From Clostridium sp. (GTDB lineage: Bacteria; Bacillota; Clostridia; Clostridiales; Clostridiaceae), in NCBI GenBank assembly GCA_029257045.1, contig JARIDB010000080.1:1-63202 (forward strand): a stretch of DNA of 63,202 bases. Direction: 5' to 3'. Numbering within the stretch: position 1 is the stretch's first letter; each line of letters opens with the position of its first letter. The notes beneath the pieces were generated by a model. The model searched no databases, was not told the DNA's origin, and worked only from the letters and a program-made list of their open reading frames with translations. Positions 1 through 63,202 of the stretch are shown one piece after another. Position numbers and translations under genes: made by a program.

Positions 1-1
1 A

Positions 2-127
2 GCAGCAGTTACTACGGAAGTTGGAATATCAAGGCTTTCTGATGGGATACACTCATTAAAGAGATTGAGAATATCACCTATGGATATAGAAAGCTTTAAA
101 AGTATATTCAGTGATTTTTTAAATTAA
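2..127 (+). CDS. C-terminal end of an unidentified protein (partial)
   Basis: An open frame runs in from the left edge and ends at TAA 125-127, encoding 41 residues that finish DIESFKSIFSDFLN. The start lies outside the window. I do not recognise the family. The fragment is soluble-looking, with no membrane segment, and has normal low-GC codon use. It may be the genuine end of a gene or a remnant, because the next 400 bases are not coding. Confidence 0.45.
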   Translation, partial: AAVTTEVGISRLSDGIHSLKRLRISPMDIESFKSIFSDFLN

Positions 128-540
128 GAAGGGATAAAGTTATTAAAATTCTTATTGAAGATAGCAAGTTAGAACAATAACTCAAACAAAGGTCAAATAG
201 ATATTATAAAGAAAGACAGAGAGACTGCCCTATGAAGTTTGGAAATCTGAATACGAACTTAAAGTAGTTATGATTTAATGTACTAAATTATGAAGATGTT
301 TAACTGCATCTGAAGGATATGGATTAATATATAAGTGTATTAAATTACTTTCTTAGTTATAGTGATAAACTAAACTTATTTTAAGATATAAAATTAATTT
401 CAAAAAACAGTTGCCATTAATTAAAGGTTATGTTATTATAAATGAGTAGCAGAAATGCTAACAATAAAAGTTTCATTTAGGTAATTAGTTTCTCCAAAAT
501 AGAGATTATTATCAAAGTAGAATCTTAAAAATTAGGAGGA
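128..540. other. Non-coding stretch
   Basis: All frames are broken by stops. One frame near 200-270 reads a few charged residues that could be decayed coding sequence, but nothing identifiable. The last bases form the ribosome-binding site of the following zinc-ribbon gene. Confidence 0.5.
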
Positions 541-546
541 ATTATT

Positions 547-699
547 ATGACAGATAAAACAATAATCTGCAGAGATTGCAACAACGAATTCATATTCACA
601 GTAGGGGAGCAAGAATTCTACAAAGAAAAAGGATTCGACAACGAACCAACAAGATGTGCAACTTGTAGAAGAGCTAAAAAAGAACAAAATAGAAGATAA
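547..699 (+). CDS. Small zinc-ribbon protein
   Basis: This 50-residue protein begins MTDKTIICRDCNNEF and carries two CxxC knuckles, CRDC (8-11) and CATC (37-40), with a basic tail (RRAKKEQNRR). This matches the short 'probable zinc-binding' proteins common in clostridia, whose molecular role is unknown. The start is supported by AGGAGG at 533-538. It is a single-gene unit closed by a hairpin terminator at 715-740. Confidence 0.85.
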   Translation: MTDKTIICRDCNNEFIFTVGEQEFYKEKGFDNEPTRCATCRRAKKEQNRR

Positions 700-714
700 T
701 TTTGATTATTACAG

Positions 715-740
715 GACTATAGGTTTACCTATAGTCTTTT
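715..740 (+). terminator. Rho-independent terminator after the zinc-ribbon gene
   Basis: A perfect 9-bp stem GACTATAGG / CCTATAGTC with loop TTTA is followed by TTTTCTT. Confidence 0.9.
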
Positions 741-760
741 CTTATTTATAAGATCATAAT

Positions 761-791
761 AAAGACCCTCCGTTTAAAACAGAGGGTCTTT
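761..791. terminator. Bidirectional terminator-like hairpin
   Basis: The 10-bp stem AAAGACCCTC (761-770) / GAGGGTCTTT (782-791) has A and T tracts on its two sides. It lies 20 bases beyond the previous terminator. Confidence 0.7.
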
Positions 792-984
792 ATACTATTA
801 CTAAAGTTGTTTTGAGTAGAACATATCAAGGTACTTTAGTTCGTTAATTTATATAACTTTTTATTATAAGCAACTTAAATGTAATAGTTTTGTTCTAGAT
901 ACAGGGTATGGTAAAATATATATGTATCATTCTTACTATTACTTTTTTGCACATATAAAGTAATAGTAGAATTAACAAAAGAAA

Positions 985-1344
985 ATGTTTAGCTTTTTTA
1001 AAACAGCATCATGTTCCGATGAAAGTTGGCAAAGGGTATATGAGAATATTAAGTTATATCTAACCACATACTATTTAAGCATCATAATTACTGTAATACT
1101 TGTAATTATTAAAGGAAATGGAAAAAATAAATACTTAATATTCATAAGTTTATTTATAACAGTGATTGGATATATAATAGGGGAATTAATAATTGGTAGT
1201 AATGTTAGAAAGAGAATAGTTAGTGGGGAGTATAAATTACAACCAAGAAACCTAGAATTTGAAAATAAAATAATAAAAATAACTAGTGTGTATTTAACAA
1301 TTGGATATATATCTTTAGTTATACTTGTAACTATATTTAGATAA
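985..1344 (+). CDS. Small membrane protein, unknown function
   Basis: This 119-residue protein has three clear hydrophobic segments, at about residues 27-45, 49-68 and 96-117. A short lysine-rich loop lies between the first two and a polar loop (about 72-95) before the third. No signal peptide or catalytic motif is visible. The ribosome-binding site is weak (AAAGAAA before ATG), so the start is uncertain. It is probably a monocistronic integral membrane protein; I cannot assign a family. Confidence 0.6.
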   Translation: MFSFFKTASCSDESWQRVYENIKLYLTTYYLSIIITVILVIIKGNGKNKYLIFISLFITVIGYIIGELIIGSNVRKRIVSGEYKLQPRNLEFENKIIKITSVYLTIGYISLVILVTIFR

Positions 1345-1454
1345 AATAAAACTAATAATAAATGTAAGTTAATTAAGTTTAGTAGTTTTTAAATTATAGA
1401 CAAGACTACTATTTTAAGGGTTATTTATAAAATATGAAGGTGAGGAACTTGATT

Positions 1455-2075
1455 ATGGCAACAGATAAAGAACTAATGTTAGAAGGAAAGTTATATATGG
1501 CTGGTGGAGGAGAATTATCTAGAGATGTTAAAAAGTCTAGAAGAGTTACAAGATTATTTAATAATACAACAGAAGAGCAAAAGGAATATAGAAAAGAACT
1601 TTTGAAGGATTTATTTAAATCAACAGGAAAAGACTTTTATGTTGAACCACCTTTTAGGTGTGATTATGGGTGTAATATATCTATAGGAGAAAACTTTTAT
1701 GCAAACTATGACTGTATTATTTTAGATGTAGCTAAAGTTAAAATAGGAAAGAATGTATTTTTTGCTCCAAGAGTAAATATATTTACAGCGGGGCACCCAA
1801 TTGATGCAGATGTTCGTAATACATTATTAGAGTTTGGAAAACCTGTAACTATTGGAGATAATGTATGGGTTGGAGGTAATACTGTTATAAATCCAGGCGT
1901 AACTATAGGAAATAATGTTGTTATAGGATCAGGTTCAGTAGTAACAAAGGATATTCCAGGTAACGTAATAGCAGTAGGTAACCCATGTAGAGTATTAAGA
2001 AAAATAACAGAAGAAGATAAGAAATACTGGGAAAAACAAAAGGAAGAATATTATTTAAATATAGAGAGAAATTAA
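1455..2075 (+). CDS. Sugar O-acetyltransferase (maltose/galactoside type)
   Basis: This is a left-handed beta-helix (hexapeptide repeat) acetyltransferase of the Maa/LacA type, which transfers acetyl from acetyl-CoA to sugar hydroxyls in the cytoplasm. The N-terminal cap (MATDKELMLEGKLYMAGGG) is followed by hexapeptide repeats such as CNISIGENFYANYDC and VTIGDNVWVGGNTVINPG. The catalytic His lies in the segment NIFTAGHPID. I start at ATG 1455 because GGTGAGG (1439-1445) precedes it. The upstream in-frame ATG at 1434 would place that site inside the gene. Length (206 aa) is close to the family norm. It is a single gene closed by the hairpin at 2102-2138. Confidence 0.88.
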   Translation: MATDKELMLEGKLYMAGGGELSRDVKKSRRVTRLFNNTTEEQKEYRKELLKDLFKSTGKDFYVEPPFRCDYGCNISIGENFYANYDCIILDVAKVKIGKNVFFAPRVNIFTAGHPIDADVRNTLLEFGKPVTIGDNVWVGGNTVINPGVTIGNNVVIGSGSVVTKDIPGNVIAVGNPCRVLRKITEEDKKYWEKQKEEYYLNIERN

Positions 2076-2101
2076 ATATAAAAGAATAAATTCGATAAAT
2101 A

Positions 2102-2138
2102 AAAAGGAGAATTTCTATACTTTAGAAATTCTCCTTTT
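2102..2138. terminator. Bidirectional terminator between convergent genes
   Basis: A perfect 15-bp stem, 2102-2116 with 2124-2138, has core GGAGAATTTCT / AGAAATTCTCC flanked by A and T runs. It serves the acetyltransferase (+) and the HAD gene (-). Confidence 0.9.
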
Positions 2139-2182
2139 ATAATATATATGTTTTGATTAATACTAGAATTAATATGTAGGAT

Positions 2183-2866
2183 CTAGAGAATAGCCTTAAG
2201 ATCTAGTAAATTAGAAATTTCATAAGTAGGTTTTATATCAGTTTTATTTAATGATTTTTTATGATTAAACCAACATGTATCTATTTCAAAGTTTATTCCG
2301 CCTTTTACATCAGAAGTTAGACTATCGCCAACCATTAATATTTTACTTTTATCAGTATAGTCTATATTTCCTAAAGCTAATTCAAAGATTTTAGAATTAG
2401 GCTTTGATACTCCCACTTCCTCAGATATTGTTATGTTATCAAAATATTTTCCTATAGTTGATTTTCTGATTCTATTATTTTGAACATCTTTAAGCCCGTT
2501 AGTGATTATAATAAGTTTATGTTCTTTATATAAATCTTCAATAAGGCTTGTACTATCTTCGTATAAAAATGAAGCATTAGCTAAGTGTTTCATATAGGAT
2601 TTTGCAAATTCAGCTGCGTCAAATTTAATATTTAATTTATCTGATAGTCTTTTAAATCTTTCTACTTTTAACTTTTCTTGAGTGATAAGCCCATTCTCGA
2701 AATCCTTCCATATGGCATCATTTATTTCTGTATATATTCTTAAGTGATAGCTTTCATCATATGCTATATTAAATTCAAGCATAGCATTTTCAAAAGCGTA
2801 TTTTTCAGATTTTTTAAAATCAAATAAAGTTTCATCTGCATCAAATATTATAATTTCGTATTTCAT
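2183..2866 (-). CDS. HAD-superfamily phosphatase, YjjG type
   Basis: This 227-residue haloacid dehalogenase-fold hydrolase has motif I IFDADETLFDF, with nucleophile Asp9 and general acid Asp11. The variant DADxTLFDF is typical of YjjG-like 5'-nucleotidases acting on pyrimidine (including non-canonical) monophosphates. The helical cap follows motif I. Motif II is the region IIITNGLKD, motif III the Lys in VSKPNSKIF, and motif IV MVGDSLTSDV. A strong site (ACGGAGG on the minus strand) precedes the ATG. Substrate is inferred from family only. Confidence 0.85.
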   Translation of the reverse strand: MKYEIIIFDADETLFDFKKSEKYAFENAMLEFNIAYDESYHLRIYTEINDAIWKDFENGLITQEKLKVERFKRLSDKLNIKFDAAEFAKSYMKHLANASFLYEDSTSLIEDLYKEHKLIIITNGLKDVQNNRIRKSTIGKYFDNITISEEVGVSKPNSKIFELALGNIDYTDKSKILMVGDSLTSDVKGGINFEIDTCWFNHKKSLNKTDIKPTYEISNLLDLKAIL

Positions 2867-3244
2867 AATTAATTCCTCCGTAGTATTTATAGTTTAGTAT
2901 AAAGAATTTCTAAAATTCATATATTATAAAAACAATTTAATATACTTAAATATTATCATATAAATTAAGATTTTTTATTTATTTTTATTAATGGTTTTTA
3001 CATTAAGTATAGAATACTTTTTAATTTTAACTTATTTCTAGCCAATGTAACACTCACATCCTTTGTCAACATTGGATATTATCCTAGACGTGCACCCGCT
3101 CTTGGTATAAGTTCAAGTAAAATTAACAGAACTTAATATTAAATATTTACGTAAATACTAATGAAAGGTAAATTATAAGGGGGATTATAACGTTTAATAA
3201 AAGAGTCTTATATAAATAAAATAGATATAAAGAGGAATTGATAT
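2867..3244. other. Intergenic region with a GC-richer patch
   Basis: No credible gene was found. Bases 3040-3115 are visibly richer in G+C than the surroundings and contain an inverted repeat CCAATGT (3043-3049) / ACATTGG (3068-3074). It looks like a relic, or a regulatory hairpin, of unknown origin. Confidence 0.35.
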
Positions 3245-3343
3245 ATGAGTAAAATATTATCTGTAGAAAACCTAATAAAGGTTTAAAAAACATCTAAAAT
3301 ATCAAAGAAAAATATAATTGATGAATTGAAAAGTGAAGTTTAA
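3245..3343 (+). pseudogene. Remnant of an ABC-transporter ATPase start
   Basis: After GAGGAATTG, ATG 3245 opens a frame reading MSKILSVENLIKV, then TAA (3284-3286), then 18 more codons in the same frame to a second TAA. 'ILSVENLIKVY' is the usual first strand of ABC ATPases, and the TAA falls where Tyr is expected. Walker A and everything after it are missing. This looks like the 5' stub of a deleted transporter gene. Confidence 0.5.
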
Positions 3344-3372
3344 ATATTAAATAATAAGAGGTGGGAATAAAG

Positions 3373-3933
3373 ATGATAAATAAAGAATTTAGTCCATTTC
3401 CAGTACTAGAAACTACAAGATTGATTCTGAAAAAAGTAGATACTGAACATTTGGACCAGTTATTTGAACTTTTAAGTAATCCTGAAGTAGCAAAATTTGA
3501 TTATTTTTATCCTGTAACATCCATTAAAGAAGTAATAAAATTTATGGATAGATATAGGGAAGAAGTAGAGAACAGTGAAGAAATTACATGGGCAATAGTA
3601 TTGAAAGAGACTAATAAATTAATTGGGACATGTTGTCTAGGAGATTTTGATGAATATGCAAGAAGATCAGAAATCGGATATAGTATTATTCAATCGCAAT
3701 GGGGAAAGGGTTATGCAACAGAGGCAGTAGAAGTAGTTATTGATTTTGGTTTTAATAATATGAATTTAAATAGAATAGAGGCTATTATAACACCAGGAAA
3801 TGATTCCTCCATAAGAGTGTTAAAAAAACTAAATTTTAATCAGGAAGGCATAGTAAAAGAAAGAGATTTCATAAAAGGTAAATTAGAAGATGGTATAATT
3901 ATGGCGCTACTTAAAAAGGAATATAGTATTTAG
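3373..3933 (+). CDS. GNAT N-acetyltransferase, RimJ/RimL-like
   Basis: This 186-residue acetyltransferase begins with LETTRLILKKVDTEHLDQLFELL, the start of RimJ/RimL/SpeG-type enzymes. The acetyl-CoA pyrophosphate loop is in EIGYSIIQSQWGKGYATEAV (Q/RxxGxG/A). A C-terminal RVLKKLNFNQEG strand completes the fold. It acetylates an amino group on a protein N-terminus or small molecule; the substrate is unknown. I use ATG 3373 because GAGGTGG (3358-3364) is its Shine-Dalgarno sequence. The alternative GTG 3361 lies inside that site. Confidence 0.85.
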   Translation: MINKEFSPFPVLETTRLILKKVDTEHLDQLFELLSNPEVAKFDYFYPVTSIKEVIKFMDRYREEVENSEEITWAIVLKETNKLIGTCCLGDFDEYARRSEIGYSIIQSQWGKGYATEAVEVVIDFGFNNMNLNRIEAIITPGNDSSIRVLKKLNFNQEGIVKERDFIKGKLEDGIIMALLKKEYSI

Positions 3934-4011
3934 AAATATATTTATTTGAAAGTTATTTAGATCGAGTTTATACGAATTTAAAAATTAAAGATGAAGAAAA
4001 GGAAAGACAAT

Positions 4012-4578
4012 ATGGCTAAAGTAGTAGCATCTATAGGTAGTCCGAGAAAAAATGGAAATGTAGATACAATTGTTAAGGAAATTTTAAATGGAGTAGAAAC
4101 AAATGGGATAACTGTAAAGAAATTTTATTTAAATGACATGAATATAAGAGGCTGTCAGTAGTGTTTATATTGTAGAAAGGTCCATAATTGTGCTTTAAAA
4201 GATGATATGCAAGAAGTCTATGAAGAGATAAAAAAAGCAGAATATGTGATAATAGGATCACCGGTATATATATGCCAAGTATCTGCTCAAACGAAGCGTC
4301 TATTAAATAGACTATATCCTTTAACAGACATAGATAAATCAAAGCATATACCTAGATTCGGAAAGAAAAATTTAATAATGGTATATACTCAGGCAGCTCC
4401 CTTTTCATTTTTATTTAAGAAGTATTTCAAATATACATCTAAGCATTTAAAAGGAATGGGATTAGAACATTATAAAACATTAATTGCTACAAAGATGTTT
4501 GAAAGAAATTCTTCAAAAACTAATAATTTCATATTAAAAAAGGCTTATAAGATTGGATTAGATATAGGAAATAGATAG
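4012..4578 (+). pseudogene. NADPH-dependent FMN reductase/flavodoxin-like protein with in-frame stop
   Basis: The frame from ATG 4012 (AAAGGAAAG upstream) reads MAKVVASIGSPRKNGNVDT, the FMN phosphate-binding loop of the iron-sulfur flavoprotein/NAD(P)H oxidoreductase family. It continues to IRGCQ and hits TAG at 4159-4161. The same frame then continues with CLYCRKVHNCALKDDMQEVYEEIKKA, YVIIGSPVYICQVS and on to codon 188. Family members read GCxxC here, so the TAG replaces one residue in a conserved segment, with everything before and after intact. It is probably a recent nonsense mutation. A downstream ATG at 4207 could give only a fragment lacking the flavin loop. Confidence 0.8.
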
Positions 4579-4680
4579 TACATATAATTGAACTTATATA
4601 GGAAATAGCACAGTTATATCTTCCTATATAGGAAGGGGATGCTAGAATATCTAGACATAAGATAAGATTTTAAATAATAG

Positions 4681-4719
4681 AAAAGGATATTTAAAGTAAA
4701 TTTCTTTAAATATCCTTTT
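4681..4719. terminator. Bidirectional terminator
   Basis: A perfect 16-bp stem pairs AAAAGGATATTTAAAG (4681-4696) with its complement at 4704-4719. It separates the reductase pseudogene (+) from the prenyltransferase (-). Confidence 0.9.
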
Positions 4720-4733
4720 CTATTAATATTGTT

Positions 4734-5375
4734 TTAACCACCAAGGGTAACATCTTGCTCATTATACCAATCTAAAGCATTATAGAAATCTTTAGAATCA
4801 AAATCAGGCCAATAGGTGTCTATTATATAGAAATCTGAATAAACAGATTGTACTGGTAAAAAACCACTAAGCCTTCTTCTACCACCCCATCTTATAATAA
4901 GATCAATTCTAGAAATATCTTCTGAATGTATATAAGGTATAATATGTTTTTTAGATGAATCTGATTCCTTCAATAAATTCAAATCCCATTCCCATCCATA
5001 GTGAATCAAAAAGTTTACCTTAATTCCACCTTTTCCAAACCTTTTTCTAGTAGTAAAAGGAAGTAAAACCTTTGGGAAAACATCTGATTTAGTATTTCCA
5101 AGGACTAATATTTCACAATCTTCTTTAGTTAAGAGCATAACTGAATCAATACAAGCTTGGGTAAATGCAAGTTTTTGTTCAGAGGGGCGCTTTGTATTAT
5201 CTACAGTAAAACCGTAGAAGGTTATTTCCTTTACATTTTCCTTTTGACAAAGCTTAAATAATTCAAGACCAGGATTAATTCCATGTTCATATCCTTTATC
5301 TTTAGTTAAATTATTTGATACTGCCCAGCGTCTGTTGCCATCAGGAATTATTCCAATATGTTCTGGTACTCTCAT
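4734..5375 (-). CDS. Short cis-prenyltransferase (undecaprenyl diphosphate synthase family)
   Basis: This 213-residue Z-type isoprenyl diphosphate synthase begins HIGIIPDGNRRWA, with the catalytic Asp12 in DGN (usual form HVAIIMDGNGRWA). The isopentenyl-diphosphate binding segment near the end, RWGGRRRLSGFLPVQSVYSD, corresponds to the conserved RxxGExRxSxFLxWQ motif but has Gly-Arg where Gly-Glu is common. It is about 30 residues shorter than typical UppS and stands alone rather than with cdsA, so I infer a paralogue making a shorter or special polyprenyl chain. The minus-strand site ATGGAGGA precedes the ATG. Confidence 0.8.
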   Translation of the reverse strand: MRVPEHIGIIPDGNRRWAVSNNLTKDKGYEHGINPGLELFKLCQKENVKEITFYGFTVDNTKRPSEQKLAFTQACIDSVMLLTKEDCEILVLGNTKSDVFPKVLLPFTTRKRFGKGGIKVNFLIHYGWEWDLNLLKESDSSKKHIIPYIHSEDISRIDLIIRWGGRRRLSGFLPVQSVYSDFYIIDTYWPDFDSKDFYNALDWYNEQDVTLGG

Positions 5376-5635
5376 AAATCCTCCATAAAACTAAACTTAA
5401 TATTACTAGTTTTCCCCAAAGAGTATAAAATAAACATTAAGTTTTATATTATAGATTAATTAAAAATCTCTTAAAGATATCAATTACTTAAACTCTGATA
5501 CTTACAAGAGATCTTTAAATTATGCATAATAGAATTCATTTATAATTATGTAGTTTTCTATTAATTATAGAGATTAAGTTTTTACGATTACTATAGATTT
5601 AATGGTTAACTTGAATTTAGAATATTAAGTATATT

Positions 5636-6427
5636 TTAACCAATAAATATTTCAGGTTCACAGATATTATTTTCAAATTTAGAAATTAACATAGCCTTAA
5701 AGTTTAGATACCCTTCATCGATAAAATCTTTTGCATTAACAGGGCATTTTTTTATACAACTACAACACTTTAAACATTTACTAGAATCTATAACTGATAA
5801 GTTTTCAAAATCAATAGCAGCTGTAGGACAATTATTAGCACAAATACCACAATTAGTACAAGCTTCGTTAGTTACAGGAGCTATACTTGAAAGTGGTGAA
5901 GTCTTTACTATATAAGGATAATTTCCTGGTAAAGATAGTGAGTTGAGTTCATCTATAGAAGCTATTTCATCAAGTCTATTTTTTATGCTTGTACCAAATT
6001 TATGTGCTATATCTAAATCATTTAAATTTGGTCTTGATTTAGCCAATTTATCAGTATAAGAATGTTCTGCAATAAATGTAGCTGCTGCTAATGATGTAGC
6101 ACCTTTATCTACAAAGATATCTTTTAATTCTAAAAGTGAATCTTCATAATCCCTATTACCATAAGTAGTAACAAAGATAGCTAAGGAGTTATTACAATTG
6201 ATTTTTTCTACATATTCATTTAAAACCTTAGGAAACCTTCCAGCATAAGTGGGTACTCCTATTATAAGTAAATCATCTTCAGTAAAATTTAGAGTTTCAG
6301 TTCTATTTTGAGGTAAGGTGATATTAAATTCTTCATAATTTTTAGTTATAGCATCCCCAATAGCTCTAACGATCTTTTTTGTACCTTCTGTAGGACTAAA
6401 ATAAATTAATTTTAAGTTTCTTTTCAT
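5636..6427 (-). CDS. EFR1-type flavodoxin-ferredoxin protein
   Basis: This 263-residue cytoplasmic electron carrier fuses an N-terminal flavodoxin fold (IYFSPTEGTKKIVRAI, FMN phosphate loop; VPTYAGRFP) to a C-terminal 2[4Fe-4S] ferredoxin. The two cluster motifs are C190-x2-C193-x2-C196-x3-C200-P and C218-x2-C221-x2-C224-x3-C228-P. This is the EFR1 family architecture of anaerobes. Its redox partner is not evident from the neighbours, which are unrelated. The start is supported by AAAGGAATG upstream on the minus strand. Confidence 0.9.
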   Translation of the reverse strand: MKRNLKLIYFSPTEGTKKIVRAIGDAITKNYEEFNITLPQNRTETLNFTEDDLLIIGVPTYAGRFPKVLNEYVEKINCNNSLAIFVTTYGNRDYEDSLLELKDIFVDKGATSLAAATFIAEHSYTDKLAKSRPNLNDLDIAHKFGTSIKNRLDEIASIDELNSLSLPGNYPYIVKTSPLSSIAPVTNEACTNCGICANNCPTAAIDFENLSVIDSSKCLKCCSCIKKCPVNAKDFIDEGYLNFKAMLISKFENNICEPEIFIG

Positions 6428-6497
6428 ATAAATTCATTCCTTTATAATAATTTTTAAAATAAATATAACAAAATATATTATCTTTTCTTTGATATAT

Positions 6498-6722
6498 TCA
6501 ATTAAATACTTTTTCAAAATTTATGCTATCACACCATTTTCCATTAAGATAAATATGGTTAGTAGTACGTCCAGAAAATTCAAAACCATTTTTAATCAAA
6601 ACTATTTGAGAACATATATTATCAGGTGATGTACCTGATTCTATTATATTAAGTCTATGTTTGTTTATGGCTTCGTCTAAAATAAGCTTCATAGCCTTAG
6701 TTGCATAACCATTATATAGCAA
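6498..6722 (-). pseudogene. 3' fragment of a GNAT acetyltransferase
   Basis: The 74-residue frame starts abruptly at NGYATKAMKLIL, i.e. inside the acetyl-CoA binding helix of a RimJ-like GNAT. It ends properly with ENGFEFSGR-like and HIYLNGKWCDSINFEK strands (seen as KNGFEFSGRTTNHIYLNGKW). The first two-thirds of the domain is absent. The sequence upstream on the same strand has stops and no homology. No ribosome-binding site precedes the ATG, so this is a truncated relic. Confidence 0.7.
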
Positions 6723-6900
6723 TTGCTATAATGTAATTATATACCTTAAAAACCAAAAAACAATAAATTTAGTTCGATATAATGTAGTAAAAGGTTTTTA
6801 ATATGTTCTAAAATTATGAAAAAGGATAAGTTTATTATATAATTAATTAAAGTGATTTATTATACAATTAAGATTTAAACTAAAGGGGGGAATAGAATAA

Positions 6901-7281
6901 ATGAAATTAAATAAAATTCACCATGTGGCTATAATAGTCTCAGATTATGAAAAATCTAAAGATTTTTACGTTAATAAGTTAGGGTTTAAAATAATAAGAG
7001 AAAATTATAGAGAAGAAAGAGAAGATTATAAATTAGATTTAAGGCTTGGTGATTGTGAAATTGAATTATTTTGTATGAAAGATAGTCCTAAAAGATTAAC
7101 AAGACCAGAGGCATGTGGATTAAGACATATAGCATTTAAAGTAGATAATATCGAGGAAGTTATTGAAGATTTAAAGAAAAGTGGAATAGAAACAGAGCCT
7201 ATAAGAATAGATGAATTTACTAATAAAAAAATGACTTTTTTCTTTGATCCTGATAATTTACCTTTAGAACTTCATGAGTAA
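6901..7281 (+). CDS. VOC-family metalloprotein, YaeR/SMU1112c-like (glyoxalase I-like)
   Basis: This 126-residue single vicinal-oxygen-chelate protein begins KIHHVAIIVSDYEKSKDFYVNKLGF. The metal-ligand pattern is present: His in the first beta strand (HHVA), Glu in EIELF, His in GLRHIAFKV, and Glu in LPLELHE. This length and the PEACGLRHIAF segment resemble YaeR-type proteins, which bind a divalent metal; the substrate is not known. It has a strong AGGGGGG site. Confidence 0.85.
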   Translation: MKLNKIHHVAIIVSDYEKSKDFYVNKLGFKIIRENYREEREDYKLDLRLGDCEIELFCMKDSPKRLTRPEACGLRHIAFKVDNIEEVIEDLKKSGIETEPIRIDEFTNKKMTFFFDPDNLPLELHE

Positions 7282-7414
7282 AGGTAAAAATAAGTTTATT
7301 TATACGGATTTAAAGTTATAGATAAGTAGGGTACAGAATATTATCTGTACAATTGTTACATAAAATAAGTTATGCTAAAATTATTAAAGAATATAAAATA
7401 TAAGGAGTTTGACT

Positions 7415-7921
7415 ATGACAGAAGTATTAATAGACTGGTTTACTAATACATTGAGCTTTATGCCAAAAGAGGTTATTGTATTTATAATATCTATGGTTCC
7501 AATTTTAGAACTTAGGGGAGGCTTGGTTGCCGCATCATTACTTGGAATAGGTATGTTTAAAGCTATTGCTATATGTATTTTAGGAAATTTAATCCCAATA
7601 CCATTTATACTTTTATTTATAACACCAATATTTAATTGGATGAAAAAAACAAAGTTATTAAAGCCAATAGTTGAAAAGTTAGAAAAAAAATCTATGGATA
7701 AAAGCAAGGATATTAAGAAATATGAATTCTGGGGATTAGCTCTTTTCGTTGGTATCCCACTACCAGGAACAGGTGCATGGACTGGATCCTTAATAGCATC
7801 TTTAATTGAAATGGATATAAAGAAGGCTTTTACAGCAACAGGAGTTGGATTAGTAATAGCAACTATTATAATGAGTACTATTTCCTACGGAATTCCTTGG
7901 GCTATAAAGGTTATGGCTTAA
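7415..7921 (+). CDS. Putative small multidrug export / COG2426 membrane protein
   Basis: This 168-residue integral membrane protein has hydrophobic segments near residues 20-60 (including PILELRGGLVAASLLGIG, with the charged ELRGG turn diagnostic of this family). Further segments lie at about 100-125 (GIPLPGTGAWTGSLIAS) and at the C-terminus. It belongs to the Sm_multidrug_ex family, whose transport role is weakly supported. The start ATG 7415 is preceded by AAGGAG (7403-7407 region). TTG 7409 is in frame but too close to that site. Confidence 0.8.
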   Translation: MTEVLIDWFTNTLSFMPKEVIVFIISMVPILELRGGLVAASLLGIGMFKAIAICILGNLIPIPFILLFITPIFNWMKKTKLLKPIVEKLEKKSMDKSKDIKKYEFWGLALFVGIPLPGTGAWTGSLIASLIEMDIKKAFTATGVGLVIATIIMSTISYGIPWAIKVMA

Positions 7922-7942
7922 GCATAGGCGAAATAGTTATTA

Positions 7943-7978
7943 TAAAAGGCACTAATATTTAAGTATTAGTGCCTTTTA
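7943..7978 (+). terminator. Rho-independent terminator
   Basis: The stem TAAAAGGCACTAATA (7943-7957) pairs exactly with 7964-7978. Confidence 0.9.
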
Positions 7979-8105
7979 TAATTAAAAATAATAAATAATT
8001 AATGATCAGAAGAGCTTATTATGATTTAAAAAGTAATAATATTTTAATTTAGTAGAATAATAGATTTAAAGGAATATAATGATAAAACAATTTTCTTAAA
8101 ACAAC

Positions 8106-8134
8106 TTGAACAAAAATAATTTTCGTGATAATAT
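8106..8134 (+). promoter_or_regulatory. Sigma-A promoter of the EIICB-nanE operon
   Basis: TTGAAC (8106-8111), 17-base spacer, TAATAT (8129-8134). The inverted repeat at 8119-8140 overlaps the -10 element. Confidence 0.75.
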
Positions 8135-8140
8135 GAAAAT
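8119..8140. promoter_or_regulatory. Candidate operator (inverted repeat) over the -10 box
   Basis: ATTTTC (8119-8124), 10 bases, GAAAAT (8135-8140) forms a perfect 6-bp inverted repeat covering the -10 element. By position it should be a repressor site. The RpiR regulator at 10544 is the natural candidate. Confidence 0.5.
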
Positions 8141-8211
8141 GTATTCAGGAAAAGAATTTTTACAAAAAGAAATATATGAAAAATATTTTTAGGAAATAGG
8201 AGGAATTATAA

Positions 8212-9705
8212 ATGTTTAAACAACTACAAAAACTTGGAAAGTCATTTATGTTACCAATTGCCATATTACCAGCAGCTGGTTTATTGCTTGGTATAGGGGG
8301 AGCTTTATCAAACCCAAATACAGTTCAGGCATATCCATTTTTAAATATTGGATGGCTACAAGGTATTTTTGCAATAATGTCATCTGCAGGAGAGGCAGTA
8401 TTTGCTAACTTAGCACTTATTATATGTATAGGACTTTCTGTAGGATTAGCTAAAAAAGATAAGGGAACTGCAGGTCTTGCAGGTGCAGTATCTTTCTTAG
8501 TTATGAATGCTTCAATAAATGGGATGATAAAAGCTTTCAATCCAGCCGTTGGATCAATAGATACTGGTGTTGTTGGAGCTATAGTAATTGGATTAACGGT
8601 ATCATCTCTTCATAATAAATATGGAAATATTGAATTACCAGCCGTTTTAGGATTCTTTGGTGGATCAAGATTTGTACCAATAGTTTCTTCATTTGCAGCA
8701 ATCTTCATTGGAGCTATATTCTTTTTAATATGGCCAACATTCCAAGGATGGTTAGTTGCAGCAGGTACTGGAATATCAAAATTAGGTGTGTTTGGAACTT
8801 TCTTATATGGATTTTTATTAAGATTAACAGGTGCAATTGGACTACACCACATGATTTACCCATTATTCTGGTATAGTGAATTAGGTGGAGTTGCAAATAT
8901 TGCAGGAGAAACGATTGTAGGAGCTCAAAATATATTCTTTGCACAATTAGCAGATCCAAACCATACTGGATTATACACAGAAGGTACAAGATTCTTTGCA
9001 GGACGTTTTGCTACAATGATGTTTGGATTACCAGCAGCATGTTTAGCTATGTATCATTGTGTACCTAAAGATAAGAGAAAGTTAGTTGCTGGATTATTTC
9101 TAGGAACAGCAGTAACATCATTTGTTACTGGTATAACTGAACCAATAGAATTTATGTTCTTATTCGTCGCACCTTGGTTATATGTAGTTCATGCTTTATT
9201 TGATGGATTATCTTTCTTAGTAGCAGATTTATTAAATATATCAGTAGGTAATACATTCTCAGGTGGATTAATAGACTTTACGTTATTTGGAGTGCTTCAA
9301 GGTAATGCTAAGACAAATTGGATGTACGTAATACCAGTAGGTATAGTTTGGGCAGTATTATATTACGTTACATTCAGATTCTTAATAACTAAATTTAATG
9401 TTAAGACTCCAGGTAGAGAAACAGAAGAAGAAGAAATTAAGGTTGTTACAAAAGACAATATGAGTGAAACTGCAGCTCAAATTTTAGAGGCATTAGGTGG
9501 TAAAGATAACTTAGATGATGTAGATGCTTGTATAACAAGATTAAGAGTTGCGGTTAAAGATGTAAACAAAGTTGATAAAAATAGAATTAAAGCCTTAGGA
9601 GCTACTGCTGTATTAGAAGTTGGAGGCGGAGTTCAAGCAATATTTGGAGCGAAAGCAGATCCATTAAAGCAAAAAATAAATGAAATTATAGGGAGAGATC
9701 AGTAA
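8212..9705 (+). CDS. PTS sugar transporter EIICB, glucose/N-acetylglucosamine family
   Basis: This 497-residue PTS permease imports and phosphorylates a sugar. The EIIC membrane domain spans about 1-390 ([24 protein letters not shown] at the start, [11 protein letters not shown] and [17 protein letters not shown] in the substrate pocket). It is followed by a linker and an EIIB domain with the phosphorylated Cys440 in [13 protein letters not shown]. There is no fused EIIA, so the phosphate probably comes from a separate EIIA such as crr at 59973. nanE follows 2 bases later, so I infer an N-acetylated amino sugar, perhaps N-acetylmannosamine, as substrate. Glucose cannot be excluded from sequence alone. 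Confidence 0.88.
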
Positions 9706-9707
9706 AA

Positions 9708-10361
9708 GTGAAAAGTATAGAAAGAGGATTAGTTGTATCTTGTCAAGCATTAGATAATGAACCATTACATAGCTCTTATATAATGAGTAGAATGGCTGTA
9801 GCAGCTAAAGAAGGTGGAGCTATAGGTATTAGGGCTAATAGTGTTGAAGATATAATTGAAATAAAAAAAGAAGTTAATTTACCTGTAATAGGTATAATAA
9901 AAATAGATTATGAAGGTATAAAGTCTTATATAACACCAACTATGAAAGAAATTGATAATCTTGTAGCAACTGGAGTAGATGTAATTGCTTTAGATGCAAC
10001 AATTAATCAAGATGAAGAATTTTTAAAAGAAATATTCATTAAATATCCTAATCAACAGTTTATGGCAGATATCTCTACTATAGAAGAAGGGTTAAGAGCT
10101 GGAGAATTAGGATTCCATTATGTTGGAACTACTTTAGTTGGATATACAGAACAATCTAAAGGTAGTAATAATTTTGAGATTTTAGAGGTTTTAATAGAAA
10201 AATGCAAAGGTAAAGTAATAGCTGAAGGGAATTTTGATACTCCTGAGAAGGCTAGAAAAGCTTTAGAAAAGGGTGCTTATGCTGTTGTTGTAGGTAGTGC
10301 TATAACTAGACCACAGTTAATAACTAAAACTTTCAATGATGAAGTTATAAAAGCATTATAA
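9708..10361 (+). CDS. nanE: N-acetylmannosamine-6-phosphate 2-epimerase
   Basis: This 217-residue TIM-barrel epimerase converts ManNAc-6-P to GlcNAc-6-P in the cytoplasm. Visible family segments are [51 protein letters not shown] and [17 protein letters not shown] sequence, ending in a glycine-rich phosphate loop, [13 protein letters not shown] 9708 is the start, preceded by GGGAGAGA overlapping the end of the EIICB gene, so the two are translationally linked. No nanA or nanK is present here. The substrate therefore probably arrives already phosphorylated through the PTS. Confidence 0.92.
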
Positions 10362-10371
10362 TTATAAAAAG

Positions 10372-10410
10372 GGAGCCTTTCCACAATCATAATTGTGGAA
10401 AGGCTCCTTC
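10372..10410 (+). terminator. Rho-independent terminator of the EIICB-nanE operon
   Basis: A perfect 16-bp stem (10372-10387 with 10392-10407; core GGAGCCTTTCCACAAT) has a 4-base loop, followed by TTCTT. Confidence 0.9.
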
Positions 10411-10543
10411 TTAAATTAATAGATATTAATTTACAATAAGGATTAAATTATGAATAAAGATGCTACTCTTTTATTTGTTTTAATTTAATGGTATTCTAAT
10501 TTATATAGGGTAAGGTTTATATTATATTCTGTGGAGGTAGTAA

Positions 10544-11347
10544 GTGGATATTTTATGTGAAATACAAAGAAAATATAATGATTTTTCTGATAAGGAAAAG
10601 GCTATAGCTGATTATGTAATGCAATATGCAGATCAGATAAGGAATATAAATATAACTGACTTAGCAAAGGAAACAGGGACATCGGGGGCAACAATAACAA
10701 GGTTTGCTAAAAAGGTAAATTGTGATAACTTTGTAGATATGAAGATAAAACTTGGATCAAATAAAGCTGATACAAATATTACTGAAGAGGGTGGAATATT
10801 TTCATATGTATATCAATATTATAATGAAGTTATAGAAAGAACTAGAATGTTAATTGATAAGGAATCTATATCTAAAATTGTAAAAGAAATAAAAGAAGCA
10901 AGGAATATATATATATATGGGGTAGGAAGTTCTGGACTTACTGGGGAAGAAATGATGAAAAGATTAATGAGAATGGGGTTTAGTGTGCACTGTATTTCAG
11001 ATTCTCATATGATGATAATTAACAGTTCTATTGTTTCAAAGAATGATCTAGTTATAGGGATCTCTATATCGGGTGAAACAGAAGAGGTTAATCAATCATT
11101 AAGTATATCTAGGAAAAATGGAGCTAAGACAGTTTCAATAACAAGCTTTGAAGGAAGTTCAATAAATAATTATGCGGATATAATGCTTTTAGTATATAAT
11201 CCTAAGTTTGTAGATAGAAGTAGATTTGTAAATTCCCAATTTTCAGCAATGTATCTTATCGATTTAATAACCATGGTTCTATTAGAAGACGATAACTTAA
11301 GAAATAAGATGCAAGCAACAATTGATGCTATTATTAATAATCAATAA
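10544..11347 (+). CDS. MurR/RpiR-family transcriptional regulator
   Basis: This 267-residue regulator has an N-terminal RpiR helix-turn-helix domain (about 1-80; DLAKETGTSGATITRFAKKV is the recognition region). A C-terminal SIS sugar-phosphate binding domain spans about 105-240 (IYIYGVGSSGLTGEEMMKRL; IGISISGETEEVNQSL). Such proteins respond to phosphorylated amino sugars. Next to EIICB-nanE it probably controls that operon in response to ManNAc-6-P or GlcNAc-6-P. The start is GTG 10544 with GGAGGT at 10532-10537. It is transcribed separately because a terminator precedes it. Confidence 0.87.
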   Translation: MDILCEIQRKYNDFSDKEKAIADYVMQYADQIRNINITDLAKETGTSGATITRFAKKVNCDNFVDMKIKLGSNKADTNITEEGGIFSYVYQYYNEVIERTRMLIDKESISKIVKEIKEARNIYIYGVGSSGLTGEEMMKRLMRMGFSVHCISDSHMMIINSSIVSKNDLVIGISISGETEEVNQSLSISRKNGAKTVSITSFEGSSINNYADIMLLVYNPKFVDRSRFVNSQFSAMYLIDLITMVLLEDDNLRNKMQATIDAIINNQ

Positions 11348-11411
11348 TAAAAACTTGAACCAAAGTCTATTAATAAACTTAACTTTTATATTAAGAGTTA
11401 AGTTTAATTTA

Positions 11412-11440
11412 TTGACAATAAAAGAAAAACTATATATAAT
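11412..11440 (+). promoter_or_regulatory. Consensus sigma-A promoter of the ohrR-like gene
   Basis: TTGACA (11412-11417), exactly 17 bases, TATAAT (11435-11440). Confidence 0.9.
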
Positions 11441-11448
11441 AAAATTAA

Positions 11449-11478
11449 TTGATGTAAATTTAATTGATATAAATTAAA
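11449..11478. promoter_or_regulatory. Candidate OhrR operator: tandem 15-bp repeat
   Basis: Two consecutive 15-base units, TTGATGTAAATTTAA and TTGATATAAATTAAA, lie at the expected transcription start. The second lies in a palindrome, TTTAATTGATATAAATTAAA (11459-11478). The same arrangement occurs at 12004-12033 before the peroxidase gene. Confidence 0.65.
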
Positions 11479-11507
11479 TGTTGCAAATTAATTTGAGAGA
11501 GGTATAT

Positions 11508-11939
11508 ATGGATAAATATGAAGTAATTAAATTAGATAATCAATTATGTTTTTCTTTTTACGCTATATCAAGAGAAATAATAAAGCTTTATAAACCTATA
11601 TTAGATAAATTTAATCTAACTTATACTCAATACATAACAATGCTTGTACTTTGGGAAGAGTATGAAATTAACTTTAAAAGATTAGGGGAAAGACTTCATT
11701 TAGATTCTGGGACTTTAACACCTGTTGTTAAAAAACTTGAAGGAATGGATCTGGTAAGCAAATATAGAACTAAAGAAGATGATAGGGTAGTTGTTGTTAA
11801 ATTAACGGAAAAAGGAAAAGATTTAAAAAGAGATATTATAGAAGTTCCAAAGGAGCTTTCTTGTAAAATTGATATTAAACAAAATCAATACTTAGAATTA
11901 AAGAAATCTTTAGATGGTGTTTTAGAAAAATTAAGTTAA
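11508..11939 (+). CDS. ohrR: OhrR-type MarR-family organic peroxide sensor
   Basis: This 143-residue MarR winged-helix regulator contains KLDNQLCFSFYAISREI, with Cys14 at the position of the single peroxide-sensing Cys of Bacillus OhrR. It also has KPILDKFNLTYTQYITMLVLWE, and the recognition/wing part GERLHLDSGTLTPVVKKLE and RTKEDDRVVVVKLT. Oxidation of this Cys by organic hydroperoxides releases DNA. I use ATG 11508 (GAGAGGT upstream) rather than the in-frame ATG 11478, which lies inside the operator. No ohrA gene follows; instead a glutathione peroxidase does. Confidence 0.85.
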   Translation: MDKYEVIKLDNQLCFSFYAISREIIKLYKPILDKFNLTYTQYITMLVLWEEYEINFKRLGERLHLDSGTLTPVVKKLEGMDLVSKYRTKEDDRVVVVKLTEKGKDLKRDIIEVPKELSCKIDIKQNQYLELKKSLDGVLEKLS

Positions 11940-12003
11940 ATATAAGATAAGTAAGTAGTTTAGAATCTTTAGATATAGACTACTTTAAATATAAAATTAT
12001 TGG

Positions 12004-12033
12004 TTGATATAAATTAAATTGATAAAAATTGAA
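12004..12033. promoter_or_regulatory. Second copy of the candidate OhrR operator
   Basis: Tandem 15-base units TTGATATAAATTAAA and TTGATAAAAATTGAA lie just upstream of the first peroxidase. They match the repeat before ohrR in sequence and spacing. Confidence 0.6.
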
Positions 12034-12052
12034 TTAGAAGGATGTGTTTTAA

Positions 12053-12529
12053 TTGGGATTCTACGATTATTCAGCAAAGAGCATAAACGGCAAAGAGGTT
12101 AGTATGAAAGACTATGAAGGAAAGGTACTGTTAGTTGTAAATACTGCAAGTAAGTGTGGATTAACACCACAATTTGAGGAGTTAGAAAGTTTATATAAGG
12201 AATATAAGGATAAAGGTTTTGAAATATTAGGGTTTCCTTCTAATCAATTTGCAAAACAAGATCCAGGAAGTAATAAAGAAATAAGTCAGTTTTGTTTAAT
12301 AAATTATGGAGTTACTTTTAATATGTTTGAAAAGATAGATGTTAATGGAGAAAAAGCCCATCCAATATATAAGTATTTAAAAGGTGAAGCTAAAGGTATT
12401 TTAAGTAAGGAAATAAAGTGGAATTTTTCTAAATTCTTAATTGATAGTGAAGGAAGGGTAATAAAAAGATATTCTCCAACTACTAAACCATTAAAGTTAA
12501 AAGAGGATATAGAAAAGCTTTTAAAATAA
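12053..12529 (+). CDS. Glutathione peroxidase family thiol peroxidase (first of two)
   Basis: This 158-residue thioredoxin-fold peroxidase has peroxidatic Cys35 in [11 protein letters not shown], the catalytic Gln in [12 protein letters not shown] (about 69) and Trp in KWNFSKFL. A Cys codon (TGT), not TGA, is used. Clostridial homologues generally use thioredoxin rather than glutathione. The start is TTG 12053 with AGAAGGATG upstream. The shared operator with ohrR indicates induction by organic peroxides. The FPCNQF resolving-type Cys of the second peroxidase is Ser here. Confidence 0.9.
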
Positions 12530-12606
12530 AACTTAATTAATATGAGAGCAAAGAAAAAAACTCTATATGGTACAAATAATAAAATAAAAAGAAAAGAGGA
12601 ATTTAA

Positions 12607-13152
12607 ATGAATATATATGATTATAAATATAAATCAATAGATGGAAAGGAAGTTTCTTTTGAAGAATATAAAGACAAACCTTTAATAGTTGTTAATATAG
12701 CTAGTCAATGTGGATTTACTCCACAACTTGAAGATCTTCAAAAATTATATTTAAAATATAAAGAACAAGGCCTTGATGTAGTAGGATTCCCTTGCAACCA
12801 GTTCATGGAACAATCACCAGAGAGTAATTCGGATTTACAAAACTTTTGTAAATTAAACTATGGAGTAACATTTAAACTTTCAGAAAAGGTAGATGTAAAG
12901 GGATCAGAGGCTCATCCTTTATTCTCATATTTAACAAGTAAATGCGCTTTTGAAGGTTTTGATAAATCTAATATTAATGATAAAATGCTTAAATCAATTA
13001 TAAGTGAAAAATATCCAGAGAACTTAGTTGGAGATGCTATTAAGTGGAACTTTACAAAGTTCTTAGTTAATAAAGATGGTAATGTTGTTAAAAGGTATGA
13101 ACCTAGAGTAGAACCCATGGATATGATAGAAGACATAGAAAAATTATTATAA
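12607..13152 (+). CDS. Glutathione peroxidase family thiol peroxidase (second of two)
   Basis: This 181-residue paralogue has Cys35 in NIASQCGFTPQ, Cys63 in GFPCNQFMEQSPESN, and KWNFTKFLVNKDG. An extra block of about 20 residues (CAFEGFDKSNINDKM) before the Trp motif makes it longer than its neighbour. It starts 77 bases after the first peroxidase, with AGAGGAATT before ATG, and no terminator separates them. Co-transcription from the ohrR-type promoter is likely. A terminator follows. Confidence 0.9.
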   Translation: MNIYDYKYKSIDGKEVSFEEYKDKPLIVVNIASQCGFTPQLEDLQKLYLKYKEQGLDVVGFPCNQFMEQSPESNSDLQNFCKLNYGVTFKLSEKVDVKGSEAHPLFSYLTSKCAFEGFDKSNINDKMLKSIISEKYPENLVGDAIKWNFTKFLVNKDGNVVKRYEPRVEPMDMIEDIEKLL

Positions 13153-13162
13153 AAGATAATTA

Positions 13163-13241
13163 GCTATTGCAAAATATAGGCTAAGATGTGATTTATACCA
13201 ATTTACATTTTGCTTAATTAATTTTGTAATAGCTATTTTTT
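13163..13241 (+). terminator. Terminator after the peroxidase pair
   Basis: GCTATTGCAAAAT (13163-13175) pairs with ATTTTGTAATAGC (13221-13233), followed by a T-run. The intervening ATTTTGC at 13207-13213 could pair alternatively. Confidence 0.6.
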
Positions 13242-13416
13242 ATTAAGCTTTATAGTAAATAAACCCTTAGATAATTATTATTGGATAAAAACTATTTTAA
13301 TTAAGAAGGATAAGAGTTATTATAATAGTGTAATAAAATAAAAGTAAGTTTTAAAGATATTAAATAACTTAGATATTATATTATTAAAATGCATGTAATG
13401 GTAAAGGTGATTTTTA

Positions 13417-14181
13417 ATGAAAATTGGAAGATGTTTAAAAGGGTCCCTTGTTTTTATAATTATTTTAATTATGTGGCAAGTATCCTGCAATTTAGAAATA
13501 TGGAGTAGTTTTATATTACCACCTCCAGAAAAGGTATTTAAAACATTTCTTAATTTAGTTAAGGACGGATCAATATTTTTACATATAGGAATAAGTCTTA
13601 GGCGAGTATTTATTGGTTTTGGAATTAGCGCTATTATAGCAATTCCACTTGGGATCCTATTTGGAATATATAAGGGAGCATATGAGTATTGGAAAGGTTT
13701 ATTTAATTTCCTGAGAAATGTACCACCTCTTGCTATGATACCAATGATTATATTATGGTTTGGAATTGGAGAAAAAACAAAGATTATAATTATAATATTG
13801 GCTTCATTTTTCCCCATATTTACAAGTACCTTAAAAGGAATACGTAATTGTGATTCAAAGCTTATAGAGGTAGGTAGATCTTTTGAAATGAATAGACTAC
13901 AAATAATATATAGAATTATTATACCTAATGCTACCTTAGATATAGCAATAGGTCTTAAACTTGCCCTAGGTTATAGCTTCAGAGGAATAATAGGTGCAGA
14001 GCTTATTGCAGCATCATCTGGGCTTGGTTATCTTATTTCTGACGGAAAGGAAATGTCCAGAACAGATGTTGTAATTGTAGGGATTATAGTTATAGGAATT
14101 CTAGGTATAATTTGTGATAAGTTATTTGGAATACTTGTAAAGAAAGTAAGTAAAGGAAAGATGGTGGAGGCTTATGAGTAG
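13417..14181 (+). CDS. ABC transporter permease (SsuC/TauC type)
   Basis: This 254-residue inner-membrane permease has about six hydrophobic segments. The cytoplasmic EAA-loop region reads IRNCDSKLIEVGRSFEMNRLQIIYRIIIPNA in outline, the coupling site for the ATPase. PPLAMIPMIILWFGIGEKTK is the typical SsuC/TauC/NrtB segment. Its gene overlaps the ATPase gene by 8 bases and forms a three-gene importer with 14174 and 14921. Substrate could be a sulfonate, taurine, nitrate-like anion or thiamine precursor; neighbours do not decide it. Confidence 0.88.
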   Translation: MKIGRCLKGSLVFIIILIMWQVSCNLEIWSSFILPPPEKVFKTFLNLVKDGSIFLHIGISLRRVFIGFGISAIIAIPLGILFGIYKGAYEYWKGLFNFLRNVPPLAMIPMIILWFGIGEKTKIIIIILASFFPIFTSTLKGIRNCDSKLIEVGRSFEMNRLQIIYRIIIPNATLDIAIGLKLALGYSFRGIIGAELIAASSGLGYLISDGKEMSRTDVVIVGIIVIGILGIICDKLFGILVKKVSKGKMVEAYE

Positions 14182-14908
14182 TTCAAGATATGAGTTAAAA
14201 GAAATTACAAAAACTTATGAAATAAATGGACAACCACATTTAGTACTAGATGAAATATCCTTAAATATAGTCTCAGAAGATATAACTGTAGTTCTTGGAG
14301 CTAGTGGATGTGGAAAAACAACCTTACTTAGAATAATAGCAAACTTAGAGAAAGAAACATCTGGAGATATTTCTTTTATAGAGGATGGAATAGAAAAAGA
14401 AGCCAAAGTAGGATTAGTTTTTCAAGAGAGTAGGCTTATGCCTTGGCTTACTGTAAGTGAAAATATAGCATTTCATAAAAAGGCTACAGAAAAGCAAATT
14501 CAGTTTTATCTTTCAATGATGAGGCTTGGAAAATTTGAAAATTCCTATCCTAATGAACTATCAGGAGGTATGGCTCAAAGAGTTAGTATTGCAAGAGCTT
14601 TATCATTTGAACCTGATTTTTTATTAATGGATGAGCCTTTTTCTTCTTTAGATTATTTTACAAGACTTGAGATGCAAGATGAAGTAATAAATATCCATGA
14701 AGATACCAATAAGGGCGTGATTTTTGTAACACATGATATTGATGAAGCAATAAATATAGGTACTAGAATTATTGTATTCACAGGAGATAGTAGATTACAG
14801 GAGGTCACTGTTAATAAAAATAATAACCTTAGTATGGATTCAGAATATAAGATTGCACTAAAAAAACAAATTTTAGATATATTAAAAATTAGAGAAAATA
14901 AAAGATAG
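14174..14908 (+). CDS. ABC transporter ATP-binding protein (SsuB/TauB type)
   Basis: This 244-residue ATPase has Walker A GASGCGKTTL (about 42-51), a Q-loop in VFQESRLMPWLTV (the typical RLMPW of this subfamily), signature LSGGMAQRVSIARAL, Walker B LLMDEPFSSLD and H-switch FVTHDIDEA. It powers the importer formed with the upstream permease and the downstream lipoprotein. GGTGGAGG inside the permease gene provides the ribosome site. Confidence 0.92.
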   Translation: MSSSRYELKEITKTYEINGQPHLVLDEISLNIVSEDITVVLGASGCGKTTLLRIIANLEKETSGDISFIEDGIEKEAKVGLVFQESRLMPWLTVSENIAFHKKATEKQIQFYLSMMRLGKFENSYPNELSGGMAQRVSIARALSFEPDFLLMDEPFSSLDYFTRLEMQDEVINIHEDTNKGVIFVTHDIDEAINIGTRIIVFTGDSRLQEVTVNKNNNLSMDSEYKIALKKQILDILKIRENKR

Positions 14909-14920
14909 GGGAAATGAAAA

Positions 14921-15886
14921 ATGAAAAAAAAGAGTTTAGTAAGTTGTGTATTAGCACTAACAATTATGGCAGGAGTTATGACTGGTTGCGCAAGTAAGAA
15001 AGAAGAAAGTTTAAGTGATTTAAAAGAAATTAATGTAACTTATGTAAAGGCACCACTAAATGTTCCTTCAATTCTTCAAAAAAATGATGGATTATTTGAA
15101 AAAGAATTTAATAAAGATAATATAAAGGTTAATTTCCATGAAATAACTTCAGGCCCAGACCAAACTAATGCATTAGCGGCAGGTGAGATAGATTTCTTGC
15201 ATGCTTTAGGTGGAACATCAGCTTTAATTGCAGCTTCAAATGGAGTTGAATTAAAGATAATTAACACATACAGTAGATCACCAAAAGGCTTTATGATAAT
15301 TACAAAAGATAATAATATAAAGTCAGCTAAAGACTTAATTGGGAAAAAGGTAGCAGGACCTAAAGGAACTATCTTACATCAAATATTAATTGCTGCATTA
15401 AAAGAAGAGGGCTATAGCATTAGTGATGTGGAATTTATAAATATGGGAATTCCTGATGCAACAGCAGCTCTAGAGGAAGGTAGTGTAGATGCTTCATTAA
15501 TAGCAGGACCTTCAGCATTAAAAGCTATAAATTCTGGAAGCAGGGTAGTTACTACTGGTGAAGGATTAGTTGATGGAATAATTATAACTGCAGTAAGTGA
15601 AGAATTTGCAGAAAGGTACCCGGAGGTAATAGAAAGGTTTATAAAAGTAGAAAAAGAAACCTTAAAATATATTGATGAAAATTTTGAAGAAGCTATGGAG
15701 AAAGTAGCAAAAGAAGTTGGGTTAACTTTACAGGAAACAAAAGAATTATCAAACCTATATGACTTTAACTTAGATATAACAGGTTCTGATATTAAATCAT
15801 TAGAAGAAACACAGGACTTTTTAATAGAAAATGGACTTCAAGAAACAAAGATAGATGTAAAAAGTTTAATATACAAAGAGAAATAA
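14921..15886 (+). CDS. Substrate-binding lipoprotein of the ABC importer (SsuA/NMT1-like)
   Basis: This 321-residue lipoprotein has a signal peptide with lipobox VMTGC (Cys23), so it is anchored on the outer face of the membrane. The mature part has the NMT1/SsuA periplasmic-binding fold: PLNVPSILQKNDGLFEKEF, ITSGPDQTNALAAGEIDFLHALGGTSALI and GKKVAGPKGTILHQIL. It delivers an unknown anion or heteroaromatic compound to the permease. It lies 12 bases after the ATPase gene, and the operon ends with a hairpin near 15949. Confidence 0.88.
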   Translation: MKKKSLVSCVLALTIMAGVMTGCASKKEESLSDLKEINVTYVKAPLNVPSILQKNDGLFEKEFNKDNIKVNFHEITSGPDQTNALAAGEIDFLHALGGTSALIAASNGVELKIINTYSRSPKGFMIITKDNNIKSAKDLIGKKVAGPKGTILHQILIAALKEEGYSISDVEFINMGIPDATAALEEGSVDASLIAGPSALKAINSGSRVVTTGEGLVDGIIITAVSEEFAERYPEVIERFIKVEKETLKYIDENFEEAMEKVAKEVGLTLQETKELSNLYDFNLDITGSDIKSLEETQDFLIENGLQETKIDVKSLIYKEK

Positions 15887-15948
15887 ATTAACGGACTATT
15901 ACTAAGATACAAAATATATGAAGAAAAAATATAGGCTTAATTATATTA

Positions 15949-15990
15949 AAAGTCATGAGTTTTATTTAAAATTCATGACCTTTTTTTATA
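15949..15990 (+). terminator. Terminator of the ABC importer operon
   Basis: AAAAGTCATGA (15948-15958 region) pairs with TCATGACCTTTT (15974-15985), allowing one bulged C; a T-run follows. Confidence 0.7.
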
Positions 15991-16117
15991 GATACATTCT
16001 TGTAATGCAAGAATGCATTTATAGAATATGGAAGTAATAAAGGGTATATAAATAAGTTTACTACTTATACTATGGTTAGGAAAATTATATTTTACTTTAT
16101 ATGAAAGAAGGGATCTT

Positions 16118-17104
16118 TTGAATAAAAAAATTAAGATATCACGGTACATTGTATTAACAGTAGTAATAGCTATTTCTTTAAATGTTCAGATAAGCAAAAG
16201 CATAGTAGCTCAAGCCTTTTATGAAAGTAGTGTAAATCTTATTTTAGATTCTCCAGGTTATAATGACATTCTTTCTAAGAATTTTAGAAAGACTTCAAAT
16301 TTAAAAGCTATAGAAAGTAATAAGAATCTAAATCTTAAAGGATTAGAAAATTTAGATATTTCAGGTAGCCAACAGTTCTCTGAACATAATCTTCCTCTTT
16401 TAATAAAAGCAATAGGAACATCATTACCCATGACAGTAGTAGATTTAAGACAAGAATCCCATGGTTTTATTAATGGGTTTTCAGTTAGCTGGGCTGACTC
16501 AAAAAATAATGCAAATGTAGGCTTAACTAGGGAGAAAGTGATATTAGATGAAGTTAATAAACTTGAAAGCATTAAACTGGATGAACCTATAAGTTTTTAT
16601 AATCACCCTAAAGAAGTTATAGTTCCAACAAAGGTTGAAAATGAATATGAACTTGTAAAGTCTAAAGATTTATCCTATAACAGAATAACTGTTAGAGATG
16701 GCGGAATACCATCTGATGATATGGTAGATTATTTTATAGAATCAATAAAAAATCAACAAGAAAGGACTTGGTTACACTTTCATTGCAAAGAAGGGATTGG
16801 AAGAACAACCACCTTTATGATTATGTATGATATTATAAGAAACTATAAAGATGTTACTCTAGATCAAATTATAGAGAGACAATTAGAATTAGCAAGTTTT
16901 AATGAAAATGATATTAAATCCTTTCGTAATAATGAAAGACTTAGTTTCTTAAAAAGCTTCTATGATTATTGTACCCAAAATGGAGATTCATTTAATATAA
17001 AATGGAGTGAATGGAAAAAGGAATCTGCTAGAAATAACTTGATAGGATTAGATAATGCTTATATACTTAATTTAAATCATAGTTATAAAAAGATCGTTGC
17101 TTAA
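16118..17104 (+). CDS. Secreted PTP-like phytase (inositol polyphosphate phosphatase)
   Basis: This 328-residue cysteine phosphatase has the P-loop HCKEGIGRT (222-230; Cys223 nucleophile, Arg229) of the PTP-like phytase/dual-specificity family. An upstream loop (RITVRDGGIPSD, about 189-200) is where the general-acid Asp lies. Residues 8-24 are a hydrophobic signal peptide or anchor, so it acts outside the cytoplasm, releasing phosphate from phytate or related inositol phosphates. The start is TTG 16118 with GAAGGGA upstream. It is a single gene; its terminator begins inside the last codons. Confidence 0.87.
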   Translation: MNKKIKISRYIVLTVVIAISLNVQISKSIVAQAFYESSVNLILDSPGYNDILSKNFRKTSNLKAIESNKNLNLKGLENLDISGSQQFSEHNLPLLIKAIGTSLPMTVVDLRQESHGFINGFSVSWADSKNNANVGLTREKVILDEVNKLESIKLDEPISFYNHPKEVIVPTKVENEYELVKSKDLSYNRITVRDGGIPSDDMVDYFIESIKNQQERTWLHFHCKEGIGRTTTFMIMYDIIRNYKDVTLDQIIERQLELASFNENDIKSFRNNERLSFLKSFYDYCTQNGDSFNIKWSEWKKESARNNLIGLDNAYILNLNHSYKKIVA

Positions 17105-17120
17105 AAACAACGATCTTTTT
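17087..17120 (+). terminator. Terminator overlapping the end of the phytase gene
   Basis: AAAAAGATCGTTG (17087-17099) pairs perfectly with 17108-17120. Confidence 0.9.
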
Positions 17121-17160
17121 AGTTTATTGCTCTATAAATAAATCATTTAGTATAACTTAT

Positions 17161-18294
17161 TTAAAAAAGTTCTCCATGACTTAATTGTTTTCTTTCAATT
17201 TTAATATTAAATTCTCTTTCATAGATTCTAATAAGAGGTTTTTCTTTATAAGTAACTAAGGATATGGTTGTTCCAGAGTTAGTTCCTCTAGCTGTTCTTC
17301 CAGCTCTATGTAAGTATTCTAGTGTATTTGCAGGGAAATCTAAGTTAATTATATGAGTAACATCTTCTATGTCTAAGCCCCTAGCAGATATATCAGATGA
17401 AACTAAAATATTTATCTTACCACGTCTAAAGCTTTCAAGAGCATTTTGTCTTTCTTCTTTACTTAATCTATTATTCATAGAGAAGGCAACTTTATTATGA
17501 TAAGTTAATTTTTCAGCAATTAAGTTAGTATTTAATGTACCATTAACAAATACTAGTGTTTTTTCAGGATTTGTAGCTACGATAAGTTTTCTTAGAACTT
17601 CAAATTTATCTCTATGATCTACTTCAATATACATATGTTCTATATTTGGATTTAATGAAACCTTAGCTTCACTTTTAAAGATTACAGGATCTTTCATTAA
17701 AGTCTTTGCAGTTTCTAAAGTGTTTTTATTTATAGTTGCAGAGAAAATTAAAAGCTCTCTATCTCTCATAGTCTTTTTAATTATATCTTTTACAAAGTCA
17801 GAACTTGTATTATCAAGAAGATTATCAGCTTCATCAATAACTATTGTTTTAATAGTATGAGCTGCAATTTTCTTTTTGTTCATCAAATCTAGAACTCTAC
17901 CTGGAGTTCCAACTATTATGTGAGGTTTAATATCCTTAAGTTTTTTTATTTGCTTATCAATATTTACATCACCAATTATAGTTGTAGAAGTAACAGGTAT
18001 TTTTGAGTTAGTCTCAAGTAGTTTTATTTGACTTTCAATTTGCATAACTAGTTCATGAGTTGGACATAGTATAAGTACTTGCATTTCTCTTTTTTCTGTA
18101 TTTAATTTTTGAAAAATAGGTGCAAGGAAAGCTAGAGTTTTTCCACTGCCTGTATGAGCCTCACCAACAACATCTTTATTTTCTAAAATTTCAGAAATAC
18201 ATAGACTTTGAATCTCGGTAGGAGTAGTTATCCCTTGAAGTTCTAGACCAGCTATAATATTTTTATTTAAACCTAATTCTTTGAATGATTTCAT
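17161..18294 (-). CDS. DEAD-box RNA helicase, minimal type
   Basis: This 377-residue ATP-dependent RNA helicase contains only the two RecA domains. Visible motifs are Q motif (GITTPTEIQ), Walker A AHTGSGKT (46-53), PTHELV (Ia), VIDEADNLL (II), SATIN (III), SARGLD and HRAGRTARG (VI). There is no C-terminal RNA-binding extension, in contrast to the second helicase at 22636. It probably assists ribosome assembly or mRNA turnover. A strong AAGGAG site precedes the ATG on the minus strand. Confidence 0.92.
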   Translation of the reverse strand: MKSFKELGLNKNIIAGLELQGITTPTEIQSLCISEILENKDVVGEAHTGSGKTLAFLAPIFQKLNTEKREMQVLILCPTHELVMQIESQIKLLETNSKIPVTSTTIIGDVNIDKQIKKLKDIKPHIIVGTPGRVLDLMNKKKIAAHTIKTIVIDEADNLLDNTSSDFVKDIIKKTMRDRELLIFSATINKNTLETAKTLMKDPVIFKSEAKVSLNPNIEHMYIEVDHRDKFEVLRKLIVATNPEKTLVFVNGTLNTNLIAEKLTYHNKVAFSMNNRLSKEERQNALESFRRGKINILVSSDISARGLDIEDVTHIINLDFPANTLEYLHRAGRTARGTNSGTTISLVTYKEKPLIRIYEREFNIKIERKQLSHGELF

Positions 18295-18515
18295 TTATTT
18301 CTCCTTTTATTTATATTCATAACTTATATTATATACAATTTAAAGAAAAATAACGATAGTATAAAATATATATTATAGTTTCTTTTTATAATATCTTTTC
18401 TAATGGAACTAAAAGAATTTTTTAAAATATGATTAGAATGTTAAAAGAACCTTACAATTATACTAGATTTTAAAACTGTACTAGATTATAATACATTTTA
18501 GTAAATAAATTTATA
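18295..18515. other. AT-rich divergent promoter region
   Basis: This gene-free region between the helicase (-) and the YczE-like gene (+) shows no structured element before the tetranucleotide repeat. Confidence 0.4.
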
Positions 18516-18567
<52 letters not shown>

Positions 18568-18597
18568 TAATATTAACAAAAGAAAATAGGAGAACAT

Positions 18598-19194
18598 ATG
18601 AAAAAGAACATTAAAAAAACCTTAATAGTTATAATTGGCTCAATAATAATGGGAATTGGAGTTGCCCTAGCAGTAAAGGGGGGTCAAGGAGCAGATCCTT
18701 TATCAGTTTTTTGGGATGGATTAAGTAGAACATTTAATATTACTTTAGGGGAAGCCAATCTTTTAGTAAGCTTAGTTATGTTAATAGTAGCAGCTATTTT
18801 AGATTACAAACAATTAAATATAGGAACTATATTAAATCCACTTTTTTTAAGTGGCACAACAGATTTAATAATAAATAAGATAGTAATACCAGATACCTTT
18901 ATACTTCAACTCTTACAGTCTTTAACAGGTGTGGCTTTAATGGGTATAGGAATAGGGTTATATACATCAGTAGATATAGGAAAAGGAGTTTATGATGCTA
19001 TAGTATTTAGCTTAGTTGATAAAACAAAGTTTAAACTACAATATATAAGAAATAGTTTTGATGCTGTATTTTTATTAGGAGGATTTTTACTTGGTGGTAG
19101 TGTTGGATTAGCTACTTTACTTGCAGTTTTATTAATTGGAAAGTTAATTTCTATAAGCAATAAAGTTTCAAGAAAATACATTAAGTTTGATTAA
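18598..19194 (+). CDS. YczE/YitT-like integral membrane protein
   Basis: This 198-residue membrane protein has five hydrophobic segments (about 7-27, 50-66, 78-95, 102-126, 160-185). It shows the family features GIGVALAVKGGQGADPLSVFWDGL and a second half-repeat with DIGKGVYDAIVFSL. The YczE/YyaS family is of unknown biochemical function. The gene follows the AAAT microsatellite with AGGAGA before ATG. Confidence 0.82.
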   Translation: MKKNIKKTLIVIIGSIIMGIGVALAVKGGQGADPLSVFWDGLSRTFNITLGEANLLVSLVMLIVAAILDYKQLNIGTILNPLFLSGTTDLIINKIVIPDTFILQLLQSLTGVALMGIGIGLYTSVDIGKGVYDAIVFSLVDKTKFKLQYIRNSFDAVFLLGGFLLGGSVGLATLLAVLLIGKLISISNKVSRKYIKFD

Positions 19195-19336
19195 GTATAA
19201 TTACTTTTTTTCTAGTTTTGAAATTATTTAGTATAATATTAATGTAAAATAGAATTAAGTAAACGATATTTTATGGTAAAAGTAAACATATAAATTAAAA
19301 AAGGCTATGAGATAAAGTAAAAGGAGGGTTTGTATT

Positions 19337-20068
19337 ATGAAGTTAATAGTAAATGCAGATGATTTTGGTTATAGTAATGGGGTAAATTACGGAATAATAG
19401 ATTCTTATAAAAATGGTATAGTAAGAAGCACTACAATTATGGCAGGTATGCCAGGTTTTAATCATGCAGTAGAATTAGCGAAAGAGAATAAGGGGCTAGG
19501 GGTAGGAGTTCACTTAACATTAACATGCTATAAACCGGTTTTAGAAAATCATAAAACTATAGTAAATGAAAATGGATACTTTGATAGATCATTATATACT
19601 GAGGAAAGCATAGGAAAAATAGATCTAGAAGAAATTTATAGAGAATTTGAAGCTCAAATAGAAAAGGTTAAAAAGGCTGGAATTGAAATAACCCATTTAG
19701 ATTCTCACCATCATGTTCATACAATTAAAGAGATAAAACCAGTTATAGAAAAACTATTAGATAAATATAAACTTCCAATAAGAGGCGGATTAAATTATAA
19801 AATAGACTATGATAAAGTAGTTGATTTTAAGGGAACATTTTATAATGAAAATGCTAATATTAATGGATTTGAAAACCTGCTAAAGGGAGATATAGAGGTT
19901 TTTGATGTAATGAGTCACCCAGCTTACTTAGATAAGTTAGTATTTGAACTAAGCTCTTACAATACAAAAAGGATGGATGAGTTAGAACTTCTTACTTCAA
20001 AAGAAGTAAAAGATTTAATTAATGAAGGTGATATAGAACTTGTAAATTATAGGGATGTATTTAAATAG
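19337..20068 (+). CDS. chbG: ChbG/YdjC-type carbohydrate deacetylase
   Basis: This 243-residue metal-dependent deacetylase has NADDFGYSNGVN (Asp-Asp metal/catalytic site at residues 6-7), GVHLTL and THLDSHHHVHTI with the metal His. A late segment, MSHPAYLD, completes the family set. The enzyme removes one acetyl group from chito-oligosaccharides or related sugars. No chitobiose PTS is adjacent, so the substrate here is uncertain. RBS AAGGAGG is strong. Confidence 0.9.
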   Translation: MKLIVNADDFGYSNGVNYGIIDSYKNGIVRSTTIMAGMPGFNHAVELAKENKGLGVGVHLTLTCYKPVLENHKTIVNENGYFDRSLYTEESIGKIDLEEIYREFEAQIEKVKKAGIEITHLDSHHHVHTIKEIKPVIEKLLDKYKLPIRGGLNYKIDYDKVVDFKGTFYNENANINGFENLLKGDIEVFDVMSHPAYLDKLVFELSSYNTKRMDELELLTSKEVKDLINEGDIELVNYRDVFK

Positions 20069-20122
20069 AAAGTTATAAAATTGCTTAAATAACATTTATA
20101 AGATACAAATATCAGGAGTTAG

Positions 20123-20169
20123 AATATTCACTTGTTTTAAGATATAATAAAATAGGTGAATATTTTTTG
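20123..20169 (+). terminator. Terminator after chbG
   Basis: AATATTCACTTGTTTTA (20123-20139) pairs, with G-U pairs, with the segment ending GGTGAATATT near 20164; a T-run follows. Confidence 0.65.
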
Positions 20170-20333
20170 CGTTTTTAATAGTATTACATTGATGATTATT
20201 ATCGTAGTTAAATGTTATTAATAAAAAAACTGAGAGTAATAAGACAAGATAATATATTAGCATTAAGTGCAAATAACTTTATGATTTACTAGAATAATTA
20301 ATATAAATGTATTAATTATTACATGGAGAAGAT

Positions 20334-21821
20334 ATGGGTAGAAAAGAAAAGCTAGTGATAAAAGAATTAAAAACAGAAGAGGTATTTATAGATAAAAGAG
20401 AACTTGGATATTATTCAACTCCAGATTATATATGTGATTATATAAAGGAAAGGCTTTTAGAAATAAATAATAAAGGTGAAAGCATACTTGACCCTTGTTG
20501 TGGGAAAGAGGAAATGCTTAATCCATTTAAAGGTAGCAAAATAAAGTCATATGGAATGGATATATTTAAATATAAGGAAGAGTATAATTGTATTTATAAA
20601 AAGGGAGATTTTATAGAGTTTTATTTTTCAAATTTAGATAAAGATAAATCAGTTAAAAGTTTAGAGTATGATTATTATGTTTTAAATCCGCCTTACAATT
20701 GCCATGAGGTCGATTATATAAAAAATAACAAGACGTTATTAAAGGGATACTTTGGAGAGGTTGGCATTCAAAATATGTATTTAATATTTATATCTTCAAT
20801 TATTGACTTAGCAAAAGAAGGGGCCTTAATTGGGATAATAACAAATGATTCCTTTTTAACTGCAAAAAGTTATAAGAACTTTAGAGAAAAGATTTTAAAA
20901 AGTTGCTCAATACATGAAATAACAATGTGTCCTAATGATACCTTCCATAAGGAAGGAGCCGATGTTAGAACTAGTATATTAATTCTACAAAAGGGAGTTA
21001 GATTCCAGAGCAAGGTTGTAGTTAATAATAGATCTAAAGATGCAATAGAATTAAAGAAGATTTTTGATCTAAAAAGTGGGTCTAGAAATAAATGCTTTTT
21101 GGAAGATATTATTTTAAACAATAAAGAAGATAATAAAGAATTCTTAATAGGATGTCCTAAACAAGTAAAAGCATTATTTAATAATGAAAGACTTGGTAAT
21201 AGGTATAAATGTATAAGTGGAATATCAACTGGAAATGATAAACTATATTTGTCAAAGGAAAAGGTCTATCCTTACACTATTGATTTTTATAAGAATCCAG
21301 GAAAAGATAAGTTTTATACAAATAAAAGGCTTTTTATAAATGAAGACTTTTTAAGCATTTCAAAAGATGTTACAAATTTTATAGTTAGAAATAAGGATTT
21401 ATTATTTAAATCAGGAATTATATGTTCCTCAATGGGTGTTGAGTTTTCAGCAGCAAAGCTTGAGGAAAATAGCACCTTTGGCGTTAATTCGGCAGTTATA
21501 TGCAGTGATGAGGAAAGTTATTTTCTACTTTCTTATTTAAATTCAACTCTTGTAACTTATTTAGTTAGAGGAGTATTAAATAGAAGTAATATGATAACAT
21601 CAGGATATATTTCAAGGATTCCTATTATTAAATTTAATAAGGATCAAAAGGAAAGATTAATTGCTTTAGGAAAGTTAGGTTATAAAAGATCTAAAAATAA
21701 TGAAGATATAAAAGAGGTTTTAATAGAAATTGATAAAATTATAAATAACTTTATAAACTTAAAAGAAGAAAATATTAAATATATAAATAATTTTAGAAAT
21801 AACTTGGTAAAATTAACTTAA
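20334..21821 (+). CDS. Solitary N6-adenine DNA methyltransferase
   Basis: This 495-residue gamma-class methyltransferase shows GYYSTP (25-30, motif X), ILDPCCGKEE (51-60, motif I, AdoMet binding) and VLNPPYN (catalytic NPPY at 118-121). The C-terminal half (about 250-495), with SGISTGNDKLYLSK and FLLSYLNST, resembles the target-recognition region of Type I/IIG-like enzymes. No nuclease or specificity gene is adjacent. It is either an orphan, possibly epigenetic, methyltransferase or a survivor of an R-M system. The recognition sequence cannot be read from the gene. Confidence 0.85.
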   Translation: MGRKEKLVIKELKTEEVFIDKRELGYYSTPDYICDYIKERLLEINNKGESILDPCCGKEEMLNPFKGSKIKSYGMDIFKYKEEYNCIYKKGDFIEFYFSNLDKDKSVKSLEYDYYVLNPPYNCHEVDYIKNNKTLLKGYFGEVGIQNMYLIFISSIIDLAKEGALIGIITNDSFLTAKSYKNFREKILKSCSIHEITMCPNDTFHKEGADVRTSILILQKGVRFQSKVVVNNRSKDAIELKKIFDLKSGSRNKCFLEDIILNNKEDNKEFLIGCPKQVKALFNNERLGNRYKCISGISTGNDKLYLSKEKVYPYTIDFYKNPGKDKFYTNKRLFINEDFLSISKDVTNFIVRNKDLLFKSGIICSSMGVEFSAAKLEENSTFGVNSAVICSDEESYFLLSYLNSTLVTYLVRGVLNRSNMITSGYISRIPIIKFNKDQKERLIALGKLGYKRSKNNEDIKEVLIEIDKIINNFINLKEENIKYINNFRNNLVKLT

Positions 21822-21845
21822 AAAACAGTCCTTAGACTGTTTTTT
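21820..21845. terminator. Bidirectional terminator
   Basis: AAAAAACAGTC (21820-21830), loop CTTA, GACTGTTTTTT (21835-21845), between the methyltransferase (+) and rubredoxin (-). Confidence 0.9.
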
Positions 21846-21855
21846 ATTTTTTTAT

Positions 21856-22020
21856 TTATTCATCAATAGGCTCAAATTCATCCTTTAAAGCACCACAAAC
21901 TGGGCAAACCCAATCTTCTGGTAAATCATCGAAATTAGTGTCAGGATATACACCGTTTTCAATATCGCCTACTTCAGGATCATAAACATAGGTACAAGGA
22001 ACACATACGTATTGTTGCAT
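21856..22020 (-). CDS. Rubredoxin
   Basis: This 54-residue one-iron electron carrier has CVPC (6-9) and CPVC (39-42) ligating Fe(Cys)4, with YVYDPEVGD and [13 protein letters not shown]. The residue after the first knuckle is Thr rather than the usual Gly ([10 protein letters not shown]). AGGGGG precedes the ATG on the minus strand. It is likely a donor to peroxide- or oxygen-reducing enzymes of this anaerobe. Confidence 0.95.
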
Positions 22021-22140
22021 TAAAATAACCCCCTAAAATTCAATCATCCTTAAAAATGTATTGGTTATACTATAAAAATATGATATAAATTAATATAAAT
22101 AAAAAATAAATATAATAGGAATATAATTAGAGGTGATAAG

Positions 22141-22443
22141 ATGGCAAGAAAGACAAGTAAGAACAATAATTTATTAAGCAACGTAAGAAAGGATACTTCT
22201 CCTAAGATATATTCTCTTTTAGTAGAACTTATAAATGATAATAGAGAAGATTTAGCAGAAATAGTTTTAAAAATAGATTATTTATTAACTTATACTAGCA
22301 AGTGCATAAGAGATAAAGATTATAAGGAAGCCAGGGAAGCTCTTAAGATGGCTTATGATAGGATTGATATCTTAGATAATGAAAGAGCAAATACAACCTA
22401 TTTAAAGCATTTATATGAGGGCATAAAAACTAAGTGTAAATAA
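22141..22443 (+). CDS. Conserved-looking small protein, unknown function
   Basis: This 100-residue, charged, soluble, helix-rich protein begins MARKTSKNNNLLSNVRKDTS, with many Lys/Asp/Glu and heptad-like leucines. The GAGGTGATAAG ribosome site is good and codon use is normal. I recognise no domain. Confidence 0.7.
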   Translation: MARKTSKNNNLLSNVRKDTSPKIYSLLVELINDNREDLAEIVLKIDYLLTYTSKCIRDKDYKEAREALKMAYDRIDILDNERANTTYLKHLYEGIKTKCK

Positions 22444-22448
22444 AAAGA

Positions 22449-22577
22449 GTGTCATATATATAAGTTTGTTTATGACCTCGATTTGCTCCTAGTCATCACA
22501 AACTATTATAATTTCACTCTTAACTGAGGGAAGAAAGTATAATAACTTTATTCTATGGATAAAGTTATTATACTTTC
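22449..22577 (-). repeat. Dispersed two-hairpin element, copy R3
   Basis: On the minus strand: hairpin I (19-bp perfect stem, 22559-22577 with 22533-22551), a linker containing CCCTCAG, and hairpin II (22498-22517 with 22449-22469), followed by CTCTTTTT. It is related to R1 (40282-40409) and R2 (36973-37105). It sits just downstream of the DEAD-box gene and could terminate it. Confidence 0.75.
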
Positions 22578-22635
22578 CCAAAAAATAAAAAGCTATTTTA
22601 GTAGATAATCTAAAACAGCTTTTTTTATTAGCTAA

Positions 22636-24216
22636 CTAGTTTCTTTTTTTGTTTCTGTTAGCAACCTCTATGTTTACTTTTCTATTATTAAGCTTAACAC
22701 CGATACATTTATCAAGAACTTGATCCTTTATGTCTGGAGTTATATTTACAAAGGCAAAGTTTTCTAATATGTCTATATCGCCAATTGAAGATACCTTAAC
22801 TCTAGCAGTATCTTTAATAAAATTAACTAAAGACTTAGGATTAATTCCATCTCTTCTACCTATTGAGAAGAATAAACGTATATCCTCTGATTTAGGTGCT
22901 TCTAAAACATTAGAAGTATAACCATCTAATAAATCAGCGCTGAATTTACTTTTCATCAATGCAGCTATAACTTCAACAGCATTAAATTTTTCATTTAGTT
23001 CTTCAGCCATAGGCATGAACTTTTCATAACCTGATTGACCTATAGTCTCTGATATATTATCTAAAATAGATTTAGACTTATTTTTAAATATTTGATCAAC
23101 AGTTGGAATAGTTGCTCTTTCTATATCACTTTTTGTAACAGACTTAATTTGCTTAAGCATTGAAAATTCCTTTGGTGATACTAGTGAGTAAGCAATACCT
23201 TCTCTGTTAGCTCTACCAGTTCTACCTATTCTGTGAACATAACTTTCAACATCTTGAGGTAAATCATAGTTAATAACGTGAGTAATACCTTCAACGTCAA
23301 TTCCTCTAGCTGCAACATCTGTAGCAATTAAGAAGTTTAAAGCACCTTCTTTAAATTTCTTTAAAGTTCTTGTTCTATGTGCTTGGGACATATCTCCGTG
23401 CATACCTTCAACTATATAGCCTCTAGATTGCATACCTTCAACTAATTCATCAACACCTTTTTTAGTTTTACAAAAGATTATAGATGATGCTGGTGTATCA
23501 AAATCTAATATTCTACAAAGAGCTTCAAATCTTAATTTATGAGATACTTCAAAATACTTTTGTGAAATCTTTGAAACAGTCATTGAAGTTTTCTTAATAG
23601 AAATATGCTTAGTATCAGTTTTCATATAACGCTTAGCAAGTCTTCTTATTTGATCTGGCATTGTTGCTGAGAATAATAAAGTTTGTCTTTCACTAGGTAC
23701 TTGACTTATTATTTCTTCTAAGTCATCAATGAATCCCATGTTTAACATTTCATCTGCTTCATCTAAAACTAAGAATTTAATTGTATCTAGTTTTAAGGTT
23801 TTTCTTTTTATATGGTCTAATACTCTTCCAGGAGTACCAACTACTATGTTTATGTTTCTCTTAAGAGATCTAATTTGGTTTGAGATAGGATCTCCACCAT
23901 AAACTGGTAGTACATTCAAGTTTGAATATTGTGCTAATCTTTTAAGCTCATCATTAACTTGAACAGCTAATTCTCTTGTTGGAGCTAATATAATTGCACT
24001 AAGTCCATCTTCTGCTGATATTTTGTCTATAATCCCACATCCGAAGGCAGCAGTTTTACCTGTACCAGTTTGCGCTTGCCCTATAAGGTCATAACCATCT
24101 AGAACAACAGGGATTGCTTCAACTTGTATTTGAGATGGTTTTTCAAAACCTAAGTCACTTATAGATTTTAAAAGGCTATCGCTAAGCCCAAGGTCACTAA
24201 ATTTCATTTCGTTCAT
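22636..24216 (-). CDS. DEAD-box RNA helicase with C-terminal DbpA-type RNA-binding domain
   Basis: In this 526-residue helicase the core has Q motif (FEKPSQIQVEAIP), AQTGTGKT (48-55), PTREL, LDEADEMLNMGF, SATMPD, ARGIDVEG and HRIGRTGR. After a linker (about 365-450), the last 75 residues (RLFFSIGRRDGINPKSLVNFI, FAFVNITPDI, KLNNRKVNIEVAN) form a DbpA/YxiN-type RRM that targets 23S rRNA in relatives. A role in 50S assembly is inferred. Start MNEMKF is preceded by AGAGGAT on the minus strand. Confidence 0.92.
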   Translation of the reverse strand: MNEMKFSDLGLSDSLLKSISDLGFEKPSQIQVEAIPVVLDGYDLIGQAQTGTGKTAAFGCGIIDKISAEDGLSAIILAPTRELAVQVNDELKRLAQYSNLNVLPVYGGDPISNQIRSLKRNINIVVGTPGRVLDHIKRKTLKLDTIKFLVLDEADEMLNMGFIDDLEEIISQVPSERQTLLFSATMPDQIRRLAKRYMKTDTKHISIKKTSMTVSKISQKYFEVSHKLRFEALCRILDFDTPASSIIFCKTKKGVDELVEGMQSRGYIVEGMHGDMSQAHRTRTLKKFKEGALNFLIATDVAARGIDVEGITHVINYDLPQDVESYVHRIGRTGRANREGIAYSLVSPKEFSMLKQIKSVTKSDIERATIPTVDQIFKNKSKSILDNISETIGQSGYEKFMPMAEELNEKFNAVEVIAALMKSKFSADLLDGYTSNVLEAPKSEDIRLFFSIGRRDGINPKSLVNFIKDTARVKVSSIGDIDILENFAFVNITPDIKDQVLDKCIGVKLNNRKVNIEVANRNKKRN

Positions 24217-24468
24217 TAAAAATCCTCTTTCTTTCTTTTTCTTTTATAATTTAAAATAATTTATAATCAATATAAAAATATATTATTTTTTGTCAACTAA
24301 CTTAGTATATACTATATTTCGGAAATATGCTCGTATTATTTCCTAGTAAAATAAGTTATTTTAAAAAAATCAAAGAAAAACCACAGATAAACGGTTACAA
24401 ATGGGGTAGAATGTATATAAATATCTAAAAAAGGTAAAATAATTATGCTAAAAGAAAAATTGTCCATA

Positions 24469-24496
24469 AAAAAATCAGAGAAAACTCTGATTTTTT
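24469..24496. terminator. Terminator at the 3' end of plsC
   Basis: AAAAAATCAGAG (24469-24480), loop AAAA, CTCTGATTTTTT (24485-24496). It overlaps the stop region of the minus-strand gene. Confidence 0.9.
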
Positions 24497-25214
24497 ATAA
24501 TTTACTTTGTATTATCTCATAAACTTTACGTGGAAGTACATCTTGCTCTTCTTTAGTTAATTCAGAAGTTTCAATTAATGGATGAATATATAAATCAACA
24601 GTAGAAGGCTTTAACATCCATTTCTTTTTATTAGCTTCCATTAGTTTGTAAGATCCGCTAATAGTAACTGGAACTATAGGAACCTTAGATTTGGTTCCAA
24701 GCTTAAAACTTCCAGATTTAAATTCTCCCATGGAATTTCCCTTACTTCTTGTCCCTTCTGGAAAAATAACAAGAGAATGACCTTCCTTTAATATATTAAT
24801 ACCTTTAACTATAGCTTCGCTGGATCTTCTAAGACTACTTCTATCCATAAGAACGCAGTGCATATACTCCATCCATTTAGAAAGAACAGGAATCTTTTCA
24901 ATTTCTATTTTAGCAACAAATCCTTTGAGTCCAGGAATCTTAGAAATATAAATTGGGATATCAAAGTTACCCTGATGATTTCCTATGTAAAGAACGTTTC
25001 TATCCTTAGGTAAGTTCTCTAAACCATGAACATTAACCTTAGCACCAGCCATATTTAAAAGACCTTCAGCCCATGAAGAAGTAGCTTTATGAACAAAAGT
25101 CTCCATCTTTTCAGTTTCTCCCTTATTTTCAAGGTATTTAACCCTTAATAAAGTAATAGCTTTATTAAGTAAAGAAATACAAAAGTAAGAATACCATATT
25201 ACTGATCTAATCAT
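24495..25214 (-). CDS. plsC: 1-acyl-sn-glycerol-3-phosphate acyltransferase
   Basis: This 239-residue membrane-associated acyltransferase makes phosphatidic acid from lysophosphatidic acid. The catalytic block is NHQGNFD (NHxxxxD, here NHQGNFD). The substrate-binding block is FPEGTRSKG. An N-terminal hydrophobic segment (about 2-20) anchors it. I place the start at the ATG of MIRSVIWYSY because GAAAGGA lies 8 bases upstream. The longer TTG-initiated frame (from 25232) would put that site inside the gene. Confidence 0.9.
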   Translation of the reverse strand: MIRSVIWYSYFCISLLNKAITLLRVKYLENKGETEKMETFVHKATSSWAEGLLNMAGAKVNVHGLENLPKDRNVLYIGNHQGNFDIPIYISKIPGLKGFVAKIEIEKIPVLSKWMEYMHCVLMDRSSLRRSSEAIVKGINILKEGHSLVIFPEGTRSKGNSMGEFKSGSFKLGTKSKVPIVPVTISGSYKLMEANKKKWMLKPSTVDLYIHPLIETSELTKEEQDVLPRKVYEIIQSKL

Positions 25215-25397
25215 AAAATCAATTCCTTTCAAAAAAATAACATAAATAAATTATATAATAAAGTTAAGAGTTATAAAAGTGAATAAACTATTATATTTTC
25301 CTTAGATACCTTTAAAGTATGGATGCAAGCTAAAGCTTAAGGTTAAAATAACAATACAAATATAAAAAAATAAATCTATATATGAAACCAAGTATTA

Positions 25398-25426
25398 TTG
25401 ACATCTAATTAAGTATGGTATAAAAT
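25398..25426 (+). promoter_or_regulatory. Promoter of tRNA-Arg
   Basis: TTGACA (25398-25403), 17 bases, TAAAAT (25421-25426), 15 bases before the tRNA 5' end. Confidence 0.8.
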
Positions 25427-25440
25427 TTATCTTGTTACAG

Positions 25441-25515
25441 GCCTTCATAGTTAAATGGATAGAACAGTCCCCTCCTAAGGGACAGATACAGGTTCGATTC
25501 CTGTTGGGGGTACCA
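25441..25515 (+). tRNA. tRNA-Arg (anticodon CCU)
   Basis: The cloverleaf is GTCCC-CTCCTAA-GGGAC anticodon arm, T-arm ACAGG-TTCGATT-CCTGT, and encoded CCA (25513-25515). The acceptor GCCTTCA pairs with TGGGGGT using several G-U pairs. The 3' end is the integration site of the element that follows. Confidence 0.92.
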
Positions 25516-25518
25516 TAT
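25497..25518. repeat. attL: 22-bp direct repeat within the tRNA-Arg 3' end
   Basis: The 22 bases beginning ATTCCTGTTGGGGG and ending CCATAT are repeated perfectly at 32875-32896. The repeat spans the T-arm, acceptor strand and CCA. Confidence 0.9.
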
Positions 25519-25527
25519 TGGTTTGTG

Positions 25528-25560
25528 AAACGGCTTAATCGTAAGGTTAAGCCGTTTTTA
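25528..25560 (+). terminator. Element-borne terminator just inside attL
   Basis: AAACGGCTTAA (25528-25538) pairs with TTAAGCCGTTT (25547-25557); T-run. It now terminates tRNA-Arg. The host copy lies beyond attR. Confidence 0.85.
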
Positions 25561-25637
25561 ATTGTATAAAAGGGACTTTTAGGGGACTATTATCCTAATT
25601 GAAGAAAATAAAATAATATCATGTAAATAAAATAGAG

Positions 25638-26417
25638 CTAATAAGTCCACTTCATTATATGCTTTAAGTCAAAGTTGTTTTTAATAAGATGAATTAAATT
25701 TATATTTATAAAGCTACACGAAGTGGGAACATCTTCCTTAGTGCTATTTACGTATTTGGTAAATGTACACCAACCTGTACCAATAACTGATTGGTAGGTA
25801 TTAGTATTAAAGTGGGTGAATCTGACTATGATAAAATGGTCACTTTTATTTGATAAATTGATATCATTAAGAGGCATTTCAAAGTCTTTAGTTAAATCTA
25901 TTTTATTTTCTAGAACATATTTGATTGAAGATTTAAGTAGATTTGAATTGGTTATTGTAATAAATCTCATAGTATTTTCATCTATAAGCCAATGGAGTTT
26001 ATTGGAGGTTATATCAAATATAGAGATATATTTATTGGTTATGTCTATTGAATCATTTAAAAAACTTTCATAATTATTTTTACGTGTTAAGAATAAATCT
26101 CTTTTTATTGGAATTGGGGTAAATTTATTTAAGAATTGTTTTATTGTAAAAGCTTTAAATTCTAACTTAGTAATTGTAAAAGTTGGTGGAGAATCATTAA
26201 CTGACGCAATATTATATAATGGATTTAATTTGTTTATATAATATAACTCATATATGTCCATATCAATTTTATTTTGACAAGTTGCAATATGAATATGAGT
26301 TACTTCAGAAAACCATTTTTGTGAACTTTTATGTGAATTAAATCTTGAGTAAATATTAATGCTTTTTCCTACGTATAATAAAGTTTTTTCATTGTAGAAC
26401 AAATAAATATAAAACAT
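25638..26417 (-). CDS. GIY-YIG nuclease-domain protein
   Basis: This 259-residue protein has an N-terminal GIY-YIG domain: FYIYLFYNEKTLLYVGKS (YVGKS at 15-19 replacing YIG), Arg25 and His29 in SRFNSHK, catalytic Glu57 in DIYELYYINKLNPLYN. The remaining 180 residues are unrecognised and polar. It is cargo between the integrase and attL. It may be a nicking/homing-type or anti-phage nuclease; I cannot decide. AAGGAG precedes its ATG on the minus strand, and a structured segment lies about 120-240 bases further upstream. Confidence 0.8.
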   Translation of the reverse strand: MFYIYLFYNEKTLLYVGKSINIYSRFNSHKSSQKWFSEVTHIHIATCQNKIDMDIYELYYINKLNPLYNIASVNDSPPTFTITKLEFKAFTIKQFLNKFTPIPIKRDLFLTRKNNYESFLNDSIDITNKYISIFDITSNKLHWLIDENTMRFITITNSNLLKSSIKYVLENKIDLTKDFEMPLNDINLSNKSDHFIIVRFTHFNTNTYQSVIGTGWCTFTKYVNSTKEDVPTSCSFININLIHLIKNNFDLKHIMKWTY

Positions 26418-26532
26418 GTGAAATACTCCTTTTAAACTATTTAATAAATTGAATGTAATTATATATTGTCCAGAGCATAGAGATTATATAATTGTAAAGA
26501 TTGATAAAGTAGTGTTATAATATTATTATATT

Positions 26533-26660
26533 TGTCGCTACTCCCAAATAGCGTGTAATAAAAGGGAGTTGGTACTACTAAATGCCAACTGAAAATGAGT
26601 GTAGCAACCGAGCAACTGATACTAAAAAGGTATAGCAATAGCGATGATTACCATAAATCT
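26533..26660. other. Structured non-coding segment upstream of the GIY-YIG gene
   Basis: On the + strand: CGCTA..TAGCG (about 26535-26553) with CTCCC in its loop, matched by GGGAG 20 bases later (possible pseudoknot). Then come the hairpin AGTTGG..CCAACT (about 26576-26599) and the repeated AGCAAC pair (GTAGCAACCGAGCAACTG). No open frame crosses it. The G+C content and pairing exceed the flanks. It may be an RNA or a DNA recognition region. Confidence 0.45.
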
Positions 26661-26684
26661 TGGACTTTTAAGCATGTATAACCT

Positions 26685-26736
26685 AAAAAAAGGCAACTAC
26701 TTCGTATTATATAATACGAAGTAGTTGCCTTTTTTA
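26685..26736. terminator. Long perfect palindromic terminator downstream of the integrase
   Basis: A 25-bp perfect inverted repeat (26686-26710 with 26711-26735; core GGCAACTACTTCGTATTAT) is flanked by A and T runs. It ends integrase transcription (-) and may also act on the other strand. Confidence 0.9.
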
Positions 26737-26792
26737 ATCTAAATTTGACATTTTTTAATTTAGATAAAGTCATATTTAATGTATTAATATTA

Positions 26793-27911
26793 TTAAAAAC
26801 TAGAAATTTTATTATCAAAGATTTTATCAAGTAATGAAGCAGTATTCTTCTTCATATCTTCCATAACATGAGTATAAGTATTTAATGTTACAGAAATATC
26901 TTTATGTCCTAATCTATCACTAACAACTTTAATATTTTCACCATTAAAAATTAAAATGGTGGCATGGGTATGTCTTAGTGAATGGAAAGTTATTTGTTTT
27001 AGGTTTTTATATTTTGACACCTTTTTAGAAAATTCCATAGAAATATTTCTAGGAGTAGCCATTCCACCATTTCTATCTTTTATAACAAAGTCATTAATAT
27101 TATCAATATCGAGCTCTCTAAGAGCTGTTAGGTGATTAACTAATATATTTGGTATGGAAATACTCCTATAGCTTGTAGAGGTCTTTAAAACATCAGATAG
27201 AATTAATTGCTTATTTAACTTATCCTGTATAACTTGACTACATACAGTTATATAACCATTATCAAGGTCAACAGAGCTCCATTTTAAACCACAAATCTCA
27301 CCTATTCTCAAACCTGTTAGTAAAGATATAAATACTGGAGAATATATATAATTATCTCTTATTTCATTAAGAAAAAAATCTATGTCTTCTTTATTCCAAT
27401 AATCTATTCTGGGTTTTTCTAATTTCATTTTTTCGATATCAGTTGGAACATTGTATATTAATTTATTTTTCTTAGCATAGTTAAAACAATTATTTAATAT
27501 TTCAATTATCTTTTTAGCACTAGCAGGAGCTAACTTTTTATCATTTATTAGGCTATTATAAAAGTTTTGTACAATTATATTAGTTATATCAGTTAATTTA
27601 TAATGACCAAGTTTGGGTATAATATGATAGTTTATTCCACTAAGATAGTTATTTTTTGTATTAATACCTAGCGTATTACACTTATAATCATTGAACCATT
27701 GAAGTATGAAATCTTTTAAAATAATATTATTTGTTGATGGAGTAATATAACCTTTATTTCTTTTACTCAATATTTCAGTAACAAATATTTCGGCTTCCTT
27801 TTTATTCTTGAACCCTTGTTTTTTAACCCTGTTTTTTTTACCGTTCTCATCATATCCAAGCGAAATAACCACTTGCCAATTATATTTTGATAATTGAGTG
27901 AAACTAGCCAT
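26793..27911 (-). CDS. int: Tyrosine-type integrase
   Basis: This 372-residue site-specific recombinase has an arm-type N-terminal domain (about 1-55), a SAM-like core-binding domain (about 60-160; LQWFNDYKCNTLGINTKNNY) and a catalytic domain. The catalytic domain carries Arg202 (TGLRIGEI), His310-x2-Arg313 (HSLRHTH), His336 (LGHKD) and nucleophile Tyr346 (NTYTHV). It integrates and, with the excisionase, removes the element at tRNA-Arg. Its ATG overlaps the stop of the repressor gene (TAATG), so both are expressed from the repressor promoter. Confidence 0.95.
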   Translation of the reverse strand: MASFTQLSKYNWQVVISLGYDENGKKNRVKKQGFKNKKEAEIFVTEILSKRNKGYITPSTNNIILKDFILQWFNDYKCNTLGINTKNNYLSGINYHIIPKLGHYKLTDITNIIVQNFYNSLINDKKLAPASAKKIIEILNNCFNYAKKNKLIYNVPTDIEKMKLEKPRIDYWNKEDIDFFLNEIRDNYIYSPVFISLLTGLRIGEICGLKWSSVDLDNGYITVCSQVIQDKLNKQLILSDVLKTSTSYRSISIPNILVNHLTALRELDIDNINDFVIKDRNGGMATPRNISMEFSKKVSKYKNLKQITFHSLRHTHATILIFNGENIKVVSDRLGHKDISVTLNTYTHVMEDMKKNTASLLDKIFDNKISSF

Positions 27912-28420
27912 TAAGATTTCTCTTTCATATTCTTATTAGAGCGTGATTCAATTAAGATTTCTTTAATAATAGCATTAACAAGTCGATAAATTCGTTTACT
28001 CTCCATAGGAGTTAATTCAAGTGAATTTATATCTATATTGTTATTTATTGCTACATGAGAAATTAATGACTCTAACAATATGGTAGTGTCACCATAACCA
28101 TGTTTAACTCTAGTCATAAACTCGTAGTCCGATGGATGGGCTAGTAAAGAAGTAGAATTTAGGTAGTCTTTATACTCGTCTAAAATATTTTGCATTTCAA
28201 CATTATATTTATCATCTGCTGTAAAAATCTGCATAGGTGTAATATTAAATAACCTGCAAATATCAACTAAGGAGTTAAATGGAATATAGGCATCCCCACT
28301 TTCGTATTTACGAATAGTTATTTCAGATTTGTGGAGAAGTTTTGCTAAATCTTTTTGAGTTAATTTATTAATATTTCTTAACTTTTTTATATTATTTGAT
28401 ATTATTTCATATCTTTTCAA
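27911..28420 (-). CDS. CI-like XRE-family repressor
   Basis: In this 169-residue protein, residues 1-65 are an XRE helix-turn-helix (KKLRNINKLTQKDLAKLLHKSEITIRKYESG, in two stretches around the turn). The C-terminal 100 residues are helical, with no LexA-type protease motif. It probably holds the element in the integrated state by binding the three AGATA-N5-TATCT operators at 28453-28541. The start is TTG 28420 with GAGGTGA upstream on the minus strand. It shares one base with int. Confidence 0.85.
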   Translation of the reverse strand: MKRYEIISNNIKKLRNINKLTQKDLAKLLHKSEITIRKYESGDAYIPFNSLVDICRLFNITPMQIFTADDKYNVEMQNILDEYKDYLNSTSLLAHPSDYEFMTRVKHGYGDTTILLESLISHVAINNNIDINSLELTPMESKRIYRLVNAIIKEILIESRSNKNMKEKS

Positions 28421-28452
28421 TTAAATCACCTCAATTATAATAATATCACTAC

Positions 28453-28541
28453 AGATAAAAAATATCTATAAAAGAATAAAAAAGATATTGACATAGATAA
28501 TAAATATCTATTATAGTATAAATAACAGATAAAAAATATCT
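28453..28541. promoter_or_regulatory. Divergent control region with three operators
   Basis: AGATA-N5-TATCT palindromes occur at 28453-28467, 28495-28509 and 28527-28541. A rightward promoter, TTGACA (28488-28493) with TATAGT (28512-28517), has the middle operator in its spacer and the third just downstream. The arrangement is that of a lysis/lysogeny-type switch. Confidence 0.8.
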
Positions 28542-28554
28542 ATGGGAGGTAATT

Positions 28555-28752
28555 ATGAATATAAAAATTGCTAGAATAAAAAAGGGGTACACACAAAAGG
28601 AGTTATCTAGAATATTGAGGATTTCTCCAAATAAGATGGTTAAGATTGACAAAGGTGATTATACAAATACAACTTATCCATTAATGGTTAAGTTGGCAGA
28701 GGTATTAGATTCTACACCATATAAATTATTTTTTTCTAAGGAGGAAAAGTGA
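28555..28752 (+). CDS. Cro-like XRE-family regulator
   Basis: This 65-residue protein is a single helix-turn-helix domain (RIKKGYTQKELSRILRIS then KMVKIDKGDYTN). It faces the repressor across the operators, so it should be the antirepressor/Cro equivalent. GGGAGGT precedes the ATG. Its stop overlaps the next start (TGATG). Confidence 0.85.
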   Translation: MNIKIARIKKGYTQKELSRILRISPNKMVKIDKGDYTNTTYPLMVKLAEVLDSTPYKLFFSKEEK

Positions 28753-29054
28753 TGATTGAAAAATTTGTAAAAGAGGTATTAACAGTTGAAGAATTTTCAA
28801 AGATAGCTAATATATCTTTGGCACATACTAGACAATTATTGAGAGAAAGAAAAATTAATGGGGTTAAGGTAGGTAAGGAGTGGAGAATTACTAGGGAAGA
28901 ATCAGATAAGTATTTAGGAATAACTACTGATATTAAAATGGTGGAAAAAGAAATATATATAAGGGAACTTGAAGGAAAAGTTAAAACCTATGAGATGCAA
29001 ATTAATACATTTAAAAATATTGTTGGGACACTTGAAAATATTGTTGGTATGTAA
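28752..29054 (+). CDS. Excisionase-like helix-turn-helix protein
   Basis: In this 100-residue protein, residues 8-56 are an excisionase-family MerR-like winged helix: EVLTVEEFSKIANISLAHTR then RERKINGVKVGKEWRITREE. The C-terminus is a short coiled coil. It is the probable recombination directionality factor for int. I start at ATG 28752 (overlapping the upstream stop, GGAGG at 28740) rather than GTG 28749. Confidence 0.82.
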   Translation: MIEKFVKEVLTVEEFSKIANISLAHTRQLLRERKINGVKVGKEWRITREESDKYLGITTDIKMVEKEIYIRELEGKVKTYEMQINTFKNIVGTLENIVGM

Positions 29055-29957
29055 ATGCAGGTATATAAGGATAGTGCAAAAGGTATAAAATCTGTAGGGC
29101 AAGAAATTTTTTTTAGTGCATTTGATAAAAGGTCTAGGGAAATATTTAATGAGGATATGGATAAATTTTTGGTTTTAGCTTGGATAATTTATAACACAAA
29201 TTATCAGATTGAGTATAAAGGGTTAGAAAGAAATCAATGTTATTTTAGTTATTCTGTTTTAGAAAATAAGTTAAGAATAAAAAGGAGTAAGTTGCAGAGG
29301 ATTATTAGAGAGTTGGAAAGTGAAGATATTATTCAATGGATATATAAATCTAACTATAAAGATAAGAAGAGCATCATAGTATTAAAAAAAAGATACAGTA
29401 AAAAATATGATAATCAATACGGTAAAGTTATTGATATAACTAGTGTTAATAAAGATACGAATATAGTAAATGATATAGTAAAAGATACATATTCTATAAA
29501 TCCATCTATAAATAAATCTATATTAAAAGAAGAAGAAGAAACTTTCAATGAAAGTAGTTTAGATAATAATATTTTAATAATATATAAAGAATATATTTCT
29601 ACATATATTACTAATAATGATAAAGCAATCTTAGTTAACTTACAAAAAAAATATGGAATAGATATCTTAGAAAAGGCAATTATAGAAGCAGGAAAAAATA
29701 ATGCCAAGACTATAAAATATATAATTAGAACATTAGAGGATTGGAGTTCAAGAGGATTTAATAATTTATTAGAAATAGAGATACATTTAGAAAGCTGGAA
29801 AGAAAAAAATAGAAAAGCTAAAGATAATAAAGAGAAAAAGGTTGATAGATTATCACAACGAAATATAAATAATAAATCGGTAATAGAAAATAGTAAGGTA
29901 GAATATGAGAAATATTATAAATTAGAACAAAAACTTTTAGGTTGGGATAATGAATAA
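29055..29957 (+). CDS. DnaD-domain replication-type protein
   Basis: In this 300-residue protein, residues about 35-115 look like a winged helix (FSYSVLENKLRIKRSKLQRI then RELESEDIIQW). After a Ser/Asn/Asp-rich linker, residues about 175-245 match a DnaD/DnaB2 domain (YISTYITNNDKAILVNLQKK; AKTIKYIIRTLEDWSSRGF). Phage and plasmid proteins of this form load helicase at an origin, implying autonomous replication after excision. The ATG follows the upstream stop directly, suggesting translational coupling. Confidence 0.8.
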   Translation: MQVYKDSAKGIKSVGQEIFFSAFDKRSREIFNEDMDKFLVLAWIIYNTNYQIEYKGLERNQCYFSYSVLENKLRIKRSKLQRIIRELESEDIIQWIYKSNYKDKKSIIVLKKRYSKKYDNQYGKVIDITSVNKDTNIVNDIVKDTYSINPSINKSILKEEEETFNESSLDNNILIIYKEYISTYITNNDKAILVNLQKKYGIDILEKAIIEAGKNNAKTIKYIIRTLEDWSSRGFNNLLEIEIHLESWKEKNRKAKDNKEKKVDRLSQRNINNKSVIENSKVEYEKYYKLEQKLLGWDNE

Positions 29958-29989
29958 TATAATAAAGTTTAGAAATTTAGGAGAATAAA

Positions 29990-30205
29990 ATGAAGTTTTA
30001 TAAAAATAAAAGTGGTAGATATGAAGCTCAAGATAGAAGCACATATTTCACAAGTGGACAACCGGTAAAATATTTAGAAGTAAATTTAGATATATGGATA
30101 GATGGTAGGATAGAACATAACGGAAAAGATTATTATTTTATTTCTAACAGTGGTAAGAAAATTTCTCTTTATGATGGAGTAATACTTAAAGATGAAAGAA
30201 AGTAA
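29990..30205 (+). CDS. Small DUF5348-like protein
   Basis: This 71-residue beta-rich protein (KNKSGRYEAQDRSTYFTSG; LDIWIDGRIEHNGKDYYFI) looks like the DUF5348 proteins found in Firmicute mobile elements. Function unknown. TTAGGAG precedes ATG and a hairpin terminator follows. Confidence 0.6.
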   Translation: MKFYKNKSGRYEAQDRSTYFTSGQPVKYLEVNLDIWIDGRIEHNGKDYYFISNSGKKISLYDGVILKDERK

Positions 30206-30220
30206 TCATAATATGTAAAT

Positions 30221-30252
30221 TAAAAGTGGGATTTATGCCCCACTTTTATTTT
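30221..30252 (+). terminator. Terminator of the element's early operon
   Basis: TAAAAGTGGG (30221-30230) pairs with CCCACTTTTA (30238-30247); T-run follows. Confidence 0.88.
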
Positions 30253-30282
30253 TAAAGTAAGATTTTTCATTTAATTTTACTA

Positions 30283-30374
30283 CCCTTTTTTAAAGGGCAG
30301 GATAAGGAGTGTTACACACTCGGATACAACTTCAAGGCAAAGCCTTGAAAATACTATATTTAGAGGTGTAACAC
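30283..30374. other. Hairpin cluster, possible origin (oriV or oriT)
   Basis: CCCTTT-TTT-AAAGGG (30283-30297) is followed by an outer inverted repeat GTGTTACAC (30309-30317) / GTGTAACAC (30366-30374). This encloses TTCAAGGC-AAA-GCCTTGAA (30331-30349). No gene is present. The position between the DnaD module and a probable DNA-binding protein suggests an origin or relaxosome site. Confidence 0.5.
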
Positions 30375-30456
30375 ATTTGTGAGAAAATGATTATTGTTGT
30401 AATACAATATATGATTAAATTTATTTGAATATATATAAATAAAGGTGGGGGATGTA

Positions 30457-30864
30457 ATGTCAATTATAAAACAGACTAGATTTACAGAGAAACAATTAGA
30501 AGCAATAAATAGATATGCAGAAGTTAAAGGATATAAATTTTCAGAAGCAGTAAGAACTTTATGTCAAAAAGGATTGGAAATTGAAGTAGCAAATGACAAT
30601 ATTAATTTAGTTGTTGAAATCATTGATGAAAGATTAAGAGCTATATTAAAGCCTCAAGTAGAAAGGCTTGCATCTATATCAGCTAAAGGTGCTATTATGA
30701 GTGCCACATCTACTTTTTTAAATGCACAAGCATTATCAGATTTTGTACCTCCGCAAATGAGAAAGGATTTGGTAGATACATATGAGAAAGCAAGATTAAA
30801 AGGAGTTGCATATGTGAAGGGAAGAAATGGAGATTGTGTAAATGAGGTTATAAAAGGAAGTTGA
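30457..30864 (+). CDS. Possible ribbon-helix-helix DNA-binding protein
   Basis: This 135-residue protein has N-terminal residues (IIKQTRFTEKQLEAINRYAE; GYKFSEAVRTLCQKGLEI) with the strand-helix-helix spacing of RHH proteins. A long helical region (60-135) follows. RHH proteins next to hairpin clusters often act as mobilisation accessory or replication-control factors. ATG 30457 is preceded by GGTGGGGG; the in-frame GTG 30445 overlaps that site. Confidence 0.6.
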   Translation: MSIIKQTRFTEKQLEAINRYAEVKGYKFSEAVRTLCQKGLEIEVANDNINLVVEIIDERLRAILKPQVERLASISAKGAIMSATSTFLNAQALSDFVPPQMRKDLVDTYEKARLKGVAYVKGRNGDCVNEVIKGS

Positions 30865-30981
30865 AAGGTGATTTATAAAAGGTTAGTAAATCTAAATAAC
30901 AATAAAACTATAAGGCAAATAGAGATAAAGTTCAATATTTAAAACATTATCAAATTAAATATAAAAAAATGTATCAAAATC

Positions 30982-31081
30982 TATACAAAAGTGTATAATT
31001 AATATTATAAGAGGTAATAGTATTAATATTACGAGGTAAATTTGAAAATAATTAAATAGTATTAATTATTTTAGGAGGTAA
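30982..31081 (+). promoter_or_regulatory. Leader of the XRE-ImmA-PIN operon with operator and repeated SD-like units
   Basis: An inverted repeat TATAC-N6-GTATA (30982-30997) overlaps a TATAAT (30994-30999). Three similar units follow at 30998-31017, 31022-31039 and 31061-31081, each ATTAATTATT-like and ending GAGGTAA. Only the third precedes the real start codon (31087). Confidence 0.6.
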
Positions 31082-31086
31082 TTATA

Positions 31087-31431
31087 ATGAAAAAGATAAT
31101 TGGAGAAAAACTACAATTTGCTAGGAAGACAATAGGATTTACTCAAGAGTATGTAGCTAATAAATTAATGATAAGTAGAGGAAAAGTTATAAAAATAGAG
31201 AAAGGGGAAATAGAGGTAGATTTATCATTGCTAAATAGTTTTTCAAATCTATATGGATATTCACTAGATTATTTTATTAATTTCAAGGAAGAGAATGAAG
31301 ATGAAACATTAAGCTTTGCATTTAGAGCTGCTGAAATAACAGAACAAGAGTCAGAAATTTTAGCATGGGGAAATAAAATTTTAACAAATATAAGATTACT
31401 TGATGAGATAATAGAGGAGGCTAATATATAA
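31087..31431 (+). CDS. XRE-family antitoxin-like regulator of the ImmA/PIN operon
   Basis: This 114-residue protein has an N-terminal helix-turn-helix at residues 5-60 (GEKLQFARKTIGFTQEYVAN then KVIKIEKGEIEV). A C-terminal acidic/helical part (ESEILAWGNKILTNIRLLDE) is likely to contact the protease. In ImmR/ImmA pairs the protease cleaves such a repressor. The stop TAA is followed immediately by the ATG of the protease gene, giving tight coupling. It probably represses its own promoter at 30982. Confidence 0.82.
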   Translation: MKKIIGEKLQFARKTIGFTQEYVANKLMISRGKVIKIEKGEIEVDLSLLNSFSNLYGYSLDYFINFKEENEDETLSFAFRAAEITEQESEILAWGNKILTNIRLLDEIIEEANI

Positions 31432-32190
31432 ATGGATTTAGACTTAGATTTACGAGCGAGGACAAGAGCCAGAGAGAAGAGGCAAGAATTGTTATTGGGG
31501 GATGGACCGATTAATGATATTTTCTTGTTGATTGAAAGTTTGGGAATAATTTTATTTAAAAAACCATTTGAAAGTCAGAGTCTCTCAGCATTGTTTATGA
31601 AAGATAGCAAAAATTATATTATGGTTATTAATTCAAACAAAACTTTAGGACATCAAATATATTCGGCAGCTCATGAACTAAGTCATTTTTTCTTTGATAA
31701 AGGGATAAAGGGTGGAGTATGTAGTGTTAATGCATCAAAAGATACGATAGAAGTATTAGCTGATAAGTTCGCAGAGTATTTTTTGATGCCAGATGAAACT
31801 ATAGTTAAAGAATTGGATAAAAAATTAATTGATGGTAAGGAACTTGATGTATTTGATATTATATATTTACAACATTACTTTAAAGTCAGTTGGAAGGCTA
31901 TTTTGATTAAATTAAAAAAGCTTGGATATATAAAGGATATTAATAAGTATAATAATATCGGAATAACAAAATTAACAGCAGCATTAGGATATAATACTGA
32001 TTTGGTAACTGTAACTAAAGAACAGTATATATCAAAGAAATATTTAGAAAAAGCTCTTAAGTGTTATGATAGTTATGAAATTAGTGAAAAAAGGTTAGAA
32101 GAGTATCTTAATGATGTAGATATATCAATTACAAATATGGATTTAGAATGGGAAAATAATGGTGTACAGGAGGCTTGCATAGATGAATAA
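31432..32190 (+). CDS. ImmA/IrrE-type metallopeptidase
   Basis: This 252-residue zinc protease has the active site SAAHELSHFFFD (His81, Glu82, His85) and third-ligand region ADKFAEYFLMP (Glu115), the COG2856 pattern. Relatives cleave a partner XRE repressor after DNA damage or peptide signals. The last 80 residues (about 170-252) are an extra acidic domain of unknown function, which could bind the PIN protein or sense a signal. It overlaps the PIN gene by 8 bases. Confidence 0.87.
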   Translation: MDLDLDLRARTRAREKRQELLLGDGPINDIFLLIESLGIILFKKPFESQSLSALFMKDSKNYIMVINSNKTLGHQIYSAAHELSHFFFDKGIKGGVCSVNASKDTIEVLADKFAEYFLMPDETIVKELDKKLIDGKELDVFDIIYLQHYFKVSWKAILIKLKKLGYIKDINKYNNIGITKLTAALGYNTDLVTVTKEQYISKKYLEKALKCYDSYEISEKRLEEYLNDVDISITNMDLEWENNGVQEACIDE

Positions 32191-32728
32191 AATGCCGCCT
32201 TTTGTATTAGACAGCACGGTAATATTTAATTTTTGCAAGACTGGTAATTTTAGTATATTATCAAAACTTTATGCGGAAAATATGATAATACCTACAGATG
32301 TGTTCCTTGAAATTGTAGTTCATAGTGACGTTGATATTATTATAAGGCAAGCTATAAATGATAAAATAATAGAACAATATTCTATTGATTGTAATAGTGA
32401 GAATGATGAGATTAGATTTTATTTAGATATAAGAAAAAAATATGGGCTTGGTGAATCGGCATGCATAGCAATAGCTAAAAAGCGTAGATGTACTGTAGTT
32501 AGTGATGATATGAGAGCTGTAGTACGTTTGTGTAGGCGTGAAGGTATTAAGTTTATGGGGACATTAGGAGTGTTATATGAAGCCTATGATAAAGGGATAA
32601 TTAATCAGGAAGAAGGGCAAAAAATATTAAGTGATATGATTATCACTAGTAGATATAGGAGCCCGGTAAGAGATTTTCAAGAAATAATAGATTGGTTTAA
32701 AGATGGACAAGGTAGAGAATTGTTTTAA
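32183..32728 (+). CDS. PIN-domain ribonuclease-like protein
   Basis: This 181-residue protein has the acidic PIN residues: Asp10 in FVLDSTVIFNF, Glu43 in VFLEIVV, Glu91 in GLGESACIAIA and Asp108/Asp109 in VVSDDMRA. PIN proteins are metal-dependent RNases, often toxins. The C-terminal 50 residues are helical. Its start lies inside the ImmA gene, so its dosage is tied to the protease. With XRE and ImmA it forms a three-gene module that looks like a toxin-antitoxin or abortive-infection system. Confidence 0.85.
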   Translation: MNKMPPFVLDSTVIFNFCKTGNFSILSKLYAENMIIPTDVFLEIVVHSDVDIIIRQAINDKIIEQYSIDCNSENDEIRFYLDIRKKYGLGESACIAIAKKRRCTVVSDDMRAVVRLCRREGIKFMGTLGVLYEAYDKGIINQEEGQKILSDMIITSRYRSPVRDFQEIIDWFKDGQGRELF

Positions 32729-32874
32729 ATAAGGGACTGTATGGGGACTATCCTCCAATAAGTATGAAAATAAAGATTGTTATAATAATACTTTAAATGT
32801 ATATTAGATATAGTATATATGGGGGTTTGTATAGTTTTTACTACGTAAGTCAACATATAAAAACATATAAGAAA

Positions 32875-32896
32875 ATTCCTGTTGGGGGTACCATAT
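32875..32896. repeat. attR: second copy of the 22-bp repeat
   Basis: Identical to 25497-25518. The rest of the tRNA is absent here, so this is the displaced 3' segment, not a second tRNA gene. Confidence 0.9.
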
Positions 32897-32902
32897 AGGT
32901 AG

Positions 32903-32937
32903 AAAAAAGCTTAATTAATAATATTAAGCTTTTTTTT
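32903..32937 (+). terminator. Displaced original terminator of tRNA-Arg
   Basis: AAAAAAGCTTAAT (32903-32915) pairs with ATTAAGCTTTTTT (32923-32935). It lies the same distance after attR as expected for the host tRNA terminator. Confidence 0.8.
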
Positions 32938-33350
32938 GTTTTAATGAATATATAGAATATTAAGCTAAGAAAATACAGATACTTATATATAAATACTATA
33001 CTGGAGTGTGATAACCTTGAATAATCATACGATAGAAGCAATACTTTTAGTTATTGTTAATATGCTATGTTATTTTTAGGGTGAAAGAATTTTCATTAAA
33101 GGTTATTATATTTACTACTATTAGAATGAATTAGTTTAATATAGGATAAATGGAATAATTGAGAAACATATGAATTTTAGTTATAGATATATGAATAATG
33201 TCTATTGGACCTTATTAATATATTATTGATATAATTGTAAACATAGAAAAGTATAAAATATATGGTTACTTATATGTTTTAAATAAATAAGTAAAAATAT
33301 AAGTGATTTAAATAAACAATGCATTGTGTTAGAGCAATGATTAAAATTAT
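32938..33350. other. Gene-free AT-rich region
   Basis: No credible gene or structure was seen before the GAGGTG site of the nitroreductase gene. Confidence 0.4.
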
Positions 33351-33363
33351 GAGGTGTTAAATA

Positions 33364-34104
33364 ATGAATAATACAATAGAAACAATAAAGAATCATAGAT
33401 CTATAAGACAATACTTGGATAAGGATATTTCAATTGAAGTTATTGATGAGATAGTAAAAGCTACTCAAGCTATGCCTAACTCGATAAATGGGCAACAAAC
33501 TAGTGTTATCGTAGTTAGAGATAAAGAAAAGAAAGCAAAGTTAGCAGAGCTAGTAGGTAATCAAATTTATGTTGAAAAAGCTCCAGTATTTTTAATTTTT
33601 ATAATGGACTTTTATAGGACTTCTCTTGCAGGAGAAAAAACTGGTTTGAAACAAGTAATTCATGAACATGTTGAAGGGATTAGTGCAGGGGCTTTTGATG
33701 CTGGAATAGCCTTAGGTGCTGCAGTAATTGCTGCTGAATCTTTAGGTCTTGGTACAGTTCCTATAGGTGGTATTAGAAAAAATTCTGAAGAGGTTATAGA
33801 ACTTTTAGGTTTACCTAAATACACTTTTCCACTAGTTGGATTAGTAGTTGGATATCCAGACGGCGAATCACATACTAAGCCAAGAGTTCCTTTTGAAACT
33901 TTTAGACATAATGAAAATTACGATATAAAGGCTGTTGAAAATTCCATTGATTCTTATGATGAAGAAATGAGTTCTTATTTAAAAGATATTGGAAGATATG
34001 AACAAGAGGTAAATTGGAGCACTACAACTTCAAGAATTTATCAATCTATTTATTTTCCTAATATGAAAACTGTTATGGAAAAGCAAGGTTTTAAAAATAA
34101 ATAA
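33364..34104 (+). CDS. NfsA-type flavin nitroreductase / NAD(P)H oxidoreductase
   Basis: This 246-residue FMN enzyme begins TIETIKNHRSIRQYLDKDIS (nitroreductase start, FMN-phosphate Arg). It continues with ATQAMPNSINGQQTSVIVV, AAESLGLGTVPIGGIRKNSEEV and GLPKYTFPLVGLVVGYP, as in NfsA/FRP proteins. It reduces nitroaromatics, quinones or flavins with NAD(P)H. GAGGTG precedes ATG, and it is a single gene with a strong terminator. Confidence 0.88.
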   Translation: MNNTIETIKNHRSIRQYLDKDISIEVIDEIVKATQAMPNSINGQQTSVIVVRDKEKKAKLAELVGNQIYVEKAPVFLIFIMDFYRTSLAGEKTGLKQVIHEHVEGISAGAFDAGIALGAAVIAAESLGLGTVPIGGIRKNSEEVIELLGLPKYTFPLVGLVVGYPDGESHTKPRVPFETFRHNENYDIKAVENSIDSYDEEMSSYLKDIGRYEQEVNWSTTTSRIYQSIYFPNMKTVMEKQGFKNK

Positions 34105-34115
34105 TAAAATTATTA

Positions 34116-34140
34116 GGCGAGGATAATCCTCGCCTTTTTT
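34116..34140 (+). terminator. Terminator of the nitroreductase gene
   Basis: GGCGAGGA (34116-34123), loop TAA, TCCTCGCC (34127-34134), TTTTTTT. Confidence 0.95.
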
Positions 34141-34365
34141 TATTTTATATGAAATTATAATTATAATTCATGTTTATTAAAGGATTATTATACTAAAAAA
34201 AGCAAATACTTAATTTGAAAGACAAAGTTTACAAATATTCTATACAAAACTTTATAAAAGAGTATACAATTGAACATAGATGTTTCAAATAATAATCTAC
34301 ATTATTAAAAGTATTATAATATAAATATAATTATTTAAATTCTTTATATTAGGAAGGTGAAATTT

Positions 34366-35610
34366 TTGGATTCATATACAATAGAAATTATAATATTAAT
34401 ATTTTTACTAGCAGTTTCTGGATTTTTCTCTATGTCGGAAACCGGATTAATGGCCTTGAGCAAAATAAGAACAAGACATATGGTAGATGAAGGAGTAAAG
34501 GGAGCTAAAGCTCTTCAAAAACTACTTGATAATCCAAGTAGGCTTTTAGGAGCTATACTAATTGGAAATAATATAGCTAATATTGGAGCTTCAGCTTTAG
34601 CAACTTCTATTGCAGTTAAATCCTTTGGTGAAGGATCTGTTGGAATCGTTACTATTATAATGACTATTTTAGTTTTAGTATTTGCTGAAATTACTCCAAA
34701 GTCCATGGCTAAGCAAAATTCGGAGAAAGTTGCCTTAATGGTAGTTAAGCCTATTAGCTTTTTAGTTAAGGTTTTTAGACCTTTAGTTTCAATATTTACT
34801 GCTATATCAAATTTATTAATTAAACTTTTAGGGGGAGATCCAGAAGCCACTGAACCATTTATAACAGAAGAAGAGTTAAAAACAATGGTTGGGGTAGGTG
34901 AAGAAGAAGGAGTTCTAGAAGGTGTTGAAAAAGATATAATATTTAATGTTTTTCAATTTGCAGATACTCAAGTTAAAGATGTAATGGTTCAAAGAGTAGA
35001 TCTTATATCATTAGATATTAATTCTACTTATGAGGAATTAATAAAGGTAGTAAAAGAAGAACAATTTTCAAGGATACCAGTTTACAATGAAAATATAGAT
35101 AACATAGTTGGTATCTTAAATGTTAAAGACCTTATAGTAGGAGTAAATCCAAATGAAAACTTTAATATATTAGATTATATAAGGGATCCTTATTATACCT
35201 TTGAATATAAGAAGATTATAAGCTTATTTGCAGAAATGAAAAAAACTAGAAACCATATGGCGGTAGTTTTAGATGAATATGGTGGTACTGTTGGAATAGC
35301 AACTATTGAAGACTTAATAGAAGAACTAGTTGGAGAAATTGAGGATGAATATGACGAAAATAAAAACCATGATATTGAAGTTATAAAAGAAGACGAATAT
35401 ATAGTAGATGGTAGTGCAAGACTTGATAATATTTCTGAGTTAATAGGAGTTAGAATGGAATCTTTAGAGTTTGATTCTGTAGGTGGTTTAATAATTGAAA
35501 AGTTAGGAAGATTTCCTGAAAAGAAAGAGGAGATTTTATACAATAATATTAGATTTGTAGTTGAGGAAATAGATAAAAATAGAATTAAAAAGGTAAGAAT
35601 ATATACTTAA
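34366..35610 (+). CDS. CNNM/CorC-family membrane protein (hemolysin C-like)
   Basis: This 414-residue protein has an N-terminal CNNM domain with four membrane segments (about 1-185; FFSMSETGLMALSKIRTRHM, VLVFAEITPKSMAKQNSE). A pair of CBS domains (about 205-325; VMVQRVDLISLD, MAVVLDEYGGTVGIATIEDL) and a C-terminal CorC/HlyC domain (YIVDGSARLDNISELIGV) follow. Relatives affect Mg2+/Co2+ homeostasis. AGGAAGGTG (34351-34359) fits a TTG start at 34366; GTG 34357 lies in that site. Confidence 0.9.
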   Translation: MDSYTIEIIILIFLLAVSGFFSMSETGLMALSKIRTRHMVDEGVKGAKALQKLLDNPSRLLGAILIGNNIANIGASALATSIAVKSFGEGSVGIVTIIMTILVLVFAEITPKSMAKQNSEKVALMVVKPISFLVKVFRPLVSIFTAISNLLIKLLGGDPEATEPFITEEELKTMVGVGEEEGVLEGVEKDIIFNVFQFADTQVKDVMVQRVDLISLDINSTYEELIKVVKEEQFSRIPVYNENIDNIVGILNVKDLIVGVNPNENFNILDYIRDPYYTFEYKKIISLFAEMKKTRNHMAVVLDEYGGTVGIATIEDLIEELVGEIEDEYDENKNHDIEVIKEDEYIVDGSARLDNISELIGVRMESLEFDSVGGLIIEKLGRFPEKKEEILYNNIRFVVEEIDKNRIKKVRIYT

Positions 35611-35611
35611 T

Positions 35612-35638
35612 AAAAGGGGCTACTTCAACCCCCTTTTT
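35612..35638 (+). terminator. Terminator-like hairpin before tadA
   Basis: AAAAGGGG (35612-35619) pairs with CCCCTTTT (35630-35637). Confidence 0.75.
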
Positions 35639-35658
35639 AATTTATAGGGGGAGGTTGT

Positions 35659-36123
35659 ATGTTAGATATAGATTATATGGAAATAGCTTTAGATGAAGCT
35701 AAAAAGGCTTATGAAGTTGATGAGATACCTGTTGGAGTTGTTATAGTTAAAGAAGGTAAAATTATATCTAAGGCATATAATTTAAAGGAGAGTTTAAATT
35801 CACCTATAGCTCATGCTGAGGTTCTAGCTATAGAAGAAGCCTGCAAGAAATTAAATAACTGGAGGTTATCAGGTTGTGATATGTATGTAACATTAGAACC
35901 TTGCCCTATGTGTGCTTCATTAATAGCACAAAGTAGAATATCAACACTTTATATAGGTACATTTAATAAAGATATGGGAGCTTGTGGTTCTGTTATTAAT
36001 TTAATAGATTATGATATATTTAATTGGAAGGTACAAGTTAACTGGGCTTATAAGAAAGAATGTAGTGATTTATTAACTTCCTTTTTCCATAAAACTAGAA
36101 ATATAAGAAAGAATAAACTATAA
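35659..36123 (+). CDS. tadA: tRNA-specific adenosine-34 deaminase
   Basis: This 154-residue cytidine-deaminase-fold enzyme has HAE (His52, Glu54) and PCPMC (Cys82, Cys85) binding catalytic zinc. It converts A34 to inosine in tRNA-Arg(ACG). The GGGGGAGG site is strong. Its location upstream of the SRP RNA and dnaX is the conserved Firmicute order. Confidence 0.95.
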   Translation: MLDIDYMEIALDEAKKAYEVDEIPVGVVIVKEGKIISKAYNLKESLNSPIAHAEVLAIEEACKKLNNWRLSGCDMYVTLEPCPMCASLIAQSRISTLYIGTFNKDMGACGSVINLIDYDIFNWKVQVNWAYKKECSDLLTSFFHKTRNIRKNKL

Positions 36124-36177
36124 TAAGTACATGTTATATTAAAGAAAATATAAAAAATTAAATGAGGAGGCTAAAAC

Positions 36178-36951
36178 ATGAATCCAGTAGCTTTTGAAAT
36201 CTTTGGACTACCAGTAATGTGGTATGGAGTAATAATATCAATGGGCGTTATTGCAGCAATGGGGGTTATTTATTACTTATCAAAAAAGAAGAACTTAGAT
36301 TATGATATAGTAATAGATGCCTTTTTGGTTACATTTCCAGTTGCAATAGTATGCGCAAGACTATATTATGTTGCATTTAACTATACAGAATATCATTCAT
36401 TTATAGATGTAATTAATATAAGAAATGGTGGGATGGCAATACATGGAGGTGTAATAGGAGCTTTAATTTCAGGATATATATTTGCAAAGCATAGAAAAAT
36501 AGACTTCTTAAAATATGTAGATATAATTATGCCAGGAGTTATATTAGCCCAGGGAATAGGTAGATGGGGAAACTTCATGAACCAAGAAGCTCATGGTGGT
36601 AAAGTAACAGAAGAATTTATTAGTAATTTTCCAATGTTCATTCAAAAGGGAATGTTTATTCAAGGAAGTTACTATCATCCGACTTTTCTGTATGAATCTA
36701 TATGGGATATACTTATTTGTGTAATATTAGTTATCCTCGCAATTAAAAAGAAAGAAAAGGAAGATGGAATAGTATTAGCAGGATATATGATCCTATATTC
36801 TATAGGAAGATTCTTTATTGAAGGATTAAGAACTGATAGTTTAATGTTTATGGGACTTAGAACTGCACAAATGGTTAGTATCTTAGGTGTGATTCTAGGG
36901 GTAGGAATTATTATTTGGATAAAAAAGAAAAGATCTACTAAGTATTTATAA
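36178..36951 (+). CDS. lgt: Prolipoprotein diacylglyceryl transferase
   Basis: This 257-residue polytopic membrane enzyme attaches diacylglycerol to lipobox Cys residues, e.g. of the binding protein at 14921. Signature residues are GGMAIHGG (His89) and GIGRWGNFMNQEAHGG (Arg129, Asn132, Glu137 in the family block). Seven hydrophobic segments span the protein and it ends with a basic tail (KKKRSTKYL). AGGAGG precedes the ATG. Repeat element R2 lies immediately downstream and could serve as its terminator. Confidence 0.95.
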   Translation: MNPVAFEIFGLPVMWYGVIISMGVIAAMGVIYYLSKKKNLDYDIVIDAFLVTFPVAIVCARLYYVAFNYTEYHSFIDVINIRNGGMAIHGGVIGALISGYIFAKHRKIDFLKYVDIIMPGVILAQGIGRWGNFMNQEAHGGKVTEEFISNFPMFIQKGMFIQGSYYHPTFLYESIWDILICVILVILAIKKKEKEDGIVLAGYMILYSIGRFFIEGLRTDSLMFMGLRTAQMVSILGVILGVGIIIWIKKKRSTKYL

Positions 36952-36972
36952 AGTTTAAAAATAATATATACT

Positions 36973-37105
36973 AAAAGCTTACTTAATTATTAAAAAGTCG
37001 AAGAGTAAGTTTTTACAATTTGTTCCTTCAGGTAATGATGAGCATATAATGGTTTGCGATGAATTGGAGCGTATCAAGGTCATAAGCAAACTATTATATG
37101 TTCAT
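36973..37105 (+). repeat. Dispersed two-hairpin element, copy R2
   Basis: Hairpin I (36973-36983 with 37004-37014), linker with CCTTCAGGT, hairpin II (37038-37057 with 37086-37105, 20 bp with G-U pairs), then TTTTTT. It lies 21 bases downstream of lgt on the same strand. Confidence 0.8.
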
Positions 37106-37196
37106 TTTTTGTTTTGAAATTAATTTACAACAAAGCTAAATTATTATTTAATAAATATAGGATAACAATAAGTTTAATTGTAGAAGGAGAAAAGGT

Positions 37197-37601
37197 ATGA
37201 GTAAAAAGAATATACATCATGTTTGCATACAAACAGAAAAATATGAGGAATCCTTAAAGTTTTATACTGAAGTTTTAGAATTTAAAATAATTAAGGAAAC
37301 ACCAAATTTTCATAAAAGGATATTTAACACTTGGCTACAGCAAGGAACCTTTATGATTGAATTACAAACAGCTAAAGATGGCGATATATTAAATGAATGG
37401 AATTCCTTAAATCAGGGTATAGTACATATGTGTTTTATTGTAGACAATGTTAAAGAAGAATTTAATAGAATAAAGTCTTTAGGATATAAAAATTTCAAAA
37501 TAAAAGATGGTAAAGAAATATATAAAGTGGAAGATGAATACTTATTTAAAATAAAGGCACCAGAAGGTACTGAAATAGAAATGAGAGATACAGTTATATA
37601 A
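37197..37601 (+). CDS. VOC-family protein (glyoxalase/dioxygenase fold)
   Basis: This 134-residue protein begins NIHHVCIQTEKYEESLKFYTEVLEFKII and contains FMIELQTAK and GIVHMCFIVDN, ending EGTEIEMRD. That is the usual VOC metal-binding His/Glu/His/Glu set. Length and spacing differ from the YaeR-like protein at 6901. Substrate unknown. AAGGAG precedes ATG. Confidence 0.8.
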   Translation: MSKKNIHHVCIQTEKYEESLKFYTEVLEFKIIKETPNFHKRIFNTWLQQGTFMIELQTAKDGDILNEWNSLNQGIVHMCFIVDNVKEEFNRIKSLGYKNFKIKDGKEIYKVEDEYLFKIKAPEGTEIEMRDTVI

Positions 37602-37720
37602 TGTTACCTTAAACCTTGTTAGAGCAAGGAAGGGTTACAGTTTCTAGACATCAGATAAATGTTGCAAAATATAATGCTATATGATAATATATAGCAGTAG
37701 TTTAAAATTATATATATTAT

Positions 37721-37810
37721 GGAGAGATGTCCGAGTGGCTTAAGGAGCACGCCTGGAAAGCGTGTATAGGGGCAACTCTATCAGGGGTTCAAATCCCCTT
37801 CTCTCCGCCA
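37721..37810 (+). tRNA. tRNA-Ser (anticodon GGA)
   Basis: This is a class II tRNA of 90 nt. Acceptor GGAGAGA / TCTCTCC-like pairing, anticodon loop CTGGAAA, long variable arm (GTATAGGGGCAACTCTATC) and encoded CCA are present. It sits directly before the SRP RNA, as in other clostridia. Confidence 0.95.
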
Positions 37811-37812
37811 TA

Positions 37813-38076
37813 GCCGTGCTAGATGGGGAGTTAGCGGTGCCCTATAACCTGCAATCCGCTACAGCAGGATTGAATTCCTAGCTTAGGCTTTAATTTGTAG
37901 AGTCTGCCTATGTAAGTGGTGTTGATGGTCGGGTCCCATACGACGTAAGTGCATGAAACTCGTCAGGTCCGGAAGGAAGCAGCGATAAGTGATTACTGCG
38001 TGTGATATGGAAAAATCTTACCAGAGCTAACTGCATAGTAACGTCTATAAATTACTGCCAAAGCTAGGTGCACGGT
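37813..38076 (+). ncRNA. ffs: Signal recognition particle RNA (large bacterial type)
   Basis: The conserved SRP54-binding region with GGTCCGGAAGGAAGCAGCG lies at about 37967-37985. The ends pair (GCCGTGCTAG at 37813 with CTAGGTGCACGGT at about 38064-38076), and an Alu-type 5' part (GGGGAGTTAGCGGTGCCC) is present. A length of about 264 nt is typical of Bacillus/Clostridium large SRP RNA. A terminator follows at 38086. Confidence 0.92.
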
Positions 38077-38085
38077 TTTAATTTT

Positions 38086-38115
38086 AAACCTTTCTAGTAG
38101 GAAGGGTTTTTTTAA
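38086..38115 (+). terminator. Terminator of SRP RNA
   Basis: AAACCTTTC (38086-38094) pairs with GAAGGGTTT (38101-38109), then TTTTT. Confidence 0.85.
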
Positions 38116-38201
38116 TGCTCATTAAAGAAAAAATAGTAAATATTTTAATATATATTTACAAAATACGGTTACTCTTCAATAGGATTAACATACAATAGGA
38201 T

Positions 38202-38307
38202 AAAGAAAACGAGGGAGTCCCTTTACTGGCTCCCTCGTTTTCTTTGCCCTTGGCATTGAACACTTAGTGAAGTCAAGTGCAACGAAGACTAAACTTAGTG
38301 TGAAAGC
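38202..38307 (+). repeat. Divergent two-hairpin element, copy R5
   Basis: A perfect 16-bp stem (38202-38217 with 38230-38245; core GAAAACGAGGGAG) is followed by a weaker hairpin (GAACACTTAGT ... ACTTAGTGT). The loop is similar in layout to R1. No gene needs termination here. Confidence 0.45.
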
Positions 38308-38308
38308 C

Positions 38309-38387
38309 CATCTGCTGAAGCATGAGGCAGATGTTCCTTATTGAACACTTATTAATTAAGCTCATCTACGGTCACATGGGGTAGATG
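38309..38387 (+). repeat. Tandem pair of covarying hairpins
   Basis: CATCTGC (38309-38315) / GCAGATG (38327-38333) and CATCTAC (38363-38369) / GTAGATG (38381-38387). The third-last base pair changes G-C to A-T between copies. Each is preceded by a GAACACTTA-containing segment. Confidence 0.65.
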
Positions 38388-38470
38388 CTCCATTACTTCA
38401 AGTAGGCATATATAAATTTACGATGACTTTGAATATAACGAGGCCATAAGCAGACTATTTGTTTATTTTT
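38363..38470 (+). repeat. Degenerate two-hairpin element, copy R4
   Basis: The second hairpin above acts as hairpin I. The linker CTCCATTACTTCAAGTAG resembles R1's TTTCCATCCTTCAGTTGAG. The loop segment CGATGACTT then ...GCCATAAGCAGAC is recognisably the same. Hairpin II pairing is largely lost, but a T-run remains. Confidence 0.5.
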
Positions 38471-38567
38471 TTACAAAAATAATACACAGGTAAATTATAA
38501 TAATCCACAAAATTTTATAAATTTAATTTAAATAGTGGATAAAAAATAATCACCTGTGCATAAAACT

Positions 38568-39059
38568 TTATTTCCTTGCTAAATTTATGAAATCATAAGC
38601 TAAATCTTCCTCTTCATTAGAGAAAACTTCTGATTTATAACTTACTTCCCAATTAGATAGATCTATGTTGGGGAAATAAGTATCCCCTTCAAAATCATTA
38701 AGAACTCTTGTTAAATATAATTTATTGGTATAAGGAAGTAGAAGGTTATAAATTTCTCCTCCACCAATAACAAAAGCTTCTTCCACAGAATCTTTATATT
38801 TATCAACAATTTCTTCTATGTTATTAACAATAGTTACACTTTCAGAATCAACTTTAAAGTTCTTGTTACTAGTTATTACTACATGATGTCTATTTGGTAA
38901 AATCTTAGGTAAAGATTCAAAGGTTTTTCTACCCATGATAATTGTATTACCTGTTGTTATTTCTTTAAATCTTTTAAGATCCTTAGATAAATGCCAAAGA
39001 AGTTTGTTGTTTCCACCGATTATATTATTATTTGCTTTCGCTACTATAATTGATAACAT
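38568..39059 (-). CDS. folA: Dihydrofolate reductase
   Basis: This 163-residue NADPH-dependent enzyme regenerates tetrahydrofolate used up by ThyA. Visible residues are SIIVAKANNNIIGGNNKLLWHLSKDLKRF (in two blocks), GNTIIMGRKTFESL and VIGGGEIYNLLL. The active-site acid is Asp in LSKDLK. Its ATG shares a base with the thyA stop. The folA-thyA pair is transcribed against the flanking conserved genes. Confidence 0.95.
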   Translation of the reverse strand: MLSIIVAKANNNIIGGNNKLLWHLSKDLKRFKEITTGNTIIMGRKTFESLPKILPNRHHVVITSNKNFKVDSESVTIVNNIEEIVDKYKDSVEEAFVIGGGEIYNLLLPYTNKLYLTRVLNDFEGDTYFPNIDLSNWEVSYKSEVFSNEEEDLAYDFINLARK

Positions 39060-39850
39060 TAAACCGAAACCTCCATTTTTATGGGCTCATGATGTTTATA
39101 TCCTTCAAGTTTAATATCATCTACTGTAAAGTCATAGAAATTAGTTATCTTTGGATTTATCCAAAGTTGTGGAGCCTCATAAGCATAATTTTTTCTTGTT
39201 AATTGAAGTTTCATTCCTTCAATTTGGTTTTCATAAATATGTGCATTGTTTATTACATGAGTAAATAAACCAGGCTTTAAGTTAGTAACTTGTGCAATTA
39301 AGTGAACTAAAACTGCATATTGGCTGGTATTAAATGGAACTCCTAGTGGCAAATCTCCACTGCGCTGTACAAGCATACAATTAAGTTTTCCGTCTGTTAC
39401 ATCCCAAAGGGTTTGGTAGCAACATGGTTGAAGTGTCATTTCAGGTAGATCTTCAATATTCCACATGGACATTATCATTCGTCTATCTTGCGGATTATTT
39501 TTTAAAGCTTCAATAAGCTTATCCACTTGCTTAAATTTTGCTATTTGATAGCCATAAGCTTTACCGATAGTATTATTTTCATCTACCCATTCATCCCATA
39601 TATGGACATTTTGTTCTTGAAGTTTTGTAACATCATTGGATTGATCTTTATATATCCATAACATTTCCTTTACGGCAGTTTTAAATGCAACCTTTTTAGT
39701 TGTAAGTATTGGGAATTCCTTTTCTAAATTAAACTGCATTATTTGATGAGGCAGTTTATATGTAGGCATTCCTGTTCTATTGTTATCATAATATCCATTT
39801 TCTAACATATCCTCAACTATGGATAAGTATTTATTATCATATAGACTCAT
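39059..39850 (-). CDS. thyA: Thymidylate synthase
   Basis: This 263-residue enzyme makes dTMP from dUMP with methylene-THF. It has Arg25 in [10 protein letters not shown], catalytic Cys in [12 protein letters not shown] (143), [18 protein letters not shown] and [17 protein letters not shown] precedes ATG on the minus strand. Length and motifs are those of functional ThyA; it is coupled to folA. Confidence 0.96.
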
Positions 39851-40007
39851 TAATAAACCTCCTTAAATAATCTAATAATTATTTTACTATTAAAATCAAT
39901 TTAATAAAAGTATTGTAATTTTGAAAAAATTCCTTTAATAGTTTTTATATATTAAAGGGTTAGATTATATAAGGGATAAGAGGAAATAAATTATTGAATT
40001 GAATAAA

Positions 40008-40036
40008 TTGACAAGTATTTATATCTAACATATTAT
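40008..40036 (+). promoter_or_regulatory. Promoter of the small peptide gene
   Basis: TTGACA (40008-40013), 17 bases, TATTAT (40031-40036). Confidence 0.8.
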
Positions 40037-40094
40037 GGTAGATACTAGAATAATTAAATTAAAATATTTAGATTAAAAGAAAGGAGGGGCAGTA

Positions 40095-40202
40095 ATGAAA
40101 TTTGTTTTTAATAAATTGGGACTTTTAATAGAAAGATTAACTTCAAAAACAGGAGTAGAATCACAAAATTGGATTACTGCGCCCTTTTTTAAATATAAAT
40201 AA
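40095..40202 (+). CDS. 35-residue peptide, unknown function
   Basis: ATG 40095 follows AAGGAGGGG (40081-40089). The peptide has a basic, amphipathic N-terminal half (MKFVFNKLGLLIERLTSKTG) and a C-terminal aromatic end (SQNWITAPFFKYK). There is no Cys, lipobox or clear signal peptide. A near-consensus promoter (40008) and a terminator (40248) frame it as its own transcription unit. It could be a signalling or toxic peptide, a leader, or a relic; I do not recognise it. Confidence 0.55.
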   Translation: MKFVFNKLGLLIERLTSKTGVESQNWITAPFFKYK

Positions 40203-40247
40203 GGTTTATTAGCCTTGTTATTAAAAAATCGGTAAGTAACTCCAATA

Positions 40248-40279
40248 AGATCTGATTATTTTCAGGTCTTTTTATTTTT
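40248..40279 (+). terminator. Terminator of the small peptide gene
   Basis: AGATCTGA (40248-40255), loop TTATT, TCAGGTCT (40262-40269), T-rich tail. Confidence 0.8.
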
Positions 40280-40281
40280 GG

Positions 40282-40409
40282 GGAAATTATAATAATGAAT
40301 TCTGTAGATAAGTTATTATAATTTCCATCCTTCAGTTGAGAGTGAACATATAATGGTTTGCGATGACTTGGAGCGTAGCGACGGAATAAGCAAACTATTA
40401 TATGTTTAC
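40282..40409 (+). repeat. Dispersed two-hairpin element, copy R1
   Basis: Hairpin I: GGAAATTATAATAA (40282-40295) / TTATTATAATTTCC (40313-40326), perfect. Linker ATCCTTCAGTTGAGA. Hairpin II: 40342-40361 with 40390-40409, 20 bp including two G-U pairs. Then CATTTTTT. Loop GATGACTTGGAGCGTAGCGA. Confidence 0.8.
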
Positions 40410-40453
40410 ATTTTTTATATTGTAAAAAAATCAGATATAAGGAGTTAATTTAA

Positions 40454-41665
40454 ATGAAAAATAATAATGTGAAAATAGATTATGTATATACTCTATTTAA
40501 TTCTTTTAATATATCATCAGCCATATGGGTTCTATATTTAAGGAATAAAGGAATGAGTTTATTTGAAATAGGAATGATAGAAGGAATATTTCATGTAACA
40601 GGATTAATATCAGAAGTACCTTCGGGGATATTTGCAGATTTAGTAGGAAGAAAAAGATCAATAGTCATTGGAAGAATTTTATCATTAATATCTTGCCTAA
40701 TAACTTTATTTTCAAATAGTTTTCTAGGAGTTAGTATAGGATTTGTTTTGTCAGCTTTAAGTTATAATTTAAATTCCGGATCAGAAGATGCTTTAGTCTA
40801 TGATAGTTTAAAAGAATTAGGAAAAGAAGAAGAGTTTATTAAGATAAATGGTAGAAGAAGTTTACTAATGGAGGTAGGACAGGGTCTTGCATCTTTTATA
40901 GGGTGGGCAATTAGTGAAATAAGTTTTGCTCTAAGTTATGTTGTTTCAGCAATAGTTTCTTTTTTATCAATAATAATAGCATCTCTATTTAAAGAAATAG
41001 ATGTTAATAAGTTAGATAATAAAGAGAGGATAAATAAGAATAAGCAAAGTGCTATTGAAAGTGAAAAGGTAACTTTAATAAATCATATAAAGGGAGCTTA
41101 TGAAATAGTAAGAGAAGATAAGGCAATAATAAATATACTTATATTTTTCTCTTGTATATATACCTTTTCAGCAACTATATACTTCTATGGGCAAGATCAC
41201 CTAGCTAGTTTAGGATATTCCAAATTAAATATGTCCTTTATATTTTTAGCCTATGGCTCAGTTTCTGCAATTTCAGCTATATTTAGTGACAAGATGTATA
41301 AGGCTTTTAAAGAGAGAGGAATATTAATAGCAACTTTATTACTTGGAGTATTTATAACCTTAACTGCATTTACGGGAAAAATAAGCTTTGTAGTAGTTTT
41401 ATGCATTACTGGAGGATTAACATCAATTCTTCAACCAATAAGTAGTAATATGTTAAATGAAAGAATAGAATCAAGCAAAAGAGCTACATTAATATCTCTT
41501 GAAAGCATGTGCTATTCTTTTATGATGATAATTTTATTCCCCACTATAGGACTAATCGGTGATAAATTATCACTAGAAAGAGGTTTTTTAATAATAGGAG
41601 TGATAACTATAGTCTCATCACTAATTGAAATAAGAGTTATAAAAACTTCTAAGGAAAGGTTTTAG
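40454..41665 (+). CDS. MFS transporter
   Basis: This 403-residue protein has about 12 membrane segments and an MFS loop-2 motif in GIFADLVGRKRSIVIGR (GxxxDxxGRK). The N-terminal half contains EVPSGIFADLVGRK, typical of drug-efflux-like MFS proteins in Firmicutes. Substrate unknown. It is a single gene (AAGGAG before ATG) closed by the hairpin at 41698, inside the accessory block between SRP RNA and dnaX. Confidence 0.88.
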   Translation: MKNNNVKIDYVYTLFNSFNISSAIWVLYLRNKGMSLFEIGMIEGIFHVTGLISEVPSGIFADLVGRKRSIVIGRILSLISCLITLFSNSFLGVSIGFVLSALSYNLNSGSEDALVYDSLKELGKEEEFIKINGRRSLLMEVGQGLASFIGWAISEISFALSYVVSAIVSFLSIIIASLFKEIDVNKLDNKERINKNKQSAIESEKVTLINHIKGAYEIVREDKAIINILIFFSCIYTFSATIYFYGQDHLASLGYSKLNMSFIFLAYGSVSAISAIFSDKMYKAFKERGILIATLLLGVFITLTAFTGKISFVVVLCITGGLTSILQPISSNMLNERIESSKRATLISLESMCYSFMMIILFPTIGLIGDKLSLERGFLIIGVITIVSSLIEIRVIKTSKERF

Positions 41666-41697
41666 AAAATAATAGTAATAAGATTAATAAAAAAGGT

Positions 41698-41736
41698 AAA
41701 AATTCGTTATTGATTATAGCGAATTTTTATTTTTTT
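41698..41736 (+). terminator. Terminator of the MFS gene
   Basis: AAAAATTCG (41698-41706) pairs with CGAATTTTT (41720-41728), with inner TTAT/ATAG pairs; long T-run. Confidence 0.9.
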
Positions 41737-42010
41737 AAGAAAACTTATTTATAGTAAACAAAAAAACCATGGATTTTATAAAATATAATAATTTATTATA
41801 TTTATTTTATATTTAGGATATTTACTTTAACATCATTAAAGAAACATTATACAAATTAACTATTATATATTAAAATGTAAGTATTGTTTATATAAGAAAA
41901 ATTAGGTATTATTAGGGAGGATTTATAAAAGGATTTTTAAAACTTGTTATATTCATTTATTTAAAGGAACTTATAAACATGATTTATTTAAAAGTAGAGT
42001 TAAAATATTA
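41737..42010. other. AT-rich region before the HEPN-like gene
   Basis: No gene seen. The in-frame ATG at 41979 belongs to the upstream extension of the next frame and lacks a ribosome site. Confidence 0.4.
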
Positions 42011-42026
42011 TAAAAGGAGTCGTATT

Positions 42027-43358
42027 ATGAAATTAATTGAACAAAAAGATGTATTATTACCTAAAGATATTAGTTTATCAACTTTACCACTTATAGAAGA
42101 AATAACTACTGCCTTAGGCGTTCCGAGAGATGTTTTGGCAAGTGATGAAGAAATTTTTTATGGGTGGCAGAACCTACCTAGAGAGTTGGTTAGTGTACCT
42201 CAGGAATTAAGAGGGCCTTTATTAGCTAGAATGTGTGTTGCAACTTCAGTTGGATTATTTGATGGAGCTATAAATTATATTTGGAATGCTTCAATTGATA
42301 ATTTAAGAAAAAGGGTAAGGAATTTTGGCTATAATGTTGTTGGACAACTATTAGAAAAGAAATTTGAAGAAAAAGATTTATTAGATTTAAAAGATTCAGA
42401 ATTATTAAGTTTATGTTTAAAGATAAATTTAATATCAGAAGATGGGTTTTATTTTTTAGGACAATGCAGGGATATTAGAAATAATTATTCTGTTGCACAT
42501 CCGAGTGACAATTTGATAAATGATAGAGAACTTATAGTATATATAAATAGATGTATAAAATATGCATTATCAAGTGGAACAGAGCTTAAAGGTGTTGATA
42601 TAAGCTTATTTACTTCTGTTATTAAAGAGAGTAGATTTGGTGAAGAACAGTTAAGCATATGGATTAAAAATATAAGAGAAACACATGACGCACAAAGAGA
42701 ACTTATATTTAGTATGTTACATGGAATATATTGTGATGCAAGTTCTTCAGAACAAACAAGATTAAATGCATTAGATATTTGTGATAAATTTAAAGATAAT
42801 TTTACTTATAATGTAATATCAGAGTTTTTAGATAAACATTATAAGTATCAAGCAAAGGGAAATAAAAGTGCATATTTAGCTTCTCAACAATTTTTCGAAA
42901 AATTAGGGTTAATAAAGCATTTAGGTGATGAAGAAAGATATAATATAATTTCATTAGCTTGCAAGAGACTTATGGGAGTACATCTTGAGATGAATAACTT
43001 TTATAATGAACCACCTTTTGCAGAAAGGTTAGAAGAATTGGTTAAAAATAATGAAGTACCAGTATCAGCTAAATATAATTTTGTATTGACAGTTGTAACT
43101 TGTTATGTAGGAAATAGATATGGACAATGCCGTGCAGCTCTATATAATTATTCAAATATGATAAGTAATTTTACTTCTAAGGAAATAGAAATAATGTTAT
43201 CATTTTATGATGGAAAACAAAAAAGTACTTTACTTGATAGAATAAAGTCATTTCATGATTGTAAAGATAATTATAAACAATCAATAGAATTATTAAATGA
43301 AGAAAGTATACCTACTTCATTAAAAGCCAAATATGATAGTATATTAGGTAAAAAATAA
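42027..43358 (+). CDS. Unknown 443-residue protein with a HEPN-like RX6H motif
   Basis: This soluble, helix-rich protein shows an N-terminal part with LARMCVATSVGLFDGAINYI (about 67-86), followed by GQCRDIRNNYSVAHPSD (145-161). The R151-N-...-H158 spacing fits the RX4-6H catalytic motif of HEPN ribonucleases, in the usual sequence context RNxxxAH. Residues 200-443 are alpha-helical repeat-like and unrecognised. AAAAGGAG precedes ATG 42027, and the longer start at 41979 has no such site. It is a lone gene with its own terminator. HEPN proteins commonly act as RNases in abortive infection or toxin-antitoxin systems; this role is an inference. Confidence 0.65.
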   Translation: MKLIEQKDVLLPKDISLSTLPLIEEITTALGVPRDVLASDEEIFYGWQNLPRELVSVPQELRGPLLARMCVATSVGLFDGAINYIWNASIDNLRKRVRNFGYNVVGQLLEKKFEEKDLLDLKDSELLSLCLKINLISEDGFYFLGQCRDIRNNYSVAHPSDNLINDRELIVYINRCIKYALSSGTELKGVDISLFTSVIKESRFGEEQLSIWIKNIRETHDAQRELIFSMLHGIYCDASSSEQTRLNALDICDKFKDNFTYNVISEFLDKHYKYQAKGNKSAYLASQQFFEKLGLIKHLGDEERYNIISLACKRLMGVHLEMNNFYNEPPFAERLEELVKNNEVPVSAKYNFVLTVVTCYVGNRYGQCRAALYNYSNMISNFTSKEIEIMLSFYDGKQKSTLLDRIKSFHDCKDNYKQSIELLNEESIPTSLKAKYDSILGKK

Positions 43359-43391
43359 TTTATCTTTGTTGAAATATATATATTAAATTAT

Positions 43392-43427
43392 AAAAGCAAT
43401 GTTGTTTTATAACATTGCCTTTTTTGT
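43392..43427 (+). terminator. Terminator of the HEPN-like gene
   Basis: AAAAGCAATGTT (43392-43403) pairs with AACATTGCCTTTT (43411-43423), allowing one bulge. Confidence 0.85.
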
Positions 43428-43558
43428 ATATAAAAAATAAGGTTAGTAAAATAAATTAAAACTCCTAACAACTATATAATATAATTTTACTAAGAATAAA
43501 TTTTGAAAAAACGGAAAGAAAATATCTAATTAATAAATATTATGAAGGGGGAATTTAT

Positions 43559-43792
43559 ATGGAATCAATAATAGTTATAATAATGCTATTATTAATTATA
43601 GTATATTGTTGTAGATCATTTAAATTAAAATTTGATTATAAAGAAGAAAAGAGAAGACTAATATTACAAAAGATAGTTTTCACGTCTTCTATAATAACTT
43701 GTATTTTAGGAACTACAAGAGGTAATTGGTGGGTTTTTTTAGTTGTACTTATTTTATGTGTAATTTTATTTATATTACCTAGAAAAGGTTAG
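43559..43792 (+). CDS. Small membrane protein, unknown
   Basis: This 77-residue protein has hydrophobic segments at about 2-18 and 38-73, with a basic cytoplasmic loop (KLKFDYKEEKRRL) between. AAGGGGG precedes ATG. No family recognised. A hairpin terminator follows at 43830. Confidence 0.6.
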   Translation: MESIIVIIMLLLIIVYCCRSFKLKFDYKEEKRRLILQKIVFTSSIITCILGTTRGNWWVFLVVLILCVILFILPRKG

Positions 43793-43829
43793 TACATTTT
43801 GCATATTTAAAACAGTTAATAATACGCTT

Positions 43830-43866
43830 AAATAACCCAAAGGTATTTTTATATTTGGGTTATTTT
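43830..43866 (+). terminator. Terminator before dnaX
   Basis: AAATAACCCAAA (43830-43841) pairs with TTTGGGTTATTT (43854-43865). Confidence 0.85.
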
Positions 43867-44026
43867 AATATTTTATTCTTTATAGTTTGCAAATAGTCTT
43901 AAACTTCTATAGGTGTATTGTTAAGTTGTTTTATTATATTTTATATTTATTTAAAAAAATTTTTTTATAGGATATAATAGAATAAAGAAGAATCATAGAA
44001 GGAAAAGATAATAGAAAGGATAAACA

Positions 44027-45652
44027 ATGGGATATACAGCTTTATATAGAGAGTGGAGACCTCAGAACTTTTATGACATAGTAGGTCAAGAACATATAAC
44101 AACCACATTAAAAAATCAAATATTAAAAGATAGAATAGCTCATGCCTATCTGCTTTGTGGAACTAGAGGAACTGGTAAGACTACAACAGCTAAAGTTCTT
44201 GCAAAAGCTTTAAATTGTTTAGACTTAGAAGATGGAGAACCGTGTAATCATTGTTCTATGTGTAAAAAGATAGATGATGGTTTGGCAATTGATATAACTG
44301 AACTAGATGCAGCATCAAATAATGGTATTGATAAAATTAGAGATATTATAGATGATGTTAAGTATCCACCACAAGAAGCAAGATTTAAAGTTTATATAAT
44401 GGACGAAGTTCATATGTTATCAACAGGTGCAGTTAATGCTTTTCTAAAAACTTTAGAAGAGCCACCTAAGAATGTAATATTTATCTTAGCAACAACAGAT
44501 CCACAAAAGCTACCTATAACAATTCTTTCAAGGTGTCAAAGGTTTGACTTTAAAAGAATTAATGTTAAAGAGATAGTTGGAAGACTTAGAAGAATAGTAG
44601 ATGAGCAAAATGTTATAGTAGATGATAAAAGCTTAAATCTAATAGCAAGAGTATCTGATGGTGCCTTAAGGGATGCTTTAAGTATTTTAGATCAGGCAAT
44701 GTCCATGGGAAATGGTGCAGTAGAATATGATGTACTAGTTAGTATGCTAGGTCTTGTTACTAATGATAACTTATTTAATTTATCTAATGCAATAGTTCAA
44801 AGAAGTGTTGAAAGGTCCATAAATATAATCGATGATGTAGTTTATACAGGTAAGGATGTTTACTTGTTTATTAAAGATTTAATAACTCATTATAGAAATA
44901 TATTAATGGCTAAGGTTACTAATAATCCTGAAGAAGTTTTAGATACAGCAGAGGAAAATATAATTCTTATAAAGGAACAGGCAGCTAAGGTTAGGGCAGA
45001 AGAAGTAATGAGATGTATTAGAATACTTCAAGAAGCAGAAACTAATGCTAAAGCAAGTAAGCAAGCTAGGATATATTTAGAACTTGCTATAGTTAAAATG
45101 TGTAAAATAGAATATGATACATCAAATGAAGTTATATTATCTAGAATAAATAAGCTAGAAGAAAACATTAAAAAAGGTAATATAAAAATAAATCAAAACA
45201 CTGAAGAAATAAGGCCTATAGAAAAAAAGGTTAGTACAAATAATTTGAATAAGGAAATTAAAAAGAAAGAAAGTTTATCAAAAGAAGACTTATCTTTAAA
45301 TGAAAATTCAAAGGTAACATTAGAAGAAGTTAAAAGATCTTGGAAGGATATACTAGAAAGGTTTAAGGCAAGAAGAGCTATGATAGTTTATGCTTCAATG
45401 CTTACAGGAAAGCCTATAGATTGCAAAAATGGAATATTAACTATAGAATATGAAGATCAATTTAAATTCAATATAGATAGATTAGAGAAAAAAGAATACA
45501 AGATTATAATTAAGGAAGTTTTATCAGAGATATTTAGAGAAGATTTAAAAGTTAATTTTAAAATAGAAGAAGGCCAAGATGAGGAAAGATCAGCAGAAGA
45601 TATTTTAATAGAAACCTTAGGCGTTGATATGGTAGAAGTTTTTGATGAATAA
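44027..45652 (+). CDS. dnaX: DNA polymerase III subunit gamma/tau
   Basis: This 541-residue clamp-loader ATPase starts MGYTALYREWRPQNFYDIVG. It has Walker A GTRGTGKT (45-52), zinc Cys64/73/76/79 (CNHCSMC), Walker B IMDEVHML and SRC sensor LSRCQRFDF. Domain III (collar) and a Lys/Glu-rich linker (about 380-425) follow, then a tau-like C-terminal domain. No slippery frameshift heptamer was identified. It begins the conserved dnaX-ebfC-recR cluster. Confidence 0.97.
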   Translation: MGYTALYREWRPQNFYDIVGQEHITTTLKNQILKDRIAHAYLLCGTRGTGKTTTAKVLAKALNCLDLEDGEPCNHCSMCKKIDDGLAIDITELDAASNNGIDKIRDIIDDVKYPPQEARFKVYIMDEVHMLSTGAVNAFLKTLEEPPKNVIFILATTDPQKLPITILSRCQRFDFKRINVKEIVGRLRRIVDEQNVIVDDKSLNLIARVSDGALRDALSILDQAMSMGNGAVEYDVLVSMLGLVTNDNLFNLSNAIVQRSVERSINIIDDVVYTGKDVYLFIKDLITHYRNILMAKVTNNPEEVLDTAEENIILIKEQAAKVRAEEVMRCIRILQEAETNAKASKQARIYLELAIVKMCKIEYDTSNEVILSRINKLEENIKKGNIKINQNTEEIRPIEKKVSTNNLNKEIKKKESLSKEDLSLNENSKVTLEEVKRSWKDILERFKARRAMIVYASMLTGKPIDCKNGILTIEYEDQFKFNIDRLEKKEYKIIIKEVLSEIFREDLKVNFKIEEGQDEERSAEDILIETLGVDMVEVFDE

Positions 45653-45784
45653 ACTATTAATATTTATAAAGTTTTAATATTAGCTTAAATAGGAATGAAA
45701 ATCTTATGAATAAATGGTAATATATAAAAGTAAATTAAAATATTTTATAATAAAGAAGATATTTATAAAGAGGAGGATGTTTTT

Positions 45785-46129
45785 ATGGCAAAAGGAGGAT
45801 TTCCTGGCGGTTTTGGCGGAGGAAACATGAATAACTTAATGAAGCAAGCTCAAAAACTTCAAAAGGATATGGAGCAAGCACAAAAAGCTCTTGAAACTAA
45901 GGAATTTGAAACTTCAGTAGGCGGTGGAGCTGTAGTTGTAAAGGCAAATGGAAAGAAAGAAATAACTGATATTAAAATAAAACCAGAAGTTGTAGACGCA
46001 GACGATGTTGAGATGTTAGAAGACTTAGTGTTAAGTGCTGTAAATGAGGTTTTAAAAAAGGCTGATGAAGAATCAGCAAATTCAATGGGAAAATTAACTG
46101 GTGGAATGAACATACCAGGATTATTCTAA
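45785..46129 (+). CDS. ebfC: Nucleoid-associated protein YbaB/EbfC
   Basis: This 114-residue dimeric DNA-binding protein has a glycine-rich N-terminus ([20 protein letters not shown]), then [19 protein letters not shown], and the conserved [20 protein letters not shown] with [27 protein letters not shown] precedes the ATG. It lies between dnaX and recR as usual. A terminator-like hairpin follows. Confidence 0.96.
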
Positions 46130-46151
46130 TTTTAAAAGAATAAAAATTTGA

Positions 46152-46176
46152 GGCGAAATTTAATTTCGCCTTTTTA
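46152..46176 (+). terminator. Hairpin between ebfC and recR
   Basis: GGCGAAATT (46152-46160), TA, AATTTCGCC (46162-46170), TTTTT. Confidence 0.88.
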
Positions 46177-46214
46177 TTTATAATATAAATGGATATATAA
46201 GAAAGGATGATAAT

Positions 46215-46811
46215 ATGGATTTCTATCCAGTTGCAATAGAGAAGCTTATTGAAGAATTTGCAAAGCTTCCAAGCATAGGTCAAAAAACAGCGCAAAGACT
46301 TGTTATGCATGTTCTTAACTTACCACAAGATGAAGTAAGAGAATTTGCAAATGCTTTAGTAAAGGCAAGGGGAACAATAAAGTATTGTTCTATATGTGGT
46401 AATTTTACAGATAAAGATCCTTGTGCTATATGTTCAAATCCAAATAGGGATAAGGATATTATCTGTGTTATAGAGCAACCGAAGGATGTAATGACTATGG
46501 AAAAGGTTAAAGAATATAATGGAACATATCATATACTTCATGGGAATCTATCTCCAATGCAAGGTAGAGGACCGCAAGATATTAAAATAAGAGAACTTGT
46601 ATCAAGGATGAATGCTGATGTTAAAGAGGTTATAATAGCAACTAACCCTAATATAGAGGGAGAAGCTACAGCAATGTATATATCAAGAATCTTAAAACCT
46701 TTAGATGTTAAAGTAACAAGAATTGCATCAGGAATACCAGTTGGTGGAGATTTAGAATATGCAGACGAAGTAACTTTATCAAAAGCATTGGAAGGAAGAA
46801 AAGAGATATAA
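46215..46811 (+). CDS. recR: Recombination protein RecR
   Basis: This 198-residue recombination mediator has a helix-hairpin-helix ([17 protein letters not shown]), a zinc finger ([18 protein letters not shown]) and a Toprim domain ([28 protein letters not shown]). With RecFO it loads RecA at gaps. Its stop codon (46809-46811) is directly adjacent to a truncated cardiolipin synthase frame. Confidence 0.97.
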
Positions 46812-47164
46812 AATTAAAAGATAAATGGTATGTGCATAATGTAACAAGAGCTTACTATTATCAGCTTATTGAAGCTGGAGTTAAAATTTATGAATATACT
46901 AAAGGGTTTATTCACTCAAAAACTTTTGTATCAGATGATAAACTTGGAGTTGTTGGTACTATTAATATGGATTATAGAAGTTTGTACCTTCACTTTGAAT
47001 GTGGGGTCCTTTTGTATAAAACAAAGTCAATAAATAAAATAAAGGAAGATTTTTCAAAGACTTTAGAAGTATCACAAAGAATTACATTAGATGATTGCAG
47101 AAATATTAATTGGTTGAATAAATTTGTTACTGCTATATTGAAAGTTTTTGCTCCCATTATGTAA
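46811..47164 (+). pseudogene. C-terminal fragment of cardiolipin synthase
   Basis: Immediately after recR, in another frame, the sequence reads [20 protein letters not shown], then AGVKIYEYTKGFIHSKTFVSDD and GTINMDYRSLYLHFE, finishing at KVFAPIM. This is the second phospholipase-D HKD motif (His-x-Lys-x4-Asp) and C-terminus of Cls. The N-terminal membrane segments and the first HKD motif are missing. A GTG at 46832 could start translation but has no ribosome site. A deletion probably removed the 5' part. Confidence 0.85.
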
Positions 47165-47272
47165 AAAAGTGTGAACATATAATAATTTCCTAAAGAATAA
47201 AAATAAATAAGATCTTGAATACTATGTTAAAAAATGGTAAATAATTTTAATATAAAGGTTCAGGAGGAGAAT

Positions 47273-47530
47273 ATGAGTAATAACATAGTTTTAAAGTTTT
47301 TAATGCAGGAGATTGAAAGTAATAAGATAAAGTACACAGAAGAAGACTTACTTTTATTTGAAGCAATAAACGAAAGTATAGTAGAAATGCAAACTGCGCA
47401 GTCATTATTTAATTCAGTAAGTGATCCAAATTTAATAGATTTAGCTATTCACACAGAAGATGTAGCGAAAAGTAGATATAATTTTCTTATTGGTTTAGCT
47501 AAAGAAAGATCATTAAGGAAAATAGATTAA
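47273..47530 (+). CDS. yaaL: YaaL-family (DUF2508) protein
   Basis: This 85-residue helical protein (LLLFEAINESIVEMQTAQSLF, DPNLIDLAIHTEDVAKSRYN) sits between recR and bofA, where DUF2508/YaaL is found in Bacillus and Clostridium. Function unknown. AGGAGGAG directly before ATG 47273 selects this start over ATG 47234. Confidence 0.85.
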   Translation: MSNNIVLKFLMQEIESNKIKYTEEDLLLFEAINESIVEMQTAQSLFNSVSDPNLIDLAIHTEDVAKSRYNFLIGLAKERSLRKID

Positions 47531-47635
47531 TATGAGGTTTCAAGGAATGATATAATTAGTTAATAATAATGTATTTATTGGCTTATATAAATAATATTAG
47601 TATTATAAGCATATTATAAATCGGAGGGGATTAGA

Positions 47636-47878
47636 ATGGAACTTATAATATATGGAATAGTAGGATTATTACTATTATCGTTAGTAATAAAGCTTTTAAA
47701 ATGGCCATTTAAGATAATAATAAATGGAATTATAGGTATTGTATTGCTTTATATAGCAAATATACTAGGATCATATTTAGGCTTTACCATTGCAATTAAT
47801 GCAGTGACTGCCTTAATTGCAGGTTTTTTAGGAATACCAGGAGTTATTTTATTAATAATATATCAACTATTTCTATAA
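47636..47878 (+). CDS. bofA: Pro-sigmaK processing inhibitor BofA
   Basis: This 80-residue membrane protein consists of hydrophobic segments (about 2-20, 27-46, 51-79) with the BofA-like C-terminus NAVTALIAGFLGIPGVILLIIYQLF. In sporulation BofA holds SpoIVFB inactive in the outer forespore membrane. CGGAGGGG precedes ATG. Its place after yaaL supports the assignment and an endospore-forming host. Confidence 0.9.
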   Translation: MELIIYGIVGLLLLSLVIKLLKWPFKIIINGIIGIVLLYIANILGSYLGFTIAINAVTALIAGFLGIPGVILLIIYQLFL

Positions 47879-47881
47879 AAC

Positions 47882-47913
47882 AAAAGAGATTCATTTGAGG
47901 ATGAATCTCTTTT
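47882..47913 (+). terminator. Terminator of the recR-bofA region
   Basis: AAAAGAGATTCAT (47882-47894) pairs exactly with 47901-47913. Confidence 0.9.
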
Positions 47914-48200
47914 AGCCTTTTTGAGAAGGAATTAATTTCTCAAAAGTTAATATAGATGGGAGTTAGAAGATTTCAATCAACTAATGAGTGAAAAGTCTTT
48001 CCTAATAATAATATAGTTTTTAGTTATGAAAGTGTTACAAGTAATAATTGAAAAGTTTTATGAAATATAGAAATTAATATGATAATATATAAGAATAGGA
48101 TATAAACTGAAGGATAAAATTATAATAACTTATATAAGGATGAATTATTATAATAGCCTAAAGAATGAAAATATATTTTAATATACATATAGACTTTAGA
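47914..48200. other. Gene-free AT-rich region
   Basis: No gene seen. Several short repeats of TTATAATA type occur. It should contain the promoter for the Cys-rich gene. Confidence 0.35.
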
Positions 48201-48217
48201 AAAGGGGAAGGATAATT

Positions 48218-48403
48218 ATGCCAGCAGGTAATGGAGTGAATTGTAATTATTGTCCAGAGTATAAAAAGAGTTGCGATGGTGGAGATAAAACGTGTTTATG
48301 TTATAAATGCCCAAGACATTTAGGTCAATGCCTTTGTGTAAGATATTGTAGAGAAACAGAATCTATATTAACAACTTATGATAATGACTATAGGGAGTGG
48401 TAA
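48218..48403 (+). CDS. Cysteine-rich small protein
   Basis: This 61-residue protein has nine Cys (9, 12, 19, 26, 28, 31, 38, 40, 44) in CxxC and CxC spacings: CNYC, CLCYKC, CLC. That suggests a metal- or cluster-binding knuckle. The GGGGAAGG site is strong. mscL begins 1 base after the stop, so the two are co-translated. Family unknown. Confidence 0.75.
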
Positions 48404-48404
48404 T

Positions 48405-48842
48405 ATGAAGGAAAAAGGAAAAGGATTTATTAGTGAATTTAAGAGTTTTGCTATGAAGGGAAATGTTATTGATTTAGCTGTAGGTGTAATTATTGGTGGT
48501 GCTTTCAATAAAATAGTTTCCTCATTAGTTGCAGATATAATTATGCCTCTAATCGGATTATTAACAGGAGGCGTTGATTTTAAAGAACTATCATATACAT
48601 TAAGAATTGCAGCAGAGAGTAAAGATAATTTAGTTTTAAGATATGGGTTATTTATTCAAAACATAGTTGATTTTTTAATAATAGCCTTATCGGTATTTGT
48701 AATGATAAAAGTTATATCAAAGTTAAATAAGAAAAAAGAAGAAGATGTAAAGCTTGAAGAAGAAGTAAAAGAAGAAGTTCCAACTAAGGAGGAAATTCTT
48801 TTAACAGATATTAGAGATTTACTAAAGGAAAGAAATAGCTAG
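48405..48842 (+). CDS. mscL: Large-conductance mechanosensitive channel
   Basis: This 145-residue membrane channel has [23 protein letters not shown] (N-terminal helix and TM1 pore), [19 protein letters not shown]2 near 90-110 ([19 protein letters not shown]) and a Lys/Glu-rich C-terminal bundle. It opens under hypo-osmotic stress. ATG 48405 follows AGGGAGTGG; the upstream in-frame ATG 48378 lies inside the preceding gene. Confidence 0.95.
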
Positions 48843-48858
48843 GAAATAAAACTAAATA

Positions 48859-48902
48859 ATAACAAAAGGTATTTCTTGTATAAAAGAAATACCTTTTGTT
48901 AT
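48859..48902 (+). terminator. Terminator of mscL
   Basis: A perfect 19-bp stem, 48859-48877 with 48884-48902 (core AACAAAAGGTATTTCTT). Confidence 0.93.
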
Positions 48903-49220
48903 TTAGCAATTAAAATACTTGTAAATATTAAGTTTTAAATATAATTAATAATAATACAAGAAAAAACAAATAATATTTAATACACATAAATTAGAAAATT
49001 GAATACATTATAATAAAATATAAAGCTAGAGAAACTCAAAATGATAATATATTAATTATAATGGTTAAATATTGATAAATATAATATAAAAGCTCTATAA
49101 ATATGATATTATATTCAAATAATAATATAATTTCGAAAAGATTAATAAAAGATGTTGTTAATATTTAAAAAAAGTAGTAGAATTAACAATAACAAAGGCG
49201 AACATATAATAATTAAAAGT
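48903..49220. other. AT-rich upstream region of the serine genes
   Basis: No gene, T-box or riboswitch pattern was recognised. Promoter elements are not clear enough to call. Confidence 0.35.
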
Positions 49221-49237
49221 TTGGGAGAAAATGATTT

Positions 49238-50314
49238 ATGCATAAAAAATTATTTATTCCAGGACCAGTTGAAGTTAGGTCAGAGGTTTTAGAACAGATG
49301 GCACGACCAATAATTGGGCATAGGGGAAAAGAGGCATCAGAGCTTCAAAAAGGAATAACTGAAAACTTGAAAAAGGTATTCTTTACAGAAGGTGAAATTC
49401 TACTTTCAACTACATCTGGTAGTGGACTTATGGAAGGGTCTATAAGATCGTGTACAGCAAAAAGGGCAGCTGTATTTTCCATTGGGGCATTTGGAAAGAA
49501 GTGGTATGATATGGCAATTTCAAATAATGTTCCAGCAGACTTATTTGAAGTTGAAATGGGAAAAACAATAACTAAAGAAATGGTTGATAAGGAATTAAAA
49601 ACAGGGAAGTACGATTTAGTCGCAATAACTCATAATGAAACTTCTACAGGAATAATGAATCCAATAAATGAAATTGGAGAAGTAGTTAAGAATTATAAAG
49701 ATGTAATTTTTATAGTTGACGCTGTAAGTTCAGTAGCAGGTACTAAAATAGAGGTGGACAATTGGGGAATTGATATTTGTATAACCTCTTCTCAAAAGGC
49801 ATTAGGACTTCCACCAGGAATGGCAATATGCACTTTCTCTAATAGGGCAAAAGAGAGAGCAGAAAAAGTAGAGAATAGAGGGTCTTATCTAGATTTACTA
49901 GCATTATATAAATATATTAAAAAGAAGGATTATCAATATCCTTCCACACCATCTATATCTCATATGTTTGCATTAGATTATCAACTAGATTATATAATAA
50001 ACAAAGAGGGTCTCGAAAACAGATTTAATAGACACTTGAGTATGGCAGAAATAGTTAGGAAATGGGCTAGAAAATATTTTGAAATATTTGGAGACGAAAA
50101 TCATTTATCAAATACTGTAACAACTATAAAAAATACAAGGGGTATAGATGTTTCAGCTTTAAACAAAGAATTAGGTATTAGGGGCTATCAAATATCTAAT
50201 GGTTATGGAAGTTTAAAGGATAAAACCTTTAGGATAGGCCACATGGCAGATTGCAGTGTAGAAGATTTAAAAGATCTACTTAGAAACATTAATGAAATTT
50301 TGGGGTTAGATTAA
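49238..50314 (+). CDS. Class V aminotransferase for serine synthesis (SerC/AGT-like)
   Basis: This 358-residue PLP enzyme begins KLFIPGPVEVRSEVLEQMARPIIGHRG. The PLP Lys is in ITSSQKALGLPPG. TSGSGLMEGSIR and VDAVSSVAG (Asp with the PLP pyridine N) are typical of alanine-glyoxylate/serine-pyruvate aminotransferase-like proteins. Directly upstream of serA, it most likely acts as phosphoserine aminotransferase: 3-phosphohydroxypyruvate plus glutamate gives phosphoserine. Confidence 0.9.
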   Translation: MHKKLFIPGPVEVRSEVLEQMARPIIGHRGKEASELQKGITENLKKVFFTEGEILLSTTSGSGLMEGSIRSCTAKRAAVFSIGAFGKKWYDMAISNNVPADLFEVEMGKTITKEMVDKELKTGKYDLVAITHNETSTGIMNPINEIGEVVKNYKDVIFIVDAVSSVAGTKIEVDNWGIDICITSSQKALGLPPGMAICTFSNRAKERAEKVENRGSYLDLLALYKYIKKKDYQYPSTPSISHMFALDYQLDYIINKEGLENRFNRHLSMAEIVRKWARKYFEIFGDENHLSNTVTTIKNTRGIDVSALNKELGIRGYQISNGYGSLKDKTFRIGHMADCSVEDLKDLLRNINEILGLD

Positions 50315-50381
50315 TTTATAGGAATGTAAATTACGAGGCATTAGCAATAAGCAATAATTATTATGGGGTAATAATAAAAAG

Positions 50382-50413
50382 ATAAGGTTTAGAGTTAATA
50401 CTCTAAACCTTAT
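50382..50413 (+). terminator. Hairpin between the aminotransferase and serA
   Basis: ATAAGGTTTAGAGT (50382-50395) pairs with ACTCTAAACCTTAT (50400-50413). The weak T-tail suggests partial termination or processing. Confidence 0.7.
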
Positions 50414-50454
50414 TAGTATAAGCATAAAAAAGTAATTAATAATAGGGGGCTATT

Positions 50455-51360
50455 ATGTATAAGATATTAATTACAGATGGATTACAAAGTGATGCAATAA
50501 GAAAGTTAGAAAAAGAGGGGTTTAATGTAGTAAATAAATACTACCAAAAAGATGTTCTTGGAGAAAAGCTAAAGGAATTTGATGGCTTAGTAATTAGATC
50601 TGCCACAAAGATAACAAAAGATATATTAGATAATGAAAAGGGTGGAAAACTAAGGCTTATAGTAAGAGCAGGAGTTGGAACTGATAATATAGATTTAAAG
50701 GCTGCTAAAGAACTTAATATAACTGTAAGAAATACTCCAAATTCGAGTTCAGATTCTGTAGCAGAACTTGCAATTGCTCATATATTTGCTGTGGCAAGGT
50801 TTATTGGCACTTCAAATTATACAATGAGAAATGGAGAGTGGAATAAGAAAAGTTATAATGGTGTAGAAATTTTAGGGAAAACCTTAGGGATAGTAGGAAT
50901 GGGTAGAATAGGTAGATCATTAGGGATTAAAGCTAAGGCTTTAGGTATGAATGTTATATATAATGATTTCCTAGGAAAAGAAGAAACTTTAGAATATGAT
51001 TTTGTAGAATTAAATGAACTTTTAAGAAAAGCAGATTTCGTATCTCTTAATGCTCCTTATAATATAGAAAATGGATATTTAATTGGAAGACATGAGTTAA
51101 GTCTAATGAAAGAAGGAGCATATTTAATTAACTGTGCCAGGGGAAAGGTAGTTAATGAAGAGGCTCTTTTAGAGGCTTTAAATAGTGGGAAAATTTCAGG
51201 CGCTGGAATTGACGTTTTTGAAATTGAACCAAATACTAATGAAAGATTGGTTAACCATCCAAGGGTTAGCTGCACACCACATATAGGAGCTTCAACAGTA
51301 GAAGCTCAAGAAAGAATAGGAGAAGAAGTTTTTTCTATTATAAAAGACTTTTTTAGTTAA
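50455..51360 (+). CDS. serA: D-3-phosphoglycerate dehydrogenase, short form
   Basis: This 301-residue NAD-dependent dehydrogenase carries out the first step of serine synthesis. It has GVGTDNIDLKAAKELNI, GKTLGIVGMGRIGRSLGIKA (Rossmann GxGxxG), LINCARGKVVNEEALLEAL (catalytic Arg) and PHIGASTVEAQERIG (catalytic His). It lacks the C-terminal ACT/ASB regulatory domains, so serine feedback through ACT is unlikely. It forms a unit with the aminotransferase and DUF1015. Confidence 0.94.
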   Translation: MYKILITDGLQSDAIRKLEKEGFNVVNKYYQKDVLGEKLKEFDGLVIRSATKITKDILDNEKGGKLRLIVRAGVGTDNIDLKAAKELNITVRNTPNSSSDSVAELAIAHIFAVARFIGTSNYTMRNGEWNKKSYNGVEILGKTLGIVGMGRIGRSLGIKAKALGMNVIYNDFLGKEETLEYDFVELNELLRKADFVSLNAPYNIENGYLIGRHELSLMKEGAYLINCARGKVVNEEALLEALNSGKISGAGIDVFEIEPNTNERLVNHPRVSCTPHIGASTVEAQERIGEEVFSIIKDFFS

Positions 51361-51379
51361 AGCAGAAGGGGAGATGTAT

Positions 51380-52615
51380 ATGGCAATTATTAAACCTTTT
51401 AGGGCAATTATGCCTATAAAGGAATTGGTAGATAAGATAGCATCATTACCCTATGATGTTATGAATAGTAATGAAGCTAGAGAAATGGTTAAAGATAATC
51501 CATATTCATTTTTGCACGTAGATAGGGCTGAGGTGGATATGCCTTTAGGGATTGATGTTTATAGCGATGAAGTTTATGAAAAGGCCAAAAGTAATTTAGA
51601 AAATATGATTAATAAAGGCTACTACAAGGAAGATGAGGAAAGTTCATTTTATGTATATAGGCAAAGCATGGGAGGAAGAAGTCAAGTTGGACTTGTAGGA
51701 TGTGCCTCAATTGATGATTATAATAAGGATATAATAAAAAAACATGAGCTAACCCGTGAAGAAAAAGAAATAGATAGAATAAAACATCTTAACAAATGTA
51801 AAGCTCATACAAGTCCTATATTTTTAACTTATAGGAAAAATGAAGAAATTTCAAGTATTATTAAGGATTGGATTTTAAAAGAACCATTTTATGATTTTAT
51901 ATCAGAAGATGAAAATCATCATACAGTTTGGGTAATAAGTGATAAAGAGGTAGTGAAAAGAATAAGTGAATTATTTAAAGAGATAAACTATCTTTATATA
52001 GCAGATGGTCATCATAGAACAGCATCTGCTGCAAAAGTTAGCCAAATAGAGAGGGAAGAAAATAAAAGCTACATAGGAAATGAGGAGTTTAATTATTTCC
52101 TATCAATAGTTTATCCGGATTCAGAGCTTGAAGTTTTAGATTATAATAGAACAATTAAAGACCTAAATGGTCTTACTGAAAAAGAGTTTTTAGATAAGGT
52201 ATCAAAAAAGTTTATAATATATAAAAGGAATGAAGAAGTTAAGCCAAATAAAAAACATAACTTTGGAATGTATCTTAATAAACAATGGTACTTACTAGAA
52301 GCAAAAGAAGGTATATTTAATCCTCAAAACCCTGTAGAACAATTAGATGTATCAATATTACAAAATAATCTTTTAAGTCCTATATTAAATATAGAAGATC
52401 CAAGAACATCAAAAAGAATAAGGTTTATTGGAGGGATTAGAGGATTAAAAGAATTAGAGAGAAGAGCAGACATAGATATGAAGGTGAGCTTTTCCATGTT
52501 CCCAACAACAATAGAGGACATTATGGCTATAGCAGATAGCAAAATGGTTATGCCACCTAAGTCGACTTGGTTTGAACCAAAACCAAGAAGTGGTCTTTTT
52601 ATTCATAAATTTTAG
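51380..52615 (+). CDS. DUF1015-family protein
   Basis: This 411-residue protein begins AIIKPFRAIMPIKELVDKIASLPYDVM. It contains DGHHRTASAAKVS (the most conserved DUF1015 block) and ends PPKSTWFEPKPRSGLFIHKF. Biochemical function is not known. It is recurrently encoded with serA and the aminotransferase in clostridia, so a role in serine or phosphoserine metabolism is suspected. ATG 51380, with AAGGGGAG upstream, is preferred over ATG 51374. Confidence 0.88.
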   Translation: MAIIKPFRAIMPIKELVDKIASLPYDVMNSNEAREMVKDNPYSFLHVDRAEVDMPLGIDVYSDEVYEKAKSNLENMINKGYYKEDEESSFYVYRQSMGGRSQVGLVGCASIDDYNKDIIKKHELTREEKEIDRIKHLNKCKAHTSPIFLTYRKNEEISSIIKDWILKEPFYDFISEDENHHTVWVISDKEVVKRISELFKEINYLYIADGHHRTASAAKVSQIEREENKSYIGNEEFNYFLSIVYPDSELEVLDYNRTIKDLNGLTEKEFLDKVSKKFIIYKRNEEVKPNKKHNFGMYLNKQWYLLEAKEGIFNPQNPVEQLDVSILQNNLLSPILNIEDPRTSKRIRFIGGIRGLKELERRADIDMKVSFSMFPTTIEDIMAIADSKMVMPPKSTWFEPKPRSGLFIHKF

Positions 52616-52686
52616 CTAGAAAGATTCCATTCATAATATATTAAAATAAGGGTATCAGAAATGGTAGTCTTATTTTTATATGGATT

Positions 52687-52947
52687 TTAGTGATTAGGAT
52701 TATTAGAAACTATATCAATAGACTTAGTTATTTCACTTATAATGGTAGTTTTAAATTGTGGCTCTAATTCATTAATTTTTGCATAAGTATATCCTTTTTC
52801 AGTAGCAACATAACAAGGCTTTACATTATTTAATGTTATTGCCTTTATATCATTAATGCATCTTTGACATTTGCAGATGTTATCATATTCATTAAGAATA
52901 GTTGCTAATAAGTTATCAACTATTACTTCTATATAATTTTTAAGCAA
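52687..52947 (-). CDS. ComFB-family protein
   Basis: This protein of about 86 residues (LKNYIEVIVDNLLATILNEY; CKCQRCINDIKAITLNNVKP; YVATEKGYTYAKIN) matches late-competence ComFB, a small helical protein with a CxxC. Some relatives bind cyclic dinucleotides. I favour a TTG start at 52947 with GAAGGAG upstream on the minus strand; a longer frame to 52968 would include that site. It is a single gene. Confidence 0.85.
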   Translation of the reverse strand: MLKNYIEVIVDNLLATILNEYDNICKCQRCINDIKAITLNNVKPCYVATEKGYTYAKINELEPQFKTTIISEITKSIDIVSNNPNH

Positions 52948-52968
52948 GTTTATTACTCCTTCCCTCAA

Positions 52969-53350
52969 TGTTATTATATATAATGTTATTGGTATATTAT
53001 TATCTTATTTAAGTATATAAGAATAGCTCTATAAATTAAAGTATTAATTTAGAATATATAAAAATATTTTCCAGTTAGGTTGAATTTATTAAAACATAAT
53101 AATATAAATAAATAAACATAGTATAATGATCTAGATTTTAATGATATATATATAATGCTTTTATATATAAAAAATTAATAATCAGGGTGTGTACTAAACT
53201 TATTTAATAAGTTATAAATAGATTTTCAATGTTATAAGATTTATATTATAAAAGTTATAAGATTCAACATAATATTAATATAAGTAACCTAGGTTACGGA
53301 TAAAAAGGTAGGAATTAAATATAATTATCTTAATAAGATGATTTAAAGAT
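52969..53350. other. AT-rich intergenic region
   Basis: No gene. It contains a perfect 14-bp palindrome GTAACCTAGGTTAC (53284-53297) and repeated GTTATAAGATT. The palindrome lies about 75 bases before the hemerythrin start and could be an operator. Confidence 0.4.
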
Positions 53351-53366
53351 AAGATGAGGTAGAAAG

Positions 53367-53783
53367 ATGATTGATGTAACTAATTTAGAAAGACAACATG
53401 ATGGAGTAAAAAAATTATTTAAAGATATAAAAGATAATATTAATAATATAGAAGTAAAAGAAAGTTTAGATAAGATAGTTTTAGATATAAATACATTAGC
53501 AGGAAAGCTTATAGTTCATATGAATTCTGAAGATAAGTTCCTTTACCCAAAGCTTTTAAATAGTGAAGATACTAAAATTAAATCTATGGCAAAGGAATAC
53601 ATAGACGAGATGGGAGATCTTCATAATAAGTTTAGGGAATACAAGGGTACTTTTAATACAAAGAACAAGATAATAGAAAATAAAGATACATTTATAAAGG
53701 AAACAACTAAGATCATAACTTTACTAGAAAATAGAATAAATAAAGAAGATAAAAAACTATATCCTCAAATAAAAGAAATGTAG
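53367..53783 (+). CDS. Hemerythrin-domain protein
   Basis: In this 138-residue four-helix bundle, di-iron ligands are visible as His11 (RQHDG), His51 with Glu55 (VHMNSEDKFLYP), His in DLHNKF, and Glu in NKEDKKLYP. Such proteins bind O2, NO or iron in anaerobes and help under oxidative or nitrosative stress. ATGAGGTAG provides a modest ribosome site. Confidence 0.88.
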   Translation: MIDVTNLERQHDGVKKLFKDIKDNINNIEVKESLDKIVLDINTLAGKLIVHMNSEDKFLYPKLLNSEDTKIKSMAKEYIDEMGDLHNKFREYKGTFNTKNKIIENKDTFIKETTKIITLLENRINKEDKKLYPQIKEM

Positions 53784-53841
53784 ACTTCACTTATATTGAG
53801 AATTTATATTAAAGGAAATAATTTAGCGAGCTGAATTATAA

Positions 53842-53880
53842 AATAAAGAGCAGATTTTATGAGTAAATCTGCTCTTTATT
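53842..53880. terminator. Bidirectional terminator
   Basis: AATAAAGAGCAGATTT (53842-53857) pairs exactly with 53865-53880, between hemerythrin (+) and mtnN (-). Confidence 0.92.
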
Positions 53881-53914
53881 TCTCTTAGCTTATATTATTA
53901 CTTTGAGTGAACTA

Positions 53915-54607
53915 CTAAAGTTTTGGTAGCATTGTTTTTAAAATTGTTGTTGAGTTTTTAATTGCTATTGGTAGGAACTTATCATAGTCCATATGAGCTC
54001 CATTGTTTGCGTTATCAGAAATTGATCTAATGACTACACAAGGAACATTATTTAAGTAGCAAACATGAGCAATACTTGCCCCTTCCATTTCGCAAGAAAC
54101 GGCATTAAATGTTTCTAATAACCACTTAATTTTATCAATACTTGATATAAATTGGTCACCTGAAACTATTCTTCCTGAAAAAGTATTTATTTCTTCAATT
54201 TCTTCACAAGCTTCTATTGCAGCTTTGACTAAGTTTTCATCACATTTAAAGGCAAAGGTATCTAATCTTGGAACTTGACCTATTGCATCTCCAAAGATTG
54301 TTGTATCCATATCGTGTTGTACAAGATCTGTTGCCACAACTACATCTCCTGGATAAATATCTTTTCCTATTCCACCAGCAACTCCAACGTTAATCACAGA
54401 AGTAACATTGTACTCTGATATTAATATTTGAGTACAAACGGCAGCATTTACTTTACCTATTCCACAAACGACAGCTATTATATTCTTGTTGCCTAAAGTA
54501 CCTTTATGGAATGTCATATTAGCTTTTGTTATTTTATCTTCAATAGTCATTTCATTTAGAAGAAGTTCTAGTTCTTCAGTCATTGCACTTATAATTCCTA
54601 AAATCAT
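53915..54607 (-). CDS. mtnN: 5'-methylthioadenosine/S-adenosylhomocysteine nucleosidase
   Basis: This 230-residue enzyme cleaves adenine from MTA and SAH in methyl-cycle recycling. It has LGIISAMTEELELLL, catalytic Glu12, VVCGIGKVNAAVCTQILI, GVAGG, VSCEMEGASIAHVC (Glu) and RSISDNAN (catalytic Asp). AAGGAG precedes ATG on the minus strand. It is divergent from tcdA. Confidence 0.95.
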   Translation of the reverse strand: MILGIISAMTEELELLLNEMTIEDKITKANMTFHKGTLGNKNIIAVVCGIGKVNAAVCTQILISEYNVTSVINVGVAGGIGKDIYPGDVVVATDLVQHDMDTTIFGDAIGQVPRLDTFAFKCDENLVKAAIEACEEIEEINTFSGRIVSGDQFISSIDKIKWLLETFNAVSCEMEGASIAHVCYLNNVPCVVIRSISDNANNGAHMDYDKFLPIAIKNSTTILKTMLPKL

Positions 54608-54799
54608 AATTTATCTCCTTGAATTTTGAATTTTTTTAAGTTATGTTTAAATCTTTAATTATCTTAACATATTATAATATTTATTTAAATATTTAAAGAA
54701 AGATAGTGCTCTTTATTACTTGGGAAATAATATTATTGTATCGGGTAAGATAATAGTCTAAAATAAGGTGATAAATTAAATACAAAAGGAGAAGTAAGC

Positions 54800-55549
54800 A
54801 TGAGTAAGAATCCATTAAGCAGAACAGAGCTTTTAGTTGGACCTGAAGGAATTGAAAAATTAAAGAACGCCAAAGTTATGGTGTTTGGAGTGGGTGGAGT
54901 AGGAAGTTTTGTTGTTGAATCTTTAGCAAGAACAGGCATCGGTACTTTAATCTTGGTTGATAATGATACTGTTGATATTACTAATCTTAACAGACAGGTA
55001 TTAGCCACTCATGATACTGTTGACAGAGTAAAGGTTGATGTAATGAAGGAAAGAATATTATCTGTTAACAAAGATTGTAATGTAATAACACATGAGATTT
55101 TTGTTACTAAAGATAATGTTTCAGAAATAGTTCCTTTAGATATTGATTACGTTGTTGATGCTATTGATACTATAACTGCAAAGCTTTATTTGGCTAAATT
55201 TTGTTACGACAATAATATTAAGATAATATCATCAATGGGAACTGGAAATAAAATGGACCCAACACAGTTTAAGGTAACTGATGTATATAAAACAAAGGTA
55301 TGTCCTCTAGCTAAAGTTATGAGATATGAACTTAAGAGACTTGGAGTTAAGAAACTCAAGGTAGTATATTCAGAAGAAAAAGCAAGAATACCTTACTTTA
55401 TAGAAGGGATAAGTAAAGAAGTATCAGATCCTGGTGAAAAGGTTATTGGAAAAAGGTCAATACCTGGGAGCATTGGATTTGTTCCACCTGTTGCAGGAAT
55501 GATATTGGCATCACAGGTTGTAAGGTATTTAATAGGTGATATAGAATAA
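54800..55549 (+). CDS. tcdA: tRNA threonylcarbamoyladenosine dehydratase (ThiF/TcdA family)
   Basis: This 249-residue E1-like ATPase has the nucleotide loop VFGVGGVGSFVVESLARTG (about 29-47), Asp/Arg in LVDNDTVDITNLNRQ and VVDAIDTITAKL. The length and the absence of a MoeB zinc domain fit TcdA, which cyclises t6A37 to ct6A. ThiF-like roles are less likely without thiamine genes nearby. AGGAGAAG precedes ATG. Confidence 0.88.
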   Translation: MSKNPLSRTELLVGPEGIEKLKNAKVMVFGVGGVGSFVVESLARTGIGTLILVDNDTVDITNLNRQVLATHDTVDRVKVDVMKERILSVNKDCNVITHEIFVTKDNVSEIVPLDIDYVVDAIDTITAKLYLAKFCYDNNIKIISSMGTGNKMDPTQFKVTDVYKTKVCPLAKVMRYELKRLGVKKLKVVYSEEKARIPYFIEGISKEVSDPGEKVIGKRSIPGSIGFVPPVAGMILASQVVRYLIGDIE

Positions 55550-55553
55550 AGTT

Positions 55554-55596
55554 AAAGGTCCTAATACATAAATAAAATTACGTATTAAGACCTTTT
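55554..55596. terminator. Terminator between tcdA and the AraC gene
   Basis: AAAGGTCCTAATAC (55554-55567) pairs with GTATTAAGACCTTT (55582-55595), with one mismatch. Confidence 0.8.
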
Positions 55597-55639
55597 AGTA
55601 ATATAATAATACTAATAATTTAACTCTTAAATAATTTTT

Positions 55640-56608
55640 TTAGTTATATGTTAATTCCTTTGAATTATTTTTTGAATCCATATCTTTATCCACATATTCT
55701 TCTAAGGGTATATCAAATGGTTTCTCTAAGTTTCTATTATCTTTCCTTCGTAAATCTTGGGTATTTATTCTATATTCCTTTGGAGAAACACCTGTTGTTT
55801 TTTTAAATATTTGACTAAAGTAAGAAGAGTTAGCAAAACCAGCAATTGCAGAAATATCTCTTACAGAATAACTTGTAGTTTCTAAAAGGTTTTTTGATTC
55901 ATCTATCCTTTTTTTTATTACATAATTAATTGGAGAAATTCCTATTTGCTTTTTAAAGGTATGAACTAAGTGATATTTATTCATGTATGACATACTTGCT
56001 AAATAATCTAATGTTATGTTTTGGGAATAATGAGCATCTATATAGTTTTTAATTTTTAAACATTCTAAGTTTATTTTATCATTACTTTTTTCAACAAAGT
56101 TTAAAGTGGCGTTTATTCTCAGGATATCTGTTAGAAAAAGCATAAGTATGCTTTTGCAAGCTAGTTGATAATTAAGCTTTTTATTCTCTATTTCATCAAT
56201 TAGCCTATTGAAATAACTAAGCATTACATCCTTTTGAGAAGAAAGATTTAATGTTTTATATAAATCTGCTTTATCCATGTTAGTAACTAGTGTTGGAGAT
56301 TTTGGAAGGTTTAACAGGAGATTATCAATTCCAAGTACAAAATACTCCAAAGGTGTATCTAAGTAGGAAGATTTTTCTGTATGAAGACAATTGGGGTTTA
56401 TTATAACTAAGTCCCACTTATTAACTTTAACTATATCGTCATCTACATAAAATGCCCCTTTTCCATCAGTAATAAAGAATATTTCAGTAAATGGATGAAA
56501 ATGATAAGTACTATGCCAATCGTTTTCAAATTTTGATTTACTAATATAAATTAAGTCATAATTGAATTCATGCTCATTTTTATTAATTAAATATCTTGTA
56601 TTACCCAT
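55640..56608 (-). CDS. AraC-family regulator with N-terminal cupin
   Basis: In this 322-residue protein the cupin sensor domain spans about 1-110 (WHSTYHFHPFTEIFFITDGKG). The C-terminal AraC double helix-turn-helix covers about 185-285 (YSQNITLDYLASMSYMNKYH; GISPINYVIKKR; ISAIAGFANSSYFSQIFKK; TGVSPKEYR). A 35-residue polar tail follows. It probably controls carbohydrate genes, but no sugar gene is adjacent. A GGGGGG site precedes the ATG on the minus strand. Confidence 0.88.
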   Translation of the reverse strand: MGNTRYLINKNEHEFNYDLIYISKSKFENDWHSTYHFHPFTEIFFITDGKGAFYVDDDIVKVNKWDLVIINPNCLHTEKSSYLDTPLEYFVLGIDNLLLNLPKSPTLVTNMDKADLYKTLNLSSQKDVMLSYFNRLIDEIENKKLNYQLACKSILMLFLTDILRINATLNFVEKSNDKINLECLKIKNYIDAHYSQNITLDYLASMSYMNKYHLVHTFKKQIGISPINYVIKKRIDESKNLLETTSYSVRDISAIAGFANSSYFSQIFKKTTGVSPKEYRINTQDLRRKDNRNLEKPFDIPLEEYVDKDMDSKNNSKELTYN

Positions 56609-56736
56609 AGGTACCCCCCAGTAGTTTTATATTTATTAAATTATAACATAAAATATCTATAATTATAATAATAGCTTATAACAATATAACTAAAGTAGTA
56701 AGCAAGGAGTTTATGTAGTAAAATGGTTAAAGTAAA

Positions 56737-57207
56737 TTAAAATTTTATATGACAATAACCATTGGGATTTTTCTTTAAATATTTTTGATGGTAATCTTCG
56801 GCTTTGTAATAATTAATCAAAGGGGTAATTTCGGTAACTATTTTTTTATCATAATTATTTTGATTATTTTCTTTGCTTTTTATTATTATATCTAAATCTT
56901 CTTCGTCGAGGTAATATATCCCTGTTCGATATTGACTGCCAACATCATTACCTTGCTTATTTAATACTGTGGGATTTATTATAGACCAGTATTCATTTAA
57001 TATTTCATTTAAGGAAACTACATTTTCATCATAAAAAACATAACAACTTTCCGCAAAGTAGGTATTTTTATAACAAACATCTTCATAAGTTGGATTTAAG
57101 GTTCGACCATTAGCGTAACCAACCTCAGTTTCAATCACACCATTTATTCTAGATAAAAACTCTTCAACACCCCAAAAACAACCTCCAGCTAAAACTATTT
57201 TCTTCAA
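56737..57207 (-). CDS. msrA: Peptide methionine sulfoxide reductase A
   Basis: This 156-residue repair enzyme for methionine-S-sulfoxide has active site [13 protein letters not shown] (Cys10), [26 protein letters not shown] and EDYHQKYL. No MsrB domain is fused. The start is TTG 57207, with AAGGAG upstream on the minus strand. It complements the peroxidases and OhrR as oxidative-stress defence. Confidence 0.94.
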
Positions 57208-57278
57208 TTAAATCAACTCCTTTTTAATGTGTATATTATTTATATATATATTATACTATTATAAAAGATATTAAACTA

Positions 57279-57938
57279 TTATTTAAAAGAAATATTTAAG
57301 TTAACATCATCAGAGATGAAGTCTTTAACTAAATTTTCTATGGAAGTTTTAGTTTTAATTTTAGCTTCATTAAAAATAGGAATATTATTTAACTTTTCTT
57401 CAAGACTTGAAATAATCTCTAGTTCTAAATTTTTAAATTCTTCAGTGGTAAGTTTAATTTCTCCGAATCTTAAAAGGCCATTTACAGAGGTTTCTTCTTC
57501 TATCTTATCCTTATCTACACTTACATTATAAATTTCAGGATTTGGAATTGTAAGGTTTAATGTATTTAAATCCTCATCAAAAACTAAATCATCTTTTACA
57601 ATCTTTGATAGATCTATATAATAAGAACAATCTGAATAGAATTTAATCCTTTTATATTTCTTTAGTACATCTAAATCACCATAACTTTGATCTATAGTAA
57701 TTACCTGAGATAATTCAAGTTCTAAGGTTATAAGCTTATTGACGCTATTAATTCTTTTAATTAAAGCTTGTTCAGAAATAAGCCTTGAATTAGTGACAGA
57801 ATTTATAGTGGGAATATAAAGGGGATTTCTTTTGATATAAAAAAATTTAAAAGATAAAAACCCGCAAAAAAGTATTATCAATATAATGAAAATTAGTAGA
57901 AGTTTTTTCTTTATTTTGTATAGCTTTGAAGTTATCAT
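57279..57938 (-). CDS. DUF4230-family membrane-anchored protein
   Basis: This 219-residue protein has a single N-terminal membrane anchor (residues about 13-33, after a basic start KLYKIKKK). An extracytoplasmic domain with the DUF4230 pattern follows (IDLSKIVKDDLVFDEDLNTL; LNLTIPNPEIYNV). Function unknown. GTGAGGA precedes ATG on the minus strand. Confidence 0.75.
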   Translation of the reverse strand: MITSKLYKIKKKLLLIFIILIILFCGFLSFKFFYIKRNPLYIPTINSVTNSRLISEQALIKRINSVNKLITLELELSQVITIDQSYGDLDVLKKYKRIKFYSDCSYYIDLSKIVKDDLVFDEDLNTLNLTIPNPEIYNVSVDKDKIEEETSVNGLLRFGEIKLTTEEFKNLELEIISSLEEKLNNIPIFNEAKIKTKTSIENLVKDFISDDVNLNISFK

Positions 57939-58082
57939 ATAATCCTCACAAAATAACTATTTTAATAAGTATATGAATAAAAATATCAATAATGAATAAA
58001 AGTTAGTATAAAATATACCCTTGTATATAATGATTAAATATCGGTATAATATAGTTAAGATATGTAGCAGGAGAATTTAAAC

Positions 58083-59018
58083 ATGAAAGATAACAAAGAA
58101 GTAAACATAGACTTAGTTAAAGGAACATTAAATGATTATATAATAAAAGACAGTAATAATATATTTATAGGTAGATTTACTATAGTTGAAATTGATAAAG
58201 ATAATAAAAAGTGTAATGTTAAACTAAAGTTTTATAGAGAAAATAAATATGATTTATTAAAAAAAACTATAGAACTAATATTAATGGCTATATTTAAAGA
58301 TTCTAATATATACAAGATTAATATAATAGTTAATGAAAATATAAATTTAAAGGTTTTTTTAGATTTAGGTTTTGTATTAGAAGGAATATTTTCAGAAAAC
58401 TTATTTGTTAATGGAGTATTTATAGATGAAATTAGCTTTGGAATAAATAGAAATGAATATCAAGATATAAATAGAAATTTTATGGTTAAACTAAAGGGTC
58501 CTAATATAGAGGTTAGAAATTTGACTCCGGATTGTGCAGAAGAGTTATTAAATTATTATAAAAAGAATGAAGAACATTTAAGAAACTTTGAACCGACAAG
58601 AGATAATAGTTTTTATACATTAGAAGTTCAAAAAGGTATTCTACTTGAAAGCTATAAACAACTTATGAAAGGAATAAGCTTTGACTTGGGGATATACAAA
58701 GGTAAAGAAATGATAGGAAAAATAAAAATATCTAATATTGTAAATGGTGTTTTTAAAAGTGCTATTATAGGTTACTCTATTGATAGAGATTATCAGGGAA
58801 AAGGATATATGAAGGAAACTGTAAGATTAATTCTAAAATATGCAAAGGAAGAACTTCAGTTACATAGGATAGAAGCATCTGTACTAACTGATAACATAAG
58901 GTCAAAGAATGTACTTTTAGGAAATAAGTTTAAGGAATTAGGTATAAATAAACAGTATTTATTTATCAATAACCAATGGAGAGATCATATAACTTTTTAT
59001 AAGATTTTAGATAATTAA
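58083..59018 (+). CDS. Tandem GNAT protein, N-terminal domain degenerate
   Basis: In this 311-residue protein, residues about 1-130 look like a decayed GNAT fold, without an acetyl-CoA loop, ending LFVNGVFIDEISFGI. Residues about 145-311 are a complete RimJ/RimL-like GNAT (IEVRNLTPDCAEELLNYYKK; IIGYSIDRDYQGKGYMKETV; LHRIEASVLTDN). Substrate unknown. AGGAGA precedes ATG. glcT follows 27 bases later. Confidence 0.82.
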   Translation: MKDNKEVNIDLVKGTLNDYIIKDSNNIFIGRFTIVEIDKDNKKCNVKLKFYRENKYDLLKKTIELILMAIFKDSNIYKINIIVNENINLKVFLDLGFVLEGIFSENLFVNGVFIDEISFGINRNEYQDINRNFMVKLKGPNIEVRNLTPDCAEELLNYYKKNEEHLRNFEPTRDNSFYTLEVQKGILLESYKQLMKGISFDLGIYKGKEMIGKIKISNIVNGVFKSAIIGYSIDRDYQGKGYMKETVRLILKYAKEELQLHRIEASVLTDNIRSKNVLLGNKFKELGINKQYLFINNQWRDHITFYKILDN

Positions 59019-59045
59019 TAAAATATGTTTATAAAGGAAGGTACC

Positions 59046-59906
59046 ATGAGAGAAATAATTTTAAATAGTGATGCTACTGTAGTTAAATCATTTAACAATA
59101 ATATATTATTAGTAAAGGAAGGAGGAAAGGAAAAGATCCTTTTTGAAAAAGGTATAGGATTTGGAAAAAAGCTCGGTAATATAGTAGAAAAAGGTACAGC
59201 TGTTGAAAAGGTATTTATAATAGAAGACAAAGATAATCAAAGAAACTTCAATGAGATATTAACGAAGGTAGACACTAAACTTGTAGCCTTAGTAGAAGAG
59301 GCCATAGCTGAAATAACAGATGAGCTTGGAGAAGAACTTAATGAAAATATTCATATAGGCCTTGTAGATCATTTGTTTTATGCAATAAAAAGATTAGAAA
59401 ATAATGAAGAAATACAAAATCCATTTTTAGTTGAAATAGAAACTTTATATAATAAGGAATTTGAAATGGCAACAAAGATTGCAGATAGAATTAAGGAAGA
59501 ACTTAATATAGACATACCAGATGGTGAAAAGGGATTTATAACATTGCACATACATTCATCAAGAAATAATGGTAAACTATCAAATACTATAAAATATAGT
59601 TTTTTAAGTAATGCAATTATAGAACATGTAGAGAAAAGACTTGATATTAAAATAAATAAAAGATCTTTAGATTATGCTAGGTTTTTAACACATATTAGAT
59701 TTGCTATTGAAAGAATAGTAACAAATAGTCCTATCAAAAACGATTTAATAGATATTATAAAAATAAGATATAGAAAATCGTATAAGATAGCAAAAGAAAC
59801 TAGTGATATTATATGTAGAATTTTAGAAATAAACAAGATATCAGATGATGAAATAGCTTATTTAGCTATGCATATTGAAAGATTTAGAATATCTTTAAAA
59901 ATATAA
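59046..59906 (+). CDS. glcT: BglG/SacY-family transcription antiterminator, GlcT-like
   Basis: This 286-residue RNA-binding antiterminator has a CAT RNA-binding domain (1-60; NNNILLVKEGGKEKILFEKGIGFGKKLG, in two stretches). PRD1 (about 75-170) and PRD2 (about 180-286) carry phosphorylatable His (HIGLVDHLFYAIKRL; THIRFAIERIV; AMHIERFRI). It binds the RAT elements before crr and ptsG and prevents termination when glucose is present. ATG 59046, preceded by AAAGGAAGG, is preferred over 59025. Confidence 0.9.
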   Translation: MREIILNSDATVVKSFNNNILLVKEGGKEKILFEKGIGFGKKLGNIVEKGTAVEKVFIIEDKDNQRNFNEILTKVDTKLVALVEEAIAEITDELGEELNENIHIGLVDHLFYAIKRLENNEEIQNPFLVEIETLYNKEFEMATKIADRIKEELNIDIPDGEKGFITLHIHSSRNNGKLSNTIKYSFLSNAIIEHVEKRLDIKINKRSLDYARFLTHIRFAIERIVTNSPIKNDLIDIIKIRYRKSYKIAKETSDIICRILEINKISDDEIAYLAMHIERFRISLKI

Positions 59907-59935
59907 AAGTGGATTCTTAAGAATCCACTTTTATT
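59904..59935. terminator. Bidirectional terminator between glcT and crr
   Basis: TAAAAGTGGATTC (59904-59916), TTAA, GAATCCACTTTTA (59921-59933). Confidence 0.93.
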
Positions 59936-59972
59936 TAATATAATTATATTGTTATAAACTTAATTAATATGA

Positions 59973-60494
59973 TTAAATTTCAAAATTAACAACTACTGAT
60001 TTACCTGCTTCAACATTGCCACTTTCAACAGATGAAATAGTTTTAGTTGCATCAACATTTGTAATTAAGACTGGAGTTGCAAGAGATAAGCCTTTTGATA
60101 TAATAAAGTCCCTATCAATTTTAATAATTGGAGTTCCAGCCTTTATTCTTTCTCCTTGCTCTGCTAATTGTTCAAATCCTTCTCCGTTTAAGGATACAGT
60201 TTCTAAACCTATATGGACAAGTATTTCTAATCCGTTATCTAATGTCATAGCAAATGCATGCTTAGTTTTAAAAACAAGAGTTAATTCTCCATCAGCTGGA
60301 GCAACCACTGTATCTCCCTCAGCAATTATTGCCATTCCATCACCAGCAAGTTTTTCTGCGAAAACTGGATCTGGAACCTCAGATAAAGGTATAGCCTTTC
60401 CAGTAACTGGTGCTATAAGTGTATTTGGATTAATTGAAACCTCATCATTATTTGAAGGATTTCCTTTAAACATGTTTTTAATAAAATCAAACAT
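59973..60494 (-). CDS. crr: PTS glucose-type EIIA (EIIA-Glc)
   Basis: This 173-residue soluble phosphocarrier has active His94 in ILVHIGLETVSLNGEGF and His79 in KTKHAFAMT. N-terminal residues 1-22 are a short tether. It accepts phosphate from HPr and gives it to EIIB domains, i.e. ptsG (61034) and probably the EIICB at 8212, neither of which has its own EIIA. It is divergent from ptsG with a RAT/terminator leader of its own. CAGGAAA precedes ATG. Confidence 0.94.
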   Translation of the reverse strand: MFDFIKNMFKGNPSNNDEVSINPNTLIAPVTGKAIPLSEVPDPVFAEKLAGDGMAIIAEGDTVVAPADGELTLVFKTKHAFAMTLDNGLEILVHIGLETVSLNGEGFEQLAEQGERIKAGTPIIKIDRDFIISKGLSLATPVLITNVDATKTISSVESGNVEAGKSVVVNFEI

Positions 60495-60630
60495 AGTATT
60501 TCCTGAACTATTTCAGGAATCCACTTCCTTTCTAATATATATTTTTTAATTATTTCATATTAATAATTATAGTATTTATCATTTTAAAAAATAAATACAT
60601 TTAATTAAAATTGAAAAAATAAAAATAAAG

Positions 60631-60687
60631 GGCATAAGTCTTAACAATAGTAGAGACTCATGCCTGATTAAACAGTAACACGCCTAA
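60631..60687 (-). promoter_or_regulatory. GlcT-type RAT and overlapping terminator in the crr leader
   Basis: On the minus strand, the antiterminator RNA starts ATTAGGCGTGTTACTG and includes ATCAGGCATGAG (60657-60687). Its 3' part GGCATGAGTCT (60654-60664) is also the 5' arm of a terminator pairing with AGACTTATGCC (60631-60641), followed by a T-rich run. The two structures are mutually exclusive. Confidence 0.85.
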
Positions 60688-60890
60688 TATGATTATATAT
60701 TTATAATTAAAGAGTTGTCAACAAAACCAAATAAACAAAATAAAAAAACATGATATATTGCGATATGTTTAGGAAATAAGAGATAATATAAGTAAATCAT
60801 ATAAAATACACAAAAAAGCAAAAAAAGATATGCTTGAAAACAATATCATTAGGTGATAAAATAAATTTATAAACGAAATAAGATACAAAA

Positions 60891-60925
60891 TTAGGCGTGT
60901 AATCATTAAATTGAGCATGAGCCGA
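60891..60925 (+). promoter_or_regulatory. GlcT-type RAT in the ptsG leader
   Basis: TTAGGCGTGTAATCATTAAA followed by TTGAGCATGAGCC. It shares ATTAGGCGTG...CATGAG with the crr RAT and overlaps the terminator at 60920-60966. Confidence 0.82.
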
Positions 60926-60966
60926 AAAGGATTTATTAAAATATAAATTCTTTTCGGCCTTTTTTA
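60920..60966 (+). terminator. Conditional terminator in the ptsG leader
   Basis: GCCGAAAAGGATTTAT (60921-60936) pairs with ATAAATTCTTTTCGGC (60943-60958), then TTTTTT. It is opened by GlcT bound to the overlapping RAT. Confidence 0.9.
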
Positions 60967-61033
60967 TTTTCAAAAAGGAAATTATTTTAACTATCAGCCT
61001 AAGTTTGTAAAATAAATAAGGAGGTTTCGTATT

Positions 61034-62470
61034 ATGATGAAGTTTTTCCAAAAATTAGGCAAGTCTCTTATGTTACCAGTTGCAACTTTGCCAGTAGCAA
61101 GTATCTTAATGGGTATTGGTTATTGGATAGATCCAGCAGGTTGGGGAGCAAATAACGTAGCAGCAGCTTTTCTAATTAAAGCCGGTGGAGCTTTAATAGA
61201 TAATATGGCAATTTTATTTGCTATTGGTGTAGGTGTTGGTATGTCAGATGATAACGATGGTACATCAGGATTAGCAGGGCTTGTATCATGGTTAATTATA
61301 ACTACATTATTAAGCACTGGAGCAGTTGCAATGTTTAAGGGCATTGATATTTCAGAAGTACCAGCAGCTTTTGGTAAAATTCAAACTCAATTCGTTGGTA
61401 TATTATCAGGTATAATTGGAGCAACTTGCTACAATAAATTTAAAAGCACAAAGTTACCAGATGCTTTAGGTTTCTTTAGTGGAAAGAGAAGTGTTGCTAT
61501 AGTAACAGCAGCAGCATCAATAGTTGCTGCACTTGTATTATTCTTTGTATGGCCACTTGTATATAATGGACTAGTTTCATTTGGTAAAGCTATAGTTTCA
61601 ACAGATGCTGTTGGAGCAGGTATATATGCATTCTTAAACAGACTTTTAATTCCAACAGGATTACATCATGCACTAAACTCAGTATTCTGGTTTGATGTTG
61701 CAGGAATAAATGATATAGCAAACTTCTGGGGTGGTACAGGAGTGCAAGGAACAACAGGAATGTATATGACAGGGTTCTTCCCAGTTATGATGTTTGGTTT
61801 ACCAGCGGGAGCTTTAGCAATGTATCATACAGCTAAAGATAATAAAAAGAAGGCTGTTTATGGATTATTATTAGCAGCTGCATTATCATCATTCTTTACA
61901 GGAGTTACAGAACCATTAGAATTCGGATTCATGTTCTTAGCACCAGGATTATATGTAATTCACGCTGTTTTAACAGGAGTATCAGCTTTTGTTATGGCAT
62001 TATTACCAATAAGAGCTGGATTTAATTTCAGTGCTGGATTAGTTGACTGGGTTTTAAGTTTTAGAGCACCAATGGCTGAAAATCCATTATATATCATACC
62101 AATAGGTTTAGTAGTTGGATTAGTATATTATGTAATATTCAGATTTGTAATAGTTAAATTCAACTTAAAAACTCCAGGTAGAGAAGATGAGGATGAATTT
62201 ACAGAAAATACTGTAATAAGTGGAGATATGAATGTTTTAGCTAGAGAATATATCAATGCTTTAGGTGGAGATCAAAACATAGTAACAGTAGATAATTGTG
62301 TAACAAGATTAAGATTAAATGTTAAAGATAATCAATCTATTAAAGATAAGGATTTAATGCACTTAGGAGCTAGGGGCGTTATGAGACCTGGTAAGGGTAG
62401 CATACAAGTTATAGTTGGAACAAACGTACAATTTGTAGCTGATGCTATAAAGGCAGAATTAAAAAAGTAA
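61034..62470 (+). CDS. ptsG: Glucose PTS permease EIICB
   Basis: This 478-residue protein has an EIIC membrane domain (1-385; FFQKLGKSLMLPVATLPVASILMGIGYW; GLHHALNSVFWFDVAG; GVTEPLEFGFMFLAPGLY). A short linker leads to EIIB with phosphorylated Cys422 (VTVDNCVTRLRLNV). There is no EIIA domain; crr is divergent next door. Glucose is the likely substrate given the GlcT-type control. AAGGAGGT lies 8 bases before ATG 61034; ATG 61037 is also possible. Confidence 0.93.
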   Translation: MMKFFQKLGKSLMLPVATLPVASILMGIGYWIDPAGWGANNVAAAFLIKAGGALIDNMAILFAIGVGVGMSDDNDGTSGLAGLVSWLIITTLLSTGAVAMFKGIDISEVPAAFGKIQTQFVGILSGIIGATCYNKFKSTKLPDALGFFSGKRSVAIVTAAASIVAALVLFFVWPLVYNGLVSFGKAIVSTDAVGAGIYAFLNRLLIPTGLHHALNSVFWFDVAGINDIANFWGGTGVQGTTGMYMTGFFPVMMFGLPAGALAMYHTAKDNKKKAVYGLLLAAALSSFFTGVTEPLEFGFMFLAPGLYVIHAVLTGVSAFVMALLPIRAGFNFSAGLVDWVLSFRAPMAENPLYIIPIGLVVGLVYYVIFRFVIVKFNLKTPGREDEDEFTENTVISGDMNVLAREYINALGGDQNIVTVDNCVTRLRLNVKDNQSIKDKDLMHLGARGVMRPGKGSIQVIVGTNVQFVADAIKAELKK

Positions 62471-62503
62471 ATCCAAATAAATATTAATTATATAATATGA
62501 ATA

Positions 62504-62541
62504 GAACTGTTTTGCAATATTAATGTGAAACAGTTCTTTTT
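62504..62541 (+). terminator. Terminator of ptsG
   Basis: GAACTGTTT (62504-62512) pairs with AAACAGTTC (62528-62536), TTTTT. Confidence 0.9.
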
Positions 62542-63014
62542 ATATATAAAATATGAATAAATAAATAGAAAGTATTAATAATATATATGTAATAAAAGAT
62601 AAGGTAAAAAAGTAAAAAGTAGAATATTAAAAAGTGGTTGTTAGATAAGATTATTTTTAAAGTTATTAATAAAACAATATAATATTTTAAACTTAATTAA
62701 GTCTATTTAAATAGTTGTTATAAATAGGTAGAATAGTTTTACTAATTATATACAAGTTAATTAACTTATTTATACTAGTAAGGCTATTATTCTAATGTGT
62801 TAAAGCATAATATAAAGAATACTCTTCCTAGTGTATCAATAGTAGAATAATGTAGAAAAATGTAGAAAACAAAAGTATAAAAAGGTTAATATAGAAAAGA
62901 TAAGAAAATAGAATTAAGAAAATGAAAATAAAGATGGTATGATTATATTCGTTCCCAAGAGGAACAATAAATTATCATATAAAACGAACTAGAAAAACTT
63001 TTTTTAAAAAAGTA
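62542..63014. other. AT-rich upstream region of the rRNA operon
   Basis: No gene. Short repeats (AATGTAGAAAA twice near 62850) and A/T tracts resemble the UP-element-rich region before rRNA promoters. Confidence 0.4.
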
Positions 63015-63202
63015 TTGACGAAGTAGTTTACAGATGATAAGATAATGAAGTCGCTTAAGGGTGACAAACAAAAACAATGAAAACTGGCTATATAGCTAGT
63101 CTTCAGAGGAACTTCTTCTAATGAAGAGGTAAGCCTATAATATTAAAATAATAAGTTTTGATATAAGGCAATGGTCTTTGAAAATTGAACAGAAATAATA
63201 AG
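63015..63202 (+). promoter_or_regulatory. Promoter and leader of an rRNA operon
   Basis: TTGACG (63015-63020), 17 bases, TAAGAT (63038-63043), preceded by an A/T tract. The leader ends with GGTCTTTGAAAATTGAACAG (63173-63192), a boxA-like sequence typical just before 16S rRNA in clostridia. The 16S gene itself is beyond the right edge. Confidence 0.75.

Follow-up and report, generated by a model that had tools for sequence, protein, structure and literature searches.

A conserved XRE, ImmA protease and PIN gene module on a tRNA-Arg element of Clostridium sp., and a proposed antitoxin role for the ImmA tail

Which protein restrains the PIN protein in operons that join a repressor, a protease and a PIN gene, and what is the part of the protease? 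The question is raised by the window analyzed here, a stretch of 63,202 nucleotides from Clostridium sp. (contig JARIDB010000080.1). On its + strand (31087-32728), genes for an XRE regulator, an M78/ImmA protease and a PIN protein are joined, the first two abutting and the last two overlapping by 8 bases. The first-pass annotation had described three such genes without a gap on a tRNA-Arg element, and the coordinates, the integrase and the attachment repeats agree with this description. It had found no name for the combination; one exists, since passages of Makarova et al. 2009 (PMC2701414) predict an XRE-COG2856-PIN/RelE three-component toxin-antitoxin system and PADLOC contains PDC-M69A/B/C. 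The predicted system has in common with the window an XRE helix-turn-helix protein, a COG2856 protein with HEXXH and a PIN gene in one putative operon, with a protease cutting the XRE repressor. The same passages stress fused XRE-COG2856 proteins and consider that XRE might be the antitoxin or might belong to a broader cascade, whereas the window has separate genes and the antitoxin that we propose is the tail of the protease. The module is composed as follows.

31015..31081, + strand: two imperfect 25-base direct repeats (31015-31039 and 31057-31081), 5' of XRE
31087..31431, + strand: XRE/Cro-type repressor, 114 aa (ORF; HTH_3, 33.7 bits)
31315-31329, + strand: candidate protease-site motif FAFRA, XRE residues 77-81 (a linker motif picked once sequences had been seen)
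31432..32190, + strand: ImmA/IrrE (M78) zinc metalloprotease, 252 aa, with HELSH at 31672-31686
32014..32151, + strand: C-terminal part of ImmA, residues 195-240, a helical hairpin and proposed PIN-binding antitoxin part (UPF0175 profile comparison, model, distance correlation with PIN)
32183..32728, + strand: DUF3368/PDC-S70-like PIN protein of 181 aa, candidate RNase toxin (ORF; PDC-S70, 57.4 bits)

The repeats ahead of XRE are possibly operators, or else a chance product of AT-rich sequence; promoter-like sites were no more numerous than in shuffled sequences. The acidic residues of the window PIN are D10, E43, E91 and D108/D109, so that an earlier mention of "all four acidic residues" is true of this protein, but conservation does not extend to the fourth position. 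The protein reaches 24.2 bits with DUF3368, below the cut-off of 27.3, and precomputed annotation gives PF11848.

The gene neighbourhood of PIN homologues was examined with a PIN profile made from six sequences (A3), which was applied to 398 genomes from the phylum and matched in 82. Ninety PIN loci were compared, fragments included: the window, 29 others returned with their loci, and 60 out of another 73 PIN genes (the 13 left out are mostly weak; four more rows are second pieces). ImmA lies directly upstream on the same strand in 53/90 loci, with a separate XRE gene before it in 38, as a fused XRE-ImmA protein in 12 and without visible XRE in 3. In 31/90, counted with a profile made from ORFs of these same loci, a UPF0175 gene stands there instead; sampled small upstream partners were Pfam UPF0175 above cut-off in 10/10 cases. 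Five other loci have neither partner (fragments, contig edges, masked sequence) and one has no PIN ORF. Among the 32 best-scoring PINs, ImmA is upstream of 30 and UPF0175 of none. The linkage that the first-pass annotation had proposed to look for is thus present, and it supports the idea that a mobile element carries a regulator/protease/PIN module of toxin-antitoxin or defence logic. ImmA and UPF0175 never occur together upstream of one PIN (0/90).

The UPF0175-DUF3368 (COG2886-COG2405) pair, of VapBC type, resembles the window in its related PIN branch, in gene position and often in an 8-base overlap; it has a separate UPF0175 gene upstream, where the window has ImmA. A tree of the PINs (84 rows) places all 36 UPF0175-linked proteins in one group (97/83), some deep branches being long and unsure, and the window PIN outside it. 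Only 4 partner changes are needed on this tree, against a mean of 34.4 after shuffling. This single group and the few changes argue that the partner type is old and seldom swapped. For Geobacillus, parts of PMC6929052 list, in the same genomes, a UPF0175-DUF3368 pair with an 8 nt overlap and an XRE-COG2856 pair with a third gene without detected domain. This third gene, GK3183, could be a PIN-like third component. A role as c-di-AMP receptor, proposed for GK3183 in the same parts of PMC6929052, was considered for the third gene of the module and dropped.

The linkage was also compared between short and long ImmA. In a control, 83 of 146 family genomes had an ImmA match, and none of the 40 stronger short-ImmA loci taken from them has a PIN match downstream (in L185, a neighbouring 453-aa ImmA was scored). 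Among 20 further, mostly long ImmA loci the PIN profile matched in 1, and a PIN N-terminal motif, devised after some of its sequences were seen, was present in 8/12 junction ORFs vs 22/499 background ORFs; among the PDC-M69B loci collected first, with the window among them and some loci repeated, it was present in 16/19 junction ORFs. A search with an ImmA profile (A5), biased to relatives of the window ImmA, gave 80 genome loci, from several phyla by their titles. The long tail is found in 78 of these, and the PIN profile matched in 53 of the 78 (35/48 with separate XRE, 18/30 fused). Among 78 viral loci with ImmA, PIN is next in 9: 8/9 of those with separate XRE, 0/32 fused, and the single long ImmA without visible XRE. 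The fused viral ImmA proteins are therefore mostly paired with other partners. Three IMG/VR contigs (L287-L289) carry related XRE/ImmA/PIN modules whose ImmA is 44-50% identical to that of the window, with an integrase match 1.1-4.3 kb away in two of them, and a further related module lies in a record of 8.8 kb named "Bacteriophage sp." that has no annotation (L142). Modules were also found in Carboxydocella thermautotrophica (L208) and Bacillus sp. CECT 9360 (L213). As for near relatives, a first PIN search returned one other protein, the alignment A1 matched no viral or genome contig, and the only PIN match among 68 genus genomes is in the window's own genome.

Compared with PADLOC models, whose thresholds were not applied, the window XRE reaches 25.7 bits with PDC-M69A (E 3.0e-6; other XRE models score higher), ImmA 95.1 bits with PDC-M69B, its best match, and PIN matches PDC-S70 (E 4.5e-16) and has no match to PDC-M69C at E up to 1. 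PDC-S70 is described in parts of PMC12988326 as a PIN nuclease, possibly archaeal in origin. By profile, C-type PDC-M69 proteins align to the window PIN type (93%, E 2.6e-7); the third gene of one such locus (L023) reaches 267.6 bits with PDC-M69C and is without a Pfam match at E 0.1. RosmerTA and RipAB combine an ImmA-domain antitoxin with diverse toxins, and the window ImmA scores up to 75.6 bits with RmrA, mostly over the protease part. The RmrA models have XRE fused to ImmA, whereas the window genes are separate (fused relatives, 12/90), and the toxins described for RosmerTA (RmrA/RmrT) and RipAB are membrane or sliding-clamp toxins, unlike a PIN protein. Passages of PMC10440598 report XRE-ImmA proteins acting as antitoxins in RosmerTA, with incomplete neutralisation in phage Kita, and ImmA antitoxin domains with PIN-like partners found by NetFlax; passages of PMC12795458 report an XRE-ImmA protein as the antitoxin of RipAB. 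By sequence comparison, this is a real and conserved three-gene module of the predicted kind, in a variant joining PDC-M69-type regulators to a PDC-S70-type PIN.

The fold of ImmA was then considered. The solved fold nearest to its head is CapP. In the AF2 model, the part beyond residue 165 is made up of short helices along with a hairpin (202-213, 219-228), which follows the protease and its helical subdomain, and then of a disordered acidic end. CapP has a GAF domain; no domain of GAF size is visible in the whole-ImmA model. CapH+CapP resemble the module in having an XRE protein and an M78 protease of CapP fold ahead of an effector, and differ from it in that the window effector is a single PIN protein and the ImmA tail is PIN-linked.

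The tail was compared with UPF0175, through a profile made from ORFs of the loci studied here, by hhalign after removal of one truncated ImmA (L076) from the comparison. The window-type tail matches UPF0175 at 49% (E 1.7e-4) and the fused type at 81% (E 1.2e-5), vs 9% for the PDC-M69-like tail and 0.8% for XRE. The maxima over 100 column shuffles were 1.1%, 6.1% and 1.2% for the window, fused and PDC-M69-like types; with L076 kept, the three tails score 70%, 84% and 14%. Against XRE, the same tails score 0.7%, 6.0% and 24.0%, so that the PDC-M69-like tail is closer to XRE than to UPF0175, and the likeness of tail and UPF0175 is perhaps partly that of generic helix-turn-helix proteins. The tails match one another well (window with PDC-M69-like, 97.7%; window with fused, 91.0%). 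The stretch common to tail and UPF0175 is 22-26 columns, and Pfam UPF0175 was found in 0/10 ImmA tails. The core of the ImmA tail weakly resembles the UPF0175 core, above shuffles, and these profile matches suggest that the two may be homologous. We did not find the ImmA tail described as a UPF0175-like antitoxin in print, within the open-licence literature (bioRxiv preprints and most subscription papers aside).

Pairwise distances were computed in 29 complete loci for XRE, the ImmA head (residues 1-165), the ImmA tail (195-end) and PIN, whose mean distances are alike (0.62-0.65), and each correlation was made partial on the other two parts. Tail and PIN give the highest value (0.74), followed by head and XRE (0.60), head and PIN (0.35), tail and XRE (0.25), tail and head (0.03) and XRE and PIN (-0.09). 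Permutation p, which ignores common descent, is 0.0005 for tail-PIN, head-XRE and head-PIN and 0.0015 for tail-XRE; it does not distinguish tail-PIN from head-PIN. Under Poisson and rank transforms, and also with the fastest head columns only, tail-PIN stays at 0.63-0.80 and head-PIN ranges from -0.19 to 0.30. Trimming the DNA-overlapping ends leaves tail-PIN at 0.63 by distances or 0.70 by ranks, head-PIN at 0.43 or 0.02, and tail-head at -0.02 or 0.20; by ranks, head-PIN is 0.02-0.03, trimmed or untrimmed. Tail and PIN adjoin on the DNA, and the partner type switched only about 4 times. Closeness on the DNA is insufficient by itself to explain the pattern, since two parts of one ImmA chain are nearly uncoupled. 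In evolution, the ImmA tail tracks PIN and the ImmA head tracks XRE.

This pattern bears on the possibility that PIN is neutralised through direct contact with XRE, in the manner of HigA or VapB, ImmA destroying XRE to free PIN. This is among the options in the passages of Makarova et al. 2009 (PMC2701414), but the XRE-PIN partial correlation is between -0.12 and 0.10 in all variants on the full set (mean 0.13 in subsamples of 20), and an XRE match is found within 300 nt upstream of the UPF0175 gene in 0/31 UPF0175-PIN loci. We consider direct antitoxicity of XRE decidedly improbable.

The reading that we prefer, with a probability of about 0.5, is a three-component toxin-antitoxin module in which the protease head inactivates XRE and the tail is the PIN antitoxin, carried as addiction or anti-phage cargo. 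XRE would repress the operon, and the M78 head of ImmA would cut XRE in the linker past its DNA-binding domain (candidate F79-R80), raising expression, in the way that CapP acts on CapH and PprI on DdrO. The hairpin and acidic tail of ImmA would bind the PIN RNase and hold it inactive, in the same place as UPF0175 in related operons. With ImmA engaged, cleaved or gone, PIN would be set free and would cut RNA and stop growth, by way of addiction or abortive infection. Cleavage, binding, toxicity and defence are what we infer for the module. It was proposed earlier that destruction of XRE on a putative phage or damage signal could release PIN; the protease/repressor switch of that scheme is kept here, but it omitted the ImmA tail, which follows PIN and stands in the place of UPF0175.

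The switch itself can be examined in the XRE linker. A motif, [AFNTVLMS][FLM]R[ASTGNKQ] past residue 62, chosen post hoc after the sequences were viewed, is present in 37/37 distinct window-type XREs beside a HEXXH ImmA (2 of 39 loci were dropped: L061, fused, and L065, without HEXXH; 37/38 if the HEXXH condition is waived). In shuffled stretches the mean is 3.75 and the maximum 9. In the window XRE the motif is AFRA, inside FAFRA. It is present in 10/18 PDC-M69-like XREs and in 1/25 XREs beside short ImmA; in fused XRE-ImmA loci a motif of this kind lies near residues 76-89 in 9/13 cases, and four lack it. The strict form [FL]R[ASTG] is present in 59/104 HEXXH loci of all types, duplicates kept, and absent from 45/104. 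According to parts of PMC10904395, the cleavage-site loop of D. geothermalis DdrO (116-121) contains E116-L117-R118-G119, and alanine at 116, 118 or 119 reduces cleavage. Likeness to this loop suggests F79-R80 as the candidate protease site of XRE.

Such a switch could also be the whole of the control, XRE being the sole, transcriptional brake on PIN and ImmA only an antirepressor, so that signal-driven cleavage of XRE would turn PIN on and the tail would have another role, e.g. sensing. CapH+CapP govern adjacent immune operons likewise, according to parts of PMC13373217, and the head-XRE coupling and the XRE motif agree with such a scheme; but the XRE-PIN coupling is about nil while tail-PIN is the strongest, and the corresponding position beside related PINs is occupied by a dedicated antitoxin gene. 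One locus (L065) keeps ImmA and PIN without HEXXH and without the XRE motif: its ImmA has HGLYH, lacking the catalytic Glu, while tail and PIN are complete and the conserved acids are present. This single case looks like the remnant expected of a motif-directed protease whose ImmA has a second, non-proteolytic job. We regard a purely transcriptional brake as rather unlikely.

The preferred toxin-antitoxin reading has then to be set against the nature of the carrying element. The module is cargo within a 7.4 kb integrase element bounded by a 25/26-base tRNA-Arg repeat.

25441..25515, + strand: tRNA-Arg (CCT), integration target
25497..25522, + strand: left attachment repeat, overlapping the 3' end of tRNA-Arg
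26793..27911, - strand: tyrosine integrase of the element (Phage_integrase, 88.6 bits)
28749-29054, + strand: HTH_17 excisionase-like gene
29055-29957, + strand: DnaB_2/HTH_36 replication-initiation-like gene
32875..32900, + strand: right attachment repeat, 25/26 identical, 146 bases past the PIN stop

The element also has a divergent pair of XRE-type regulators and a GIY-YIG gene. This content agrees with a small integrative element, possibly a phage satellite, that carries the module as cargo at its right end. The evidence for integration consists of the repeat together with the integrase. Searches with the flanking sequences found no empty site in 67 genus genomes (left flank matched in 64, nitroreductase in 23); the two flanks on one large contig (e.g. 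in G004, G012, G013 and G022) are >1 megabase apart, so that an empty site is not demonstrable.

On such an element, XRE and ImmA might govern excision or transfer, as ImmR/ImmA of ICEBs1 do, with PIN as a passenger. Several short ImmA proteins do adjoin ORFs that resemble integrases or resolvases by eye. The element, however, has a repressor of its own and xis-like genes beside the integrase, and long ImmA with PIN is found in many settings, an integrase being detected no more than 10 kb away in 8/78 with a model built up from that of the window; this kind of element housekeeping is very improbable indeed.

A last possibility differs in purpose and overlaps in its parts with the toxin-antitoxin reading: a CapHP-like unit responding to damage or phage, with PIN as abortive-infection effector and the hold of the tail secondary. 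The matches to the PADLOC candidates PDC-M69A/B and PDC-S70 agree with it, as does ImmA>PIN in 9/78 viral contigs with ImmA, and parts of PMC13373217 report that VapKSC, an operon of kinase, STAS and PIN genes, is toxic, neutralises itself and protects against a phage. VapKSC is likewise made of three genes, a controller pair and a PIN toxin, and is anti-phage; its controllers, as given in these parts, are a GHKL kinase and a STAS antitoxin in place of an M78 protease and XRE, which makes it an analogue and not a relative. On the other hand, the PDC candidates are mostly without experimental test, according to parts of PMC12988326. The ssDNA-activated cutting of CapH by CapP is described in passages of PMC13373217, and C-terminal GAF residues of PprI take part in ssDNA binding according to passages of PMC10904395; a sensing domain of the PprI kind is not seen in the ImmA model. 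We consider a primarily anti-phage sensor improbable.

The toxin-antitoxin reading leads to a more general proposal, which we hold tentatively and at somewhat less than even odds: long ImmA would be a two-faced hub, with a head matched to XRE and a hairpin matched to PIN and restraining it, in a UPF0175-like role, and would define an antitoxin class extending over several phyla and viral contigs. If this is true, one protein both fires a transcriptional switch and holds a toxin, and engagement of the head could release PIN; the PIN partners would also have diverged enough that standard annotation overlooks many of them. The observations made by computation are the order of the genes and how it is conserved, the folds, the active sites, the alternative of UPF0175 and ImmA, and the tail-PIN and head-XRE coupling. 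As far as we searched, the ImmA/UPF0175 alternative, the head-XRE/tail-PIN split and the XRE motif are new. The identity of the antitoxin in XRE-COG2856-PIN operons and the purpose of the protease have been in question since 2009, and the split between head and tail makes the matter directly testable. It would account for the existence of long and short ImmA proteins, would help to spot PIN toxins that Pfam overlooks, and would connect three separate lists, PDC-M69, PDC-S70 and RosmerTA.

The 7.4 kb integrase element at tRNA-Arg carries further genes besides the XRE-ImmA-PIN module. A gene resembling GIY-YIG endonucleases (match of 33.7 bits) lies immediately on the inner side of the left attachment repeat, and a second group lies further in:

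25638-26417, minus strand, GIY-YIG endonuclease-like gene
28555-29957, plus strand, small XRE, HTH_17 excisionase-like and DnaB_2/HTH_36 replication-like genes

The presence of this second group suggests that the element may replicate itself, in a phage satellite-like manner. Upstream of the module XRE, two imperfect 25-base direct repeats (31015-31081) each end with the string GAGGTAA. In a searched genome (G205, contig C19, 5046-13370), eight consecutive tyrosine recombinase matches were observed, all on one strand.

In the related locus L033, a PDC-M69-like XRE-ImmA is followed after 129 bases by an ORF resembling, by eye, a type I restriction methylase, and no PIN ORF was seen. L142 (MT836782.1), an 8.8 kb "Bacteriophage sp." record, contains XRE-ImmA-PIN and a tyrosine-recombinase-like ORF; it is perhaps not a phage, since its remaining ORFs look chromosomal by eye. 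A third locus carries an ImmA with HGLYH replacing HEXXH, flanked by an XRE devoid of the linker motif and by a complete PIN gene:

L065, 2006-2758, minus strand, ImmA with HGLYH

Among the third genes of related loci is component C of the PADLOC candidate PDC-M69:

L023, 2334-2909, PDC-M69C protein gene

Our Pfam search of PDC-M69C proteins (L023) returned no match. These proteins nevertheless align with the PIN type of the window locus, and PIN would be a possible annotation for the family. A further diverged group is formed by the 290-aa third-gene proteins of L044, L046, L049, L052 and L189, which have an "ILDNNT" motif close to their start and whose genes are directly preceded by a long ImmA; this group is probably another PIN-like branch.
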